From positions 186,001 through 250,000 of the forward strand of contig NZ_AP022672.1 of NCBI RefSeq assembly GCF_013374095.1: a stretch of 64,000 bases of DNA, given 5' to 3'. The position numbers and the translations under genes were made by a program. The DNA comes from Sphingomonas sp. HMP6 (GTDB lineage: Bacteria; Pseudomonadota; Alphaproteobacteria; Sphingomonadales; Sphingomonadaceae). Position 1 is the first letter of the stretch. Each line of letters starts with the position of its first letter. Positions 1-64,000 of this stretch are shown here, piece after piece. A model generated the notes under the pieces. The model was not told where the DNA came from, did not search any database, and worked only from the letters and a program-made list of their open reading frames with translations.

Positions 1-422
1 ACCTTGTCCTTGTGCCCCGGATGCCCAATGCCCAATCGCACGCGGCGGAAGTCCTCGCCGATATGCTGCGCGATCGATCGGATGCCGTTATGGCCCGCCG
101 CCCCGCCGCCCGTCTTCACCTTGACGCGGAATGGGTCGAGGTCGAGCTCGTCATAGAAGACGGTGACCGCATCGGGTTCGAGCTTGAAGAAGCGCATCGC
201 CTCACCGACGCTGCGGCCGCTTTCGTTCATAAAGGTCGCGGGCTTGAGCAGCAGGATCTTTTGCCCGCCGATCCGGCCTTCCTGGGTCCAGCCCTGAAAC
301 GCCTTCTTAACGCTGCCGAAATCATGGAAATCGGCGATCGTATCGGCCGCCATGAAACCGACATTGTGCCGGTTGAGCGCGTATTGCGCGCCGGGGTTAC
401 CGAGGCCGACCCAGAGTTGCAC
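1..422 (-). CDS. pth: peptidyl-tRNA hydrolase (C-terminus beyond window)
   Basis: Releases tRNA from stalled peptidyl-tRNAs in the cytoplasm. The N-terminal 140 residues are visible; the gene runs off the left edge. It begins [11 protein letters not shown] from a GTG. It carries the family NPGxxYxxxRHNxG signature with the catalytic His at residue 19, the FMNxSG block at residues 64-69 and the YDELDLD motif with the catalytic Asp at residue 91. [13 protein letters not shown] follows as expected. It lies 85 nt downstream of rplY on the same strand, the usual rplY-pth pairing. No strong Shine-Dalgarno precedes the GTG, so the start is chosen by family length. Confidence 0.94.
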
Positions 423-507
423 GATCGTCTTTGTCCTTCAAACGAACGGGGCAGCGGAAGCTCTCGCCCCCGCTGCCCCGATTGCCTGCATCCCGCAAGG
501 GCGCAGG

Positions 508-1194
508 TTATTCGGCCTTGTCGGCTTCCGCTTCGGCCGCATCGTCTGCAGCGGCTTCGGCTTCAGACTCTGCAGCCTGTGCCTCGGAGACTGCGGCGTC
601 GGCTTCTTCATCCGCAACCGTCGGCACCGTCGGCGGCACGATCGTGGCGATCGCGAAATCGCGGTCGGTGATCGCGGGCTCGACGCCCTTGGGCAGCTTC
701 ACGTCCGAAATGTGGATCGATGCACCGACGTCGAGACCCTTGAGCGAGATCGTGATCTCGGCGGGGATTTCGGCGGCATCGCACACCAGTTCCAGCTCAT
801 GACGCGTGACGTTCAGCACGCCACCCATCTTGGCGATGCCGGGGCAATCGTCTTCGTCGGTGAACACGATGGGCACATTGACGTGAACCGTCGTGTGCGC
901 GCCGATGCGCAGGAAATCGACATGCGTCGGGCGTTCGGTGACGGCGTCGAACGCGACGTCCTTCGGCAGGGTGCGAACCTGCTGGCCACCGGCTTCGACC
1001 ATGACGACCGAATTCATAAAGTGACCCGTCATCAGGAGACGCATCAGCGCCTTTTCCTCGACGTGGATCGACAGGGGTTCCTGCTTGTTGCCGTAGATAA
1101 CGGCGGGGACGCGGCCTTCACGACGAAGCAAACGGGAGGCTCCCTTGCCAACCTGTTCGCGCGTCTCGGCTGCGAGCGTCAATTGGTCGCTCAT
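508..1194 (-). CDS. rplY: 50S ribosomal protein L25, CTC form
   Basis: 5S rRNA-binding protein of the large subunit. At 228 aa it is the long general-stress (CTC) form: an N-terminal L25 domain (about residues 1-95, with [12 protein letters not shown] near residue 24) and a C-terminal TL5 domain (about 100-190). A low-complexity acidic and alanine-rich tail of about 35 residues ends in ADKAE. The start ATG is preceded by CGGAG at a good distance. It is first of the rplY-pth unit. The Ala/Glu tail is common in alphaproteobacterial L25 and probably disordered (inference). Confidence 0.94.
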
Positions 1195-1227
1195 TGCAAA
1201 CTCCGATTACGTTAGGGTTCAGATGAT

Positions 1228-1257
1228 CGATCAGGCCTCCAGGGATGACCCTGATCG
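1228..1257 (-). promoter_or_regulatory. inverted repeat in the rplY leader
   Basis: A perfect 8-bp inverted repeat (CGATCAGG at 1228-1235, CCTGATCG at 1250-1257) with a 14-nt loop lies 34 nt upstream of the rplY start. No T-run follows it on the rplY strand, so it is more likely a leader structure or protein-binding site than a terminator. Function is unproven. Confidence 0.3.
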
Positions 1258-1305
1258 AAGCGCGCGCCTATAGGGCAGGGGGGTGAATAACGCAACCGCG
1301 CTCCG

Positions 1306-2187
1306 TCACTCCACCCGCTTCACCCGCAACCCCCGCGCGCGCAGCATCGCCACGACCGAATCTGCGCCGACCAGATGCCCCGCGCCGACCGCCACGAACA
1401 CGCGCCCCGGCCGCGCCATCCGCCGCACGATCGCGCTCGCCCAGCGTGCGTTGCGTGTCGTCACCAGCGCCGTCATCAGCGCGGCGTCGCCCCGTATCGG
1501 ATCGAGCGTCGCGGCCAGCCGCGCTTCATCGCCAGCCGCCCAGGCCGCGAGCAACTGCCGGTATCCCGCATCGGGCTGCACTGCATCGCGTGCGGCCCGC
1601 ACTAGCAGCGCGCGTTGCGAAGCCTCGGGCAAGCGATCGAACGCCGCGAACTGACCGCCGCGCGTTTCCAGTGCGCCGATCGCACGTCCGGCAAAGCGCG
1701 CGGTCAGCACGGGCTCAACCCCGTCCGTGCCGCTCGCATCTTCGCGCCGCCCCGCCGCCGCGCCGATCGTCAGCGCCGCCGCCCAGGTCTTCAGTCGGTC
1801 CAGCGACTCGGGCGCCACACCCGCCATCGCCATGCCGCGCTCCAGAACGCCACGATCGACAGGCGCCACGCGTTCGCGGATCGGCGGTAAGCCATCCCGC
1901 TGCGCCACGGTCAGAAACTCGGCGCGCGCCGCATCCGCGTCGGCAGGCGGCACTTCGAGGATCAGCGTATCCGCCGCCGCGATTGCACGCTCCACCTCCG
2001 GCGTCTGCCAGCGCACCTCCGGCGGCAGCGCGTGGATCGATCCGAACAGCCAGATCGTCGTGTCCGCGTCCGCCACGCGCCACAGCGCCGGCCGCGCCTC
2101 GATCGGAGGGCGCGGCCGGCTGCACGCGGCGGTCAGGAGGGTCAGCGCGATCGCCAGGGGCCCCAGCGATCGCGCAATCCGGCGCAT
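1306..2187 (-). CDS. TraB/GumN family lipoprotein
   Basis: A 293-aa protein with a bacterial lipoprotein signal (hydrophobic stretch ending LLTAAC, Cys near residue 22). It has a TraB/GumN domain: ALWRVADADTTIWLFGSIHALP near the N-terminus, ILEVPP near residue 77, and the C-terminal VFVAVGAGHLVGADSV block. This family resembles the Tiki/EreA metal-dependent fold, and the paired GSIH and GAGHL motifs are the likely metal ligands (family knowledge). Substrate is unknown. It is followed (upstream on this strand) by a second paralog ending 14 nt before it, so the pair is probably co-transcribed and arose by duplication. Confidence 0.85.
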   Translation of the reverse strand: MRRIARSLGPLAIALTLLTAACSRPRPPIEARPALWRVADADTTIWLFGSIHALPPEVRWQTPEVERAIAAADTLILEVPPADADAARAEFLTVAQRDGLPPIRERVAPVDRGVLERGMAMAGVAPESLDRLKTWAAALTIGAAAGRREDASGTDGVEPVLTARFAGRAIGALETRGGQFAAFDRLPEASQRALLVRAARDAVQPDAGYRQLLAAWAAGDEARLAATLDPIRGDAALMTALVTTRNARWASAIVRRMARPGRVFVAVGAGHLVGADSVVAMLRARGLRVKRVE

Positions 2188-2201
2188 CCGCCGCGCGCCC
2201 G

Positions 2202-3104
2202 TTAGTATTGCACGCGCGTCGCCTTCAGGTGATGCGTGCCGAGCTGCACCTGCACGCTGTCCTTGCCCGCCAGATGCCCGGCGCCGACCGCGATGAACAC
2301 CGTCCCCGGCGTCTTCATCCGATTGTCGATCCAGGTCGCCCAGCGGATATTACGATCGGTCAGCAGCGCCTTGCTCACTTCGGGTTGCTCGACCATGCCT
2401 TCGTTCATCGTCTTGGCCAGCGCGTCGGGATCGCCCGCGCTCCAGTTCGACACCATGGTGCCGATTTCCGTGGCCGCCTTGGGCAGATCGCGCACCGTCT
2501 GGTCGAGGAACTTGATCTGCACCGGTTCCGGCAGCGCATCGAAGATGCCGAGCTGTTCCTCGGCGGTCTCGAGCCCGATCACCGGCTTTTTCGCGGTGGT
2601 CGCGGCCGCGGTCAAGACATGCTCGGGGCCCTGGTTGATATCATAGCCGAGCTTCATGATTGGCACCGTGGTGAGGGTGATCGCCGCCATCCACGGCTTG
2701 GCGCGGTCAAGTGCGGCCGCCGGGATGCCGAATTCGCCCAGCGCCTTCAGATACGCCGCACGGTCCGCCTCGCCGAGCTTTTCGGGCAGCGTCGGGCCAC
2801 TCGCGGTGAAGCCGGTCTTGATCGCGAGCGCCTGCATCGCGGCTGGCTCCGGCGTTACCATTTCGAGCACGAGCTGGTCGCTCTTGTCGAACGCAGTCTT
2901 CACCGCCTCGTCGAACCAGGACAGGCCGGGCTTGAGCACATGCACCGTGCCGAACAGATAGATCGTCGTGTCCTTGTCCTTGACCACCCACAGCGCCGGG
3001 TCGGCATCGACCATCGTCAGGGCAGGCGCAGGGGCCGCTTGGGGCGCGGTATTGCCGCCGAGCAGCAGGGCCGCGAGCGCGACCGTCATCGTCTTCGTGT
3101 CCAT
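2202..3104 (-). CDS. TraB/GumN family exported protein (paralog of the neighbour)
   Basis: A 300-aa protein starting MDTKTMTVALAALLLGG, a short Sec-type signal without a clear lipobox Cys. The ATG at 3104 is preceded by AAAGGACG at ideal spacing, which favours it over a start 48 codons upstream. The TraB/GumN motifs are LYLFGTVHVL-like near residue 50 (IYLFGTVHVL), LVLEM near 77 and VFIAVGAGHLAGKDSV at the C-terminus. It ends 14 nt before the second paralog. The catalytic activity of the family is not established, so I give no specific reaction. Confidence 0.85.
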   Translation of the reverse strand: MDTKTMTVALAALLLGGNTAPQAAPAPALTMVDADPALWVVKDKDTTIYLFGTVHVLKPGLSWFDEAVKTAFDKSDQLVLEMVTPEPAAMQALAIKTGFTASGPTLPEKLGEADRAAYLKALGEFGIPAAALDRAKPWMAAITLTTVPIMKLGYDINQGPEHVLTAAATTAKKPVIGLETAEEQLGIFDALPEPVQIKFLDQTVRDLPKAATEIGTMVSNWSAGDPDALAKTMNEGMVEQPEVSKALLTDRNIRWATWIDNRMKTPGTVFIAVGAGHLAGKDSVQVQLGTHHLKATRVQY

Positions 3105-3136
3105 AATAGAACGTCCTTTGTGATGGGGGTGAGGGG

Positions 3137-3586
3137 TCAGCGCAATTTGCGCCAGAAATAGGCGGTCATCGTTGTGGCAAGCACCACGAGATACAGGATC
3201 ATCGCGTCGGGCGCGGGCACCAGTCCGCCCTTCCACAGGACCAGCCACACCGGGTAGGCGAGCAGGAAGACGTTGGCGCCCACCGTCGTCGCCCAGTAAT
3301 TGTCGAGCCGTTGCAGCTCATCCATGTTGCGGTAGTAGGCCACGCTGCCCGCGACCACCGCGACGACGAACACCGTCGCCGCCAGGATCGCGAACCAGGC
3401 GGGTATTGTGCCGCCCGCGCTGATCGGCGCATCGGGTTGTTCGACCAGTGCGGCGGTGAAGCCGACCACGCCGCCGAGCAACGCGAGGATGGTGAAATTG
3501 ATCGCGGTCCGCCGCGACCGCGCCCGGTCGGCGGCTTCGCCGGGGCCAAGGTCCTTATTGGGCATGGCCGGTTCCAGTCTCGTCAT
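3137..3586 (-). CDS. four-helix integral membrane protein, function unknown
   Basis: 149 aa. Hydrophobic segments lie at about residues 29-48, 62-84, 99-118 and 125-143, so it is a small polytopic inner-membrane protein. The start at 3586 has GAGGAG seven bases upstream. A second ATG at 3565 (MPNKDLG) also lies inside the upstream regulator gene but has a weaker Shine-Dalgarno. It overlaps the XRE gene by 32 nt, implying translational coupling. This XRE plus small membrane protein arrangement recurs in bacteria (family knowledge), with the regulator often controlling the membrane protein. No enzymatic motif is visible. Confidence 0.75.
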   Translation of the reverse strand: MTRLEPAMPNKDLGPGEAADRARSRRTAINFTILALLGGVVGFTAALVEQPDAPISAGGTIPAWFAILAATVFVVAVVAGSVAYYRNMDELQRLDNYWATTVGANVFLLAYPVWLVLWKGGLVPAPDAMILYLVVLATTMTAYFWRKLR

Positions 3587-3779
3587 CGAAAATCTCCTCG
3601 ATCGGCATCTCGAACAGCCGCGCCAGCTTGAACGCCAGCGGGAGCGACGGATCGTATTTGCCCGTCTCGATTGCGTTGACCGCTTGCCGCGACACGCCCA
3701 GCCGCCCGCCGAGCTCGGCCTGGCTCCAGTCGCGCTCGGCGCGCAGCACTTTCAGCCGGTTCTTCACATCCTGTTCCAT
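3555..3779 (-). CDS. XRE-family helix-turn-helix transcriptional regulator
   Basis: 74 aa, nearly all a single HTH_3 (Cro/CI) domain: NRLKVLRAERDWSQAELG, then the recognition helix in GVSRQAVNAIETGKYDPSLPLA, and the conserved tail FKLARLFEMPIEEIFDDE. This YozG/PF01381 subtype of short regulators typically sits next to small membrane proteins. It lies between a 38-aa membrane peptide gene and the four-helix membrane protein gene. Two identical CTGAC-N5-GTCAG palindromes upstream of the unit are candidate operators for it (inference). Confidence 0.9.
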   Translation of the reverse strand: MEQDVKNRLKVLRAERDWSQAELGGRLGVSRQAVNAIETGKYDPSLPLAFKLARLFEMPIEEIFDDETGTGHAQ

Positions 3780-3792
3780 ATCCGCGGCATCG

Positions 3793-3909
3793 TCACGATG
3801 CGCTCGACAGTGACAGGATCACCGTCAGAAACGTCATCGCCAGCGTCGTGAACAGCAACCATGCGTCGCCCTCGGCAGGCGTCATCGGGCGTCTGTCTGC
3901 CTTGCGCAT
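3793..3909 (-). CDS. 38-aa single-pass membrane peptide
   Basis: A short ORF starting MRKADRRPMTPAEGD with a hydrophobic segment WLLFTTLAMTFLTVILSL (about residues 17-34). GGAGGGTT lies just upstream of the ATG, a strong ribosome-binding site. It is the first gene of a unit with the XRE regulator (13 nt downstream) and the four-helix membrane protein. Basic N-terminus plus one helix predicts an N-in membrane peptide. No family recognised; reality rests on the Shine-Dalgarno, the operon position and the membrane-like composition. Confidence 0.6.
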   Translation of the reverse strand: MRKADRRPMTPAEGDAWLLFTTLAMTFLTVILSLSSAS

Positions 3910-3931
3910 TGCAACCCTCCGTCATGCGACG

Positions 3932-4007
3932 CTGACCCAATGTCAGCCGTCCATGACTAAATGACAGTGAGTCGCGACAATGTCAACTACCCCTGACAAA
4001 AAGTCAG
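3932..4007. promoter_or_regulatory. twin palindromic operator, CTGAC-N5-GTCAG
   Basis: Two identical inverted repeats CTGAC-N5-GTCAG occur at 3932-3946 (spacer CCAAT) and 3993-4007 (spacer AAAAA), with starts 61 bp apart. A degenerate third copy (TGAC-N5-GTC) lies at 3962-3973 and more TGAC/GTCA half-sites fall between. The block sits between the small membrane peptide/XRE unit (minus) and glyQ (plus). It is a good candidate binding array for the adjacent XRE repressor and could also overlap the glyQ promoter. Confidence 0.55.
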
Positions 4008-4080
4008 TGCTGGACGACTTTACCGCGATGCGCGCCGCGCGCGGTTGACCCCTTCGCGGCGCTGCGGCAAAGCCCGCCGC

Positions 4081-4950
4081 GTGACCGACCAACCCCTCAG
4101 CTTCCAGGCGATGATCCTCCGGCTCCACAGCTATTGGAGCGATCATGGCTGCCTGATCCTCCAGCCCTATGACATGGAGATGGGGGCGGGGACGTTTCAC
4201 ACCGCGACGACGCTGCGCGCGCTCGGCCCCAAGCCGTGGAACGCCGCCTTCGTCCAGCCGTGCCGCCGCCCGACCGACGGGCGTTACGGCGAGAATCCCA
4301 ACCGGCTGCAGCATTATTATCAATATCAGGTGATCCTGAAGCCTTCGCCGCCGAACTTGCAGGAATTGTACCTCGGCAGCCTCGCCGCGATCGGCATCGA
4401 TCCGCTGCTTCACGACATCCGCTTCGTCGAGGATGATTGGGAATCGCCGACGCTCGGCGCGTGGGGGCTCGGCTGGGAAGTGTGGTGCGACGGCATGGAG
4501 GTGACGCAGTTCACCTATTTCCAGCAAATGGGCGGTTTCGACATGAAACCCGTCGCGGGGGAACTCACCTACGGCCTCGAACGCCTCGCGCTCTACATCC
4601 AGAACAAGGACAGCGTGTACGATCTCGCGTTCAACGATGCGGGCGTGACGTACGGCGAGGTGTTCCACGAGAATGAGGTCGAGATGTCGACCTGGAATTT
4701 CGAAATCGCCGACACCGACAGCCTGTTCGACCAATTCCGCAAACACGTGGCCGAATGCGAGAATTGCCTGGAGGCCAAGCTGCCGATCCCGGCGTATGAG
4801 CAAGCGATCAAGGCCAGCCACGTCTTCAACCTGCTGCAAGCACGCGGCGTCATCTCGGTCGCCGAACGCCAGGCCTACATGGGCCGCGTCCGCGATCTCG
4901 CGAAGGGCAGTTGCCAGGCCTGGATGGACCGCAACGGGTGGGCGGCATGA
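4081..4950 (+). CDS. glyQ: glycine--tRNA ligase alpha subunit
   Basis: Class II synthetase alpha chain of the bacterial alpha2beta2 GlyRS; binds glycine and ATP and makes glycyl-adenylate. 289 aa from a GTG ([11 protein letters not shown]). Highly conserved blocks are visible: [57 protein letters not shown] and [24 protein letters not shown] at 4045 extends the frame, but the family N-terminus aligns with the GTG at 4081. It is followed by glyS, separated only by a palindromic repeat. Cys residues in the C-terminal ECENCLEAK segment are family-typical. Confidence 0.97.
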
Positions 4951-4966
4951 TGGGGGGCACGAAAGT

Positions 4967-5095
4967 CTCCCTCTCCCCGCTGGCGGGGAGAGGGTCGGGG
5001 AGAGGGGCAGTGCTGGGAACTGCCGTCCGAGTGACTGCCCCTCTCCCGCGCTTCGCTGCGCTCGCTTGCCCTCTCCCCGCAAGCGGGGAGAGGGA
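4967..5095. repeat. dispersed palindromic repeat, family A copy 1
   Basis: About 129 bp of nested inverted repeats fill the glyQ-glyS gap. There is an outer hairpin at each end (CCCTCTCCCCGC/GCGGGGAGAGGG type). An inner pair GGGGAGAGGGGCAGT / ACTGCCCCTCTCCC faces each other across the centre. Two further copies of the same element lie inside glyS. The organisation (two REP-like hairpins in opposite orientation) resembles REPIN-type elements. Confidence 0.85.
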
Positions 5096-5098
5096 AAA

Positions 5099-7438
5099 AT
5101 GATGACCGACTTCCTTCTCGAACTTCGCTCCGAAGAAATCCCCGCGCGGATGCAGGATCGTGCGCGCGAGGATCTCGCCAAGCTGTTCGCCGCCGAGCTC
5201 GCCAAGGCCGGCCTCGCTGCGAGCGACCTCGTCACCTACGCGACCCCGCGCCGTCTCGCGCTGATCGCACGCGGGCTGCCCGCCGAAACCGCCGCCGTGT
5301 CGGAGGAAACCAAGGGCCCCAAGGCGAGCGCGCCGCCGCAAGCGCTCGAAGGCTTCCTGCGCAAGACCGGCCTGACGCGCGATCAATTGGTCGAGCGGGA
5401 CGGCGTGCTCTTCGCGGTGATCGACAAACCCGGCCGCGCCACCGCCGACGTGCTGGCCGAGGCGATCCCCGCGATCATCCGCGCCTTCCCCTGGCCCAAG
5501 GCGATGCGCTGGGGCGCCCAATCCACCACGATGGAATCGCTGCGCTGGGTTCGTCCGTTGCAGGGCATCGTCGCCTTGTTCGGTGACGAGATCGTCCCCT
5601 GCGAGATCGCCGGCATCGTCAGCGGAGCAGCCACCGTCGGCCACCGGTTCCACCATCCCGGCATCATCACGATCGGTAACGCCGACGATTACGTCGAGAA
5701 ACTCCGTGCCTGCCACGTCATCGTCGATCAGGCCGAACGCCGCCAGATCATCGCGCTCGGCGCAACGATGGCCGCGCGCAAGGCCGGGCTCGAACTCGTG
5801 CAGGACGAGGGGTTGCTGACCGAGAATGCCGGCCTCACCGAATTCCCCGTGCCGCTGCTCGGGCGCTTCGATGCGGCGTTCCTCGACGTGCCGCCCGAAG
5901 TCATCCAGCTCACCGCGCGGGTGAACCAGAAGTATTTCGTGTGCCGCGATGCCGCGGGCGCCCTGGCCAACGCCTTCGTCTGCACCGCCAATATCGATGC
6001 GAGCGATGGCGGCGCGAAGATCGTCGAGGGCAACCGCAAGGTCCTCGCCGCGCGGCTTTCGGACGCGAAATTCTTCTACGACACCGATTTGAAGGTGCCG
6101 CTGGAGGAGCAAGCCAAGAAGCTCGACCGGATCGTGTTTCACGAAAAGCTCGGCACGGTGGCGGACAAGGTCGACCGGGTGGCGAAACTCGCGCGGTGGC
6201 TGGTTGAGGAGGGGATTGTCTCTTCTGCTCCCTCTCCCCTCCGGGGAGAGGGCCGGGGAGAGGGGGACGCTTCAACCGGCGTTCCGCTCGATAACCCAGT
6301 ACAGCCCCTCTCCCCGACCCTCTCCCCTGAAGGGGAGAGGGAGAAGTTGGCCAACCAAGCCGAACGCGCAGCCCGCCTGTGCAAGGCCGATCTCGTCACC
6401 GGCATGGTCGGCGAATTCCCCGAGCTGCAGGGCCTGATGGGCGGCTATTACGCCGCCGCGCAAGGCGAAGACCCCCAGGTCGCCGCCGCGATCCGCGATC
6501 ACTACAAGCCGGTCGGGCAGGGCGACGCCGTGCCGACCGATCCGGTAACGGTGGCGGTGAGTTTGGCCGATAAGCTGGATACGCTGATGTGCTTCTTCGC
6601 GATCGGCGAAAAATCGACCGGCTCAAAAGATCCCTTTGCGCTTCGGCGTGCATCGCTCGCCATCATTCGCCTCGTGCTCGACAATCAGTTGCGCTTTAGT
6701 CTCGACGATACGCTCGAGACGATGACAGATGTGATCGCGTCAGGTCAGCGCGACGATGGGCGGCAGGATTTTCGAGCCGAGCTTGATCGGCTGCTGTTGA
6801 ATGAGATCGCGACTGGTGACGCGGGGCTGGTTTGGTTCTTCGCCGACCGCCTCAAAGTCCAGCAACGCGAAGCCGGCGTCCGCCACGACCTGATCGACGC
6901 GGTGTTCGCGCTCGGGGGGGAGGACGATCTCGTCCGCTTGCTCGCCCGCGTGCATGCGTTGCAGGCGTTCATCGGGACCGAGGACGGCACGAACTTGCTC
7001 GCCGGGTATAAGCGCGCGGCGAATATCTTGAAGAAGGAGGGGTTTGGCGCTTCTTCTTCTCCTTCTCCCCTTCGGGGAGAGGGTCGGGGAGAGGGGCAGT
7101 CCCAAACGCCGTCCTCCGTTTCGGCCCCTCTCCCCAGCCCTCTCCCCGGAGGGGAGAGGGAGCAAAAAACGCTGTCCTACACGCCCGAACCAGCAGAAGC
7201 TGCGCTCGCCACCGCGCTCGACTCAGCCGAACCCGCCGCTGCCGCCGCGATCGAAGCCGAGGATTTCGAACGCGCAATGGCGGCACTCGCAAGCTTGCGC
7301 GCGCCGATCGACCAGTTCTTTGAAACCGTGATCGTCAATGACCCCGACGCCGCCAAGCGCGCCGCGCGGCTCGCCTTGCTCGATCGCGTCCGTGCCGCCG
7401 TCCACAGCGTCGCCGATTTCTCGAAGATCGAGGGTTAG
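5099..7438 (+). CDS. glyS: glycine--tRNA ligase beta subunit with two repeat-derived insertions
   Basis: Beta chain of GlyRS, providing tRNA binding. It starts MMTDFLLELRSEEIPARM right after repeat copy 1. Family blocks include FPWPKAMRWG, RWVRPLQGIVALFG, LTENAGLTEFPVPLLG, FHEKLGTVADKVDR, LCKADLVTGMVGEFPELQG and the C-terminal anticodon-binding region ending HSVADFSKIEG. At 779 aa it is longer than typical (about 690-710). The excess matches two in-frame palindromic repeats encoding Pro/Gly/Arg-rich segments at about residues 377-415 (PSPLRGEGRGEG...) and 655-688 (SPLRGEGRGEGQ...). Removing these leaves about 706 aa. The frame is otherwise intact, so the enzyme is presumably functional, as it is essential. 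Confidence 0.95.
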   Translation: MMTDFLLELRSEEIPARMQDRAREDLAKLFAAELAKAGLAASDLVTYATPRRLALIARGLPAETAAVSEETKGPKASAPPQALEGFLRKTGLTRDQLVERDGVLFAVIDKPGRATADVLAEAIPAIIRAFPWPKAMRWGAQSTTMESLRWVRPLQGIVALFGDEIVPCEIAGIVSGAATVGHRFHHPGIITIGNADDYVEKLRACHVIVDQAERRQIIALGATMAARKAGLELVQDEGLLTENAGLTEFPVPLLGRFDAAFLDVPPEVIQLTARVNQKYFVCRDAAGALANAFVCTANIDASDGGAKIVEGNRKVLAARLSDAKFFYDTDLKVPLEEQAKKLDRIVFHEKLGTVADKVDRVAKLARWLVEEGIVSSAPSPLRGEGRGEGDASTGVPLDNPVQPLSPTLSPEGEREKLANQAERAARLCKADLVTGMVGEFPELQGLMGGYYAAAQGEDPQVAAAIRDHYKPVGQGDAVPTDPVTVAVSLADKLDTLMCFFAIGEKSTGSKDPFALRRASLAIIRLVLDNQLRFSLDDTLETMTDVIASGQRDDGRQDFRAELDRLLLNEIATGDAGLVWFFADRLKVQQREAGVRHDLIDAVFALGGEDDLVRLLARVHALQAFIGTEDGTNLLAGYKRAANILKKEGFGASSSPSPLRGEGRGEGQSQTPSSVSAPLPSPLPGGEREQKTLSYTPEPAEAALATALDSAEPAAAAAIEAEDFERAMAALASLRAPIDQFFETVIVNDPDAAKRAARLALLDRVRAAVHSVADFSKIEG
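6228..6343. repeat. family A palindromic repeat, copy 2, inside glyS
   Basis: About 116 bp. The left hairpin is CCTCTCCCCTCCGGGGAGAGG and the right hairpin is CCTCTCCCCTGAAGGGGAGAGG-like, with GGGGAGAGGGGG and CCCCTCTCCCC arms facing across a 45-bp centre. It is read in frame as part of GlyS, in the loop between the FHEKLGT...ARWLVEEGI and ERAARLCKAD blocks. Same family and same translated frame as copy 3. Confidence 0.85.
7060..7162. repeat. family A palindromic repeat, copy 3, inside glyS
   Basis: About 103 bp, with hairpins TCTCCCCTTCGGGGAGA and CTCTCCCCGGAGGGGAGAG and inner arms GGGGAGAGGGGCAG / CCCCTCTCCCC. It falls in glyS between the YKRAANILKKEGF segment and the LSYTPEPAEA segment, near the anticodon-binding domain. 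It adds about 34 residues in frame with no stop codon. Confidence 0.85.
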
Positions 7439-7512
7439 CATCGTCGATGGTGCGACTCACCTGTGACTTTAAGATCGCCTCCCCAGCGAAATCAGACACT
7501 TAGAGGAATGAC

Positions 7513-10175
<2,663 letters not shown>

Positions 10176-10179
<4 letters not shown>

Positions 10180-10748
10180 AACGCTGGGCGCGCTATTTGA
10201 TCGGCGCGCTTGCCGGGGCGGCAGTCGGGCTTGGCGGGGCGGTCTGGCTTGTCCGCAACGCCGCCCTCGGCAACAATGTCGCGATCGGCCCCTGGGCCAC
10301 GGGCCGCAGCTTCGGCTCGGCCAGCGCCGATCCGTACACCCGCGCCGTGGTGGCGGTGAAGGGTCTGCTCGCGCTCCCGGCGCAGGAGGCGCGCTATTAC
10401 ACCGCCGCCACCGACAGTGACGGCGCGCCGCTCGACGGGCGCTGCCGCTATCTGATCCTTGGCGGCGAACTGCCCGCCGCATGGTGGAGCATGACCGCCT
10501 ATGATCCGGCGGGTTATCTCATCGCGAACCCCGCCAACCGTTTTTCGGTGGCAAGCAACGCCTTCCAAAGCGGCGGGCGCGGCGGCTGGTCGATCCGGCT
10601 CGCCCCGACGCAGCAGCCCGGCGCGTGGCTGCCGAGCGGCGGGGTGCCGCGGCTCGAACTAACGCTGCGCACCTATCTGCCGACCGACGGCGGGGCGGGC
10701 AATCCGAGCGTGGACGTCCTGCCGCGCATCATGCGGGAGGGATGCTGA
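10176..10748 (+). CDS. DUF1214 domain membrane-anchored protein
   Basis: 190 aa. It starts VKRWARYLIGALAGAAVGLG, one membrane anchor or uncleaved signal, and then a DUF1214 domain: YTRAVVAVKGLLALPAQEARYY, LDGRCRYLILGGELPAAWWS, MTAYDPAGYLIANPANRFSV. The GTG start overlaps the ppdK stop as GTGA. It ends on TGATG, which starts the DUF1254 partner. In many proteobacteria DUF1254 and DUF1214 occur fused in one exported protein; here they are two coupled genes. Biochemical role unknown. Confidence 0.8.
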
Positions 10749-11263
10749 TGGCGCGCTGGACCGGCCCTGTCCTGCTCGGCCTGATCGTGGCGGGCGCGAC
10801 CTGCTATGCCGGGTTGGTCTTCACGCCCGACGTGCTGATGGGCGCGGCGATCCGGCGTGTGTCGGAGGGCGGCTTCGGCCGCTTCAGTCACGTTCCGCTC
10901 GCCGATGCGAGCAGCCGCCGGATCGTCCGGCCCAGCCCCGATCTGGCCTATTCGTCCTGCCCGTATGACGTGTCGAAGGCGCCGCTGCTGATCGACGCGG
11001 TGCCGGTGGCGGCGCCCTATTGGTCGCTGTCGATCTTCGATTCGCGGACGGACACCGCCTTCGTCCGCAATGGCGGGCAAGCGCAGGGCAAGCCGTTCCG
11101 CGTCGCCGTTGCGCGGGAAGGGCAGGCGGTTCCGGCGGGGTATCAGGCGGTCCGCGTGCGAGGTGCGCGGGGCATTGCGCTGGTGCGGATCCTCGTGGCC
11201 GATCGCGCAACTTTCCCCGCGCTCGACCGCGCGCGCCGCGCCACGGTATGCCGCGCTGGCTAA
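10748..11263 (+). CDS. DUF1254 domain membrane-anchored protein
   Basis: 171 aa starting MARWTGPVLLGLIVAGATCYAGLV, an N-terminal membrane anchor. The rest matches the DUF1254 half of the DUF1254/DUF1214 family (DLAYSSCPYDVSKAPLLIDAV, YWSLSIFDSRTDTAF). The ATG at 10748 overlaps the upstream stop (TGATG) and has GGGAGG seven bases before it; an ATG at 10742 is also in frame but less well placed. Convergent with the next gene, overlapping it by 4 nt. Confidence 0.78.
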   Translation: MARWTGPVLLGLIVAGATCYAGLVFTPDVLMGAAIRRVSEGGFGRFSHVPLADASSRRIVRPSPDLAYSSCPYDVSKAPLLIDAVPVAAPYWSLSIFDSRTDTAFVRNGGQAQGKPFRVAVAREGQAVPAGYQAVRVRGARGIALVRILVADRATFPALDRARRATVCRAG

Positions 11264-11601
11264 TCGGCGCGCTCGAACCAGCCCTTGCGGGGTGTTTCGG
11301 GTTCGGAGTCCGGTTTCACCACAGGTGCCGCGGTCGCCCCACGCAGCCCCGCGATCGTCCGTTCCGCCTCGGCATGGTCGGCGCGCACCGCCTCCAGGTC
11401 GCTGTGCAGATCGGTCGCGCGCTGGTTTGCGGCGCGGATGCGATCCTTCGCTTCGGCCTGCACAGCGGTGAAGCGCTCGGATTGTGCACGCAGCCGCCGC
11501 TTCCACTTGGCGGCGTTCGGTGCGCTGGCATAGCCCAGCAACCAGCCGCCGAGCAGCACGGTGCCCAGCAAGAGGAACTGTTCCAGTGTCGTGAACGGCA
11601 T
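11260..11601 (-). CDS. small membrane-anchored coiled-coil protein
   Basis: 113 aa starting MPFTTLEQFLLLG, with one transmembrane helix (about residues 7-25). An arginine, alanine and glutamate-rich helical region (about 33-85) is likely to form a coiled coil, and the tail EPETPRKGWFERAD is short and polar. A longer frame begins at 11646, but the ATG at 11601 places the hydrophobic segment at the N-terminus and has AGGGG upstream. No known family recognised. It lies just downstream of tadC on the same strand, but nothing ties it to pilus assembly. Confidence 0.6.
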   Translation of the reverse strand: MPFTTLEQFLLLGTVLLGGWLLGYASAPNAAKWKRRLRAQSERFTAVQAEAKDRIRAANQRATDLHSDLEAVRADHAEAERTIAGLRGATAAPVVKPDSEPETPRKGWFERAD

Positions 11602-11676
11602 CGCGACGCCCCTGCGGTTTCGGTACGCCTGCGATCCTGCCGACAACGCCGCTTTGGGGCAAGCGTCGAGTCGGGG

Positions 11677-12675
11677 TTAGACGCCGTCCTTAAAGGCATC
11701 CGAAATCGAGCAAGCGGCTGGCCCGAGAATGACGACGAACAGCGTCGGCAGGATGAACAAGATCAACGGGATCGTCATGATTGCGGGCAGGCGCGCGGCC
11801 TTTTCCTCGGCGCGCATCATGCGCTCGTTGCGGAACTCGCCGGACAACACGCGCAGCGCCGAAGCGAGCGGTGTGCCGTACTTTTCGGTCTGGACCATCG
11901 TTGTGACGACGCCCTTCACGGCGTCCAGCTTCACGCGCTGCGCCAGATTCTCGAACGCTTGCCGCCGTTCGGACAGGAAGCCGAGTTCGATCGCGGTGAG
12001 CGTGAATTCGTCGCCGAGTTCGGGGTAGGCTTTGCCCAACTCACGCGCCACGCGATTGAAGGCGGCGTCGACGGTCAGTCCCGCTTCGGCACAGATCACC
12101 AGCAAATCGAGCGCATCGGGCAGCCCCTTCTGGATTTCCTTGCTGCGCTTGGTGATCTTGTTGTTGAGATAGAGGTCGGGTGCCTTGTACGACAGGATGA
12201 AGTTCACCGCGACGAGGCCGTACGCCTTGAACGGCGTCCAATCGGCGAACATCTCGGTCCCATAGACCAGATACAGGACGAACACGCCCCAAGTCAGCGG
12301 AATGACGAGCCGACCGAAAATGACCGCGACGGCATATTCCTTCGACCGGATACCGGCCTGCATCAGCTTGATCTGCGCCGCCTTGACCTGGCTGTCCTGC
12401 AACACCTTCATGCCGGAGAGCAGCGCCTTGATCCGGTCGGTCGTCTCGTTCTTGGTAACGAGCTTGGCGCGACGCTTGGTCGAGGCGGTGATGCCCGCCT
12501 TGAGCTGTTCGCGCCGGTCGTTCAGCGCCTTGACACGCTTGGTCATCGGGTCGCGCGCGGTCGTCGCGGCGTATATTGCCAGCAGCACCATGAAGGCGGC
12601 GACCCCGGCGAGCAAGGTTGCGACCGTATAGACGTCGACGCCGAGGATGACGGGTCCGGTGGGGGCGTTGGTCAT
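11677..12675 (-). CDS. tadC: Tad pilus inner-membrane platform protein TadC
   Basis: 332 aa, T2SSF (GspF-like) domain protein. It has an N-terminal membrane helix (about 8-35), a cytoplasmic region rich in charged residues, a central T2SSF block (LPDALDLLVICAEAGLTVDAAFNRV near residue 190), and C-terminal helices (LPAIMTIPLILFILPTLFVVIL). TadB and TadC form the inner-membrane platform of the Flp/Tad pilus. It lies 4 nt after tadB and is last in the cluster. Confidence 0.92.
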   Translation of the reverse strand: MTNAPTGPVILGVDVYTVATLLAGVAAFMVLLAIYAATTARDPMTKRVKALNDRREQLKAGITASTKRRAKLVTKNETTDRIKALLSGMKVLQDSQVKAAQIKLMQAGIRSKEYAVAVIFGRLVIPLTWGVFVLYLVYGTEMFADWTPFKAYGLVAVNFILSYKAPDLYLNNKITKRSKEIQKGLPDALDLLVICAEAGLTVDAAFNRVARELGKAYPELGDEFTLTAIELGFLSERRQAFENLAQRVKLDAVKGVVTTMVQTEKYGTPLASALRVLSGEFRNERMMRAEEKAARLPAIMTIPLILFILPTLFVVILGPAACSISDAFKDGV

Positions 12676-12679
12676 CGCA

Positions 12680-13654
12680 TCAAATCTCGAAATTGATCAT
12701 GCGGCTCATGATGAATGCGCCGAGGCCCATCCACAGCAGCCCGCCGCCGCCCAGCACCATTAGCCGCTGGTCGGTAAAGAAGGTCTGCATATAGCTGCCA
12801 TTGATCATCCAGATCATGCCGAACACGATGAACGGCAGCGATCCGATGATGTATGCCGACGCCTTGGATTCGGACGACATCGCCTTGATCTTCAGCTTCA
12901 TCTGCCCACGCATGCGGAGCACCGTGGCGAGGTTGGCGAGCGTTTCGGCAAGGTTGCCGCCGGTCTCGCGCTGGATCGCGCAGGTGATGACGAAGAATTG
13001 GAATTCAGGCGTGCCGAGCCGGTCGGCTGTTTCCTGAAGGGCTGCATCCATCGAGCGGCCAATTTTCATCTTGTCGGTGATCGCCTTGAATTCGACGCCG
13101 ACCGGCCCGTCGAGCTCTGCCCCCACGACGCCGATCGTCTCGGTGATCGGCAGGCCTGAGCGCAGCCCGCGCACCAGCAATTCGATCGCATCCGGGAATT
13201 TCGCGGTGAATTGCGCGATGCGGCGTTTGATGAAGTAACCGACCGCCATGTGTGGCACGCCCGCCCCGACCACCACGCCGACCAGCAGCGCCAGAACGAT
13301 CGGCAGGCCAGCAAAGATCAGCAGGAGCGTGACGATCGTGACGATGCCGAGCGTCGCTATGCCATATTGGCCGACGGTCCAAGGCTTGCCGGTCATCGCC
13401 AAGCGCTTTTTCAGCAGCGCGGGGCGCGGCAAGAAGCGCATCGCTGCGGCGTCCATCTTGTTGCTGCGGGCGGCGGCGATTCGCTTCATTTGCGCATCGA
13501 CCAGCGCGTTGGCCGATTCGTTGTGACGCGCGCGCACTGCGCCCATCCGGCGCGTGCTAGCCCGCGCGGCGTTGGGGCCGCTGAACGCGACGGCGAGCAG
13601 TGCCAGCACGATCAACGCACCTGCACCCAGCGAAAGGACCGGTATCAGTTCCAC
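12680..13654 (-). CDS. tadB: Tad pilus inner-membrane platform protein TadB
   Basis: 324 aa from a GTG. N-terminal helix (LSLGAGALIVLALLAVAF), a helix pair around residues 100-140, the T2SSF block FPDAIELLVRGLRSGLPITE near residue 165, and two C-terminal helices (IIGSLPFIVFGMIWMING and LMVLGGGGLLWMGLGAFIM). Works with TadC as the platform for pilus extension. Only 56 nt separate it from cpaE, leaving no room for the cpaF ATPase gene that normally sits between them. Confidence 0.92.
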   Translation of the reverse strand: MELIPVLSLGAGALIVLALLAVAFSGPNAARASTRRMGAVRARHNESANALVDAQMKRIAAARSNKMDAAAMRFLPRPALLKKRLAMTGKPWTVGQYGIATLGIVTIVTLLLIFAGLPIVLALLVGVVVGAGVPHMAVGYFIKRRIAQFTAKFPDAIELLVRGLRSGLPITETIGVVGAELDGPVGVEFKAITDKMKIGRSMDAALQETADRLGTPEFQFFVITCAIQRETGGNLAETLANLATVLRMRGQMKLKIKAMSSESKASAYIIGSLPFIVFGMIWMINGSYMQTFFTDQRLMVLGGGGLLWMGLGAFIMSRMINFEI

Positions 13655-13710
13655 AGGCGTATCTGGCGCTCCGTTTCGTTACGACGGGGTTTACGCCCCC
13701 GCCAGGCGGC

Positions 13711-15012
13711 TCATTTCTTTTTGGCGGGGCGTGAAATCATCGACTTGAAGTCGAATTTGCCCATCAGCGACGTGCCTTTGCCGACCGGCTTCTTCTTCCC
13801 GGCGTTCGCGCTGACACTGTCGATCGACTCCGCCGAATCGCCGACCGCCATCAATTTGGTGGCCAGATCGACGATCGGGAGGATCGTCTTGTTGCCTTTA
13901 CCGGCCTCCGCGAACGGTTTGCCGAGCTTGGCCGACTGCGCGGCGAGCTTCTGATCGAAAGGAATCAGGAAATCGATTCGGCGTTCGATCGACCCTTCGA
14001 AATCCTTGCGGCTGATCTCGAGCACGGCGACCGGCTGGACGCGATTGGCGACGACCACGACTTGCGTCTGTGGTGCGTTCGATTTCATCCACGACAGCAG
14101 CCGGATGGTGTCGCGCGCGGCGGCGAGCGTCAGCTCGGTTACGATCACAGCAACCTGAATATCGGTCATCAGATGCGGGTGCTGCACCAACATCCCGCGG
14201 GGCAGATCGACCACGGTGCATTCGAACGCGGCGCGCATTTCCTCCTGCAATTGGTAGAAGGCCGCACCATCCGTCAGCACTGGCGAGTTGATCGGCGCTT
14301 CTGCCGACAGGACCGACAGCCGCTCGCTCGATTTTACCATCGCGCGCTCGATGAACAGCCCGTCGATGCGGCTCGGATTCTCGATCGCATCGGTCAACCC
14401 GCGGCCGGGTTCGAGATCGAGCGACAGCGCACCCGTCCCGAAATGCACGTCGAGATCGAGCAGGGCGGTCGTCCGCGCGCCCTTTTCGCTCAGCACCCAT
14501 GCGACCGAGGTCGCGAGCGTCGATGCCCCGACCCCGCCGCGCGCGCCGATGAAGGCGGTGGAGATGTGCGGACGTTCGGTCCCGGCCTCGACCGCCTTGG
14601 GCGCGTTGAGCATCGTCTGCGCATTGGTAAAGGCTTCGCGCAGCATGTCGGGGTTGAGTGGCTTGAGCAGATAATCCTGAATGCCGCTCACGACGAGATC
14701 GCGGTACAGCCGCACGTCGTTGACCTGGCCGGCCGCGATCACGACCGTGCCCGGCTCGCACACTTCGGCCAGGGCGTTGATGTCGTTCAGCGGATCGCCG
14801 CTCTCCGACAGATCGACGAACAGGATCTGCGGCGAAGCGGAGACCGAGAGCGATTGCACGGCATTGCGCAAGCCACCCTTGTTCACCTTTTCCGGTGCCC
14901 AGCCCATTTCGACGGCGATCGGGCGCAGCGTTTCCGCGGTGGTTTCGTCGCAGACAAAGGCCGTAAAGGGGTCGCGCAGGCCGATCCGCCCCGGATTGAA
15001 GGGTGCGTTCAT
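13711..15012 (-). CDS. cpaE: CpaE/TadZ-like pilus localisation ATPase
   Basis: 433 aa. The N-terminal 135 residues form a receiver-like domain (ILFVDLSESGDPLND, SGIQDYLLKPLNPDML). A ParA/MinD-type ATPase follows with a deviant Walker A, GARGGVGAST at about 156-165, in which the usual GK lysine is replaced by Ala. LLDLDVHFGTGALSLDL and VVDLPRGML follow. CpaE/TadZ positions the Tad machinery at the pole (family knowledge). The Lys-rich C-terminal tail is probably disordered. Its start overlaps the cpaD stop by one base (TGATG). Confidence 0.9.
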   Translation of the reverse strand: MNAPFNPGRIGLRDPFTAFVCDETTAETLRPIAVEMGWAPEKVNKGGLRNAVQSLSVSASPQILFVDLSESGDPLNDINALAEVCEPGTVVIAAGQVNDVRLYRDLVVSGIQDYLLKPLNPDMLREAFTNAQTMLNAPKAVEAGTERPHISTAFIGARGGVGASTLATSVAWVLSEKGARTTALLDLDVHFGTGALSLDLEPGRGLTDAIENPSRIDGLFIERAMVKSSERLSVLSAEAPINSPVLTDGAAFYQLQEEMRAAFECTVVDLPRGMLVQHPHLMTDIQVAVIVTELTLAAARDTIRLLSWMKSNAPQTQVVVVANRVQPVAVLEISRKDFEGSIERRIDFLIPFDQKLAAQSAKLGKPFAEAGKGNKTILPIVDLATKLMAVGDSAESIDSVSANAGKKKPVGKGTSLMGKFDFKSMISRPAKKK

Positions 15013-15674
15013 CAGTTGCCGCCTTTCGAGCTTTCGGACTTAACCGTCGTCCCGCCGGCACCGGTCGGGGTCGCCTTGCGATACAGGTCGATCGCCTTGC
15101 CCGATGTTGCAGTGTCGGTGATGCCGTTGCCGGTCTGCCCGCGGACCAGATCGGTCGGGTTAGCGACCATCGCGGCGAGATTGGTGTTGATCGCGCAGCC
15201 TTGATTGGATCCGGTATGCCCCTCGAAATCGGGGCCGCGGACGCGGCTGAAATCGGGGCAGCCGGGGACGCTCGCCTGCATCCGGCTGACCACCACGCGG
15301 ATCATTCCCGGCGTGACCGGCGCATTGGTGAGCGGCGCGTCGTCGGATACAAGCAGGCCATAGCGCGCGACTTGGCGCGCCACATCGTCGCGTACGCCCG
15401 TGCCGCCGGGATTGGGATCGTCGATCGCGACTTGATCGCCATAGCCGAGCCGCAGCGAGCCCATCCAGCCGGCAAGGCGCTGTTCCTCGCCGGGGGCCAA
15501 GCCGTTGCCGCTGGTTGCCACGTCGAGTGCATAATCGCTGCGGCTGACGACCGGTTGATGAACCGATTCGAGGCCGCGGTTTTCGGTGCCCGAACCCGGG
15601 CCGACAGTCGTGCACGCGCCGATCAACAGGGCGGGGGCCAGGCCGGTCGCGATCAGAAGTGTACGCTTGTACAT
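15012..15674 (-). CDS. cpaD: CpaD family pilus assembly lipoprotein
   Basis: 220 aa with a lipoprotein signal MYKRTLLIATGLAPALLIGAC (Cys at 21). The mature part has the CpaD pattern: a SDYALDV segment, an LRLGYGDQVAIDD stretch, VVVSRMQASVPGCPDF and GHTGSNQGCAINTNLAAMVANPTDLVRG. It is an outer-membrane partner (pilotin-like) of the CpaC secretin. Located between cpaC and cpaE as in Caulobacter-type clusters. Confidence 0.92.
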   Translation of the reverse strand: MYKRTLLIATGLAPALLIGACTTVGPGSGTENRGLESVHQPVVSRSDYALDVATSGNGLAPGEEQRLAGWMGSLRLGYGDQVAIDDPNPGGTGVRDDVARQVARYGLLVSDDAPLTNAPVTPGMIRVVVSRMQASVPGCPDFSRVRGPDFEGHTGSNQGCAINTNLAAMVANPTDLVRGQTGNGITDTATSGKAIDLYRKATPTGAGGTTVKSESSKGGN

Positions 15675-15693
15675 GGTCTAGTCCTTCCGGGGC

Positions 15694-17283
15694 TTAATTG
15701 AGGCTGAAACCGGGCGCGGCGGCAAGGCCCTTCTTGGGCGGCACAACCGGGGCTGGAGCAGCCGAGATCGTTTCGTCGCGGCGCTGCGGGCTGGGCGCAG
15801 GCGCGGGTCCGGGAACCGTCGGAACGACCGGCGCGGGGGTCACCGCACCGAAGGTCGGCTGCGCTGTGCTGCGCGGCGCGAGCGTCGGTTTGGGGCGATC
15901 ACCGCCGGTGGTGCCGTTGCTCAACTGGCCCAGGAACACACGGCCGAGATCAGTCGGGGATTTGAGCCCGTCGGTCGGCAGAGCGATGTCGTTCGCGTTG
16001 GTCGGTTTGACCAGATAGGGCGTGATCACGATGACCAATTCGGTTTCGTTGCGCTGAAACGCGTTCGAGCGGAACAGCGCGCCGAGCACTGGCACATCGC
16101 CCAGTCCGGGCGCCTTGGTGATCGAATTGTTGTGGCTGTTCGACAGCAGGCCGCCGATCATCATGCTTTGGCCCGAACCGAGCTCGACCGTCGTCTCCAC
16201 CCGCCGCGTGCTGAGCGCCGGGATCGTCGTCCCGGCGATCGTCACGGCACCGTCCGATGACAATTGCGACACTTCCGGACGCACCCGCATCGAGATGCGG
16301 CCGTCCGCCAGCACCGTCGGCGTGTAGGACAGGCTGACGCCATATTGCTTATACTCGACCGACACCGCGCCAAGCCCCTGGCTGATCGGGATCGGGATTT
16401 CGCCGCCGGCCAGGAACGAGCCGGTCTCGCCCGAAATGACCGTGATGTTTGGGTTGGCGAGGGTCGAAACCTCACCGTCGCGCTCGCCCAGATCGAGCGA
16501 GGACAAGACGTCGAGGCCGAGGATCTTGCCCGCTGCGCCAAGCGTGGTGCCGTTGGCAACCGTGGTGAGCAAGCTGGTCCCGGTCGAAGCGACCGTGCCG
16601 CCGACGAACAGCGGCCCGCCCGGCGTATATTGCGGAGAGGCGCCGCGGCCTTGGCCGATGCCGAAATTGAAGCCGCCGCTATTGTTCAGGGTTTGCAAAT
16701 TGACGCCGATGTTCTTCACGAAGCTGCGGCTGACCTCGGCGATGCGGACTTGCAGGTTGACCTGGAGCGGCGTCGCCGTGCCGAGACGCGAGAGCACCTT
16801 GGTCGTGTCCCCCACATAGGCCTGAACCAGGCGGGTCGCTTCCGCGCCGTCTTCCGGTGCCTTCACGGTGCCGGTGAGCAGGACGAGCCCGTTCATCGGC
16901 GTCGCCACGATGCGGGCGTCGGGCATGGCGAGCGACAGCATCTGCTGGATCGAATCGAAGTTGTTGCCGACGCGGACGGTGGCGGAATAGACCACGGCGC
17001 CCGCCTTGTTGGTGACCGAAACAGTCGTTTCGCCGGCAGTCTTGCCGAAGATATAGAGCTGGGTCGGCGATCGGACCTGGACGTCGGCGATCTTGTCGTC
17101 GGCGACGAAGATGTCGCTCATCGGCCGCGTCAGCGTGACGAGGCGTCCGCGACCGGTGTTGACTTGCAACACCGTACCGCCGCTGACGGTCTGGGCCGGG
17201 GCAGCCGCCGGCGCGACCGCGACGCTTCCGCCGACGAGCGCGACGGCGAGCGACCAGCCGAGCGAGATGGACACGCTACGCAT
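15694..17283 (-). CDS. cpaC: Tad pilus outer-membrane secretin
   Basis: 529 aa with a Sec signal (about residues 1-31, ending PAQT). It has the pilus-type N-domain (GRLVTLTRPMSDIFVADDKIADVQV), a BON-like segment (GLVLLTGTVKAPEDGAEATRL) and a secretin core with VNLQVRIAEVSR, GETGSFLAGGEIPIPISQGLG and MMIGGLLSNSHNNSITKAPGLGDVPVLGALFRS. A Pro/Ala-rich tail of about 90 residues extends beyond the secretin. It forms the outer-membrane channel for the Flp pilus. The start follows the cpaB stop directly (TAGATG). Confidence 0.94.
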   Translation of the reverse strand: MRSVSISLGWSLAVALVGGSVAVAPAAAPAQTVSGGTVLQVNTGRGRLVTLTRPMSDIFVADDKIADVQVRSPTQLYIFGKTAGETTVSVTNKAGAVVYSATVRVGNNFDSIQQMLSLAMPDARIVATPMNGLVLLTGTVKAPEDGAEATRLVQAYVGDTTKVLSRLGTATPLQVNLQVRIAEVSRSFVKNIGVNLQTLNNSGGFNFGIGQGRGASPQYTPGGPLFVGGTVASTGTSLLTTVANGTTLGAAGKILGLDVLSSLDLGERDGEVSTLANPNITVISGETGSFLAGGEIPIPISQGLGAVSVEYKQYGVSLSYTPTVLADGRISMRVRPEVSQLSSDGAVTIAGTTIPALSTRRVETTVELGSGQSMMIGGLLSNSHNNSITKAPGLGDVPVLGALFRSNAFQRNETELVIVITPYLVKPTNANDIALPTDGLKSPTDLGRVFLGQLSNGTTGGDRPKPTLAPRSTAQPTFGAVTPAPVVPTVPGPAPAPSPQRRDETISAAPAPVVPPKKGLAAAPGFSLN

Positions 17284-18303
17284 CTACTTCTTCCCCCCAA
17301 CGGCGACTTCCGTCACCGCATTTCCCCGTGCGATATGGACGACCGGGCCGGTATTGACCGCACCCCCCGGAAACGCGCCGGCGCTCGACCCAACGCCGCC
17401 CATCGGGCCGTTCGTGGCAGTCTTGCCGGGCACGGTACGACGCTGAAAGCGCGACACGTCGGCGCCGGTCGCCATGGTGGACGTGCCGGTCGACGGCGTG
17501 CTGGCGATTCTGGTCAGCATTGCCTTCTCCGCCTTTGGATCGTCGGGCATGCTGACATCACCGCTGGCGATCGCTTGTTCGAGCTCGCTGCTATTGTCGG
17601 CGATCGAGCGCAGCGACAGCGAGAGCGAGCCGAGCGTCTGTGCGACGGCGATCTGCTCGGCGATCTTTGGCGTCGCTTCGATCGTCACGTTCGAAAAGGT
17701 GCGGACAATGCTCTTGCCATCTTCGCCGGTCGCATTGTCGGTGCGCTGATCGGTGGCGAGGACGCGCAGATTGCGCATGATCGTCTCGGCCGCCTTCAGC
17801 GGCGGACCGTCACCGCCGCCCGGCACGCTTTGCGTCAGGATCAGATCGATGCGATCGCCGGGGAAAACGAAGCCCGCGACGCTGGTCTGGGTCTGTACCG
17901 GCACGGTGACCGCGCGCATGCCCGGCCCGAGGGCGGCAGCGAGGAAACCGCGGTCGCCTGGCTTGACCAGCGATCCGTTGGTGATCGGCTGGCCCGCGGT
18001 CATGGCGTTGCGCACGACCGTGCCCACCAGCGTTCTGGGGTCGAAGCCAGCCTTCTTGATGAAATAGACGTTTTCGACCAGATCCTTCGGCCACGGCTGA
18101 TAGCGCAGCGAGGTCGCGTCGAGGATCGTGCCGACGGGCAGTGGCTTGGTGGCGACCAAGACCTCGGGTCCGGTCGGCTGTTGGGCAACGACGGCTGCGG
18201 CTTGCGGCGCCGAACTGCCCACGATCAGCGATCGTGCCATGAACGCCGTGATCGCCGCGACGATCAGCGCACCCACCAGCAATATGACCTTGCGACTATC
18301 CAT
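17284..18303 (-). CDS. cpaB: Flp pilus assembly protein CpaB/RcpC
   Basis: 339 aa. N-terminal membrane helix (VILLVGALIVAAITAFMA) and periplasmic SAF domains (EVLVATKPLPVGTILDATSLRYQPWP; GDRGFLAAALGPGMRAVTVPV; FPGDRIDLILTQ). CpaB contributes to the periplasmic part of the secretin complex. The C-terminal 80 residues are Gly/Thr/Ala-rich and low in complexity. It follows cpaA by 35 nt. Confidence 0.92.
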   Translation of the reverse strand: MDSRKVILLVGALIVAAITAFMARSLIVGSSAPQAAAVVAQQPTGPEVLVATKPLPVGTILDATSLRYQPWPKDLVENVYFIKKAGFDPRTLVGTVVRNAMTAGQPITNGSLVKPGDRGFLAAALGPGMRAVTVPVQTQTSVAGFVFPGDRIDLILTQSVPGGGDGPPLKAAETIMRNLRVLATDQRTDNATGEDGKSIVRTFSNVTIEATPKIAEQIAVAQTLGSLSLSLRSIADNSSELEQAIASGDVSMPDDPKAEKAMLTRIASTPSTGTSTMATGADVSRFQRRTVPGKTATNGPMGGVGSSAGAFPGGAVNTGPVVHIARGNAVTEVAVGGKK

Positions 18304-18338
18304 TTCAGACCTTTCGGACCCGGGCGATTGAGCCCGCG

Positions 18339-18821
18339 TTAAGCATTCACACCAAAGTGGTTAAAAAGCGGTTCACGCAACGCAATCAGCGCGGCGATCG
18401 CGATCGCGACGCCGTACGGCACCTCGATCTGGCCGGTACGATGCCGGATCGCGTGCTCGATCAGCAATGCCATCGTCAGCGCGCCGCCAATTAGCGACAT
18501 GACGATCAGCATCCACATCAGCGGCACCAGCGGCAGCCACAGAGCGAGCGCCCCGATCATCTTGACATCGCCGCCGCCCATCCAGCCGAACTGGAATGCC
18601 GCGACGAACAGGCCGAACACAATCAGCGCCAGGCCGATCTGCATCGCCATGTCGGGCCATAGCGCCAAGCCGTTCGACCACCACCACAGCGGGGCCATCA
18701 GCGCGATCACGGCATTCTTCCAATTCGCGATTTCGCGCGTGCGCGCGTCCTGAATCCCGGCGGAAACCAGGATCATCGCGAGTGCGACGAGCAACACTGC
18801 AGAAAAGGAAGGCCCACCCAT
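18339..18821 (-). CDS. cpaA: prepilin peptidase, CpaA type
   Basis: 160 aa, a short type IV prepilin peptidase (A24 family) that cleaves the Flp pilin leader at the membrane. About six hydrophobic segments. The two catalytic aspartates are visible: D25 in QDARTREI and D85 in the GGGDVK motif. It is first in the tad cluster, 48 nt from a divergent hydrolase gene. No flp pilin gene is adjacent, so the substrate must be encoded elsewhere. Confidence 0.93.
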   Translation of the reverse strand: MGGPSFSAVLLVALAMILVSAGIQDARTREIANWKNAVIALMAPLWWWSNGLALWPDMAMQIGLALIVFGLFVAAFQFGWMGGGDVKMIGALALWLPLVPLMWMLIVMSLIGGALTMALLIEHAIRHRTGQIEVPYGVAIAIAALIALREPLFNHFGVNA

Positions 18822-18869
18822 GAGGGAAAAGCCTAGACGTCATGCCTTTCTAAAACGTAACCAAAGCCC

Positions 18870-19817
18870 ATGGTCTCCCCGCAACTCTATCGCCGTGCGA
18901 TTCCCGCGGCCGCGCGGATCACGCGCTGGACGGCACGCGACGGCTGGATGCTGCGCCGATTCGACTGGCCGGTGCAGCGCCGCGTTCGCGGGCGAATGCT
19001 GTTTCTGGGCGGCCGCGGCGACATTTTCGAAAAGTATCTGGAGGCCTTCGCGCACTGGCACGCGCAAGGCTGGTCGATCACCTCGTTCGACTGGCGCGGC
19101 CAGGGCGGGTCTGGGCGATTGTCGCCAGATCCGCATGTCGGCCATGTCGACGACTTCAAGCTCTACGTCGACGACTTTCGCGATTTCTGGGCGCATTGGG
19201 TGACGGAAGGGCCCGGTCCGCATGTCGTCATGTGCCACTCGATGGGCGGTCATCTGGCGCTGCGCGCGCTGGTCGAAGGGGCGGCGATGCCCGATGCTGC
19301 GGTGTTCGTCGCACCGATGTTGGGTCTGCACAGCCCGCTTGGCTGGACGCTGGGCGAGCGGCTGGCGAGCGTGATGACCGCGCTTGGCAATCCGGCGCGA
19401 CCGGCCTGGCGCGGCAATGAGAAACCCGGGGCAACCGAGACGCGGCAAGCATTGCTGACGCATGACCCGGAGCGCTATGCTGACGAACTCTTCTGGCAAT
19501 CGTCCAAAGCAGAACTGCTGCTCGGCCCGCCGAGCTGGCGCTGGGTGGCGGAGGCGTTCACCTCGACCCGGCGTCTGCGCGGCGATTCGCGGCTGAAGAC
19601 GCTGTCGGTGCCGATTCTGATGCTGGTGGCGGATTGCGACAAGCTCGTCTCGCCCAAGGCGGCGTATCAGACTGCAGCGAAGCTGCCCGATGCGCAGATC
19701 GTTCGCTTCGGGCGGGAGGCGGCGCACGAATTGCTGCGTGAGGTGGATGCGGTGCGTAATCGCGTGATCGGCGAAATCGACGGTTTCCTGTCCGCTCGGG
19801 CGCCGGGGAGAGCATGA
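18870..19817 (+). CDS. alpha/beta hydrolase, lysophospholipase-like
   Basis: 315 aa, serine aminopeptidase S33/PldB-like fold. The nucleophile elbow reads CHSMGGHLAL (Ser near residue 126). The acid is probably the Asp in VADCDKLVSP near residue 258 and the catalytic His is in GREAAHELLRE near 284. SFDWRGQGGSGR is the typical oxyanion-side motif of this family. The stop overlaps the next start (ATGA), so it is co-expressed with the FAD oxidoreductase. Predicted substrates are monoacylglycerols or lysophospholipids (family inference). Confidence 0.87.
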   Translation: MVSPQLYRRAIPAAARITRWTARDGWMLRRFDWPVQRRVRGRMLFLGGRGDIFEKYLEAFAHWHAQGWSITSFDWRGQGGSGRLSPDPHVGHVDDFKLYVDDFRDFWAHWVTEGPGPHVVMCHSMGGHLALRALVEGAAMPDAAVFVAPMLGLHSPLGWTLGERLASVMTALGNPARPAWRGNEKPGATETRQALLTHDPERYADELFWQSSKAELLLGPPSWRWVAEAFTSTRRLRGDSRLKTLSVPILMLVADCDKLVSPKAAYQTAAKLPDAQIVRFGREAAHELLREVDAVRNRVIGEIDGFLSARAPGRA

Positions 19818-20911
19818 TGACGCGCTACGATATCGCCATCGTCGGGGCGGGCATGGCGGGCGCGAGCCTGGCGGCAGCGGTCGCGCCGCATGCGTCGGTC
19901 GTGCTGCTGGAGGCGGAGGAGCTGCCGGGCTATCACGCGACCGGGCGATCGGCGGCGTTCTGGTCCGAAAGCTATGGCGGGCCGGGGGTGCAGCCGCTGA
20001 CGACGGCGTCGGGCGCAGCGCTGCGCGACGGCGGGTTTCTCGAGGATCTCGGGTCGCTGCATATCGGTCGTGCGGCGGACGAAGCCGCGATCGAGGCGTT
20101 TCTGGGCGAGTTTGCAGGTTCAGGGGTAGAACTGCGGCAAGTCGATCCGCGGGCGTATATTCCGGGTCTGCGCGCCGAATGGACGCTCGGCGTCATGGAG
20201 CAGAGCAGCACATACATCGACGTGGCGGGGCTGCACGCGCGGTATTTGGCCGATGCGCGGCGCGCCGGGGCAACGCTGATGCTGTCGGCGCCGCTGCAGG
20301 CGGCGACGCATAGTGGTGATCGCTGGCAGATCACGACCGGAGCGGGGGCAGTGTCGGCGACGATCCTGGTCAATGCAGCCGGTGCCTGGGCCGATGAGGT
20401 CGCGCGCCGCGCCGATGTCGCACCGATCGGTATCACCGCGTACCGGCGCACGGTGGTGCAATTGGTAACCGATCCGGCCCCGCCCGCGACGATGCCGCAT
20501 ATCGCCGACATCGCCGGCAATTTCTATTTCAAGCCCGAGGCGGGCGGGCGGTTGTGGCTCAGCCCGCATGACGAAACCAAGGTCGAGCCCGGCGATGTCC
20601 AGCCCGAGGAAATCGACGTCGCCACCGCGATCGACCGGTTCGAACACGTCGTCGATTGGCGTATTACCAAGCTCGAGCGGCGCTGGGCGGGCTTGCGCAG
20701 CTTCGCGCTCGATCGTCTGCCCGTTTATGGCTTCGCGTCCGATTCGCCTGGATTTTTCTGGTGTGCGGGGCAGGGGGGGTTCGGCATCCAAACCGCGCCG
20801 GCGGCGGCTGCGCTTGCGGCGGCGGTGCTGTTGGGTTTGGCGCCCGATGAGAGCGTCGCCGGGATCGATCCGGCACGCTACGCGCCCGGGCGCTTCCACG
20901 CGCTGGCGTAA
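19814..20911 (+). CDS. FAD-dependent oxidoreductase, DAO family
   Basis: 365 aa. N-terminal dinucleotide-binding motif IAIVGAGMAGASLAAAVAP and the second strand ending VVLLEAEE, then TGRSAAFWSESYGG. ILVNAAGAWADEVARRA and the C-terminal GFASDSPGFFWCAGQGGFGI are characteristic of the D-amino-acid dehydrogenase/glycine oxidase (PF01266) family. The exact substrate cannot be read from sequence. It starts inside the hydrolase stop codon. Confidence 0.88.
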   Translation: MMTRYDIAIVGAGMAGASLAAAVAPHASVVLLEAEELPGYHATGRSAAFWSESYGGPGVQPLTTASGAALRDGGFLEDLGSLHIGRAADEAAIEAFLGEFAGSGVELRQVDPRAYIPGLRAEWTLGVMEQSSTYIDVAGLHARYLADARRAGATLMLSAPLQAATHSGDRWQITTGAGAVSATILVNAAGAWADEVARRADVAPIGITAYRRTVVQLVTDPAPPATMPHIADIAGNFYFKPEAGGRLWLSPHDETKVEPGDVQPEEIDVATAIDRFEHVVDWRITKLERRWAGLRSFALDRLPVYGFASDSPGFFWCAGQGGFGIQTAPAAAALAAAVLLGLAPDESVAGIDPARYAPGRFHALA

Positions 20912-20961
20912 CGATCCGCGCGGCGCTATCCTCGTGACACCCAACAACGCGGGAGGCCCGA

Positions 20962-21135
20962 ATGGCACATAAATTCGTGATCGAGCAGAACAAGACCGGT
21001 GAATACGTCGCCAAGTTCAAATACAATAGCGAGACGATCTTCTGGACCGAAGGCTATGCCAGCAAGGCCGGCGCAAAAAATGCGATCGAGTCAGTGCTGA
21101 AAAACGGCCCGGACGCTCCGGTCGAAGAAGCCTAA
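20962..21135 (+). CDS. DUF1508 (YegP-like) small protein
   Basis: 57 aa starting [19 protein letters not shown], one copy of the YegP/DUF1508 repeat: an edge strand with [39 protein letters not shown] is well placed before the ATG. Function of the family is unknown; E. coli YegP has two such repeats. It ends 4 nt into the convergent rnhA gene. Confidence 0.85.
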
Positions 21136-21584
21136 CCGCGCCGCCCCGCCGCCACCGCGGCATCGCTCGCCAGCGTGTCTGCGCGTTCGTTGTCGGGGTG
21201 GCCGGCATGGCCCTTGACCCAGACCCATTCGATCCGGTGCGGTTTCGCCGCGTCGATCAGCCTTTGCCAGAGATCGGCATTCTTGACCGGCTGTTTCGCG
21301 GCGGTCTTCCAGCCGTTTTTCTGCCAGCCTTTGATCCATTTGGTCAGGCCGTCCATCACGTAACGGCTGTCGGTCGATAATGTGACATGGCACGGGCGCT
21401 TCAGCGCGTTGAGCCCCTCGATCGCCGCGGTCAGCTCCATGCGATTGTTGGTCGTGAGCAGCTCACCGCCCGACAATTCCTTCTCGGTTCCGCCCGAACG
21501 GATCAACGCGCCCCAGCCGCCGGGGCCGGGATTGCCCTTGCAGGCGCCATCGGTGGCGATTTCGATCTTGGTGAGTTCGGTCAT
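21132..21584 (-). CDS. rnhA: ribonuclease HI
   Basis: 150 aa. Cleaves the RNA strand of RNA-DNA hybrids. The active-site set is complete: D12 ([16 protein letters not shown]), E50 (NNRMELTA), D72 (STDSRYV), H126 (KGHAGH) and D136 (NERADTLA), each two residues later than in E. coli. The start at 21584 (MTELTKIEI) overlaps the thrB stop by 4 nt (ATGA), giving an ispH-thrB-rnhA operon. Confidence 0.96.
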
Positions 21585-22549
21585 GACAGCGTCTTTAACT
21601 TGGCAGCGAGGTTGGGGTCGTAGATTTTGACGCGTCGCCAGAAGGCGAGCGGGTCCTTGCGTGTCACCAGCGCATCGGCGGGGGTGTTGAGCCAATCCCA
21701 CGCGCGCGACAAAGTGAAGCGGATGCACGCGCCGACGGCGAGACCATTGAAGGCGGACAGTTCCTGCTCGGACAAAGGGAAGCTGCGGCCATAGCCGACG
21801 ATCAGCGCATCGCCGACGGCCGCGTCGAAGGTCGCGCCGCTCGGATCGAACGCCCAGGCGGCATGCATGACCGCCAGATCATACGTGCGGATGTCGGTGC
21901 AGGCGAAATAGAAGTCGATCAGCCCGCCGACCGTATCGCCGCGCATCAACACATTGTCCGGAAACAGATCGGCATGGATGGTCGACCGGGGCAGGGGAAC
22001 GCGCTCCCAAGTCGCGGCCACATCGGCGAGCGCGAAGGCCATATCGTGGTGCAGCCCGGGGGCGATCGCATCGAGATCGCTTCCACACCGGTCCAGCAGC
22101 GGTTGCCACGTTGCAGAACCCATCGAATTAGCGCGATCGAGCGGAAAATCGGCCAGCGCCACGTGCATTTCGCCCAGCGCCGTGCCCGCAGCCAGCGCTT
22201 GTACGGGCGTTGGATGCGTGACCGAAACGCCAGGAAGGAACTGGATCAGGCACGCTGGCCGCCCCTCAAGCGTCTGGATCGCCACGCCATCCCGGTCCTT
22301 GATCGCAGGCGGCACCGGGCACCCGCGCACCGCGAGATGATCGAGCAGTGCCATGAAATAGGGCAAGTCGCCGCCGTCTACCCGCTTCTCGTACAGCGTC
22401 AGGATAAACCGCCCGGCAGTCGTATCGACCAGGTAGTTGGTGTTCTCGACCCCCTCGGCGATGCCCTTGGCCGACACCAACTCGCCGACGTCATAGCGCG
22501 CGAGAAAACCGGCCAGAATCTCGGCCGAGACAGGCGTGTAGACGGCCAT
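21581..22549 (-). CDS. thrB: homoserine kinase, APH-fold type
   Basis: 322 aa. Phosphorylates homoserine in threonine biosynthesis. It is the alphaproteobacterial ThrB of the aminoglycoside-phosphotransferase fold, not the GHMP type. Motifs: [11 protein letters not shown] near residue 34, the catalytic loop [16 protein letters not shown] near residue 190, and the metal-binding [11 protein letters not shown] near 209. Four nt after ispH and overlapping rnhA. Confidence 0.94.
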
Positions 22550-22552
22550 GGA

Positions 22553-23512
22553 TCAGGCGGCGATTTCGAGCCCGCGGGGCAATTTGAACGAAATCGTCTC
22601 GCGCTTGGTCTCGACTTCCCGCTCGGTAATCTCGAAGCGCTCGGCGAGACGATCGACCAGTTCGCGCACCAGCACTTCAGGCGCGGAGGCACCGGCGGTA
22701 ATGCCGAGCGTGGTCACGCCTTCGAGGAAGGTCCAATCGAGCTCGTCCGCGCGCTGGATCAGCCGTGCGGGCGTGCCCTCGCGTTCCGCAACTTCGACCA
22801 AGCGCACCGAATTGGAAGAGTTTGGCGCGCCGATCACCAGCAGGGCCTCGCACGCATGCGCGATCGCCTTCACCGCACTCTGGCGGTTGGAGGTGGCGTA
22901 GCAAATGTCTTCGCCGCGTGGCCCCTGGATCGTCGGGAAGCGGCGCTTGAGCGTGGCCACCACCTCGGCGGTGTCATCCATCGACAGCGTGGTTTGGGTG
23001 AGGAAGGCGAGATTGTCTGGATCGACAGGTACGAACTTCTCCGCATCCTCTACGGTCTCGACCAGCGACATCGCGCCTTCGGGTACCTGGCCGAAGGTAC
23101 CGATCACCTCTGGATGACCGACATGGCCGATGAACAGGATATGGCGTCCTGCTTCGACCTGCCGTTCCGCCTCGCGGTGAACCTTGGAGACGAGCGGGCA
23201 GGTGGCATCGAAAAAGGCGAGGCCGCGTTCGGTCGCCTTGTCCGGGACCGCTTTGGGCACGCCGTGCGCCGAGAACACCACGGGTACGCCGTCGGGCACC
23301 TCGTCCAATTCCTCGACGAACACCGCGCCCTTGTCGCGCAGCATGTCCACGACGAAGCGGTTGTGGACGATTTCATGGCGCACATAGACCGGAGCGCCGA
23401 ATTTCTCGATCGCGAGTTCTACAATCTGAATGGCACGATCGACGCCGGCGCAGAAACCGCGCGGGGCGGCGATGATCAAGGAGAGGGGCGGCTTTTGCGG
23501 GGTAAGCATCAC
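22553..23512 (-). CDS. ispH: 4-hydroxy-3-methylbut-2-enyl diphosphate reductase
   Basis: 319 aa. The last enzyme of the MEP isoprenoid pathway, an iron-sulfur reductase making IPP and DMAPP. The three cluster cysteines are C21 (GFCAGVDRA), C105 ([12 protein letters not shown]) and C204 ([11 protein letters not shown]). [20 protein letters not shown] and the QTTLSMDDT segment are also present. It heads the ispH-thrB-rnhA operon. Confidence 0.96.
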
Positions 23513-23648
23513 AGCGACAGCTCTACGCGATTGCTTGCGTAGGCGAAAGCCGCTTCCTATGGTGCGTCAGCGCCTGCGCAATAAATCCTTACACGGGTGA
23601 TTTCGCGTGCGCGACAAAGCCCTTTTGCATGACAAGGTACGTAACCCC

Positions 23649-24305
23649 GTGACAGTCCGGAAATCGACCATCGCCGCTTCAGCGTTTTTGCTGGCGGCAG
23701 GCTCCTTGCTTGGTGCGTGCAAGACGACGGGTGAACTCGACGAATCGGGCGGTATCACCGCGGTGCGCACCGCCTGCCCGACCGTTGCGATTCCTGCATC
23801 GACCGGTGACGTTACTGTGTTCGATCCCGCGACCAGCCGCGACGCCAGCGCGGTCGATGTCACGGCGGTGCTGACCAAGCTGCGGTCGATCTGCACCGAT
23901 TCAGGCGACGACATCCTGACCACGGTGACCTTCTCCGTCGAAGGCCGCAGGTCCCGGACCGAGGGTGCGCGCGACGTGACCTTGCCCTATTTCGTCACCG
24001 TCGTGCAGGGCGGCAGCGCGGTGATCGCCAAGCGGATCGGCCGCGCCACGCTGCATTTCGAACCCGGGCAGGCCCGCGCCAGCGTGCAGGGCACCGGCAG
24101 CGCGACGGTATCGCGCGCTGCCGCGACACTATCGCCCGAAGTGCGCAAGACGCTGACCGAGAAGCGCCGCGCGGGTGACCAGGAAGCGGCGGTCGATCCG
24201 CTGTCGCGCCCTGAAATTCGTGCAGCCGTGCTGCGCTCGACCTTCGAAGCGCTGGTTGGGTTCCAGCTCACTAGTGAGCAGTTGAAATATAACGCCACGC
24301 GCTAA
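23649..24305 (+). CDS. hypothetical lipoprotein
   Basis: 218 aa from a GTG at 23649 (VTVRKSTIAASAFLLAAG), giving a typical lipoprotein signal with lipobox LLGAC (Cys near residue 21). A longer frame from 23607 has no better ribosome site. The mature protein contains an FTVEGRRSRTEGARDVTLPYFVTVV-like strand-rich region and a polar C-terminal helix. No enzymatic motif recognised. It lies divergent from ispH and directly upstream of the glycine riboswitch. Confidence 0.7.
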   Translation: MTVRKSTIAASAFLLAAGSLLGACKTTGELDESGGITAVRTACPTVAIPASTGDVTVFDPATSRDASAVDVTAVLTKLRSICTDSGDDILTTVTFSVEGRRSRTEGARDVTLPYFVTVVQGGSAVIAKRIGRATLHFEPGQARASVQGTGSATVSRAAATLSPEVRKTLTEKRRAGDQEAAVDPLSRPEIRAAVLRSTFEALVGFQLTSEQLKYNATR

Positions 24306-24312
24306 TGCGCCG

Positions 24313-24341
24313 TTGACTCGCTTGCTGCACCGCGTCAAACC
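24313..24341 (+). promoter_or_regulatory. candidate promoter of the gcv operon
   Basis: TTGACT at 24313-24318 is a good -35 element. The -10 is weak (TCAAAC or CAAACC, 16-17 nt downstream). It would start transcription about 30 nt before the riboswitch, just after the lipoprotein stop. Prediction only. Confidence 0.35.
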
Positions 24342-24374
24342 CTCGGGCGTCGATGCGGGGTAACTCGCATAGGC

Positions 24375-24570
24375 ACGCGCGGGAGAGTTTCCGACCTTCG
24401 GGTCGGGACGCCGAAGGAGCAACCGCCCCGGAATCTCTCAGGCCACCGGACCGCGCGGGCTATCGACACTCTGGAAAGCGCACCCGCTCGCTGAGCGGGG
24501 GCCACCGAAGGGGTAAGCCGAGTCCGCTCGGTCAAAGCTCTCAGGTTCCCGTGACAGAGGGGGCGGCGAT
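24375..24570 (+). promoter_or_regulatory. tandem glycine riboswitch
   Basis: Two consecutive glycine aptamers lie upstream of gcvT. The first has GCGGGAGAG (24379-24387), GCCGAAGGAGCAA (from 24410) and AATCTCTCAGGC (from 24432), with a closing ACTCTGG. The second has GCCACCGAAGGGGTAAG and AAAGCTCTCAGGTTCCCGTGACAGAGGGG (split across 24535-24562). These are the conserved gcvT-motif cores. Downstream, GGCGGC near 24562 and GCCGC near 24593, with CACG/CGTG between, could form a hairpin acting as the expression platform, but no T-run follows. Expected to switch the glycine-cleavage operon on when glycine is high. Confidence 0.95.
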
Positions 24571-24627
24571 GCAGGCACGTTAACAGCGTGATGCCGCGCC
24601 GTGAACCTCGCCACGGAAGGCCTTTGC

Positions 24628-25875
24628 ATGAGCGACACCGAAACCCTGAACGCGGATGGCGACGAGATCGCAACCGAGACGTTGCCGCTCGACGCATGGC
24701 ACCGCGCGCGCGGTGGCCGCATGGTCGAATTCGCCGGCTATCACATGCCCGTGCAATATGAAGGCATCATGGCCGAGCATCTGTGGGTGCGCGAGTCGGC
24801 CGGGCTGTTCGACGTTAGCCACATGGGCCAATTGGTTTTTCGCGCCGAGGGGCGGGTCGATGTCGTCGCCGCGCTCGAGGGGTTGCTGCCTGCCGATATC
24901 GCCGGGCTGGGTGAAGGAAAGCAGCGCTATTCGCTCCTGCTCGCCGAAGATGGCGGCATTCTCGATGATTTGATGGTGACGCGCCTTCCGCTGGCACACC
25001 CGTTTGCCGCGCTTGAGGAAGAGGGTGTCTCTGAGCCGACCGGCTGGTCGCCGCTGGACGGCGACACGCCCGATCTCGACAGCCCGCAATTCTACATGGT
25101 CGTCAACGGCGCGACCAAGATCGACGACATCGCACATCTGCTCGAATTCCTGCCCGACGGGATCGCGATCAATCATCTCGAAGATCAGGCCTTGCTGGCA
25201 CTGCAAGGGCCGAAGGCGATCGATGCGATGGCGCGGCTGGTGCCGGGTGTGGCGGATTTGGTGTTTATGACGGCGGGCGCGTTCGAGTGGAACGGCGTGC
25301 CGCTGTGGATCAGCCGCTCGGGCTATACCGGCGAGGACGGGTTCGAGATTTCGGTTGCGGCCGAGCAGGTCGAGGCGCTGGCCGACGCGCTGACCGCAGA
25401 GCCCGAGGTCAAGCCGATCGGCCTTGGCGCGCGCGATTCGCTGCGGTTGGAGGCGGGGTTGCCGCTGTACGGGCATGATCTCGATCCGGAAACGACGCCG
25501 GTCCAGGCCGATCTCGGCTTCGCTTTGTCGAAGCGGCGTCGTGAGGAGGGCGATTTCATGGGTGCGACGCCGATCCTGGCCGAACGCGCTGCGGGTGCCG
25601 AGCGTAAGCGTGTCGGTTTGCTGATCGAAGGGCGCCAGCCCGTCCGCGAAGGCGCTACCGTCGTCGATGCTGCGGGCGCGGACATCGGCCGCGTCACTAG
25701 CGGCGGCTTCGCGCCGAGCGTCGGCGCGGCGATCGCCATGGCCTATGTGCCGACCGCGCTGTCTGCCCCCGGCACCACGATCCATCTTTCGCAACGCGGT
25801 AAGGTCCATAGTGCGACCGTCACCGCAATGCCTTTCATCCCCCACCGCTACGTCCGTGCAGGAGGCGCACAATGA
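24628..25875 (+). CDS. gcvT: aminomethyltransferase (glycine cleavage T protein)
   Basis: 415 aa. Transfers the methylene group from aminomethyl-lipoyl-GcvH to tetrahydrofolate. ATG at 24628 has GGAAGG seven nt upstream. Conserved blocks: [59 protein letters not shown] and [16 protein letters not shown]. It is longer than the usual 365-375 aa, largely because of an acidic, Pro-containing insert near residues 125-150 ([20 protein letters not shown]). The stop overlaps gcvH (ATGA). Confidence 0.96.
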
Positions 25876-26243
25876 GCCGTTATTTCACCGAAGATCATGA
25901 ATGGGTCGATGTCGATGGGGACATCGGCATCGTCGGCATTTCCGAATATGCGCAGGAGCAGCTCGGCGACATCGTGTTCGTTGACGTGCCCGAGGAAGGC
26001 AAAGAACTGGCCAAGGGCGACGAGGCCGCCGTGGTCGAATCGGTCAAGGCCGCATCGGACGTCTATTCGCCGGTGTCGGGTACCGTGATCGAGGCCAATG
26101 CGGCGCTCGGCGATACGCCTGGGCTGGTCAATGAAGATCCTGAGGGAGACGGCTGGTTCTACAAGCTGACGCTCTCCGATCCCGATGAGCTGAACGAGCT
26201 GATGGACGAGATCGCGTACCAGGCGTTCGTCGCGAAGCTTTGA
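25872..26243 (+). CDS. gcvH: glycine cleavage system H protein
   Basis: 123 aa lipoyl carrier shuttling the aminomethyl intermediate between P, T and L proteins. [33 protein letters not shown] is diagnostic in parts; the lipoylated lysine is K59 in [17 protein letters not shown]. Starts within the gcvT stop and its own TGA overlaps the next ATG (TGATG). Confidence 0.97.
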
Positions 26244-26647
26244 TGCTGCTTGCAGGTGTCTTGCTTGCGCTGATTGCTCCGCCGGGGGGCGATACGAGCG
26301 CGTGTCGCGAAAACCCCTGCGGCGTCACCGAGGTTCTGCCAAATATCCTCGCTTGGGATGGGCGAATTGTCCGTGTCCGGGGATGGCTGCGATGTCCTGG
26401 CAACTTCACCTGTCAGTTGGAGCCCAGCGCAACGCCAGATTACGAACACTCCGCCACGATCGATTACGTGAAGGCGATGGAGCCAAAGCTCAAGGCCTTG
26501 AACGGCGCGCAAATCGTCTTGCTTGCACGCGTAACCGCTCAATGTTCCGGCGAGGAAATTTGTACTGACCGTGGCCCCGAACTGATCCCGCTTCGTATCG
26601 AGCGGGTGCTCGACCGACCCAAGCCCCCAGCAAAGAAGGCGTCTTAA
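26243..26647 (+). CDS. exported Cys-rich protein inside the gcv operon, function unknown
   Basis: 134 aa starting [20 protein letters not shown], a short signal peptide. The mature part has six cysteines ([23 protein letters not shown]), enough for three disulfides. Strand-like stretches [12 protein letters not shown] and [10 protein letters not shown] suggest a small beta barrel, possibly OB-like (inference). It is tightly coupled on both sides: it starts on the gcvH stop (TGATG) and its TAA overlaps the gcvPA ATG (TAATG). No known glycine-cleavage component looks like this. Confidence 0.72.
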
Positions 26648-28005
26648 TGCGCTATCTACCCCTTACCCAGTCCGACCGCGATGCCATGCTTGGCGTGATC
26701 GGTGTCGCCACGATCGATGATCTGTTCGTCGACGTGCCCGAAGCCGCGCGGCTCGACGGGCCGATCCACGGTTTGCCGATGCACGCGAGCGAAATGGCGG
26801 TCGAACGCCACATGACAAAGCTCGCGCGGCAGAATCTGACCGCAGGGGAGGTTCCGTTCTTCCTCGGCTGCGGCGCGTACAAGCATCATGTGCCGGCCTC
26901 GGTCGACCATCTGATCCAGCGCGGCGAATTCCTCACCGCCTACACGCCGTATCAGCCCGAAATCGCGCAGGGCACGTTGCAGATGCTGTTCGAATTCCAG
27001 ACGCAAGTCGCGCGGCTGCTCGGGACCGATGTCGCCAACGCGTCGATGTATGACGGGTCGACCGCCTGCTGGGAGGCGATCGGCATGGCACGGCGCATCA
27101 CCAAGCGCGGCAAGGCGCTTTTGTCGTCGGGGCTGCACCCGCATTACGTCTCGGTCGCCAAGACGATGGCGAAGTTTACAGGCGATGCGCTGGAGACGTC
27201 CGCTCCAACGCTCGGTCCCGACACCGACATCGACGCGCTGATCGCGGCGATCGATTCGGACACGTCGTGCGTCGTGGTGCAATATCCCGACATTCTCGGC
27301 CGCATCGCCGATCTCAAGCCGCTCGCCGATGCCTGCCACGCGCAAAAGGCGCTGCTGATCGCAGTGGTGACCGAGCCGGTCGCCTTGGGCGCGATCAAAT
27401 CGCCCGGGGAGATGGATGCCGATATCGTGGTGGGCGAGGGGCAGTCGCTCGGCGTCGGTCTGCAATTCGGCGGGCCGTATGTCGGCCTTTTCGGCTGCAA
27501 GGAAAAATATGTTCGCCAGATGCCAGGCCGGCTTTGCGGCGAGACGGTCGATGCCGATGGTCGGCGCGGTTTCGTGCTGACGCTGAGCACGCGCGAGCAG
27601 CATATCCGCCGCGAGAAGGCGACGTCGAACATCTGCACCAATTCCGGCCTGTGCGCGCTGGCGTTCTCGATCCACATGACGCTGCTGGGCGAGGCTGGTT
27701 TGCGGCAGTTGGCGACGATCAACCACGCCGGTGCGGTCTCTGCCGCAAAGCGGTTGCGCCAGGTTCCGGGGGTCGAGCTCGTCACACCCGCATTCTTCAA
27801 CGAATTCACGCTGAAACTGCCAAAGGAAGCGCGCCCGGTCGTGCGCACTCTGGCCGACCGCGGCATTCTGGCGGGTGTCTCGCTCGGGCGGCTGTATCCG
27901 GGCGAGCCTAAGCTCGCCAACGGTCTCGTCGTCGCGGTGACCGAGACGACCTCGGCGGAGGATGTTGAAACCCTTGCCACCGCACTCCAGGAGATACTGG
28001 CATGA
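26647..28005 (+). CDS. gcvPA: glycine dehydrogenase (decarboxylating) subunit 1
   Basis: 452 aa. The N-terminal half of P protein in species with a split enzyme; decarboxylates glycine with PLP together with subunit 2. Typical blocks are [52 protein letters not shown] (in pieces), [10 protein letters not shown] and SLGRLYP near the C-terminus. Its last four bases overlap gcvPB. Confidence 0.96.
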
Positions 28006-29579
28006 GCATCAATGCAAGTGGATGGCGCCCCGAAGCGCCGACTTCGAGTGGCAAGCCGAGCCCGACCACGACCGGCAACAAGGCGCTGATGCTGGAAGAA
28101 GCGCTGATCTTCGAGATTGGTGACCTGACCACGACGGGGGTGGATTTCGAGGCCTTTGGCGCTTCTGCGCAGGAGAACACGCTGGCCGGGCTGGAACGAT
28201 CGCAGCCGATCGGCCTGCCGGGCCTCTCCGAGCCAGAAACGGTGCGCCATTACACGCGCCTGTCGCGGCAGAATTACGGCATCGACCTGGGCTTTTTCCC
28301 GCTCGGCAGTTGCACGATGAAGCACAATCCCCGCCTCAACGAGAAGATGGCGCGGCTCCCCGGCTTTGCAGACATCCATCCGCTCCAGCCCGTTGATACC
28401 GTGCAGGGCGCGCTCGGCGTGATCAATGAACTTGCGACGTGGCTGATTACGCTGACCGGAATGTATGGCGTGGCAATGACGCCGAAAGCCGGGGCGCATG
28501 GTGAGCTTTGCGGGATGCTGTGCATCAAGGCGGCACTCGATGCGCGGGGGGAGGGGCATCGCAAGGTCGTGCTCGTGCCGGAAAGCGCACATGGCACGAA
28601 CCCCGCGACCGCAGCCTTTGCGGGCTATACGGTCGAGGATATTCCCGCGACCGCAGAGGGCCGCGTGGATACAGCGGCGCTACTCGCGCGGCTCGGCCCC
28701 GATGTCGCGGCGGTGATGATCACCAACCCCAACACGTGTGGCTTGTTCGAGCGCGACATGAAGGTCATTTCTGACGCGGTCCATGCGGCCGGCGGTTTCG
28801 TCTATTGCGACGGCGCGAACTTCAACGCGATCGTCGGGCGCGTGCGGCCGGGCGATCTCGGTATCGATGCGATGCACATCAACCTGCACAAGACCTTTTC
28901 TACCCCGCACGGCGGCGGCGGGCCAGGCTCGGGCCCCGTGGTGTTGTCGGAGGCGCTGGCGCCATTTGGCCCGCTGCCCTTCACCACGCGGATGCCGGAC
29001 GGGCATATCGCGCTGATCGAGGAGGAAACCGCGGGCAACGACCATCCCCATACTTTCGGCCGGATGTGCGCCTTCCACGGCCAGATGGGCATGTTCACGC
29101 GCGCACTGACCTACATTCTCAGCCACGGCGCGGATGGCCTCCGGCAAGTGGCGGAGGATGCCGTGCTCAACGCCAATTATATCCTGCGCAGCCTGGAAAA
29201 CACGCTGGAAGCGCCGTTCGGTGGATCGGGTCCGTGCATGCATGAGGCGTTGTTCTCGGACAATGGCGTTGCCGACGGCTTCTCGACGATCGACATCGCC
29301 AAGGGGCTGATCGACGAAGGCTTCCACCCGATGACGATGTACTTCCCGCTGGTGGTTCACGGCGCGATGCTGATCGAGCCGACGGAGACCGAGTCGAAGG
29401 CCGCCCTCGACCAGTTCATTCTCGCGCTACAGTCGGTTGCGGAGCGGGCAAAGGCGGGCGACGTCAGCCTGAAATCGGCGCCGCACTTCGCGCCGCGCAG
29501 CCGCCTCGACGAAACTCTGGCGGCGCGCAGACCGGTGCTGGTGTGGAAGGACCCCGAACTGGCGCAGGCGGCGGAGTAA
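28002..29579 (+). CDS. gcvPB: glycine dehydrogenase (decarboxylating) subunit 2
   Basis: 525 aa PLP-binding half of the split P protein. [38 protein letters not shown] and the PLP lysine at residue 297 in [20 protein letters not shown] are all present. The C-terminus carries [19 protein letters not shown]. Last gene of the riboswitch-controlled operon (gcvT, gcvH, exported protein, gcvPA, gcvPB). No lpd gene is nearby. Confidence 0.97.
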
Positions 29580-29609
29580 GATGGCGCGAATTGGTCCGGC
29601 AGTGCGGCT

Positions 29610-30236
29610 TTGACCGGTCCCGCGCCATGGATTCCGGCCGAGGCGGGCGGCGCTGAGCGGCGCCACGCACCCGCCACGCTGCGCAACCGCATGGCGATCG
29701 CGGACGTGCTGCGCGAGGTGTTGCCGCGGTCAGGCACGGTGCTGGAGATCGCGAGCGGATCGGGCGAGCATGCCGCTTATTTCGCAGGCGAGTTTCCGGC
29801 GCTGGCGTGGCAGCCGAGCGACCCGGACGGTGCTGCGCTGACCTCGATCGCGTCTTGGTGCGAGGGGATAGAAAACGTCCTGCCGCCGCTCGACCTCGAT
29901 GCCGCCGCGCCGGCCTGGCCAGTGTCGGGGGCGGATGCGGTATTGTGCGTCAACATGGTGCATATCAGCCCGTGGGAGGCCACGCTCGGCCTGATGGCGG
30001 GCGCGGGGCGGGTGCTGGTGAGCGGCGCGCCGCTGATCCTGTACGGCCCGTTTCTGCGCGATGACGTGCCGACGGCGGCGAGCAACCTTGCCTTCGACGA
30101 ATCATTGCGCGCGCGGGATCCGGCATGGGGCATCCGCTCGATCGCGGCCGTGGCGGCGGCGGGCACGGGGTTCACGCTTGAGCGGGCGATCGAGATGCCC
30201 GCGAACAACCTCATGCTGGTGTTTCGGCGCCGCTAA
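29610..30236 (+). CDS. DUF938 class I methyltransferase-like protein
   Basis: 208 aa. RRHAPATLRNRMAIADVLREVLP followed by the SAM-binding motif VLEIASGSGEHAAYFA (near residue 48) and the DUF938 signature VLCVNMVHISPWEATLGLMAGA. NLAFDESLRARDPAWGIR is also family-typical. The only in-frame start that keeps the RHAPAT motif is a TTG at 29610, so the exact start is uncertain; an ATG at 29691 would cut the motif off. Substrate unknown. It overlaps the convergent EamA gene by 4 nt. Confidence 0.82.
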   Translation: MTGPAPWIPAEAGGAERRHAPATLRNRMAIADVLREVLPRSGTVLEIASGSGEHAAYFAGEFPALAWQPSDPDGAALTSIASWCEGIENVLPPLDLDAAAPAWPVSGADAVLCVNMVHISPWEATLGLMAGAGRVLVSGAPLILYGPFLRDDVPTAASNLAFDESLRARDPAWGIRSIAAVAAAGTGFTLERAIEMPANNLMLVFRRR

Positions 30237-31135
30237 GTCGTTACCGCCTGCGTCGTCTCGGTCTGGCGGCGGACATGTTCGCGCCAGACGATGTAGAGGC
30301 CGCTTGCGACGATGATCGGCGCGCCGATCCAGGTCGCCGGGCCGGGCAGGGTGTTGAACACCAGCCAGCCGAAGAGCGTCGCCCAGATCAGTGAGGAATA
30401 ATCCATCGGCACCACCACCGACACCGGCCCCAGCCCGAGCGCGGACGTCATCGCCAGTTGCGCAGCACCGCCCAGCAGCCCGACAGCGGCAAGCAGCACC
30501 CACGTCTCAAGCGGGTGGCTCCGGAACACGAAGGCGTAGAGAATCCCCAGCGGGACCAGCGACAGCGTCGAGAACCAGAAGACCGTCGTCATCGCGGCTT
30601 CAGTCCGGCCGATCTGGCGCAGCAGGATCGAGACGCTGGCGGTCAGCGACGCGGCGATCAGGCCCGTGACCGCACCCCAGATCGGGAAACCGCCGCTGCC
30701 CGGCTGCGCGACGATCAACACGCCGCCGAACCCGACCAAAACCGCCAGCCAGCGATGCCAGCCGGTCGGTTCGCGCAAGACCAGCGCGCCCAGGATGGTG
30801 GCGAAGATCGGCATGGTGAAGCCGATCGTCGTCGCCTCGGCCAGCGGCAGCGCGAGAATGGTGGCAAAGGTGAAGGCCATGGCGATCAGCCCCATCACCG
30901 CGCGCAGCAGATGCGCGGGCATCCGCGTGGTCGCCACCGAGTGTAAGCCGGGCCCGGCCAGGACGATGCCGCCGACCAGCACCGCCGCGCCGAATTGCCG
31001 CCAGAACAGGATCTCACCGATTGCCGCGCCGTGTAGCTCGCTCAATTTGATGCACATGTTCATGGCGGCGAACAGCACGACCGAAAGCAATCGCATTCCG
31101 ATCGCCGTCAGGATGCGGTCGTCGGCTCTGGTCAT
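30233..31135 (-). CDS. EamA/DMT family transporter
   Basis: 300 aa with ten predicted membrane helices in two EamA repeats. The first repeat includes LLSVVLFAAMNMCIKL and FTFATILALPLAEATTIGFTMPIFATILGALVLRE. The second includes GLIAASLTASVSILLRQIGR and VSVVVPMDYSSLIWATLFGWLVFNTLP. Drug/metabolite superfamily inner-membrane exporter, substrate unknown. Divergent from proS with about 120 nt between them. Confidence 0.9.
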   Translation of the reverse strand: MTRADDRILTAIGMRLLSVVLFAAMNMCIKLSELHGAAIGEILFWRQFGAAVLVGGIVLAGPGLHSVATTRMPAHLLRAVMGLIAMAFTFATILALPLAEATTIGFTMPIFATILGALVLREPTGWHRWLAVLVGFGGVLIVAQPGSGGFPIWGAVTGLIAASLTASVSILLRQIGRTEAAMTTVFWFSTLSLVPLGILYAFVFRSHPLETWVLLAAVGLLGGAAQLAMTSALGLGPVSVVVPMDYSSLIWATLFGWLVFNTLPGPATWIGAPIIVASGLYIVWREHVRRQTETTQAVTT

Positions 31136-31255
31136 GGGCGATGCCTGTGCATGACCGGCTCAATGGCCGCACGGACGCAATGAAACAAGCATGTCGCGCG
31201 CGAAGTCATTTCGTGCGGGGTGACGGCGGCGCAAAGCCGCGCTATCCGCGCTGCC

Positions 31256-32788
31256 ATGATCAAACGCGCACTCCCCGTCACCCGCGAGGCCGATTTCTCC
31301 GCCTGGTACCAATCCGTCATCTCGGAGGCCGATCTGGCCGAGGAGTCAGGCGTGCGCGGCTGCATGGTGATCCGCCCTTGGGGATATGGCATCTGGGAGC
31401 GGATCCAGCGGCTGCTCGACGACCGAATCAAGGCGACCGGGCATGAGAATTGCTATTTCCCGCTATTCATCCCGCTCTCCTATTTCGAAAAGGAGGCCGA
31501 GCATGTCGAGGGCTTCGCCAAGGAAATGGCGGTCGTTACGCACCACCGGCTGAAATCGGACGGGAAGGGCGGCTTGATCCCCGATCCCGAGGCCAAGCTG
31601 GAGGAGCCGCTGGTCGTGCGGCCCACGTCGGAGACGGTGATCGGCATGGCCTTTGCGCGCTGGGTGCAATCGTGGCGCGATCTGCCGGTGCTGATCAACC
31701 AATGGGCGAACGTCGTCCGCTGGGAGATGCGCACGCGCATGTTTCTGCGCACGTCCGAATTCCTGTGGCAGGAAGGGCATACCGCGCACGCCACGGCCGA
31801 GGAAGCGCGCGACGAGACGCTCAAGATGCTCGAAGTCTATCGCAGCTTTGCCGAGGATTGCCTCGCGCTGCCGGTGGTGGCAGGCGAGAAGCCCGAGAAT
31901 GAGCGCTTCCCCGGTGCAGTCGCGACCTACAGCATCGAGGCGATGATGCAGGACGGCAAGGCGCTGCAGGCGGGCACGTCGCATTTCCTGGGCACCAATT
32001 TCGCACACGCGCAGAACATCCGTTTCCAGAACGACCAGGGCGAGTTCGTCTTCGCCAATACGACGAGCTGGGGTGTGTCGACGCGGATGATCGGCGGGGT
32101 CATCATGGTCCACGGCGATGACGACGGCCTGCGCGTGCCGCCGGTGATCGCGCCGTGGCAAGTCGTGATCGTACCGATGCTGCGCGACAACCCTGAGGAT
32201 GCCGAGATCATCGCCTATTGCAAAAGCCTGCAGGCGGAACTCGCCACGCAGTCCGCGCTGGGCGAGCCGGTGCGCGCCTTGCTCGACCTCAAATTCGGCA
32301 AGGCCGCGACCAAGCGCTGGAGTTGGGTCAAGAAGGGCGCGCCGATCGTAATCGAAGTCGGCGGGCGCGACGTGGCGGGCGGCAACGTGTCGGTGATCCG
32401 GCGCGACCGGCTGTACCGTGAGGACGGTAAGCTCGATAGCGCGGTGATCGCACGGGGCGATTTCGTGTCGACCGTTTCGGCTATGCTTGAAGACATCCAG
32501 ACGTCGCTCCACACCGAGGCGCGCGCGCGGTTGAACGCCAACATCACCCCCGCCGCCGACTTCGCTACAGTCGAGCGCCACTTTGCCGAGGGGGTGAAGA
32601 ACCCCGGCTGGCTCGAAGTGCAATGGTCGAAGCCGACCGGGCCTGCGCTCGACGGGGTGGTCGAACGGTTGAAGGCGCTGAAGCTCACGCTGCGCAACGC
32701 GCCGATCGAGCAGGCGGCGGCGGATGGGGCGTGTATCTTTACCGGCGATCCGGCGGTGGAACGCGTGCTTGTTGGCCGGAGTTATTAG
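31256..32788 (+). CDS. proS: proline--tRNA ligase, long archaeal/eukaryotic-like form
   Basis: 510 aa class II synthetase. Motifs: GCMVIRPWGYGIWERIQ, YFPLFIPLSYF, VVRPTSETVIGMAFARWVQSW, NVVRWEMRTRMFLRTSEFLWQEGHTAHAT, and TSHFLGTNFA (in the QAGTSHFLG block). GDDDGLRVPP and the anticodon domain with RWSWVKKGAP follow. It lacks the inserted editing domain of the E. coli type and matches the shorter type-3 organisation. Start ATG 31256 fits the family N-terminus (IKRALPVTREADFSAWY); a GTG at 31220 is possible. Confidence 0.95.
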   Translation: MIKRALPVTREADFSAWYQSVISEADLAEESGVRGCMVIRPWGYGIWERIQRLLDDRIKATGHENCYFPLFIPLSYFEKEAEHVEGFAKEMAVVTHHRLKSDGKGGLIPDPEAKLEEPLVVRPTSETVIGMAFARWVQSWRDLPVLINQWANVVRWEMRTRMFLRTSEFLWQEGHTAHATAEEARDETLKMLEVYRSFAEDCLALPVVAGEKPENERFPGAVATYSIEAMMQDGKALQAGTSHFLGTNFAHAQNIRFQNDQGEFVFANTTSWGVSTRMIGGVIMVHGDDDGLRVPPVIAPWQVVIVPMLRDNPEDAEIIAYCKSLQAELATQSALGEPVRALLDLKFGKAATKRWSWVKKGAPIVIEVGGRDVAGGNVSVIRRDRLYREDGKLDSAVIARGDFVSTVSAMLEDIQTSLHTEARARLNANITPAADFATVERHFAEGVKNPGWLEVQWSKPTGPALDGVVERLKALKLTLRNAPIEQAAADGACIFTGDPAVERVLVGRSY

Positions 32789-32805
32789 TCGATAACGATC
32801 CGCGC

Positions 32806-32859
32806 AAAGTCACATCAAGGTCACACAACCGGCGCTATCGGGCTGCGCTAAAAGTCACA
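32806..32859. promoter_or_regulatory. direct repeats AARGTCACA, helically phased
   Basis: Three copies of AARGTCACA start at 32806, 32817 and 32851. The first two are 11 bp apart (GTCACA-N5-GTCACA) and the third 34 bp further on, about three helical turns. This is the spacing seen for OmpR/PhoB-type response regulators. They lie in the 286-bp gap between proS and the Excalibur gene; that gap otherwise shows no gene. Confidence 0.4.
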
Positions 32860-33074
32860 AAGGTTAGGCTAACGAGGCCGGTCTATCGGGTCTCGCGCAC
32901 AACCGACTGCCCTGGAGACGTGCCCGCAAACGGCGTGACAGCACGTTTCAATGAGCTTGCAAACCTGACTTTGTCGGTATCGATTCCCAACCTATCGTAG
33001 ACCTATGTGTGTAGGACAGCCCGTTAACTGCGGGGCGATACGGGTTCTTCACGTTGCCGTCGTAGCCTGGCGAC

Positions 33075-33383
33075 ATGAGTGCACTCGATGGTATATCGGC
33101 GAAGTCTATCCTGCTCGGCGCGGGCGCGCTCGGCGCGGTGCTCGGTGTTGGCAGTGTCGCAATGTCGCCGGAAGGGCGCGCTGCCGTGGCGACGAAAGCC
33201 CGCGATGTCGCAGTCGCAACCGGCGTGAAGCGCGCGCGTGAACCGCAGGCGGGCGATCATTGGGGTGGCTGCGATTCGGCGCGCGCGGCGGGCACTGCGC
33301 CTATCTTTCGCGGCGAACCCGGCTATCGCCCCGAGATGGACGGCGACGACGACGGGATTGCCTGCGAACCGCCGCGGCGTTGA
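33075..33383 (+). CDS. Excalibur calcium-binding domain protein
   Basis: 102 aa. An N-terminal hydrophobic stretch SILLGAGALGAVLGVGSVAM anchors or exports the protein. The C-terminus is one Excalibur domain, from HWGGCDSARAAGTAPIF to GYRPEMDGDDDGIACEPP, with the DxDxDG calcium loop and the two conserved Cys. Such proteins are extracellular or envelope-associated. It follows the phased direct repeats upstream. Confidence 0.85.
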   Translation: MSALDGISAKSILLGAGALGAVLGVGSVAMSPEGRAAVATKARDVAVATGVKRAREPQAGDHWGGCDSARAAGTAPIFRGEPGYRPEMDGDDDGIACEPPRR

Positions 33384-33420
33384 GACGGGAACGGCCGGCA
33401 TAACCGCCCGTTCGACAATG

Positions 33421-34446
33421 CTATCGTGCTGTTGCTTTTGATGTCTCACATTCTTGATCGAGCGCAACGAGCCGGCGACCAAGCCAGTCGGTGCCGACGA
33501 GCTCCCGGTACAACGGTTCGCAAATCTGCCGCAATTCGGCCTCGTCGCGCGCCGATACGCGATGGCGCCATTCGCCGACCATCGCCGATGCGTTGCGCAC
33601 CAGATGTTCGACCTTCCCTTCGGGCGGGATAACGATGTCGCCGCCCGTTGCGTGCGTGACCGCCTCGCGCATCTTCGATGAATAAGCGATGCCGAGCGCC
33701 CGTGTCACGCGGTCCATCTCGCCGTGCGGATCCGCGCAGAAATCCTCATGCGACAGAAGAACGGCGGAGTTCGGAAACCGCCGCTGCGTTTCAAGTGCGT
33801 GCCGGTTTACGATCCGCCAGAGCAGCCCCGCCTGCGCGGCTTCCGTGGTTGCCATCGCGCGTTCTTCCCGCGAGCAGGACTCCTGTTCGACCAGGTCGTC
33901 GAGCCAAACCGCGGCGTCCCATTGCACGCGCCGCAGGGATGCCAGGAAGGCGCCAGGATGGCGCACGGTGAACAGCGCGCGGAAATCATGCTGCTCGATC
34001 AGATATTGTGCCGACAGTGTAAGATAAGGACATTTGACGACGATCCGCTGCGGCCGCCGAACGCGCGCCGCGACATATTCGCGGAGCATCGGGGTACCCT
34101 TGAACCAGCGTGAAAGGTTTGGGGTCTCGTCGCGCCGTGTGCGCCACTTGGTATTCCTGCCCGCGACGTAGTCGTCGATCACATGCCGCCATCGGCTGCC
34201 GGCCCGGTCGGCGGAGGCATACCACCGATCGACGCAAGCGATCCCGCTAAGTGGACTGAAGGGTTCGAACAATTGAGCGGTGCGAGGGTCTGCGCTCAGC
34301 AGGTCGCCGAGCAAGGTCGTTCCGCTCCGATGCGTGCCGCATACGACGATACGGTCCGCGGCGACGAGACCACTCGCTCCAGTGGCAGCAGAAATAAATC
34401 GATCGAACTGGGCTGACTGCAACAACATTCCCCTAGCGATAGTCAT
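33421..34446 (-). CDS. sulfotransferase family protein
   Basis: 341 aa. The PAPS-binding 5-prime-phosphosulfate loop is GTHRSGTTLLGDLL at about residues 37-50, typical of the Sulfotransfer_1/3 families. RIVVKCPYLTLSAQYL and ALFTVRHPGAFLASLRRVQW form the 3-prime-phosphate region with the RHP-type motif. Transfers sulfate from PAPS to an unknown carbohydrate or metabolite acceptor. Start at 34446 or 34428 cannot be decided; neither has a well-spaced Shine-Dalgarno. The base composition of the adjoining DNA to the right is more AT-rich than the rest of the window, suggesting recent acquisition. Confidence 0.85.
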   Translation of the reverse strand: MTIARGMLLQSAQFDRFISAATGASGLVAADRIVVCGTHRSGTTLLGDLLSADPRTAQLFEPFSPLSGIACVDRWYASADRAGSRWRHVIDDYVAGRNTKWRTRRDETPNLSRWFKGTPMLREYVAARVRRPQRIVVKCPYLTLSAQYLIEQHDFRALFTVRHPGAFLASLRRVQWDAAVWLDDLVEQESCSREERAMATTEAAQAGLLWRIVNRHALETQRRFPNSAVLLSHEDFCADPHGEMDRVTRALGIAYSSKMREAVTHATGGDIVIPPEGKVEHLVRNASAMVGEWRHRVSARDEAELRQICEPLYRELVGTDWLGRRLVALDQECETSKATAR

Positions 34447-34597
34447 ACTTTAGAATGATGTCACCTGATTGACTGTAATAAAGTGTAACGTGGGCGTCTA
34501 TCCCCTTCGCATACGGAATTGACTCCGCTCGGGTGAACGTCGTAGCCTGCATCTGAAAAGGGGATGGCAGTGCTCGAAGAAGTTCAGCTGGACGCGT

Positions 34598-34894
34598 ATG
34601 CGCTTCCGCATAATCACCAAGTCTATAAGTGCTTCCCCGGCGAGGGCTATGCTGCCCTTGAGCGCGGCGGAGGCGCAGCAGGTGGCCGACGGTAAGGTTC
34701 GGATCGTTCTGCATGCAGTTGGCGGTGCAGACCCCGGATGCCAGCTAATCGTTGAAGCGGCGGTAGCAGAATATGTCAGATCGTTGGGGCCGGAGAGGCT
34801 TTTAGAAGCGTGCGAGTTTGGGAAAAAGGCGCATGTCGATGCCACGCTTTCCAGCAAAGTTCATTTGAAAAAGACGCTCAAGAAGCCTATATAG
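34598..34894 (+). CDS. hypothetical protein, possibly frameshifted
   Basis: 98 aa with no recognised family. The downstream part (LSAAEAQQVADGKVRIVLHA, VEAAVAEYVRSLGPERLLEA) looks protein-like, but the first 20 residues do not. A different frame starting at ATG 34564 has a good Shine-Dalgarno (AAAGGGG) and reads MAVLEEVQLDAYALPHNHQV before stopping at 34695. One missing or extra base near 34655-34680 would join the two into a protein of about 110 aa. Its stop is 14 nt before the next start, consistent with an operon. Confidence 0.4.
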   Translation: MRFRIITKSISASPARAMLPLSAAEAQQVADGKVRIVLHAVGGADPGCQLIVEAAVAEYVRSLGPERLLEACEFGKKAHVDATLSSKVHLKKTLKKPI

Positions 34895-34908
34895 CCCGGG
34901 TGACTACC

Positions 34909-35391
34909 ATGGCCATACCTGCGAACCATCGCGCCAATATCGGCCGGGGAACCATGTTTATCGCGGGGTCGTTAGCAACCGCGCTGGTTGGTGCGCCTGT
35001 TGGAATTTACGTCGCAACTCACGCAAATACAATAATGATTGTTCAGCAGCAAACACTCGCGGATCTTCAAAACTTTGAGAACACGGGTGCCCAATTGGAC
35101 AACCGAGTTAGCGGTATGAGCGATGCCTTGGTCGATGGTCGGGGCGTTAATGACGCACGCCGCGCGCTCCGCGATGCAGTTTCGGCGCACTCATCGGCAG
35201 CGTTTGCTCTTCGCGATGATATGGGCGGCGACTACCCTCCCTATGCTACAAAACTGCGCGAGCTTCGCAATTTTGCAGATAAGGCCAATACCCCACGCGA
35301 AGGGGTCAAGGTCTTTCAATCTTTGGTCGATTTAATCGCTCTACGAAAGGATGCGGCGGGTCGTATCAAATTGAAAGTTGCTGGAAAATGA
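34909..35391 (+). CDS. hypothetical single-pass membrane protein
   Basis: 160 aa from ATG 34909 (MAIPANHRANIGRGT). One transmembrane helix near residues 14-34 (MFIAGSLATALVGAPVGIYV), then a mainly helical extracytoplasmic or cytoplasmic region with QQQTLADLQNFENTGAQLDN and a Lys-rich end. No known domain recognised. Codon use is more AT-rich than neighbours, fitting an acquired segment. Its TGA overlaps the ATG of the 56-aa gene (AATGA). Confidence 0.6.
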   Translation: MAIPANHRANIGRGTMFIAGSLATALVGAPVGIYVATHANTIMIVQQQTLADLQNFENTGAQLDNRVSGMSDALVDGRGVNDARRALRDAVSAHSSAAFALRDDMGGDYPPYATKLRELRNFADKANTPREGVKVFQSLVDLIALRKDAAGRIKLKVAGK

Positions 35392-35558
35392 CAAGCCTGC
35401 GCAAAGCCCGAGAAAGCGGCACGATTGCCCAGTTTGCCGCCAAGCGAGAAGCCGACGCTCCCGGTGACGAAGCCGCGTTCAATCGCGCTTTGTCGTCAAT
35501 GGCCGGAACGTCGAAAGCAGTTCCGGCAGCATCGAAGCCGCGTCGTTCCGGCGATTGA
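35388..35558 (+). CDS. 56-aa hydrophilic protein antisense to the transposase end
   Basis: Reads MTSLRKARESGTIAQFAAKR, then EADAPGDEAAFNRALSSMAG and a basic tail ending RRSGD. The start overlaps the stop of the 160-aa gene. The last 80 nt run antisense to the 3-prime end of the IS1595-type transposase gene. The sequence looks like a small soluble helical protein, and I have the impression that similar short ORFs accompany such transposases in alphaproteobacteria, but I cannot verify that here. Confidence 0.6.
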   Translation: MTSLRKARESGTIAQFAAKREADAPGDEAAFNRALSSMAGTSKAVPAASKPRRSGD

Positions 35559-36375
35559 AGCGATACTCAAATTCCTTGGTATAGCGGCCAAGGTATTTCG
35601 GGCTGACGCTGACATGCGTGCCGTTGATCGAGCATTTCAGGTGCCGCCAGAAACTTTCGATGCTGTTCGTGCTCGCACCCTGAAACCCGACATACTCGTG
35701 CGCGCCGTGGTTGACTGTCATGTGGCGATAGCCTGCCGTGTGCAGCCCGCGATAGCTGTTCAGTTCATCAGTGTGCAGTTCGCCGCCCGGAAGGACGTTG
35801 GCAACCACAACCGGCTGTAGAGTGACGCGGCGCTGGTTCGGCACAACCTGCGTGATGATGTCCCCGCCACGTTCCATCATGCCGATCACGACAGTCTTAC
35901 CAGCCGATCCGCGCATGTGCTTGCCGCGCTGCACGCCGCCTACCAGCGTCTCGTCAACTTCGACCGCCGTGCCAACGCCGCCGATCGGCTCTTCACCGTC
36001 AACGTCTGCCATGTGCTGGCGGATCAAACCGGCCATGCGCCATGCGGTCTTATACGTCACACCAAGCTGGCGCTCCAATTCCTTCGCGCTGACACCGTGC
36101 CGCGTCGTGGTGAACAGGTGGATTGCGTAGAACCAAAGCTGCAAAGGCGTGCGCGTCTGTTCGAACGGGGTGCCGACTGTGGGATGCAGATGATGGCCGC
36201 ACCACTGGCACGAATAAGCGCGCTCGGCTTTGATCCGATACCAATTCGAAGGGCGCTCGCACGAGGGGCAAGCGAAGCCCTGTCCAAACCGCACGTTGAA
36301 CAGATGCGTCAGACAGGTTTCATCGTCAGGAAACTGCTTGAAAAACTGCGTCGTGGTGAGGGGTTTCTGTGCCAT
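35479..36375 (-). CDS. IS1595-family transposase
   Basis: 298 aa. N-terminal zinc ribbon with C36/C39 (CPSC) and C56/C59 (CQWC), then a helix-turn-helix-like region (GVSAKELERQLGVTYKTAWRM), then the ISXO2-like DDE-type core. D141 lies in VEVDETLVGG, D203 in LHTDELNSY and E240 in TNSIESFWRH. HLKCSINGTHVSVSPKYLGRYTKEFEYRFNRR is the family C-terminal region (in pieces). The frame is intact, so it may be active. I could not identify terminal inverted repeats or a target duplication in the flanks. Confidence 0.92.
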   Translation of the reverse strand: MAQKPLTTTQFFKQFPDDETCLTHLFNVRFGQGFACPSCERPSNWYRIKAERAYSCQWCGHHLHPTVGTPFEQTRTPLQLWFYAIHLFTTTRHGVSAKELERQLGVTYKTAWRMAGLIRQHMADVDGEEPIGGVGTAVEVDETLVGGVQRGKHMRGSAGKTVVIGMMERGGDIITQVVPNQRRVTLQPVVVANVLPGGELHTDELNSYRGLHTAGYRHMTVNHGAHEYVGFQGASTNSIESFWRHLKCSINGTHVSVSPKYLGRYTKEFEYRFNRRNDAASMLPELLSTFRPLTTKRD

Positions 36376-36749
36376 GCACCATTATATACCGCATTCGTTC
36401 TACGTATGCAAGGGGGATAGACGCCGTAACGTGGCCGAAATGGACCTAATCAGTTGGTCAATCGAACGTTAATACCATGGCGGGCAAGCATGTAAGGACT
36501 GTTTCGTTAACGCAACGTTCACTTCAATTGTATGTTACGTTACCGTAACTGTTACTGTGTTAGGGTGACCTGCGACTTCAATGGCGTGCATGGTGTCCGC
36601 ATCAGTTGCCCAGTCGTCGTGGCATAGCGGTTTGATGCCTGGTCAGGCGCGAGGCAGCGTGACGGTGGCGCATCTCGAGCGACGTTGGGTGGCGTAGGAC
36701 GCCAACTGCTTGCGGCGATCCGCAGCGTTGTCGAGGTTGAGTTCGGACC
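36376..36749. other. 374-bp intergenic region, no gene seen
   Basis: The stretch between the transposase and trhO is AT-richer than its surroundings up to about 36560 and contains several GTTAC/GTAAC and AACGTT motifs. No convincing ORF or RNA gene is visible. The right part (36600-36749) is GC-rich and shows nothing recognisable. Confidence 0.6.
36534..36549. promoter_or_regulatory. palindrome GTTACG-TTAC-CGTAAC
   Basis: A perfect 6-bp inverted repeat with a 4-bp spacer, followed by another GTTAC at 36551. This is the layout of a TetR-family operator. No regulator gene is adjacent, so if functional it serves a distant regulator or is a remnant of a lost locus. Confidence 0.35.
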
Positions 36750-37682
36750 CTAGCGTTTTGCTGCGGGCGCCCCGACGTGCGTTTCACCGCGGGCAGCGGC
36801 GAGGCGGACCTGGCGGTGGCGCTCAGCCGCAGCCGCACGTTTGGCGGCGTCGCTGGTGGCAGCACACGCGGGGCAAGCGACTCCTTCCTCAAACAGCGGC
36901 GACCCGCGGTCTTCCGGGCTCACCGGCATGCGGCAGCCGCGGCAGAGATCGTGCGTTCCGGGGGCGAGGCCGTGGCCCACACTCACCCGTTCGTCGAACA
37001 CGAAGCATTCGCCGTGCCAGCGGCTTTGCTCCGCTGGCACCTCCTCGAGATATTTCAGGATGCCGCCTTGGAGATGGAAGACGTCGCTCAACCCCTCGGC
37101 CTTGAGGAAAGCGGTCGATTTCTCGCAGCGGATCCCGCCTGTGCAGAACATCGCGATCTTCTTCCCTTCGAGCTCGGCACGGTGCGCGCGCGCCCAGGCG
37201 GGAAAGTCGCTGAACGCAGCCGTCCGAGGGTCGATCGCGCGTTCGAAACTGCCGACCTTCACCTCATAAGCGTTGCGCGTATCGATGACGATCGTGTCGG
37301 GATCGTCGATCAACGCGTTCCAGTCAGCAGGCACGACATACGTGCCAACGCCACTGCGTGGATCGATATCGGGTTCGCCCATGGTGACGATCTCTCGCTT
37401 CAGGCGGACCTTGAGGCGGTGGAACGGCATCGTCGCGGCGTCGCTATGCTTGACGGCAATGTCTGCGCAGTCGGGCAAGGTGCGGATATGGGCGATCGTA
37501 GCGGCGATGCCGTCGACCGGCCCGGCGATGGTTCCGTTGATGCCTTCGCGTGCGAGCAGCAGCGTGCCCTTGATACCGTTCGCGGCGCACAGGTCGAGCA
37601 GGGGTGCGCGCAACGCTGCGGGATCGGGAAAGCGCGCGAAGCGATAGAGCGCGGCGACGTGGATGGGGGCGGGGCGTGTCAT
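36750..37682 (-). CDS. trhO: tRNA uridine(34) hydroxylase, rhodanese domain
   Basis: 310 aa. TrhO (YceA) makes 5-hydroxyuridine at tRNA position 34 using oxygen. It has an N-terminal acylphosphatase-like domain (KGTLLLAREGINGTIAG) and a central rhodanese domain with the active-site loop MFCTGGIRCEKST (C180, with C186 conserved). A C-terminal zinc-type Cys cluster follows (CRGCRMPVS ... CPACAATS). The long charged C-terminal tail is typical. Previously annotated in related genomes as rhodanese-like UPF0176. Confidence 0.93.
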   Translation of the reverse strand: MTRPAPIHVAALYRFARFPDPAALRAPLLDLCAANGIKGTLLLAREGINGTIAGPVDGIAATIAHIRTLPDCADIAVKHSDAATMPFHRLKVRLKREIVTMGEPDIDPRSGVGTYVVPADWNALIDDPDTIVIDTRNAYEVKVGSFERAIDPRTAAFSDFPAWARAHRAELEGKKIAMFCTGGIRCEKSTAFLKAEGLSDVFHLQGGILKYLEEVPAEQSRWHGECFVFDERVSVGHGLAPGTHDLCRGCRMPVSPEDRGSPLFEEGVACPACAATSDAAKRAAAAERHRQVRLAAARGETHVGAPAAKR

Positions 37683-37724
37683 AAGGTCGTGCGCTTTACG
37701 ACAGGATCGCAGGAAACCAAATCG

Positions 37725-37829
37725 CTTCCCCGGCGAAGGCCGGGGGCCAGTAGCGGAACGATCGAATGTTAGCTAATGCGCCACATTACGTCGATCTTCG
37801 CGACTGGGCTCCGGGCTCCGCCTGGGAAG
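37725..37829. repeat. decayed palindromic element between trhO and adh
   Basis: Two 27-bp arms, one at 37725-37751 (CTTCCCCGGCGAAGGCCGGG and onward) and one at 37803-37829 in inverted orientation, match at about 22 of 27 positions. They are about 50 bp apart. This resembles the family B repeat at 55244-55345 and is a dispersed sphingomonad-type intergenic palindrome. Confidence 0.55.
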
Positions 37830-37869
37830 CGCAGAAAAGATGGTGCGCGCGCCAGCGCGCCTGTGCTCG

Positions 37870-38934
37870 CTACGCCGCCTTCAAAGACTGCATGTCGATG
37901 ACGAAGCGATATTTGACGTCGCTTTTCACCATCCGGTCATAAGCGGCGTCGATATCCTGGATGTTGATCATCTCGATATCGGAGGTCAGGCCGTGCTTGA
38001 CGCAGAAATCGAGCATGTCCTGCGTTTCGGCGATACCGCCGATCAACGATCCGGCAAGCGCACGGCGCTTGAAGATCAGATTGCCGACGCTGGGGGAGGG
38101 ATGCGGCGTCTCGGGTACGCCAACCAGAGTCATCGTCCCGTCGCGCTTGAGCAAGACGAGAAACGGATCGAGGTCGTGGCTTGCGGCCACGGTGTTGAGG
38201 ATGAAATCGAAGCTGCCGAGATGCTCGGCCATCGCATCGGCGTCCTTCGACACGATCAGGTCGGTCGCGCCGAGGCGCTTGGCATCGTCGCGTTTGCCCG
38301 GCGAGGTGCTGAAGACATAGACTTCGGCACCCATCGCGGCGGCGATCTTGACCCCCATATGACCGAGGCCGCCGAGGCCGACGATGCCGACCTTTTGCCC
38401 CGGGCCGACCTTCCAATGGTGCAGCGGCGAATAGGTGGTGATTCCGGCGCACAGCAGCGGTGCCACCGCGGCGAGATCTGCCTCGGCATGCGTCACCTTC
38501 AGCACGAAATCCTGCTTCACTACGATATGGTCGGAATAGCCGCCCATCGTGTGGCCACCCGAAACCGTGTCGGGGCCGTTATAGGTGCCGACGAAGCCGG
38601 TCGTTTCGCAATATTGCTCTTCGCCGTCGTTGCACGACGGGCAATGGCCGCAGCTGTCGACCATGCAGCCGACGCCGGCGATGTCGCCGACCGCGAATTT
38701 GGTGACGTTCTTGCCGACGGCGGAAACGCGCCCGACAATCTCGTGGCCGGGCACGCACGGATACAGCGTGCCGCCCCATTCCCCACGCACGGTGTGGAGA
38801 TCGGAGTGGCATACCCCGCAGAACAGGATGTCGATCGCGACATCCTCGGCACCGGGATCACGGCGGTCGAAGGTGAAGGGCGCGAGCGGCGCGTGGGCGA
38901 CGTGCGCCGCAAAGGCGTGCGTTGTGGTTGGCAT
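37870..38934 (-). CDS. zinc-dependent NAD(P)-alcohol dehydrogenase
   Basis: 354 aa, medium-chain dehydrogenase of the YahK/cinnamyl-alcohol dehydrogenase group. Catalytic zinc ligands: C39 (FCGVCHSDLH) and H64 (PGHEIVG). The structural zinc cysteines C95, C98, C101 and C109 lie in DSCGHCPSCNDGEEQYC. Rossmann motif GIVGLGGLGHMGVKIAAAMG. Reduces aldehydes or oxidises alcohols in the cytoplasm; the natural substrate cannot be inferred. Start ATG 38934 (MPTTTHAFAAH). Confidence 0.92.
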   Translation of the reverse strand: MPTTTHAFAAHVAHAPLAPFTFDRRDPGAEDVAIDILFCGVCHSDLHTVRGEWGGTLYPCVPGHEIVGRVSAVGKNVTKFAVGDIAGVGCMVDSCGHCPSCNDGEEQYCETTGFVGTYNGPDTVSGGHTMGGYSDHIVVKQDFVLKVTHAEADLAAVAPLLCAGITTYSPLHHWKVGPGQKVGIVGLGGLGHMGVKIAAAMGAEVYVFSTSPGKRDDAKRLGATDLIVSKDADAMAEHLGSFDFILNTVAASHDLDPFLVLLKRDGTMTLVGVPETPHPSPSVGNLIFKRRALAGSLIGGIAETQDMLDFCVKHGLTSDIEMINIQDIDAAYDRMVKSDVKYRFVIDMQSLKAA

Positions 38935-39030
38935 GGTTGATCTTTCAGAGCCGGCGCGGCGCGCGGGCGGAATTCTGGGCAAGGCAGCCCAGGCAGTGGT
39001 AACCAGCAAGCACCCGCCATCGTTCCAGCG

Positions 39031-40491
39031 TCAGCGCGGGAAAGTTGCGTTCCACCACGCCGTGAGCCGTGCGCGCTCGGCTGCGGTTACATGCAGGCCG
39101 AGTTTGCTCCGCCGCAGCAGGACGTCGTCGGTGCTGCGCGCCCATTCGCGGTCGTGGAGCCAGCGGGCCTCGACTTCGGTGAGCCCGCCGCCGAGATCGA
39201 CGCCCATCGCGGCTTCGTCGGCGATCCCTTCCAGCAGCTCGGGCAGCATCGATCCGTAGGCATGTGCCATCCGTTCGGCGCGCGCTGCACCCAGGAAAGG
39301 CCAAGTTGCCTGCACGTGCGCGATGAAGCTCGGCAGATCGGCGATCGCGCCGCCGGGGAAAACGCGGACGCGGGTGACCGGATGCGCCTTGAAGCCCATT
39401 GGCGCGGCGAGCTTCTCCAGCGCTTCCTCGGCCAGGTGCCGCGCGGTGGTGATCTTGCCGCCAAACACGGACAGCAAGGTCGGGCCGTTGGTGTCGAGTT
39501 CGAGCACGTAATCGCGCGTGACTTCCTTGGCCTCGCTTGCGCCGTCGTCATAGAGCGGACGCACGCCGGACCAGGTCGAGGTGACGTCGGCGGGGCTGAT
39601 CTGCTTGATGAAGTGGCGGTTCACCGCCTCGCACAAATAGGCAATCTCGTCGGCGTCGATCTGCGCATCCTCGGGCGCATCTACGGGCACGTCGGTGGTG
39701 CCGATCTCGGTGAAGTCGCCTTGATAGGGGATGGCGAAGACGATGCGGCGGTCGGGTTGCTGCAGGATATAGGCGTGGTCGCCCTCGAACAGTTTGGGCA
39801 CGACGATATGGCTGCCCTTCACCAGCCGCACGCCCGATGCGGCGTTGACGCCGAGCCGCCCGAGCAATTGATGGACCCACGGGCCGGCGGCGTTGACCAT
39901 CGCGCGCGCGGTTACCTCGCGCCCATCAGACAGCGTTGCACGCCATACATCGCCCTCGCGCCGCGCGGATTCGAGCGCGGTGCCGACCAGGATCTCCGCG
40001 CCGTTCGCGGCGGCATCGACCGCGTTGAGCACGGTCAGGCGCGAATCGTCGACGAAGGCGTCGGAATAGACGAACCCGCTCGATCCACCCTTTAGCGGGG
40101 CGCTGAACGCGGTGTCGGACTTGCGTAAGCCCCGCGAGCGCGGGAGCGACATCTTGCCGCCGAGGAAATCATAGAGATAGAGCCCGATCCGCAGCATCCA
40201 CCACGGCCGCACCGAATTTTCCTGCGGCAGCACGAATCGCAACGGATGGATGATGTGCGGGGCGGCCTTCACCAGCCGTTCCCGTTCCCGGAGCGCCTCT
40301 GCGACCAGTTTGAAGTCGTAATATTCGAGATAGCGCAAGCCGCCATGGATGAGCTTGGTCGACGCCGACGAGGTGTGCGCGGCAAGATCGTCGCGCTCGA
40401 CCAGCAGGATTTTCAGGCCAAGCAGCGACGCTTCGCGCGCGATTGCGCAGCCGTTGATGCCGCCGCCAACGATAAGCAGGTCATATGTCAT
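39031..40491 (-). CDS. glpD: glycerol-3-phosphate dehydrogenase (FAD, aerobic type)
   Basis: 486 aa. Oxidises glycerol-3-phosphate to DHAP at the membrane and passes electrons to quinone. FAD motif LLIVGGGINGCAIAREASLLG near residue 5, then STKLIHGGLRYLEYYDF, VNAAGPWVHQL, IGTTDVPVD and the C-terminal DAO_C domain (ADEAAMGVDLGGGLTEVEARWL). The ATG at 40491 has AGG eight nt upstream; a GTG three codons earlier (40500) is the alternative. No glpK or glpF is nearby. Confidence 0.95.
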   Translation of the reverse strand: MTYDLLIVGGGINGCAIAREASLLGLKILLVERDDLAAHTSSASTKLIHGGLRYLEYYDFKLVAEALRERERLVKAAPHIIHPLRFVLPQENSVRPWWMLRIGLYLYDFLGGKMSLPRSRGLRKSDTAFSAPLKGGSSGFVYSDAFVDDSRLTVLNAVDAAANGAEILVGTALESARREGDVWRATLSDGREVTARAMVNAAGPWVHQLLGRLGVNAASGVRLVKGSHIVVPKLFEGDHAYILQQPDRRIVFAIPYQGDFTEIGTTDVPVDAPEDAQIDADEIAYLCEAVNRHFIKQISPADVTSTWSGVRPLYDDGASEAKEVTRDYVLELDTNGPTLLSVFGGKITTARHLAEEALEKLAAPMGFKAHPVTRVRVFPGGAIADLPSFIAHVQATWPFLGAARAERMAHAYGSMLPELLEGIADEAAMGVDLGGGLTEVEARWLHDREWARSTDDVLLRRSKLGLHVTAAERARLTAWWNATFPR

Positions 40492-40558
40492 CGCTGTCAC
40501 CTAGCGGGACAGGTAGGGCGTGTCACCCGCCGTTGCGACGCCGGATGATCGCGGCCTG

Positions 40559-40587
40559 TTGACCGTCAGCGAGTCGCACTGTATGCG
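40559..40587 (+). promoter_or_regulatory. rpsL: candidate promoter of the str operon
   Basis: TTGACC at 40559-40564 and TATGCG at 40582-40587 are separated by exactly 17 bp, about 157 nt before the rpsL start. The long GC-rich leader that follows could hold regulatory structure. Prediction from sequence only. Confidence 0.5.
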
Positions 40588-40743
40588 CACCCCCGCTCGA
40601 CTGGGAGTTTGCTTCCGGATGAGTGCCTGAACATTGCTGGATGCATTCCAGGGTCCGGGGGGCGATTCGCCTCTGTCGGTCCCTTTTGTATTTCGAGCTT
40701 CCGGCTCCAGCAAAGTAACCAATTTCTCAAGGTGAAGAGATTC

Positions 40744-41115
40744 ATGCCGACGATCAACCAGCTGGTCCGCAAGGGCCGCGAACAGCAGAAGGCCAAGAAC
40801 AAGGTCCCTGCGATGGAAGCGAACCCGCAGAAGCGCGGCGTTTGCACCCGCGTCTACACGACGACCCCGAAGAAGCCGAACTCCGCACTGCGCAAGGTGG
40901 CCAAGGTCCGCCTGACCAACCAGCGCGAAGTCATCAGCTACATCCCCGGTGAGGGCCATAACCTGCAGGAGCATTCGGTCGTGCTGATCCGCGGCGGTCG
41001 CGTTCGCGATCTTCCCGGTGTGCGCTACCACGTTCTGCGCGGTGTGCTCGATACACAGGGTGTCAAGGATCGTCGCCAGTCGCGTTCCAAGTACGGCGCC
41101 AAGCGTCCGAAGTAA
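40744..41115 (+). CDS. rpsL: 30S ribosomal protein S12
   Basis: 123 aa decoding-centre protein. [20 protein letters not shown] and [16 protein letters not shown] are diagnostic. Lys43, the classical streptomycin-resistance site, is wild type. Position 88 is Arg (GGRVRDLPG) where most bacteria have Lys; K88R is a known streptomycin-resistance substitution elsewhere. First gene of the str operon (rpsL-rpsG-fusA-tuf). Confidence 0.98.
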
Positions 41116-41172
41116 GCCGGTCGGCTTTTATAGCCGATCCCAGATGGCTGAAGTTTAGAAGGAAGAATTGAA

Positions 41173-41643
41173 ATGGCACGTCGTCGTCGCCCAGAAAAGC
41201 GCATCATCCTCCCCGATCCTAAATATGGTGATGAGGTCCTCTCGAAGTTCATGAACTCGGTTATGCTCGACGGTAAGAAGTCGGTCGCAGAACTGATCGT
41301 GTACGGCGCGATGGAAACCGTCGAGCAGCGCGCTAAGAAGGATCCCGTCGCGGTTTTCCACGATGCGCTCACCAACGTGAAGCCCGGCATCGAAGTCCGC
41401 AGCCGCCGTGTCGGTGGTGCGACCTATCAGGTCCCGGTCGAAGTGCGCCCCGAGCGTGCCCAGGCTCTGGCGATCCGCTGGTTGATCACGGCCGCGCGCG
41501 CGCGCAGCGAGAACACCATGTCGGCACGCCTTTCGGGTGAGCTGATGGACGCCGCCAACAACCGCGGCAACGCGGTGAAGAAGCGTGAAGATACGCATCG
41601 CATGGCCGAAGCCAACCGCGCCTTCTCGCACTATCGCTGGTAA
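41173..41643 (+). CDS. rpsG: 30S ribosomal protein S7
   Basis: 156 aa 16S-binding head protein. [28 protein letters not shown] and [23 protein letters not shown] are standard; GGAAG precedes the ATG. 57 nt after rpsL; 124 nt before fusA. Confidence 0.98.
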
Positions 41644-41767
41644 CAGCGGATTCGATCGCGCCGCTGGTAACAGCAGCGCAATCGGCCTGTTGCCGATGAC
41701 GTTTAGTACCTATATCGGGCAGGCCGGGGCATAGCTCCGGCCTCTCCACATTCCCAAGGAACCGATC

Positions 41768-43843
<2,076 letters not shown>

Positions 43844-43948
43844 GGCGTATCGCGCTAAGGGCTGGCGTTATCTGAAATAGGTCGTTAAGGGCGCGCCTTC
43901 GCGTGGAGCCCTGAAGGCCGCGAACCGAATCAATCAAGGTAGGAAATC

Positions 43949-45139
43949 ATGGCGAAAGCAAAGTTCGAGCGGAACAAGCCGCATCTCAACATCGGCACGA
44001 TCGGCCATGTCGATCATGGCAAGACCTCGCTGACGGCTGCGATCACCAAGGTGCTCGCCGAGACCGGTGGCGCCACCTTCACCAGCTATGCGAACATCGA
44101 TAAGGCTCCTGAGGAGCGCGAGCGCGGCATCACGATCTCGACCGCACACGTCGAGTATGAGACGCTGGCACGTCACTACGCGCACGTCGATTGCCCGGGC
44201 CACGCCGATTATGTGAAGAACATGATCACGGGTGCCGCTCAGATGGACGGCGCGATCCTGGTCGTGTCCGCAACCGACGGCCCGATGCCGCAGACGCGCG
44301 AGCACATCCTGCTCGCACGCCAGGTCGGCGTGCCGACGATGGTCGTGTTCATGAACAAGGTCGATCTGGTCGACGACGAGGAAATCCTCGAGCTGGTCGA
44401 GATGGAAATCCGCGAGCTTCTGTCGAAGTATGATTTCGATGGGGACAACATCCCCGTCATCCGTGGTTCGGCTGTTGCAGCGCTCAACGACGTCACGCCC
44501 GAGATCGGCCATGATGCCGTGCTCCGCCTGATGGAAGCTGTCGACACGTACCTGCCGCAGCCCGAGCGTCCGCTCGACAAGCCGTTCATGATGCCGATCG
44601 AGGACGTCTTCTCGATCTCGGGTCGTGGTACGGTCGTCACCGGCCGCGTCGAGACCGGCATCGTCAAGGTTGGCGAAGAAGTCGAAATCGTCGGCATCAA
44701 CGACACGCGCAAGACCACGGTCACGGGCGTCGAAATGTTCCGCAAGCTGCTCGACTCGGGCCAGGCTGGCGACAACATCGGCGCGCTGATCCGCGGCGTT
44801 GGCCGTGAAGAAGTCGAGCGTGGTCAAGTTCTCTGCAAGCCCGGCTCGATTAAGCCGCACACCGACTTCTCGTCGGAAGTGTACGTGCTGTCGAAGGACG
44901 AGGGTGGCCGTCACACGCCGTTCTTCGCCAACTATCGTCCGCAGTTCTACTTCCGCACGACCGACGTGACCGGCACCGTCGAGCTGCCTGAGGGCACCGA
45001 GATGGTCATGCCAGGCGACAACATCGCACTCGGCGTCAAGCTGATCGCACCGATCGCCATGGACGTCGGCCAGCGTTTCACCATCCGTGAGGGTGGCCGT
45101 ACGGTAGGTTCGGGTATCGTCAGCGGTATCTCGGCCTAA
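43949..45139 (+). CDS. tuf: elongation factor Tu
   Basis: 396 aa. Delivers aminoacyl-tRNA to the ribosome. [15 protein letters not shown] (G1), [12 protein letters not shown] (G3), [10 protein letters not shown] (G4) and the C-terminal [19 protein letters not shown] precedes the ATG. A hairpin follows at 45157-45188 before the S10 operon. Confidence 0.98.
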
Positions 45140-45156
45140 GACGTAAAAAAATACTG

Positions 45157-45188
45157 CCGCCCCGGTCGCCGAAAGGCAGCCGGGGCGG
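45157..45188 (+). terminator. hairpin after tuf
   Basis: Perfect 9-bp stem CCGCCCCGG / CCGGGGCGG with a 14-nt loop, followed by TTGCTATTTG rather than a clean T-run. It probably pauses or partially terminates the str transcript; read-through into rpsJ is likely. Confidence 0.5.
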
Positions 45189-45300
45189 TTGCTATTTGTG
45201 AGAGGCTCGGCTAGTGGCCCGCCTCTGATTTTGGTTTTAACAGCAAGAGCCCCGAAGCCGTACGACTTACGGGGCCCGCTCTTTCGCATCGGTAGGGACT

Positions 45301-45609
45301 ATGGACAGCAATATCCGCATTCGTCTTAAGGCGTTCGATCATCGCGTGCTTGATCAGGCGACCGGCGACATCGCCGACACCGCACGTCGCACCGGCGCGC
45401 TGATCCGTGGCCCCATTCCGTTGCCGACGCGCATCGAGAAGTTCACCGTGAACCGCGGTCCGCACATCGACAAGAAGTCGCGCGAGCAGTTCGAAGTCCG
45501 CACCTATAAGCGCATGCTCGACATCGTTCAGCCGACGCCGCAGACGGTCGACGCGCTGATGAAGCTCGATCTCGCCGCTGGCGTTGACGTGGAAATCAAG
45601 CTCGCGTAA
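45301..45609 (+). CDS. rpsJ: 30S ribosomal protein S10
   Basis: 102 aa, also the NusE antitermination factor. It starts [22 protein letters not shown] and includes [29 protein letters not shown] (in pieces). TAGGGACT lies before the ATG. Unusually, 217 nt separate it from rplC. Confidence 0.98.
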
Positions 45610-45631
45610 GAGCGCGCCTCCACAGAGATTC

Positions 45632-45652
45632 GGTGCCGCCTTCTGCGGCACC
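45632..45652 (+). promoter_or_regulatory. hairpin between rpsJ and rplC
   Basis: GGTGCCGC / GCGGCACC, 8 bp with a 5-nt loop, starts 23 nt after the rpsJ stop. No T-run follows. Candidate pause, attenuator or protein-binding structure. Confidence 0.45.
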
Positions 45653-45773
45653 AGATAGATGGGATACCGCCAGGTTCGCCTGGGTCTGCGTCCCCCGACA
45701 CGCTCCACCGCCCACGCGGGGAGCACCAGCCCGGGTCGGGGCCGCAGTATAAAATAAAGTTTGGGCTGAGTAC

Positions 45774-45801
45774 GCACCCTACGGAATGGTCCGTGGGGTG
45801 C
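45774..45801 (+). promoter_or_regulatory. rplC: 12-bp hairpin in the rplC leader
   Basis: GCACCCTACGGA, loop ATGG, TCCGTGGGGTGC: twelve pairs with one G-U, ending 25 nt before rplC. An AT-rich TATAAAAT-like box lies just upstream (about 45749-45756), so a secondary promoter plus structured leader is plausible. Confidence 0.5.
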
Positions 45802-45826
45802 CTCTGCATTGAATGGAGCATTGATC

Positions 45827-46582
45827 ATGCGCACTGGCGTGATCGCGAAAAAGATGGGGATGACCCGCTGGTTCCAGGACGATGGGCGCCATGTGCCCGT
45901 GACCGTTCTGGCACTGGAAAATCTGCAAGTCGTGGCCGTTCGCGAGGCCGATAGAGACGGGTATGTCGCAGTCCAGCTGGGCGCGGGTACCGCAAAAGCA
46001 AAGAATGTCGCCAAGCCGCAGCGTGGCCATTTCGGCAAGGCCGAAGTCGAGCCCAAGGCGAAGCTGGCTGAATTCCGCGTTTCCGATGACGCCGTGCTCG
46101 AAGTTGGCGCGACCATCTCGGCCGACCATTATGTCGCCGGCCAGATCGTCGACATTCAGGGCGTGACGCAGGGCAAGGGTTTCCAGGGCGGCATGAAGCG
46201 CTGGGGCTTCGGCGGTTTGCGCGCGACGCACGGCGTTTCGGTTTCGCACCGTTCGCTCGGTTCTACGGGGCAACGCCAGGATCCGGGCAAGGTCTTCAAG
46301 AACAAGAAGATGGCCGGGCACATGGGCGACAAGAACCGTACCCAGCAGAACCTCGAAATCGTTTCGACCGACGTCGAGCGTGGTCTCATCTTCGTCAAGG
46401 GCTCGGTCCCTGGTTCGAAGGGCGGCTGGTTGCTCGTCAAGGATTCGGTGAAGGTCGCACGGCACGCAGATGCGCCGTACCCCGCCGGTCTTCGCGCCGT
46501 TGCGAACAATAACGACACCGCTCCCGCCGAGACGCCTGCTGACGTCGCGACCGTGGATGCGACCGACGGCCAGGAGGGCTGA
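45827..46582 (+). CDS. rplC: 50S ribosomal protein L3
   Basis: 251 aa. [20 protein letters not shown] and [19 protein letters not shown] are diagnostic; the internal start 45827 is preferred over 45809. It is longer than the E. coli protein because of an acidic C-terminal tail of about 40 residues, common in this group. Confidence 0.97.
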
Positions 46583-46584
46583 TC

Positions 46585-47211
46585 ATGAAGGTTACATCTC
46601 AGTCTTTCGATGGTGCGACCGGCACGGACATCGAGCTCAACGACGAGGTCTTCGGCCTCGATCCGCGCGCCGATATCCTGCACCGTGTTGTCACATGGCA
46701 GCTCGAAAAGCGTCGTGCGACCGCACGCGGCACGCGTGAGCGTGCCGACGTCGCTCGCACCGGCAAGAAGTTCGGCAACCAGAAGGGCGGCGGTACCGCC
46801 CGTCACGGCGATCGCCGCGCTCCGGTGTTCGTCGGTGGCGGTAAGGCGCACGGCGCCCGCGTCCGCGACTTCAACCCGTCGCTGAACAAGAAGGTTCGCG
46901 CGCTCGGCCTCAAGATGGCGCTTTCGAGCCATGCCCAGGCCGGCACGCTGATCGTTATGGACAGCCTGGCGGTTGCCGAGAACAAGACCAAGACGCTGAT
47001 CGCGGATTGGGCGAAGCTCGGAACCGGCAAGACCGCGCTCGTCATCGACGGCGACATGGTCGACACCAGCTTCGCTTTGGCCGCGGGTAACTTGCACACG
47101 ATCAACGTGCTGCCGGCCGCTGGTGCCAATGTTTATGATATCCTGAAGCACGACACGCTGGTCCTGACCCGCGCTGCCGTCGACATGCTGGAGGCGCGCT
47201 TCAATGGCTAA
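46585..47211 (+). CDS. rplD: 50S ribosomal protein L4
   Basis: 208 aa, exit-tunnel and operon-regulatory protein. [34 protein letters not shown] is characteristic (in pieces). CAGGAGGG precedes the ATG. Its last 8 nt overlap rplW. Confidence 0.97.
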
Positions 47212-47515
47212 GCCAAAAACCGCGATCGACGCGCGTCATTATGACGTGATCGTCGCACCGCACATCACCGAGAAGGCGACCTTGCTCAGCGAGCATAACG
47301 CCGTCGTGTTCCGCGTCACCAACGACGCGACCAAGCCGCAGATTAAAGCTGCGGTCGAGGCGCTGTTCGATGTGACCGTGCTGGGCGTCAATACGATCGT
47401 CCAGAAGGGCAAGACCAAGAAGTGGAAGGGCGCGCCCTACACTCGCTCCGACATCAAGAAGGCGATCGTGACGTTGAAGGACGGCCAGTCCATCGACGTG
47501 ACGACGGGGATCTGA
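47204..47515 (+). CDS. rplW: 50S ribosomal protein L23
   Basis: 103 aa exit-port protein and docking site for SRP and trigger factor. [14 protein letters not shown] and [20 protein letters not shown] match the family. Overlaps rplD by 8 nt, 4 nt before rplB. Confidence 0.97.
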
Positions 47516-47519
47516 TCCG

Positions 47520-48374
47520 ATGGCACTGAAGCATTATAACCCGACCAGCCCGGCACGCCGTGGCCTGATCCTGATCGACCGGTCCGGTCTGCACAAGGGC
47601 GGCCCTGTGAAGGCGCTGACCGAAGGCAAGCGCAAGACCGGTGGTCGCAATAACAAGGGCCATGTGACTTCGCGCGGTATCGCCGGCGGTCACAAGCAGC
47701 GCTATCGCATCATCGACTTCAAGCGCCGGTTGTGGGGCGTCGAGGGCACGGTCGAGCGGATCGAATATGATCCCAACCGCACCGCGTTCATCGCGCTGAT
47801 CAACTATGGCAAGACCGAAGACGGCAAGGAAAACGTTGCCTATATCGTCGCGCCGCAGCGTCTGGCCGTTGGTGACAAGGTCGTCGCCGACAAGAAGACC
47901 GACGTGAAGCCGGGCAATGCGATGGAACTGGGCCAGATGCCGGTTGGCACGATCGTCCACAACGTCGAGATGAAGCCGGGCAAGGGTGGCCAGATCGCCC
48001 GTTCGGCTGGTACGTATGTGCAGGTCGTCGGTCGCGACAAGGGCATGGTCATGGTCCGCCTCAACTCGGGCGAGCAGCGTTACATCCATGCGAATTGCAT
48101 GGCGACGGTCGGTGCCGTGTCGAACCCCGACAATGGCAACACCAACCTCGCCAAGGCCGGTCGTAATCGCTGGTTGGGCGTGAAGCCGCTGACGCGCGGC
48201 GTCGCCAAGAACCCGGTCGACCATCCGCACGGCGGTGGTGAAGGCCGGACCTCGGGTGGCCGTCATCCGGTTACGCCATGGGGCAAGCCGACCAAGGGTG
48301 CGCGCACCCGTCACAATAAGTCGACGGATAAGATGATTATCCGTTCGCGTCATTCGACGAAGAGGAAGGGCTAA
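47520..48374 (+). CDS. rplB: 50S ribosomal protein L2
   Basis: 284 aa peptidyl-transferase-associated protein. [20 protein letters not shown] and [20 protein letters not shown] are diagnostic, including the conserved His near residue 236 in the DHPHGGGEG loop. Confidence 0.98.
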
Positions 48375-48375
48375 C

Positions 48376-48651
48376 ATGGCTCGCTCAGTCTGGAAGGGTC
48401 CGTTCGTGGACCTTCATCTGCTCAAGAAGGCAGAAACCGCTCAGGAAACCAATGCGCGTGGTGCGATCAAGACTTGGTCGCGTCGCTCGACGATCCTGCC
48501 GCAGTTCGTTGGCCTCACGTTCAGCGTCTATAACGGCCGGAAGTTCGTGCCGGTGTCGGTCAACGAGGACATGGTGGGCATGAAGCTCGGCGAGTTCGCA
48601 CCCACCCGCTATTTCCCCGGCCACGCCGCGGACAAGAAGGGCAAGCGCTGA
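48376..48651 (+). CDS. rpsS: 30S ribosomal protein S19
   Basis: 91 aa head protein. [41 protein letters not shown] and [18 protein letters not shown]. Its stop overlaps the rplV start by one base. Confidence 0.98.
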
Positions 48652-49034
48652 TGTCTAAGGCAAAATCCCCCCGCCGGGTCGGCGAGAAGGAAGCCCTCTC
48701 GGTCGGCACGCAGATCCGCGGTTCGGCGCAGAAGCTCGGCCTGGTTGCAGCGCTCATCCGCAACAAGCCGGTCGGCGATGCGATGAACATCCTGCAATTC
48801 TCGACCAAGGGTATGGCGATCGAAGCGCGCAAGGTTCTGGCCTCGGCCATCGCCAACGCTGAGAACAACCATAACCTCGACGTCGATGCGCTGGTCGTTT
48901 CCGAAGCGTCGGTCGGCAAATCGATCGTGATGAAGCGTTTCGCCACGCGCGGTCGCGGTAAGTCGACGCGCATCCTGAAGCCGTTCAGCCGCTTGCGCAT
49001 CGTCGTTCGCGAAATGGAAGAAGAAGAAGCGTAA
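48651..49034 (+). CDS. rplV: 50S ribosomal protein L22
   Basis: 127 aa exit-tunnel protein. [44 protein letters not shown] and the C-terminal [17 protein letters not shown]. Stop overlaps rpsC by one base. Confidence 0.98.
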
Positions 49035-49735
49035 TGGGTCAGAAATCGAACCCCATCGGTCTGCGCCTGCAGATCAATCGCACCTGGGACAGCCGCTGGT
49101 ATGCCGAGGGCGCCGATTACGGTCGTCTTTTGCTCGAAGATCTCAAGATGCGCGCGTTCATCATGAAGACGTTGCCACAGGCAGCGATCTCCAAGGTGGT
49201 GATCGACCGTCCGGCCAAGCTGTGCCGCGTCTCGATCTTCGCAGCACGCCCCGGCGTCATCATCGGCAAGAAGGGTGCGGACATCGAAAAGCTGCGCCGT
49301 CTGCTCGGCAAGATGACCAGCTCGGACGTCAGCCTGAACATCGTTGAAATCCGCAAGCCGGAAGTCGACAGCAAGCTCGTCGCGCAGGGTATCGCCGATC
49401 AGCTCGAGCGTCGTATCGCCTTCCGTCGCGCCATGAAGCGTGCGGTGCAGTCGGCAATGCGTCTGGGCGCCGAAGGCATCCGGATCAATTGCGGCGGCCG
49501 TCTCGGCGGTGCCGAAATCGCTCGTTCGGAATGGTATCGCGAAGGTCGCGTTCCGCTTCACACGCTGCGCGCCAATGTCGATTATGCTGAAGCGACTGCA
49601 CACACCGCGTACGGCGTGTGCGGCGTGAAGGTGTGGATCTTCAAGGGCGAAATCCTGGGCCATGACCCGATGGCGACCGACCGGCTGATGATGGAAGCAC
49701 AGACTTCCGGCGTCCGGCCTGATCCGCGCCGCTAA
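49034..49735 (+). CDS. rpsC: 30S ribosomal protein S3
   Basis: 233 aa mRNA-entry protein. [25 protein letters not shown]-domain [15 protein letters not shown] and [20 protein letters not shown] are intact. Confidence 0.98.
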
Positions 49736-49745
49736 GGAATAGATC

Positions 49746-50180
49746 ATGCTTCAACCGAAAAAGACCAAGTTCCGCAAGGCCTTCAAGGGCCGCATCCATG
49801 GCGACGCCAAGGGTGGCACCACGCTCAACTTCGGGTCGTATGGCCTGAAGGCAATGGAGCCGGATCGTCTCACCGCACGCCAGATTGAGGCGGCTCGCCG
49901 CGCGATCACGCGTCACATCAAGCGCCAGGGCCGTTTGTGGATCCGCGTTTTCCCGGACGTTCCCGTCTCGGGCAAGCCTGCCGAAGTCCGCATGGGTAAG
50001 GGCAAGGGTTCGCCGGAATATTGGGCAGCGCGCGTCAAGCCGGGCCGGATCCTGTTCGAACTGGACGGCGTTCCCGGTGACATCGCCGCGATGGCGTTCA
50101 GCCGTGCAGCGATGAAGTTGCCGATCAAGGTGAAGGTCGTTGCCCGTCTTGGCGACACCTCGCATCTGGGAGTTGCATAA
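49746..50180 (+). CDS. rplP: 50S ribosomal protein L16
   Basis: 144 aa. [39 protein letters not shown] and [20 protein letters not shown]. Sits 1 nt before rpmC. Confidence 0.98.
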
Positions 50181-50181
50181 C

Positions 50182-50397
50182 ATGGCCAAGATCGACACGC
50201 GTCGTTCCGACCTGGTCGCCAAGACCGAAGATCAGCTGGGCGAAGAGCTCGGCAATCTGAAGCGTGAGGCGTTCAACCTGCGTTTCCAGGCGGCGACCAA
50301 CCAGCTCGAAAAGCCGAGCCGGGTCCGCGAAGTCCGTCGCGATATCGCACGGATCAAGACCCTCCAGTCGTCGCGTTCGCGCGACGCTGCCAAGTAA
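50182..50397 (+). CDS. rpmC: 50S ribosomal protein L29
   Basis: 71 aa. Start [39 protein letters not shown] is the family signature. Annotated from the internal ATG 50182, which matches family length. Confidence 0.96.
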
Positions 50398-50407
50398 GGA
50401 TTTAGAC

Positions 50408-50680
50408 ATGCCAAAGCGCGTGCTGACGGGGCTGATCGTCTCCGACAAGGGCGACAAGACGGTGGTCGTGAACGTGGAGCGTAAGGTCAAGCACCCGCTC
50501 TACGGCAAGATCATCCGTCGTACGAAGAAGTACCATGCCCATGATGAGGGCAATGAGTTCAAGCAGGGTGAAACCGTGCGGATCGAAGAGACCGCACCGA
50601 TCTCCAAGCTGAAGACCTGGAAGGTCGTCGATCGGGTTAACACCCACGCGACGCCCGAGCGGGTTGACGTCGACGCGTAA
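50408..50680 (+). CDS. rpsQ: 30S ribosomal protein S17
   Basis: 90 aa OB-fold protein. [41 protein letters not shown] and [18 protein letters not shown] confirm it. Confidence 0.97.
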
Positions 50681-50744
50681 AGCGTTGGTTTATTGAGGCG
50701 GCACCGGTCGGAATCGGTGCCAAAGAAGAGAAGGAAGCGGATCC

Positions 50745-51113
50745 ATGATCCAGATGCAATCCAATCTCGAGGTCGCTGACAACAGCGGCGCGAAGCGGGT
50801 TATGTGCATCAAGGTGCTTGGGGGTTCCAAGCGTCGTGTTGCAGGCGTTGGCGACATCATCGTCGTCAGCGTGAAGGAAGCCGCACCGCGCGGCCGCGTG
50901 AAGAAGGGCGACGTGCATCGTGCCGTCATCGTGCGTACGGCGAAGGACATTCGCCGCGCCGATGGCACCGTGATCCGCTTCGATTCGAATGCCGCTGTGC
51001 TGGTCAACAAGAACGAAGAGCCGATCGGCACGCGTATCTTTGGCCCAGTTGTGCGTGAGCTCCGCGGCAAGAAGCACATGAAGATCATCTCGCTCGCTCC
51101 GGAGGTGCTGTAA
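50745..51113 (+). CDS. rplN: 50S ribosomal protein L14
   Basis: 122 aa. [20 protein letters not shown] and [28 protein letters not shown] lies before the ATG; a 64-nt gap follows rpsQ. Confidence 0.98.
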
Positions 51114-51114
51114 A

Positions 51115-51432
51115 ATGGCTTCCGCTAAGATCAAGAAGGGTGACCGCGTCATCGTCCTGTCCGGCAAGGACAAGGGCAAGACCGGTGAAGTCACCATGGC
51201 GCTGCCCAAGGCAGACAAGGTCGTGGTATCGGGCGTCAACATCGCCGTGCGCCACACCAAGCCGAGCCAGGGTGACCCGCAGGGTGGCCTGAAGCGCGCC
51301 GAAGCACCGATGCACGTTTCGAACGTCGCGCACGTGACCGCCGACGGCAAGCCGACGCGCGTTCGTTTCGAGACGCAGGACGGGAAGAAAGTCCGCGTCG
51401 CCGTGAAGACCGGGGAGAAAATCAGTGGCTGA
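51115..51432 (+). CDS. rplX: 50S ribosomal protein L24
   Basis: 105 aa, assembly-initiator KOW protein. [20 protein letters not shown] is the KOW motif. Ends 8 nt into rplE. Confidence 0.97.
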
Positions 51433-52018
51433 TGCTGCAATGAAGCCCCGGATGCGGGGCATGTACGACGACAAGATCATCGCTGCGATGACCGAGAAGT
51501 TCGGCTACAAGAACGCGATGGAAGTCCCGCGGCTCGACAAGATCGTCCTGAACATGGGCGTTGGCGAAGCGACGCAGGACAAGAAGAAGGTCGACCAGGC
51601 AGCCCAGGAAATGGAGCTGATCGCCGGCCAGAAGCCCGTCGTGACCAAGGCCAAGAAGTCGATCGCTCAGTTCAAGCTGCGCGAAGGCATGCCGATCGGC
51701 GTGAAGGTTACCCTTCGACGTGATCGGATGTACGAATTTCTCGACCGTTTCATCACGATCGCGCTGCCGCGCGTTCGCGATTTCCGCGGGCTCAACCCCA
51801 AGTCGTTCGACGGACGCGGCAACTACGCCTGCGGTCTGAAGGAGCAATTGGTGTTCCCCGAAATCAGCTATGACCGGATCGACAAGATCCGCGGCATGGA
51901 CGTGATCGTCACGACGACGGCACGGACCGACGACGAAGCGCGCGAGCTGCTCCGTTTGTTCGGCTTCCCGTTCCCGCCGGAAGTTACTGAAGAATCGACC
52001 GAAAAGAAGGCGGCATAA
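51425..52018 (+). CDS. rplE: 50S ribosomal protein L5
   Basis: 197 aa 5S rRNA-binding protein from a GTG that overlaps rplX by 8 nt. [38 protein letters not shown] and [17 protein letters not shown]. Confidence 0.97.
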
Positions 52019-52019
52019 G

Positions 52020-52325
52020 ATGGCGAAGGTAAGTTCTGTAAACAAGAACGAGCGTCGCAAGATGCTCGTCAAGAAGTACGCCCCGAAGTACGCGGCGCTG
52101 AAGGCAATCGCTGCCGACAGCACGCTGAGCGACGGCGAGCGGATCGAGGCGCGTCTGAAGATGGCCGAGATTCCCCGCAACGGGAACCCGACGCGCATCC
52201 GCAACCGCTGCGAGCTGACGGGTCGTCCGCGCGCTTATTATCGCAAGTTCCGCCTCTGCCGTATCATGCTGCGCGATCTGGCCAATAAGGGCCTCATCCC
52301 CGGCGTTACGAAGTCGAGCTGGTAA
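52020..52325 (+). CDS. rpsN: 30S ribosomal protein S14, zinc-free long form
   Basis: 101 aa. It lacks the CxxC-x12-CxxC zinc pairs of the short form, and [23 protein letters not shown] is the conserved end region. The long form is usual in alphaproteobacteria. Confidence 0.97.
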
Positions 52326-52335
52326 GGATCAACAG

Positions 52336-52731
52336 ATGGCATTGACCGATCCCCTGGGTGATATGCTCACCCGCATCCGCAACGGCCAGCGCGCGCGCAA
52401 GGACTCTGTCCTGACGCCGGGCTCGAAGCTGCGGGCCCGTGTTCTCGACGTTCTCCAGCGCGAAGGCTACATCCGTGGCTATAGCGAAGAGCAGATGGGC
52501 CCCGCGGCCGGCATCCGCATCGAGCTGAAGTATTTCGAGGGCCAGCCCGCGATCAAGCACGTTGCTCGTGTTTCGAAGCCTGGCCGTCGCGTCTATTCGG
52601 CCTCGACCGAACTGCCGCGCGTCATGAACGGCCTCGGCATCACGATCGTCTCCACGCCTCGCGGCGTTCTGTCCGACGCCGAAGCGCGCGAACAGAATGT
52701 CGGCGGCGAAGTCCTCGCGGAGGTGTTCTGA
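52336..52731 (+). CDS. rpsH: 30S ribosomal protein S8
   Basis: 131 aa. [20 protein letters not shown] and [21 protein letters not shown]. Binds 16S rRNA and, in E. coli, represses the spc operon. Confidence 0.98.
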
Positions 52732-52732
52732 T

Positions 52733-53266
52733 ATGAGCCGCATCGGTAAAAAGCCGGTCGCGATCCCAAGCGGTGTCACCGCGACGATCGAAGGCCAGCA
52801 GCTCACCGTGAAGGGCCCCAAGGGGACCCTCGCGATGCCGCTGCGCGAAGAGATCAGCTATGTGCTCGAAGAGGGTGGCGTTTCGGTCAACCCCGCAAAC
52901 GAGACCAAGCGCGCGCGCGCGTTCTGGGGCATGCAGCGGACGCTCGTGCAGAACCTGATCACCGGCGTGTCGGACGGCTTCACCAAGAAGCTGCTGATCA
53001 ACGGCGTTGGCTATCGCGCCGCCGCACAGGGCAAGAATTTGAACCTGAAGCTTGGCTACAGCCATGACGTCAACATCGACGTGCCGGAGGGGATCGAGGT
53101 CAAGACCCCCGACAACACGACGATCGAGATTTCGGGCACCGACAAGCAGAAGGTCGGTCAGCTCGCCGCAGAGATCCGTCGCTGGCGTAAGCCCGAGCCC
53201 TACAAGGGCAAGGGCATCAAGTACGACGGCGAGTTCATCTTCCGCAAGGAAGGGAAGAAGAAGTAA
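52733..53266 (+). CDS. rplF: 50S ribosomal protein L6
   Basis: 177 aa. [41 protein letters not shown] and the C-terminal [21 protein letters not shown]. Start 52733 chosen over an upstream ATG by family N-terminus. Confidence 0.98.
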
Positions 53267-53625
53267 TGTCGACCAAAGGTATGTCTCTCTTCGAGAAGCG
53301 GCGCCGCCGCAACCGCACCGCGCTTCGCGCACGGGGCTCGGGCCGTCCGCGGTTGTCGATCCACCGTTCGGGTCGCCACATCTACGCACAGATCATCGAC
53401 GATGCACGCGGGCTGACGCTCGCGTCGGCCTCGACGCTGGAAAAGGACGTGCGCGACACGTCCGGTGCCAATGTCGATGCGGCGACGGCTGTCGGCACGC
53501 GCATCGCCGAGGCCTGCAAGGCCGCTGGCGTCACGCAGGTCGTGTTCGATCGCGGTGGCTTCCTGTTCCACGGTCGCGTCAAGGCGTTGGCGACTGCCGC
53601 GCGTGAAGCCGGATTGGAGTTCTAA
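53266..53625 (+). CDS. rplR: 50S ribosomal protein L18
   Basis: 119 aa 5S rRNA-binding protein. [40 protein letters not shown] and [21 protein letters not shown] overlaps the rplF stop by one base. Confidence 0.98.
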
Positions 53626-53627
53626 TT

Positions 53628-54377
53628 ATGGCTGACGACAACATTCCGAACGAAATCGCAGCATCGCCCGACGGCGCGCCCGTTCCACAGGCGGAAGCGC
53701 CGCGTGGACGCGGTGGCCCCGGCGGCGGTCGTGGTGGTCCTGGCGGCGGTCGTGGTCCTGGCGGCGGTGCAAACCGCGGCGGGCGCGACAATCGCGGCGG
53801 TCGTGACAATCGTGGCGGTCGTCCGGGTTCGGACGATGGCGGCGAAGAGCTGATCGAGAAGCTGGTTCACATCAACCGCGTCTCGAAGACGGTCAAGGGC
53901 GGCAAGCGCTTCGGCTTTGCAGCACTCGTCGTCGTCGGCGACGGCAAGGGTCGCGTTGGCTTCGGTCATGGCAAGGCGCGCGAAGTGCCCGAGGCCATTT
54001 CGAAGGCGACGGCTGCTGCCAAGAAGGCAATGGTCCGCGTTCCTTTGAAGGACGGTCGCACGCTGCATCATGACGGTAACGGTCACTTCGGTGCCGGTCT
54101 CGTCACGCTGCGCTCGGCACCTGCTGGTACCGGCATCATCGCCGGTGGCCCGATGCGCGCCGTGTTCGAATCGCTGGGTGTGGCGGACGTCGTGACCAAG
54201 TCGGTCGGCACGTCCAACCCCTACAACATGATCCGTGCGACCTTCGAAGCGCTGACCGCACAGGTCAGCCCGAAGTCGGTTGCGCAGCGTCGTGGCAAGA
54301 AGATCGCCGATCTGCTCGGTCGTGGTGGCGCGGAAGCGCCCCAGGCTGAAGCCGAAGCCGCAGCGATTGTGGAGTAA
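53628..54377 (+). CDS. rpsE: 30S ribosomal protein S5 with RGG-rich N-terminal extension
   Basis: 249 aa, against about 166 in E. coli. The core S5 (about residues 75-230) is intact: [20 protein letters not shown] and [21 protein letters not shown]. Residues about 26-67 are an arginine-glycine tract with repeated RGG/GGR units ([34 protein letters not shown]) ending before the core. The C-terminus is an acidic Ala/Glu tail. RGG tracts are classic substrates of arginine methyltransferases; a PRMT-like gene lies 8 kb away. Confidence 0.97.
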
Positions 54378-54383
54378 GCGATC

Positions 54384-54560
54384 ATGGCAACCATCAAGAT
54401 TACGCAGACCGGTTCGCCGATCCGCCGCGAAGCCGACCAGCGGGCAACGCTGATTGGCCTCGGCCTCAACAAGATGCACCGCACGCGCGAGCTGCAGGAC
54501 ACGCCCGAAGTTCGTGGCATGATCCGTAAGGTCGCGCATATGGTGAAGATCGAGGCGTAA
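54384..54560 (+). CDS. rpmD: 50S ribosomal protein L30
   Basis: 58 aa. [20 protein letters not shown] and [20 protein letters not shown]. Placed between rpsE and rplO as in the canonical spc operon. Confidence 0.97.
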
Positions 54561-54672
54561 GCTTCTCTGGGTTTCGCTTCGTGCGGAACACTAGTGACAA
54601 ACACGGGGCAGGGGGCTAACGGCCCCCTTCCTCATTTATCAGCGCGACAAAAGCGAAAGCGAGTGCACGACC

Positions 54673-55215
54673 ATGAAACTGAACGAAATCCGCGATAACG
54701 ATGGCGCCCGTAAGTCCCGCATGCGCGTGGGCCGTGGTATCGGTTCGGGCAAGGGCAAGACCGCAGGGCGCGGCCAGAAGGGCCAGAAGAGCCGCGAGGG
54801 CGTTTCCATCGCCGGCTTCGAAGGCGGCCAGATGCCGCTCCACATGCGTCTGCCAAAGCGCGGCTTCAACAACATCTTCGCCAAGGATTATGCCGAGGTG
54901 AACCTCGGCGCGATCCAGAAAGCGATCGACGCCGGCAAGATTGAAGCGGGCGCAACGCTCGACCATGATGCGCTGAAGGCCGCTGGCCTGGCGCGTGGCG
55001 GCAAGGACGGCGTCCGTCTGCTCGCCAAGGGTGAGATGACGGCTGTGCTCAGCTTCACCGTCGCCGGCGCGTCGAAGGGCGCGATCGAGGCAGTCGAGAA
55101 GCTCGGCGGCAAGGTCGACGTCATCCATGTCGTTCCGGCTGCCGAGAAGGCTGCCGCCAAAAAGGGCGTCAAGTATCGCGAGCGCAAGGCGCACAAGGAA
55201 TCGTTCAAGGCGTAA
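54673..55215 (+). CDS. rplO: 50S ribosomal protein L15
   Basis: 180 aa. [40 protein letters not shown] and [19 protein letters not shown]. Longer than E. coli (144 aa), with a Lys-rich C-terminal end ([17 protein letters not shown]). Confidence 0.97.
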
Positions 55216-55243
55216 GCCGGACGATTGACGGCCTTATCCGCAC

Positions 55244-55345
55244 CACCGTCACCCCGGCCTTGTGCCGGGGTCCACTGCGCCGCAAATTCTGCGGCCGAAG
55301 GGTACGGACGAGGGTGGACCCCGGCACGAGGCCGGGGTGACGGTT
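55244..55345. repeat. dispersed palindrome, family B, between rplO and secY
   Basis: Two 31-bp arms match at 30 of 31 positions, starting ACCGTCACCCCGGCC on the left (from 55245) and ending GGCCGGGGTGACGGT on the right (to 55344), with a 38-bp centre. It is a sphingomonad-type intergenic repeat inserted inside the spc operon. It may affect transcription between rplO and secY. Confidence 0.85.
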
Positions 55346-55375
55346 GGGATTTTGGCTCAGGGCGACCGCTAGCCA

Positions 55376-55404
55376 TTAGACAAGTCCGTTCGGACCCCTA
55401 TATG
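55376..55404 (+). promoter_or_regulatory. secY: candidate secY promoter
   Basis: TTAGAC at 55376-55381 and TATATG at 55399-55404, separated by exactly 17 bp. It would allow secY-adk transcription independent of the upstream ribosomal genes. The strong hairpin directly downstream complicates this reading. Confidence 0.4.
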
Positions 55405-55412
55405 AGCGGCGG

Positions 55413-55440
55413 GGCGGTCAAACGCTTTCCGCCGTTTTTT
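55413..55440 (+). terminator. intrinsic-type terminator upstream of secY
   Basis: Stem GGCGG with AAA/TTT extension (bulged TC) and loop CGC, pairing with CCGCC, followed by GTTTTTTG. It has a genuine T-run, so it could stop or attenuate transcripts coming from rplO. Confidence 0.55.
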
Positions 55441-55475
55441 GTTTCCTGACATACGTTACCGGGACGACACGCAGT

Positions 55476-56828
55476 ATGGCATCCGCAGCCGACCAGATGG
55501 CCTCCAGCATCAGCCTGTCCAAATTCGCACAGGCGACCGACCTCAAGAAGCGGTTGTGGTTCACGATCGGTGCGCTGATCGTGTTCCGCTTGCTCAGCTA
55601 CGTGCCGCTGCCGGGGATCGACCCGACCGCGCTGACCGCGCTGGCACAGCGCACGACCGGCGGCGTGCTCGATTTCTTCAATGCCTTCTCGGGCGGGTCG
55701 CTGAAGCGCGCCAGCTTGATCGCGCTGGGCGTGACGCCGTACATCACTGCGTCGATCGTGGTGCAGCTTGCGACCTCGCTGTCGCCGACGCTCGCCGCGA
55801 TCAAGAAGGAAGGCGAGAGCGGGCGCAAGCGGCTCAACCAATACACCCGCTACGGCACGGTCGCGCTGACGGTAATCCAAGGCTATTTCCTGGCGCTCGG
55901 TTTCGCGAGCCAGGGCGTGGTGGTCGAACCCGGCCCGTTGTTCGTCGTCGGCGCCGTGATCAGCCTGGTCGGCGGTACGATGTTCCTGATGTGGATCGGC
56001 GAGCAGATCACCAGCCGCGGGATCGGCAATGGCATGTCGCTGATCATCATGGCGGGCATCGTCGCGAATCTGCCGACGACGCTCTACAACCTCGCGCAGA
56101 CCGCGCGGACCGGCGGCGGCAGCGTGACCGGGTTCACCGTCGTGCTGATCGCGATCGCGGTAGCGGGGCTGATCCTGTTCATCTGCTTCATGGAGCGCGC
56201 ACAACGCCGCATCCTGATCCAATATCCCAAACGCCAGACCCAGCGCGGGATGCAGGCCGATCGCAGCCATTTGCCGCTTAAGATCAACACCGCCGGCGTG
56301 ATTCCGCCGATCTTCGCGTCTTCCTTGTTGCTGATGCCGCTGACGATTACGCAGTTTGCCGGCACCAACGTTTCCGGGGACAGTTATTGGGGCTCGGCGA
56401 TCATCTGGCTCAACCAGTATCTGCAGCATGGCAGCATCGCGTATATGACGCTGTATGGCGCTGGGATCATCTTCTTCTCGTTCTTCTACACCGCGGTTGT
56501 GTTCAACCCGGAAGAGACGGCTGACAATCTCAAGCGCTACGGCGGGTTCATCCCCGGCATCCGACCGGGCAAGAATACCGAGAATTATTTCGATTACGTG
56601 CTGACGCGAATCACCGTTATCGGCGCAGGCTATCTGGCGATCATCTGCCTGTTGCCAGAATATCTGGTGTCGGCGCTGTCGATACCGTTCTACCTTGGCG
56701 GCACGAGCCTGCTGATCGTCGTCAACGTGACGATGGACACGGTCACGCAGATCCAGTCGCACTTGCTGGCGCACCAATATGGTGATCTGATCAAGAAGGC
56801 GAAGTTGAAGGGCGGGCGTCTCCGTTAA
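55476..56828 (+). CDS. secY: preprotein translocase subunit SecY
   Basis: 450 aa, ten transmembrane helices forming the Sec channel. N-terminal MASAADQMASSISLSKFAQA, then RLLSYVPLPGIDPTAL, TASIVVQLATSLSPTL, GIGNGMSLIIMAGIVANLP and the C-terminal IQSHLLAHQYGDLIKKAKLK. Not directly coupled to rplO (260-nt gap with repeat, candidate promoter and terminator). Confidence 0.98.
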   Translation: MASAADQMASSISLSKFAQATDLKKRLWFTIGALIVFRLLSYVPLPGIDPTALTALAQRTTGGVLDFFNAFSGGSLKRASLIALGVTPYITASIVVQLATSLSPTLAAIKKEGESGRKRLNQYTRYGTVALTVIQGYFLALGFASQGVVVEPGPLFVVGAVISLVGGTMFLMWIGEQITSRGIGNGMSLIIMAGIVANLPTTLYNLAQTARTGGGSVTGFTVVLIAIAVAGLILFICFMERAQRRILIQYPKRQTQRGMQADRSHLPLKINTAGVIPPIFASSLLLMPLTITQFAGTNVSGDSYWGSAIIWLNQYLQHGSIAYMTLYGAGIIFFSFFYTAVVFNPEETADNLKRYGGFIPGIRPGKNTENYFDYVLTRITVIGAGYLAIICLLPEYLVSALSIPFYLGGTSLLIVVNVTMDTVTQIQSHLLAHQYGDLIKKAKLKGGRLR

Positions 56829-56861
56829 GCGAGACGCGACCAGCCAAACGGGAGTGGCGGC

Positions 56862-57512
56862 TTGAACATCATATTGTTGGGACCGCCGGGTGCGGGCAAA
56901 GGCACCCAGGCGAGCCGCCTCGAAGCGGATCGCGGCATGGTCCAATTGTCGACCGGCGACATGTTGCGCGAAGCGCGCGACAACGGCACGCCCGTCGGCC
57001 TGATCGTCGGCCCGATCATGAAGGCAGGCGGTCTCGTGTCAGACGAGATCGTCTCCGCGCTGATCGACGAAAAGCTAACGTCGCTCGATGCGGGCCAGGG
57101 TGTGATCTTTGACGGCTATCCGCGCACTGCGGCACAGGCCGAGCAGCTCGACGCGATCCTGACCAACCACGGCCGTACGCTCGACCACGTGATCGAGCTC
57201 GAGGTGAATGAGGACAAGCTGGTCGCGCGGATCGTCGGGCGGTTCACCTGTGCATCGTGCGGCACCGGGTATCACGACGTGTTCAAGCAGACCAAGGTCG
57301 CGGGCACATGCGACGTTTGCGGTGGCCAGGCGTTCAAGCGGCGCCCGGACGATAATGAGGAAACCGTGCGGACGCGCATGGCGGAATATCGTGCCAAAAC
57401 CGAGCCGATCATCCCGATCTACGCCGCCCGCGGGTTGCTTGCGCGGGTCGACGGCATGGGTGAGATCGACGCGGTAACCACCGCGATTGAGGCGATCCTC
57501 GACGCCGGTTGA
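56862..57512 (+). CDS. adk: adenylate kinase, zinc-LID long form
   Basis: 216 aa from a TTG with GGGAG upstream. P-loop GPPGAGKGT at residues 7-15 and DGYPRTAAQ near 84. The LID carries four cysteines, C130/C133 and C150/C153, so it binds structural zinc like Gram-positive Adk. Interconverts ATP, AMP and ADP. Last gene of the spc block before a two-component system intervenes. Confidence 0.97.
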   Translation: MNIILLGPPGAGKGTQASRLEADRGMVQLSTGDMLREARDNGTPVGLIVGPIMKAGGLVSDEIVSALIDEKLTSLDAGQGVIFDGYPRTAAQAEQLDAILTNHGRTLDHVIELEVNEDKLVARIVGRFTCASCGTGYHDVFKQTKVAGTCDVCGGQAFKRRPDDNEETVRTRMAEYRAKTEPIIPIYAARGLLARVDGMGEIDAVTTAIEAILDAG

Positions 57513-57677
57513 TTGTCGCGCGCCGACGTCGCACGACATTTTCACCAAATGACACTTTGTTCACGGTCACGTCATCGCGGCGTGAGCCGGCGCCGCGCAT
57601 AAGCAACGTCGGTCGCAGCCTGTATTCGCAGACCTGATTTTAACGAGATCGGCACTCGCACTCCCGGGAGTGCCGTT

Positions 57678-57707
57678 GGCCGGCGGAAGGCTTGCTTTCC
57701 GTCGGCC
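57678..57707. terminator. strong hairpin between adk and the response regulator
   Basis: Thirteen base pairs (two G-U) with loop CTTG: GGCCGGCGGAAGG / CTTTCCGTCGGCC. A second palindrome (CACTCCCGGGAGTG) lies just upstream. Only a weak T-run follows (TCATCTTTGG), so it is a partial terminator or leader structure. Confidence 0.4.
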
Positions 57708-57744
57708 TCATCTTTGGCTAGGCTCGCGAGGGAAACCACCCGGA

Positions 57745-58446
57745 ATGCCGCCTGTGACCCGCAAGATCCTGATCGTCGAAGACGATGCCTCCACCGCCGC
57801 CTATCTGGCCAAGGGGCTGAGTGAGGGCGGGTATGCCGTTGAAACGTGCGGCGATGGGCGCGATGGGCTGTTTCTGGCGAGCGAGGGCATTTTCGACCTG
57901 ATCATCGCGGACCGAATGCTGCCGGGCCTGAATGGCCTCGCGATGCTCGGCGCAATTCGCGCGGCCGGGGTACGCACGCCGACGATGATCCTGTCGGCCT
58001 TGGGCACCGTGGATGATCGGATCGACGGGCTGAACGCCGGGGCAGACGATTACCTGGTCAAACCCTTTTCCTTTGCCGAATTGACCGCACGGATCGACGC
58101 GATCTTTCGCCGGGTCGATCGCGGCGTTTCCGAAGGCCAGCAGACGCGGTTGTCGGTCGGCGATCTGGAAATCGACCTGCTCGCGCGCACTGTCGCGCGC
58201 GGCGGACGCCCGATCCAGCTTGGCGCCCGCGAATTCAATCTGCTGGAATATCTTGCACGCCATGCCGGGCAGGTGGTGACGCGCACGATGATGCTCGAGA
58301 AGATCTGGAACTATCATTTCGACCCCGGATCGAACGTCGTCGATGTCCATATCGGGCGGCTGCGGCGTAAGCTCGAGGACGGGTTTGCCGCGCCGATCCT
58401 GCATACGGTGCGCGGGGCTGGGTATCGGCTCTCGACCGAGGTCTGA
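57745..58446 (+). CDS. OmpR/PhoB-family response regulator
   Basis: 233 aa. Receiver with D13/D14 (LIVEDDAS), phosphoacceptor D56 (LIIADRMLPGLNG) and the conserved Lys in DYLVKPFSF. The C-terminal winged helix has LEIDLLARTVARGGRPIQLGAREFNLLEYLARHAGQVVTRTMMLEKIWNYHFDPGSNVVDVHIGRLRRKL (in pieces). It belongs to the CzcR/MtrA-like subgroup. It is transcribed with the downstream kinase gene and sits between adk and rpsM. Confidence 0.92.
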   Translation: MPPVTRKILIVEDDASTAAYLAKGLSEGGYAVETCGDGRDGLFLASEGIFDLIIADRMLPGLNGLAMLGAIRAAGVRTPTMILSALGTVDDRIDGLNAGADDYLVKPFSFAELTARIDAIFRRVDRGVSEGQQTRLSVGDLEIDLLARTVARGGRPIQLGAREFNLLEYLARHAGQVVTRTMMLEKIWNYHFDPGSNVVDVHIGRLRRKLEDGFAAPILHTVRGAGYRLSTEV

Positions 58447-58454
58447 CGCGGGCG

Positions 58455-59825
58455 GTGAAACTGCGGCTTACCTTTACGACGCGGATCGCCTTGCTGGCGA
58501 TCGCGCTGGCGCTCACCTCGAACATCGTGCTTGTCGCGTTCGTGTGGAAGCTGGTCCACGACGATGCCATCGCGGCATTGCGGCGGGATACAATCGCTGA
58601 ATCGGATGCCCTCGTCGCGGTATATCGCACCGGCGGGCTGGCGGCCCTCCAACGGACCATTGCCGAGCGGCGGACCCCTGCCGACCCGGCGCACATCCTT
58701 GCAGTGATCGCGCCGGACGGGCGGCGCGTGGCGGGCAGCGGCCCCGATTTCGCGCATGTCGCTGCGTTGCAACCCACGTTGTTCGAGATTGGCCGGATGA
58801 GCGACTGGCAGCTCTGGGCGGAACGTGAGGCAGGCTATGCCGTTCGGCGGATCGATGCCAACCGACTGGTCAGCGGGCGGCTGCTCGACGATTGGGAGCA
58901 GGAACAGCGCGGGATCGAGCGGGCATTGCTGGCGGCGATGGCATTGTCGCTGGCGCTTGGCATTGGCGGCGGGCTGGTCGTAACGCGCTATGTCGGGCGG
59001 CGGCTCAACAGCGTCGCCGATGTCATCGAGGGCGTCGCGAGCGGTGACTTGTCGCGCCGCGTGGCGAATGCGGCGGCAGACATGGTCCGCAGCGGCGATG
59101 CGTTCGACCGGCTGGCGACGCGGCTCAACGCCATGCTCGACAAGACCGAGCGATTGATGACGGAATTGCGGATCGTCACCGACGGGCTGGCGCACGATCT
59201 GCGCTCCCCGCTCGCGCGGTTGCGGGCGAAGGCGGAGGCAGCGGTCCTGCAGGCCGAACCGGCGCAGCGCGAGGCGGCGATGGGCGGGTTGCTGATTGAG
59301 ACCGACCTGGTGATGCGGATCCTGTCGACGATGATCGAGATCACGCGGGCGGAATCGGTCCCGCGCGACCGGCTTGCGCCGGTTGATCCGGTGGCGTTGA
59401 TGGAGGAAATCGCCGAGCTTTACGCACCGGTGGTGGAGGATGCGGGGATGCGATTCGAGGCGGTGATCGACCGCGGCGTGCCGCGCTTGGTCCTGCACCG
59501 GGAATTGCTGACCCAGGCGCTGGCTAATCTCATCGACAATGCGCTGCGGCATGCCGGGCAGGGCGGGGCCATTACGCTCCGGCTCGCGCTCGCCGATGGC
59601 GCGGCGCGCTTCCAGGTCGAAGATCGCGGCCCCGGTATCGCCGAGGCCGACCGGGCGCAGGCGTTGCGCCGCTTCGGTCGTCTCGATGCAGCACGCAGCT
59701 TGCCCGGGGCAGGGCTGGGTATGGCGCTGGTCGAGGCGGTTGCGCGGCTGCACGGCGGGCGAGTAGAACTCGGCGACAATGCGCCGGGCCTGGTGGCGGC
59801 GGTGGTGGTGCCGGTTTCGGGCTAG
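58455..59825 (+). CDS. sensor histidine kinase
   Basis: 456 aa from a GTG 8 nt after the regulator. Two membrane helices (about 8-33 and 159-178) flank a periplasmic sensor region of about 125 residues. A HAMP domain follows (VGRRLNSVADVIEGVASGDLSRRV). The H-box has H247 in GLAHDLRSPLARL and the N-box has N358 and N362 in LANLIDNALRHAG. The G2 box GAGLGMALVEAVARLHGG is intact. Signal unknown. Located inside the ribosomal superoperon, ahead of rpsM. Confidence 0.93.
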   Translation: MKLRLTFTTRIALLAIALALTSNIVLVAFVWKLVHDDAIAALRRDTIAESDALVAVYRTGGLAALQRTIAERRTPADPAHILAVIAPDGRRVAGSGPDFAHVAALQPTLFEIGRMSDWQLWAEREAGYAVRRIDANRLVSGRLLDDWEQEQRGIERALLAAMALSLALGIGGGLVVTRYVGRRLNSVADVIEGVASGDLSRRVANAAADMVRSGDAFDRLATRLNAMLDKTERLMTELRIVTDGLAHDLRSPLARLRAKAEAAVLQAEPAQREAAMGGLLIETDLVMRILSTMIEITRAESVPRDRLAPVDPVALMEEIAELYAPVVEDAGMRFEAVIDRGVPRLVLHRELLTQALANLIDNALRHAGQGGAITLRLALADGAARFQVEDRGPGIAEADRAQALRRFGRLDAARSLPGAGLGMALVEAVARLHGGRVELGDNAPGLVAAVVVPVSG

Positions 59826-59864
59826 TTGCGGGCATGCAGGTGTCACCGTAGCGGGGCGGCTCGC

Positions 59865-59893
59865 TTGACACCGCCCGAATCGACGCTTAACGC
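59865..59893 (+). promoter_or_regulatory. rpsM: candidate promoter of the alpha operon
   Basis: Perfect TTGACA at 59865-59870, with a weak -10 (TTAACG/TAACGC) 16-17 nt downstream. It would drive rpsM-rpsK-rpoA-rplQ independently of the two-component genes and adk. Confidence 0.5.
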
Positions 59894-59906
59894 ACAACCA
59901 TTCCGA

Positions 59907-59947
59907 AACACCGGTCTCCGGCGGCGCTGTTTGCGCTCGCCGGTGTT
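59907..59947 (+). promoter_or_regulatory. rpsM: rpsM leader with two mutually exclusive hairpins
   Basis: AACACCGG (59907-59914) pairs with CCGGTGTT (59940-59947). Alternatively CCGGCG (59918-59923) plus GCGC pairs with GCGC plus CGCCGG (59938-59943). The two share bases, so only one can form at a time. It sits about 80 nt before rpsM, in the leader expected from the candidate promoter above. Confidence 0.4.
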
Positions 59948-60024
59948 GTGCGTGTTACACGGTAGGCAACGCGATGAGATGGGGTCTGCAGCCATGCAGC
60001 CCTGTGGAGCAGGAGAAAAAGTTC

Positions 60025-60393
60025 ATGGCACGTATCGCCGGGGTCAACATCCCGACCAACAAGCGCGTCGTTATCGCGCTCACTTACATCCACGGCATTG
60101 GTAACACCAAGGCCAAGGAAATCGTCACCAAGCTGAACATCCCGATGACGGCACGTGTGCAGGACCTGACCGATCAGGAAGTGCTCCACATCCGCGAGAC
60201 GATCGACGCCGATTATACGGTCGAGGGCGATCTTCGCCGCAGCGTCGCGATGAACATCAAGCGTTTGATGGATCTCGCTTGCTATCGTGGTTTGCGCCAT
60301 CGCAAGGGCCTTCCGGTCCGTGGCCAGCGCACGCACACCAATGCGCGCACCCGCAAGGGTAAGGCAAAGCCGATCGCCGGTAAGAAGAAGTGA
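60025..60393 (+). CDS. rpsM: 30S ribosomal protein S13
   Basis: 122 aa. [20 protein letters not shown] and [26 protein letters not shown] lies upstream of the ATG. First gene of the alpha operon; rpsD is not in this cluster, as usual for alphaproteobacteria. Confidence 0.98.
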
Positions 60394-60447
60394 GCTTGAG
60401 CCGCGGGTGACCGCGGCTCGCTCCTGCAGCAAGGTTAGGACAAGATA

Positions 60448-60837
60448 ATGGCACGTGAACCGCAACGCATTAAGCGGCGTGAGCGCAAGAACATCACCTC
60501 TGGTGTCGCGCATGTGAACGCAAGCTTCAACAATACCATGATCACGATCACCGATGCCCAGGGCAACGCGATTTCGTGGTCCTCGGCTGGCGCAATGGGC
60601 TTCAAGGGCTCGCGCAAGTCGACCCCGTACGCGGCACAGGTCGCAGCGGAAGACGCGGGCAAGAAGGCCGCCGAGCATGGCGTTCGTACGCTCGAAGTCG
60701 AAGTGAAGGGCCCGGGTTCGGGTCGTGAATCGGCGCTGCGTGCACTGCAGGCAGTCGGGTTCCAGATCACGTCGATCCGTGACGTGACCTCGATCCCGCA
60801 CAATGGCGTGCGTCCGTCGAAGCGTCGTCGCGTCTGA
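60448..60837 (+). CDS. rpsK: 30S ribosomal protein S11
   Basis: 129 aa. [41 protein letters not shown] and [20 protein letters not shown]. Confidence 0.98.
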
Positions 60838-60935
60838 TTTCGTCTCGGCCGTGCGCGGTTGATCGCGCTGCACGGTTTTCGAGTCCAAACATGGCCGGGA
60901 TTGCCCGATCTCGGCCCAAAACCAAGGGATAGCCC

Positions 60936-62003
60936 ATGTCCGTCAATGCAAAGAACTGGCAGGAACTGAAGAAGCCGTCCGGCCTCGAAAAGAAGCCCGG
61001 CGGAGACGGCAAGCGCAAAGCAACCTTCGTTGCCGAGCCGCTGGAGCGTGGTTTTGGCCTGACGCTCGGCAACGCGCTGCGTCGCGTGTTGCTGTCGTCG
61101 CTGCAGGGTGCTGCGGTTACCTCGATCAAGATCGAGAACGTGCTGCATGAATTCTCGTCGCTGGCGGGTGTTCGTGAAGACGTGACCGACATCGTGTTGA
61201 ACGTGAAGCAGATCGCGCTGCGCATGCAGGGTGAAGGGCCGAAGCGTCTCCAGCTCTCGGCAACGGGTCCGGGGCCAGTCAAGGCCGGCGACATCGCGGT
61301 TTCGGGCGACATCGAAGTGATGAACCCCGCGCTCGTGCTGTGCCACCTCGACGAGGGCGCGACGCTCAACATGGAATTCACCGCAGACGTCGGTAAGGGC
61401 TATGTCGCCGCCGTCGCCAACCGTCCGGCCGATGCGCCGATCGGCCTGATCCCGGTCGACGCGCTGTATTCGCCGGTCAAGCAGGTCAGCTACAAGGTCG
61501 AGAACACCCGCGTCGGGCAGGAGCTCGATTACGACAAGCTTACGCTGACGATCGAAACCGACGGTACGATTACCCCGGAAGAGGCAGTCGGCTATGCCGG
61601 TCGCATCCTGCAGGACCAGCTCGCTCTGTTCGTCGGCTTCGACGATTCGAGCGTGCAGCGTTCGGCACCGATCGGCCATGCCGCACCGGCCTCGACCGGC
61701 GGCGAAGTGTCGGGCGATACGCAGCAGATCAACCGGTACCTGCTGAAGAAGGTCGACGAGCTCGAACTGTCGGTCCGCAGCGCCAATTGCCTCAAGAACG
61801 ACAACATCATCTATATCGGCGATCTGGTCCAGAAGACCGAAGCCGAGATGCTGCGCACGCCGAACTTCGGCCGCAAGTCGCTGAACGAGATCAAGGAAGT
61901 GCTGTCGAGCATGGGCCTCCGACTGGGTATGGAAATCCCCGGCTGGCCGCCTGAAAACATTGAAGAAATGGCCAAGAAGCTCGAACAAGAGATCATGGGG
62001 TAA
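60936..62003 (+). CDS. rpoA: RNA polymerase subunit alpha
   Basis: 355 aa. The N-terminal dimerisation domain has [20 protein letters not shown], and the C-terminal domain (from about residue 265) has [21 protein letters not shown] and [18 protein letters not shown]. Slightly longer than E. coli because of the alphaproteobacterial C-terminal extension. Confidence 0.98.
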
Positions 62004-62123
62004 AACCCGTTACGGGTGGCACTTTCGTCACTTTCGAAGATGCAGGGTTTGGGCGGTGGCCCGTTTCGCACCGCCCGGTACGGGGTACCTCACACGGCCC
62101 CATAACGAACGAAGGAAGATATC

Positions 62124-62546
62124 ATGCGTCATCGCGTAGGCGGTCGTAAACTGCAGCGTACCTCGGCACATCGCATTGCGTTGTTCCGTAACATGTCCGC
62201 CGCCCTCATCAAGCACGAGCAGATCACCACCACCGTCGCCAAGGCGAAGGAACTGCGCCCGTACGTTGAAAAGCTGATCACGCTGGCGAAGAAGGGTGGC
62301 CTGTCCAACCGTCGCCTGGCACACACGCGCTTGCTCGACGATGCGCAACTGGTGAAGCTGTTCGACGTGCTGGCCACGCGCTATGCCGATCGCAACGGCG
62401 GCTACACGCGCGTCGTCAAGGCAGGTATCCGCATGTCGGACGCGTCGCCGATGGCGATCATCGAATTCGTCGATCGCGACGTCAGCGCCAAGGGCCAGGA
62501 TTCGGGTCCGGTGATGACCGACGGCGAGTATGACGAAGCGGCGTAA
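62124..62546 (+). CDS. rplQ: 50S ribosomal protein L17
   Basis: 140 aa. [56 protein letters not shown] (in pieces). Last gene of the superoperon, followed by a bidirectional terminator. Confidence 0.97.
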
Positions 62547-62568
62547 GCCGACCGAGTCTCGGAGTTAA

Positions 62569-62603
62569 AAAGGAGCCTTACCCGTCCAGGGTGCGGCTCC
62601 TTT
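62569..62603. terminator. bidirectional terminator between rplQ and the methyltransferase
   Basis: Stem AAAGGAGCC / GGCTCCTTT with a 17-nt loop. On the plus strand it is followed by CTCGTTTC; on the minus strand by TTTTTAACTCC from the flanking A-tract, a real T-run. It serves both convergent units. Confidence 0.75.
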
Positions 62604-62609
62604 CTCGTT

Positions 62610-63695
62610 TCAGGCTTCGTCGCCGCGCCAGATCAGCAGACGCTGCCCGTCATGCAGGCCCGCGATCCGAACCGCAGTCCCCGCCGGTAGGTCGAGCGGC
62701 TCATCGAACGGATAATATTGCGCGCCCCAATGGGATTTCGCCGCGGGACCGGGGCGGTTCTCATACGCGGTCTCCGCGTCGAGCTGCAGCCGGATCCATT
62801 GCACGACACCGCCGATCGGCCCGCCAGTCGTGGTCAGCGTCGACGTCGCGCGATGCGGCTCGCGCGGTGGCGCGGCAGTGAAGTCGAACGTCAGCAGCGC
62901 AACCGCATCGCTGTGCAAGGTCAGCGTCGTATCGGCCACGGCGACGGTGCGCGGCACCTGTGCCAGCGCGTTGAAGCCGCTGAGATCGAAGCCATCGACA
63001 ACCGCGACATCGCGTTCCTCGATCGCCGACCAACTGCCCAGCGCAACCATCACGTCGCCACCGGCCGGGATCATCTGGCCACCGGGCGCGAGTAATCGCG
63101 ATGATGCATCGGCCAGCGTCTTGAGAACGCCTTCCGCCAGCAGATTGTTCGACACGATTTCGGAGACGATTACGTCCGCGCGCCCCTCCAGATCGGCTTC
63201 CACGTCAAGTTCGGTCGAATTGCCAGTCACCACCCGAATTTGCTCGGCATAGCCATTGGTGGCTACGATTCGCGTCGCGATATCGGCGATGGCGGGGTTC
63301 TCCTCACACGCCACGACTCGCCCGGCACCAGCGCGTGCCGCCATCAGCGACAGCAGCCCGCTGCCCGCGCCGATATCGAGCACGTGCGTGCCCGGCGTCA
63401 CGGCACGGCGAAGTGCGGCGTCGAACGCGGTATTGCGGGGTTCGTCGCGCAGCATGGAGAAATGCCAGCGCGGTACGCTGTTGCCGATCAATTGCTGTGT
63501 GCGGGCGGCGACTTCGACATCGTCGGGGGCATGCTCGCGCGCCTGCAGCGCCAGCGGATAGACCCGCGCGCCCAGGCCGATCTTTGAGGCAAGGCCGGCG
63601 AGTGCAGCGAGTTTGCGGCCGTCGCGTCCTGCCGCGACCACCATCGGTTCGAAGCCAGCGCGCGCGACGGCCTTCAGATCATCCCCATTGTTCAT
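62610..63695 (-). CDS. PRMT-like class I protein methyltransferase
   Basis: 361 aa, start ATG 63695 with GGGGGTGA upstream. It carries the SAM motif [29 protein letters not shown] (motif I at 105-113). A double-E loop has E179 (VSEIVSNN) and E188 (LLAEGV) exactly nine residues apart, as in arginine methyltransferases. A C-terminal SHW triad (321-323, followed by [10 protein letters not shown]) resembles the THW loop. A C-terminal beta-barrel-like region follows the Rossmann core. Related proteins are often labelled PRMT7-like or L11-methyltransferase-like; the substrate is unproven. Divergent from guaA. Confidence 0.82.
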
Positions 63696-63744
63696 TTCAC
63701 CCCCAAACCTCTTTCCCCCGCCCGCGCATCTGTTATCTGGCGGC

Positions 63745-64000
63745 ATGACCCAACCGACAGACTCGTTCCTCGCCGATTCTATCCTGATCGTCGATTTCGG
63801 CAGCCAGGTAACCCAATTGATCGCGCGGCGCGTCCGTGAGAGCGGCGTGTATAGCGAGATCGCGCCTTTCACCACCGCCGAGGCGGCCTTCGCCCGCATG
63901 GCACCCAAGGGGGTGATCCTGTCGGGCAGCCCGGCCTCGGTGCTCGATGAGGGGAGCCCCCGCATTCCGCAGGCAATCCTCGACAGCGGCGTGCCGATTC
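63745..64000 (+). CDS. guaA: GMP synthase (glutamine-hydrolysing), N-terminus
   Basis: First 85 residues only; the gene runs off the right edge. [20 protein letters not shown], then [19 protein letters not shown] and [20 protein letters not shown], the start of the class I glutamine amidotransferase domain of GuaA. Makes GMP from XMP. Divergent from the methyltransferase gene with 49 nt between starts. Confidence 0.95.

Follow-up and report, generated by a model that had tools for sequence, protein, structure and literature searches.

Comparison of sequences across the genus shows that two loops of GlyS, the beta subunit of glycine--tRNA ligase, and the neighboring glyQ-glyS gap are empty in some species and filled by many palindromic families in others. 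The explanation that we consider probable is that these occupants are translated, non-autonomous mobile hairpins, that a DUF559 nuclease would spread DNA carrying its cognate arms, and that the copies now seen in genes are the survivors that landed in frame in permissive loops. The case that led to this reading lies in the window, the 64,000-nt stretch of Sphingomonas sp. HMP6 DNA analyzed here, whose glyS gene contains two such inserts.

In the window, glyS occupies positions 5102 to 7438 on the plus strand (open reading frame list, NCBIfam) and encodes 778 residues when counted from the second of two adjacent ATG codons. NCBIfam names the product glycine--tRNA ligase subunit beta (TIGR00211, 706 bits against a cut-off of 300), and it is the one full-length GlyS match in this genome, next to five weaker matches. 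Two family-A double palindromes, delimited by inverted repeats, folding, and arm comparison, lie on the plus strand within its single open frame: insert 1 at site 1 (6228 to 6343, 116 nt), read as about 39 residues (PSPLRGEGRGEG ... PLSPTLSPEGERE), and insert 2 at site 2 (7060 to 7162, 103 nt), read as about 34 residues. The right arm of insert 1 (6305 to 6343, plus strand) was placed by its match to a DUF559 element elsewhere in the same genome. A third family-A element (4967 to 5095) occupies the gap between glyS and an upstream plus-strand frame (4045 to 4950), which from its sequence and place we take to be glyQ; the frame is listed with a TTG start, and the true start may be downstream. 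This gap copy stops just short of the glyS start codon. The arms of the three elements were recovered by an inverted-repeat search of the window (I1 to I3), and each element folds into a long double hairpin (-44.3 kcal/mol for insert 1, -45.5 for insert 2, and -60.2 for the gap copy, with DNA parameters). The earlier note on this DNA had described two stop-free palindromes in the glyS frame and a third copy in the gap, and both descriptions hold. By their sequence and setting, inserts 1 and 2 would be translated, non-autonomous mobile hairpin elements that are presumably expressed with the enzyme; neither protein splicing nor excision from the RNA is known for them. Against Escherichia coli GlyS (7yse), about 46 residues (371 to 416) stand opposite about 4 aligned residues (chain positions 379 to 382). 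In an AF2 model, insert 1 is a coil linking helices 353-369 and 409-426, with a pLDDT of about 30, and insert 2 is a coil linking 627-645 and 697-718; the model as a whole is of poor confidence (mean pLDDT 62.9), the low values covering all of 495-692 and not site 2 alone, so this coil placement is weak evidence.

All three elements have the family-A core, CCCTCTCCCC-N2-6-GGGGAGAGGG, which has 17 occurrences across the 3.64 Mb of this one-contig genome, whereas a backwards control pattern gave no match; family A is therefore not a product of chance. The core is found in 115 of 151 genus genomes, with up to 80 copies. In this genome, A-like or related in-frame segments are also present in RNase R, MutL, an error-prone DNA polymerase, and HrpB, a list of hosts built from family-A matches only. 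With insert 1 as a protein query against proteins of 428 to 1,361 residues, 52 of 276 candidates matched at an E value of 1 or better. Classified by domains and names, they comprised 23 GlyS proteins (query included), 10 E2 acyltransferases, 4 MurD, 4 HrpB, 4 ValRS (one additionally tagged with the GlyS Pfam), 3 IleRS, 2 MetH, and 2 others. A D-type insert matched 21 of 161 candidates, namely 18 GlyS (query included), 2 IleRS, and 1 protein with UvrA domains. Each query extended by a few residues into the GlyS flanks, which tilts these counts toward GlyS.

The same element thus resides in several unrelated genes, and as an in-frame palindromic insert that is missing from the same gene in relatives. 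In both respects the parallel that the earlier note drew with the Rickettsia palindromic elements (RPEs) is borne out. As described in PMC10969869 and PMC3733652, RPEs (Ogata et al. 2000, 2002) are palindromic repeats of about 100 to 150 bp in several families, inserted in frame in unrelated housekeeping genes. In contrast to RPEs, the GlyS elements concentrate at two fixed sites of one gene, belong to many families, exchange rapidly, and occur in a free-living genus. Moreover, most of their types have arms in common with a nuclease-encoding element, and the available text of those two papers describes no such partner for RPEs.

GlyS was detected in 149 of the 151 genus genomes, and 142 loci were studied. 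Site 1 was readable in 128 of them; the other 14 (L045, L105, L119, L124, L130, L138, L151, L152, L159, L162, and L168-L171) have contig ends, broken frames, or missed anchors. The segment described at site 1 is, as the earlier note expected, missing at the same position in many relatives: 29 of the 128 loci are empty, with a loop of 10 to 13 residues (e.g., GIVKGADPAHA), 7 are short (17 to 18 residues), and 92 are filled (34 to 87 residues). Element types were assigned by regular expressions with manual corrections, G-type inserts in GlyS being counted under A. By this typing, 88 of the 92 fills are palindromic and fall under eight labels (C 23, B 22, A 21, D 14, F 3, E 2, H 2, and I 1). Site 2, readable in 112 of the 142 loci and unread in 30, has at most 21 residues in 54 loci and at least 30 in 58, and 42 of the 112 have palindromic types (D 16, A 10, E 9, B 6, and F 1). 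The case that the earlier note itself named as speaking against its view, relatives with the same segments but no palindromic DNA, occurs in part. Non-palindromic fills do exist (4 of 92 at site 1; 16 of 58 at site 2, of which 15 are of a T type with a common TGEEDPL stretch and 1 is of another kind), but their sequences are different. The TGEEDPL-type insertion, present in these 15 genus genomes, was also seen in several other genera. Among the 107 genomes with both sites read, 37 have palindromic types at both, and the type is identical in 10; in the best-matching relative (GlyS identity 82%), site 1 is filled by type B and site 2 by type A. Predicted hairpin energy at filled site 1 averages -49.7 kcal/mol per 140 nt, against -29.5 in 512 gene controls. 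A value under the controls' 5th percentile was found for 85 of 92 fills at site 1 and for 27 of 58 at site 2, where the hairpin character is less clear. Outside the genus, 29 top-scoring GlyS loci included 27 readable ones (26 from other genera and one from the same genus), all filled, in a sample biased toward full-length matches. The glyQ-glyS gap was measured in 25 of the 142 loci, and in three of the loci (L043, L045, and L059) it contains C arms enclosing a DUF559 open reading frame. The earlier note had missed this scale: many unrelated families occupy the same sites, and DUF559 genes lie between the same arms.

On a GlyS tree of 125 of the 142 genomes, built with the insert stretches removed, the state of site 1 changed at least 60 times (filled versus not filled alone, 23) and that of site 2 at least 34 times, counts that are blind to gain versus loss and that recombination of glyS would inflate. 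Six inserts look nested, and 7 short forms at site 1, such as GVILPARGEDMAALADMA, look like deletion remnants. In GlyS, nature has provided a series of dozens of such exchanges within a single essential enzyme, which makes the old question of selfish palindromes as a source of usable protein segments directly testable. That all 130 palindromic inserts can be read through in the glyS frame follows from how the data were selected; the other two forward frames are open in just 65 and 41 of them, so the frame matters. A preferred frame, as the earlier note anticipated, holds for family A, whose first arm is in codon phase 0 in 25 of 31 GlyS inserts. Type D uses two phases (13 and 4 among the 17 inserts in which the core was found).

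The arms of the inserts lead to DUF559 genes. This genome has 8 DUF559 matches, one of which (genome positions 1976944-1977261) is flanked by family-A places at 1976875-1976920 and 1977263-1977309, both located with insert 1 as the query. The left arm of insert 1 agrees with this element at 44 of 46 bases, and its right arm agrees with the reverse complement of the element's left arm at 41 of 42 bases. In order to survey the genus, we took 77 DUF559 loci (the 8 of this genome, the best of each of 29 other genomes, and a further 40 from down the list of matches) and scored inverted similarity between their flanks; 69 of the 77 (33 of 37 and 36 of 40) exceeded 15, the highest score among 341 random controls. 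Of the 8 that failed, L239, L254, L264, L268, L281, and L290 have no arms, L295 has arms below the threshold, and L286 scored exactly 15 and was counted as a miss though its arms are visible. Flanks mispaired between loci (108 pairs) gave a median of 10, a 90th percentile of 24, and a maximum of 109. This high tail arises from arm families that loci have in common, and the flank test accordingly demonstrates that inverted arms are shared without locating where an element ends. A scan of named records found arms at 15 of 18 testable DUF559 loci, including Sphingomonas psychrolutea, S. glacialis, S. prati, and Sphingobium species; one locus at a contig end was left out, and another (L369) is the same place as a genus-set locus (L280), so the named sample is not fully independent. 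Outside the bacterial family, 14 of 29 DUF559 loci scored above 15; the 112 controls had a 99th percentile of 12.9, and one of them reached 34.

The DUF559 clade agrees with the arm type, requiring 13 changes against a mean of 42.4 and a minimum of 37 in 300 shuffles, on a tree of the 70 typed loci of the 77 that has few columns and many unresolved forks. Arm types A, B, C, and G bound DUF559 elements as well, and no D, E, or H arms were found among the 70 typed loci. The median number of family-A palindromes is 19 in the 53 genomes with a close DUF559-A match, 3 in the 87 with a weaker match, and 0 (maximum 3) in the 11 with none (Spearman 0.67 for copy number versus close match, with relatedness uncorrected and with every DUF559 copy itself contributing palindromes). 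At the orthologous place in 10 relatives, the DUF559 element of this genome is present in 5, rearranged or nested in 3, and absent in 2, one of which has an unrelated hairpin there; the empty places are too diverged to define a target duplication or exact ends, and no transposition was observed. Among solved structures, 3hrl, an "Endonuclease-Like Protein" (E = 1e-16), is a relative of the DUF559 domain, and the conserved positions E, DF, and E.DG..H are read as a putative PD-(D/E)XK site, the superfamily to which PMC12907096 assigns the Caulobacter DUF559 protein VsrA. Most kinds of insert resemble small elements encoding a Vsr-like nuclease, in miniature.

On the reading that we favor, the DUF559 nuclease, or repair of the breaks that it makes, would spread DNA with cognate arms, possibly by cutting at the arms followed by repair through copying, and gene-less copies would be the miniature form of the DUF559 element. 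Survival would be limited to copies that sit in frame and free of stops in surface loops where an essential enzyme tolerates them, others being purged, with the GlyS loops taking 30 to 60 additional residues. Newer elements might insert into or displace older ones, so that a loop would switch family repeatedly, and internal deletion would leave short in-frame remnants. The D class, made of CGTC-type repetitive extragenic palindromes (REPs) and not seen around DUF559, occupies these loops too; this points away from a target preference of any one enzyme and toward sites that tolerate inserts. With classes that differ in their arms found in one and the same pair of loops, such tolerance is the simplest account of the GlyS hotspot, perhaps aided by palindromes attracting palindromes. 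The reverse order of causes, in which a nuclease favors the two glyS sites for their sequence or structure and tolerance is secondary, would suit the very high occupancy of site 1 (92 of 128), the crowding of the adjoining glyQ-glyS gap with elements too, and the six nested-type inserts, where resident palindromes may have attracted more. It is nonetheless unlikely, since A, B, and C share the two loops with D, E, and H, which have different arms and probably different mobilizers; since empty sites contain no palindrome and differ in sequence; and since the same families are in frame within other proteins.

The role of DUF559 itself could also be otherwise. Hairpins might be moved by another enzyme or by gene conversion, the gene merely being caught between two copies as a passenger, and we give this about the same low probability as a targeted hotspot. 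The D, E, and H types are abundant without DUF559, REP dimers are able to enclose DNA by chance, and in PMC12907096 the Caulobacter protein is studied as a mismatch-repair nuclease. Chance enclosure, however, sits poorly with type-matched arms near both gene ends at 69 of 77 loci, with the agreement of DUF559 clade and arm type, and with a family-A copy number that tracks DUF559-A. In addition, a search for the transposase domain of the REP-associated RAYT proteins (Y1_Tnp, PF01797) found nothing in this genome and was positive in just 4 of 61 genus genomes. We therefore keep to mobilization by DUF559, as inferred from these associations; it would supply genomes lacking RAYT with a candidate mobilizer of their palindromic repeats, and would give nucleases hitherto studied as repair enzymes a second role. 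VsrA and 3hrl belong to the same Pfam domain as the genes described here, whereas PMC12907096 treats VsrA as a putative mismatch-repair nuclease and makes no mention of palindromes or inverted repeats.

The elements resemble several known systems without coinciding with any. "REPIN-like," the term of the earlier note, fits the architecture: as in GTAG REPs and REPINs with RAYT, two inverted palindromes surround a variable spacer, a candidate cognate enzyme lies between the arms, and enzyme and arm types agree on the tree. The term fails in that the GTAG tag is absent from the A, B, and C arms when read directly, the genome has no RAYT-type match, and the enzyme is DUF559 instead of an HUH Y1 transposase. 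Type D is like the CGTC REPs of alphaproteobacteria (PMC3733652), a class defined by a CGTC tag, a stem of 8 to 9 bp, a loop of 4 to 5 nt, and inverted pairs: visual inspection of some of the 30 D inserts, L055 and L077 among them, shows CGTC, an 8-bp stem, a 4-nt loop, and inverted pairs. Types A, B, C, and F, by contrast, are not CGTC repeats. According to that paper, no dedicated transposase goes with CGTC repeats, and none was found here either. The elements are also like MITEs in being short and non-coding, with terminal arms common to a gene-bearing element, but their arms are themselves hairpins, there is no DDE transposase, and a target duplication is not established. Somewhat less firmly than the account of the GlyS inserts, but still as the better bet, we propose an undescribed superfamily of bacterial REP-like mobile palindromes, in which a small Vsr-like DUF559 nuclease of the PD-(D/E)XK kind would replace RAYT, each arm family would have its cognate DUF559, and miniatures would spread across sphingomonad genomes and repeatedly rewrite surface loops of essential enzymes, GlyS foremost, as translated protein.

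Parts of this picture have precedents. In 2013, PMC3733652 reported in-frame REPs in sphingomonads, with tRNA synthetase genes as hosts in both S. alaskensis and "E. lithoralis"; it describes REPs within genes as common among repair genes, naming DnaE2 and tRNA synthetases, and finds different REPs at about the same recB site in two Xanthomonas species. The statement of the earlier note that no such element had been described in a sphingomonad aminoacyl-tRNA synthetase is accordingly at least partly wrong. No earlier description of a two-site, many-family GlyS hotspot or of an arm-bounded DUF559 was found in the open-license literature, and both appear to be new, although a search of open-license literature only is weak proof of novelty.

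A benefit to the host could also retain the inserts, if the added residues or the mRNA hairpins aided GlyS or its expression. Their persistence in most of the genus and the refilling of sites after change would agree with such a selected function, but neither the sequence nor the frame nor the length of the inserts is constant, site 1 is empty in 29 of 128 genomes, and the AF2 model shows insert 1 as unstructured, a weak argument; we regard it as improbable, more so than either a targeted hotspot or a passenger gene. An assembly or annotation artefact is hardly conceivable even though several draft contigs stop at site 1 and glyS is broken across frames in 5 of 142 loci, given that the window comes from a one-contig genome, that three other one-contig genomes (G021, G091, and G120) are also filled, and that the frame stays open through differing inserts.

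Draft contigs stop at GlyS site 1 in L119, L151, and L167-L170, so glyS is split in those assemblies; in this group the gene breaks draft assemblies, and alignments at both sites can be distorted. DNA resembling a tRNA 3' end (GGTTCAARTCC) is in frame at site 1 of L036, L048, L051, L115, and L118, followed in four of these five genomes by a D-type element; in the L036 insert, 31 nt are identical to the 3' end of a predicted tRNA-Met from another genome. Palindromic-type peptides near GlyS reference residues 284 to 286 in L163 and L164 mark a possible third insertion site, and residues of about 538 to 570 of the window protein are hypervariable, with insertions of 15 to 64 residues between species that are mostly not hairpin-prone. 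Elsewhere in the window, an inverted hairpin pair of the D (CGTC-like) type lies at 55245 to 55344 (I4), and the sole match of an Rfam scan was a glycine riboswitch aptamer (RF00504, 24370 to 24463, 62.5 bits).
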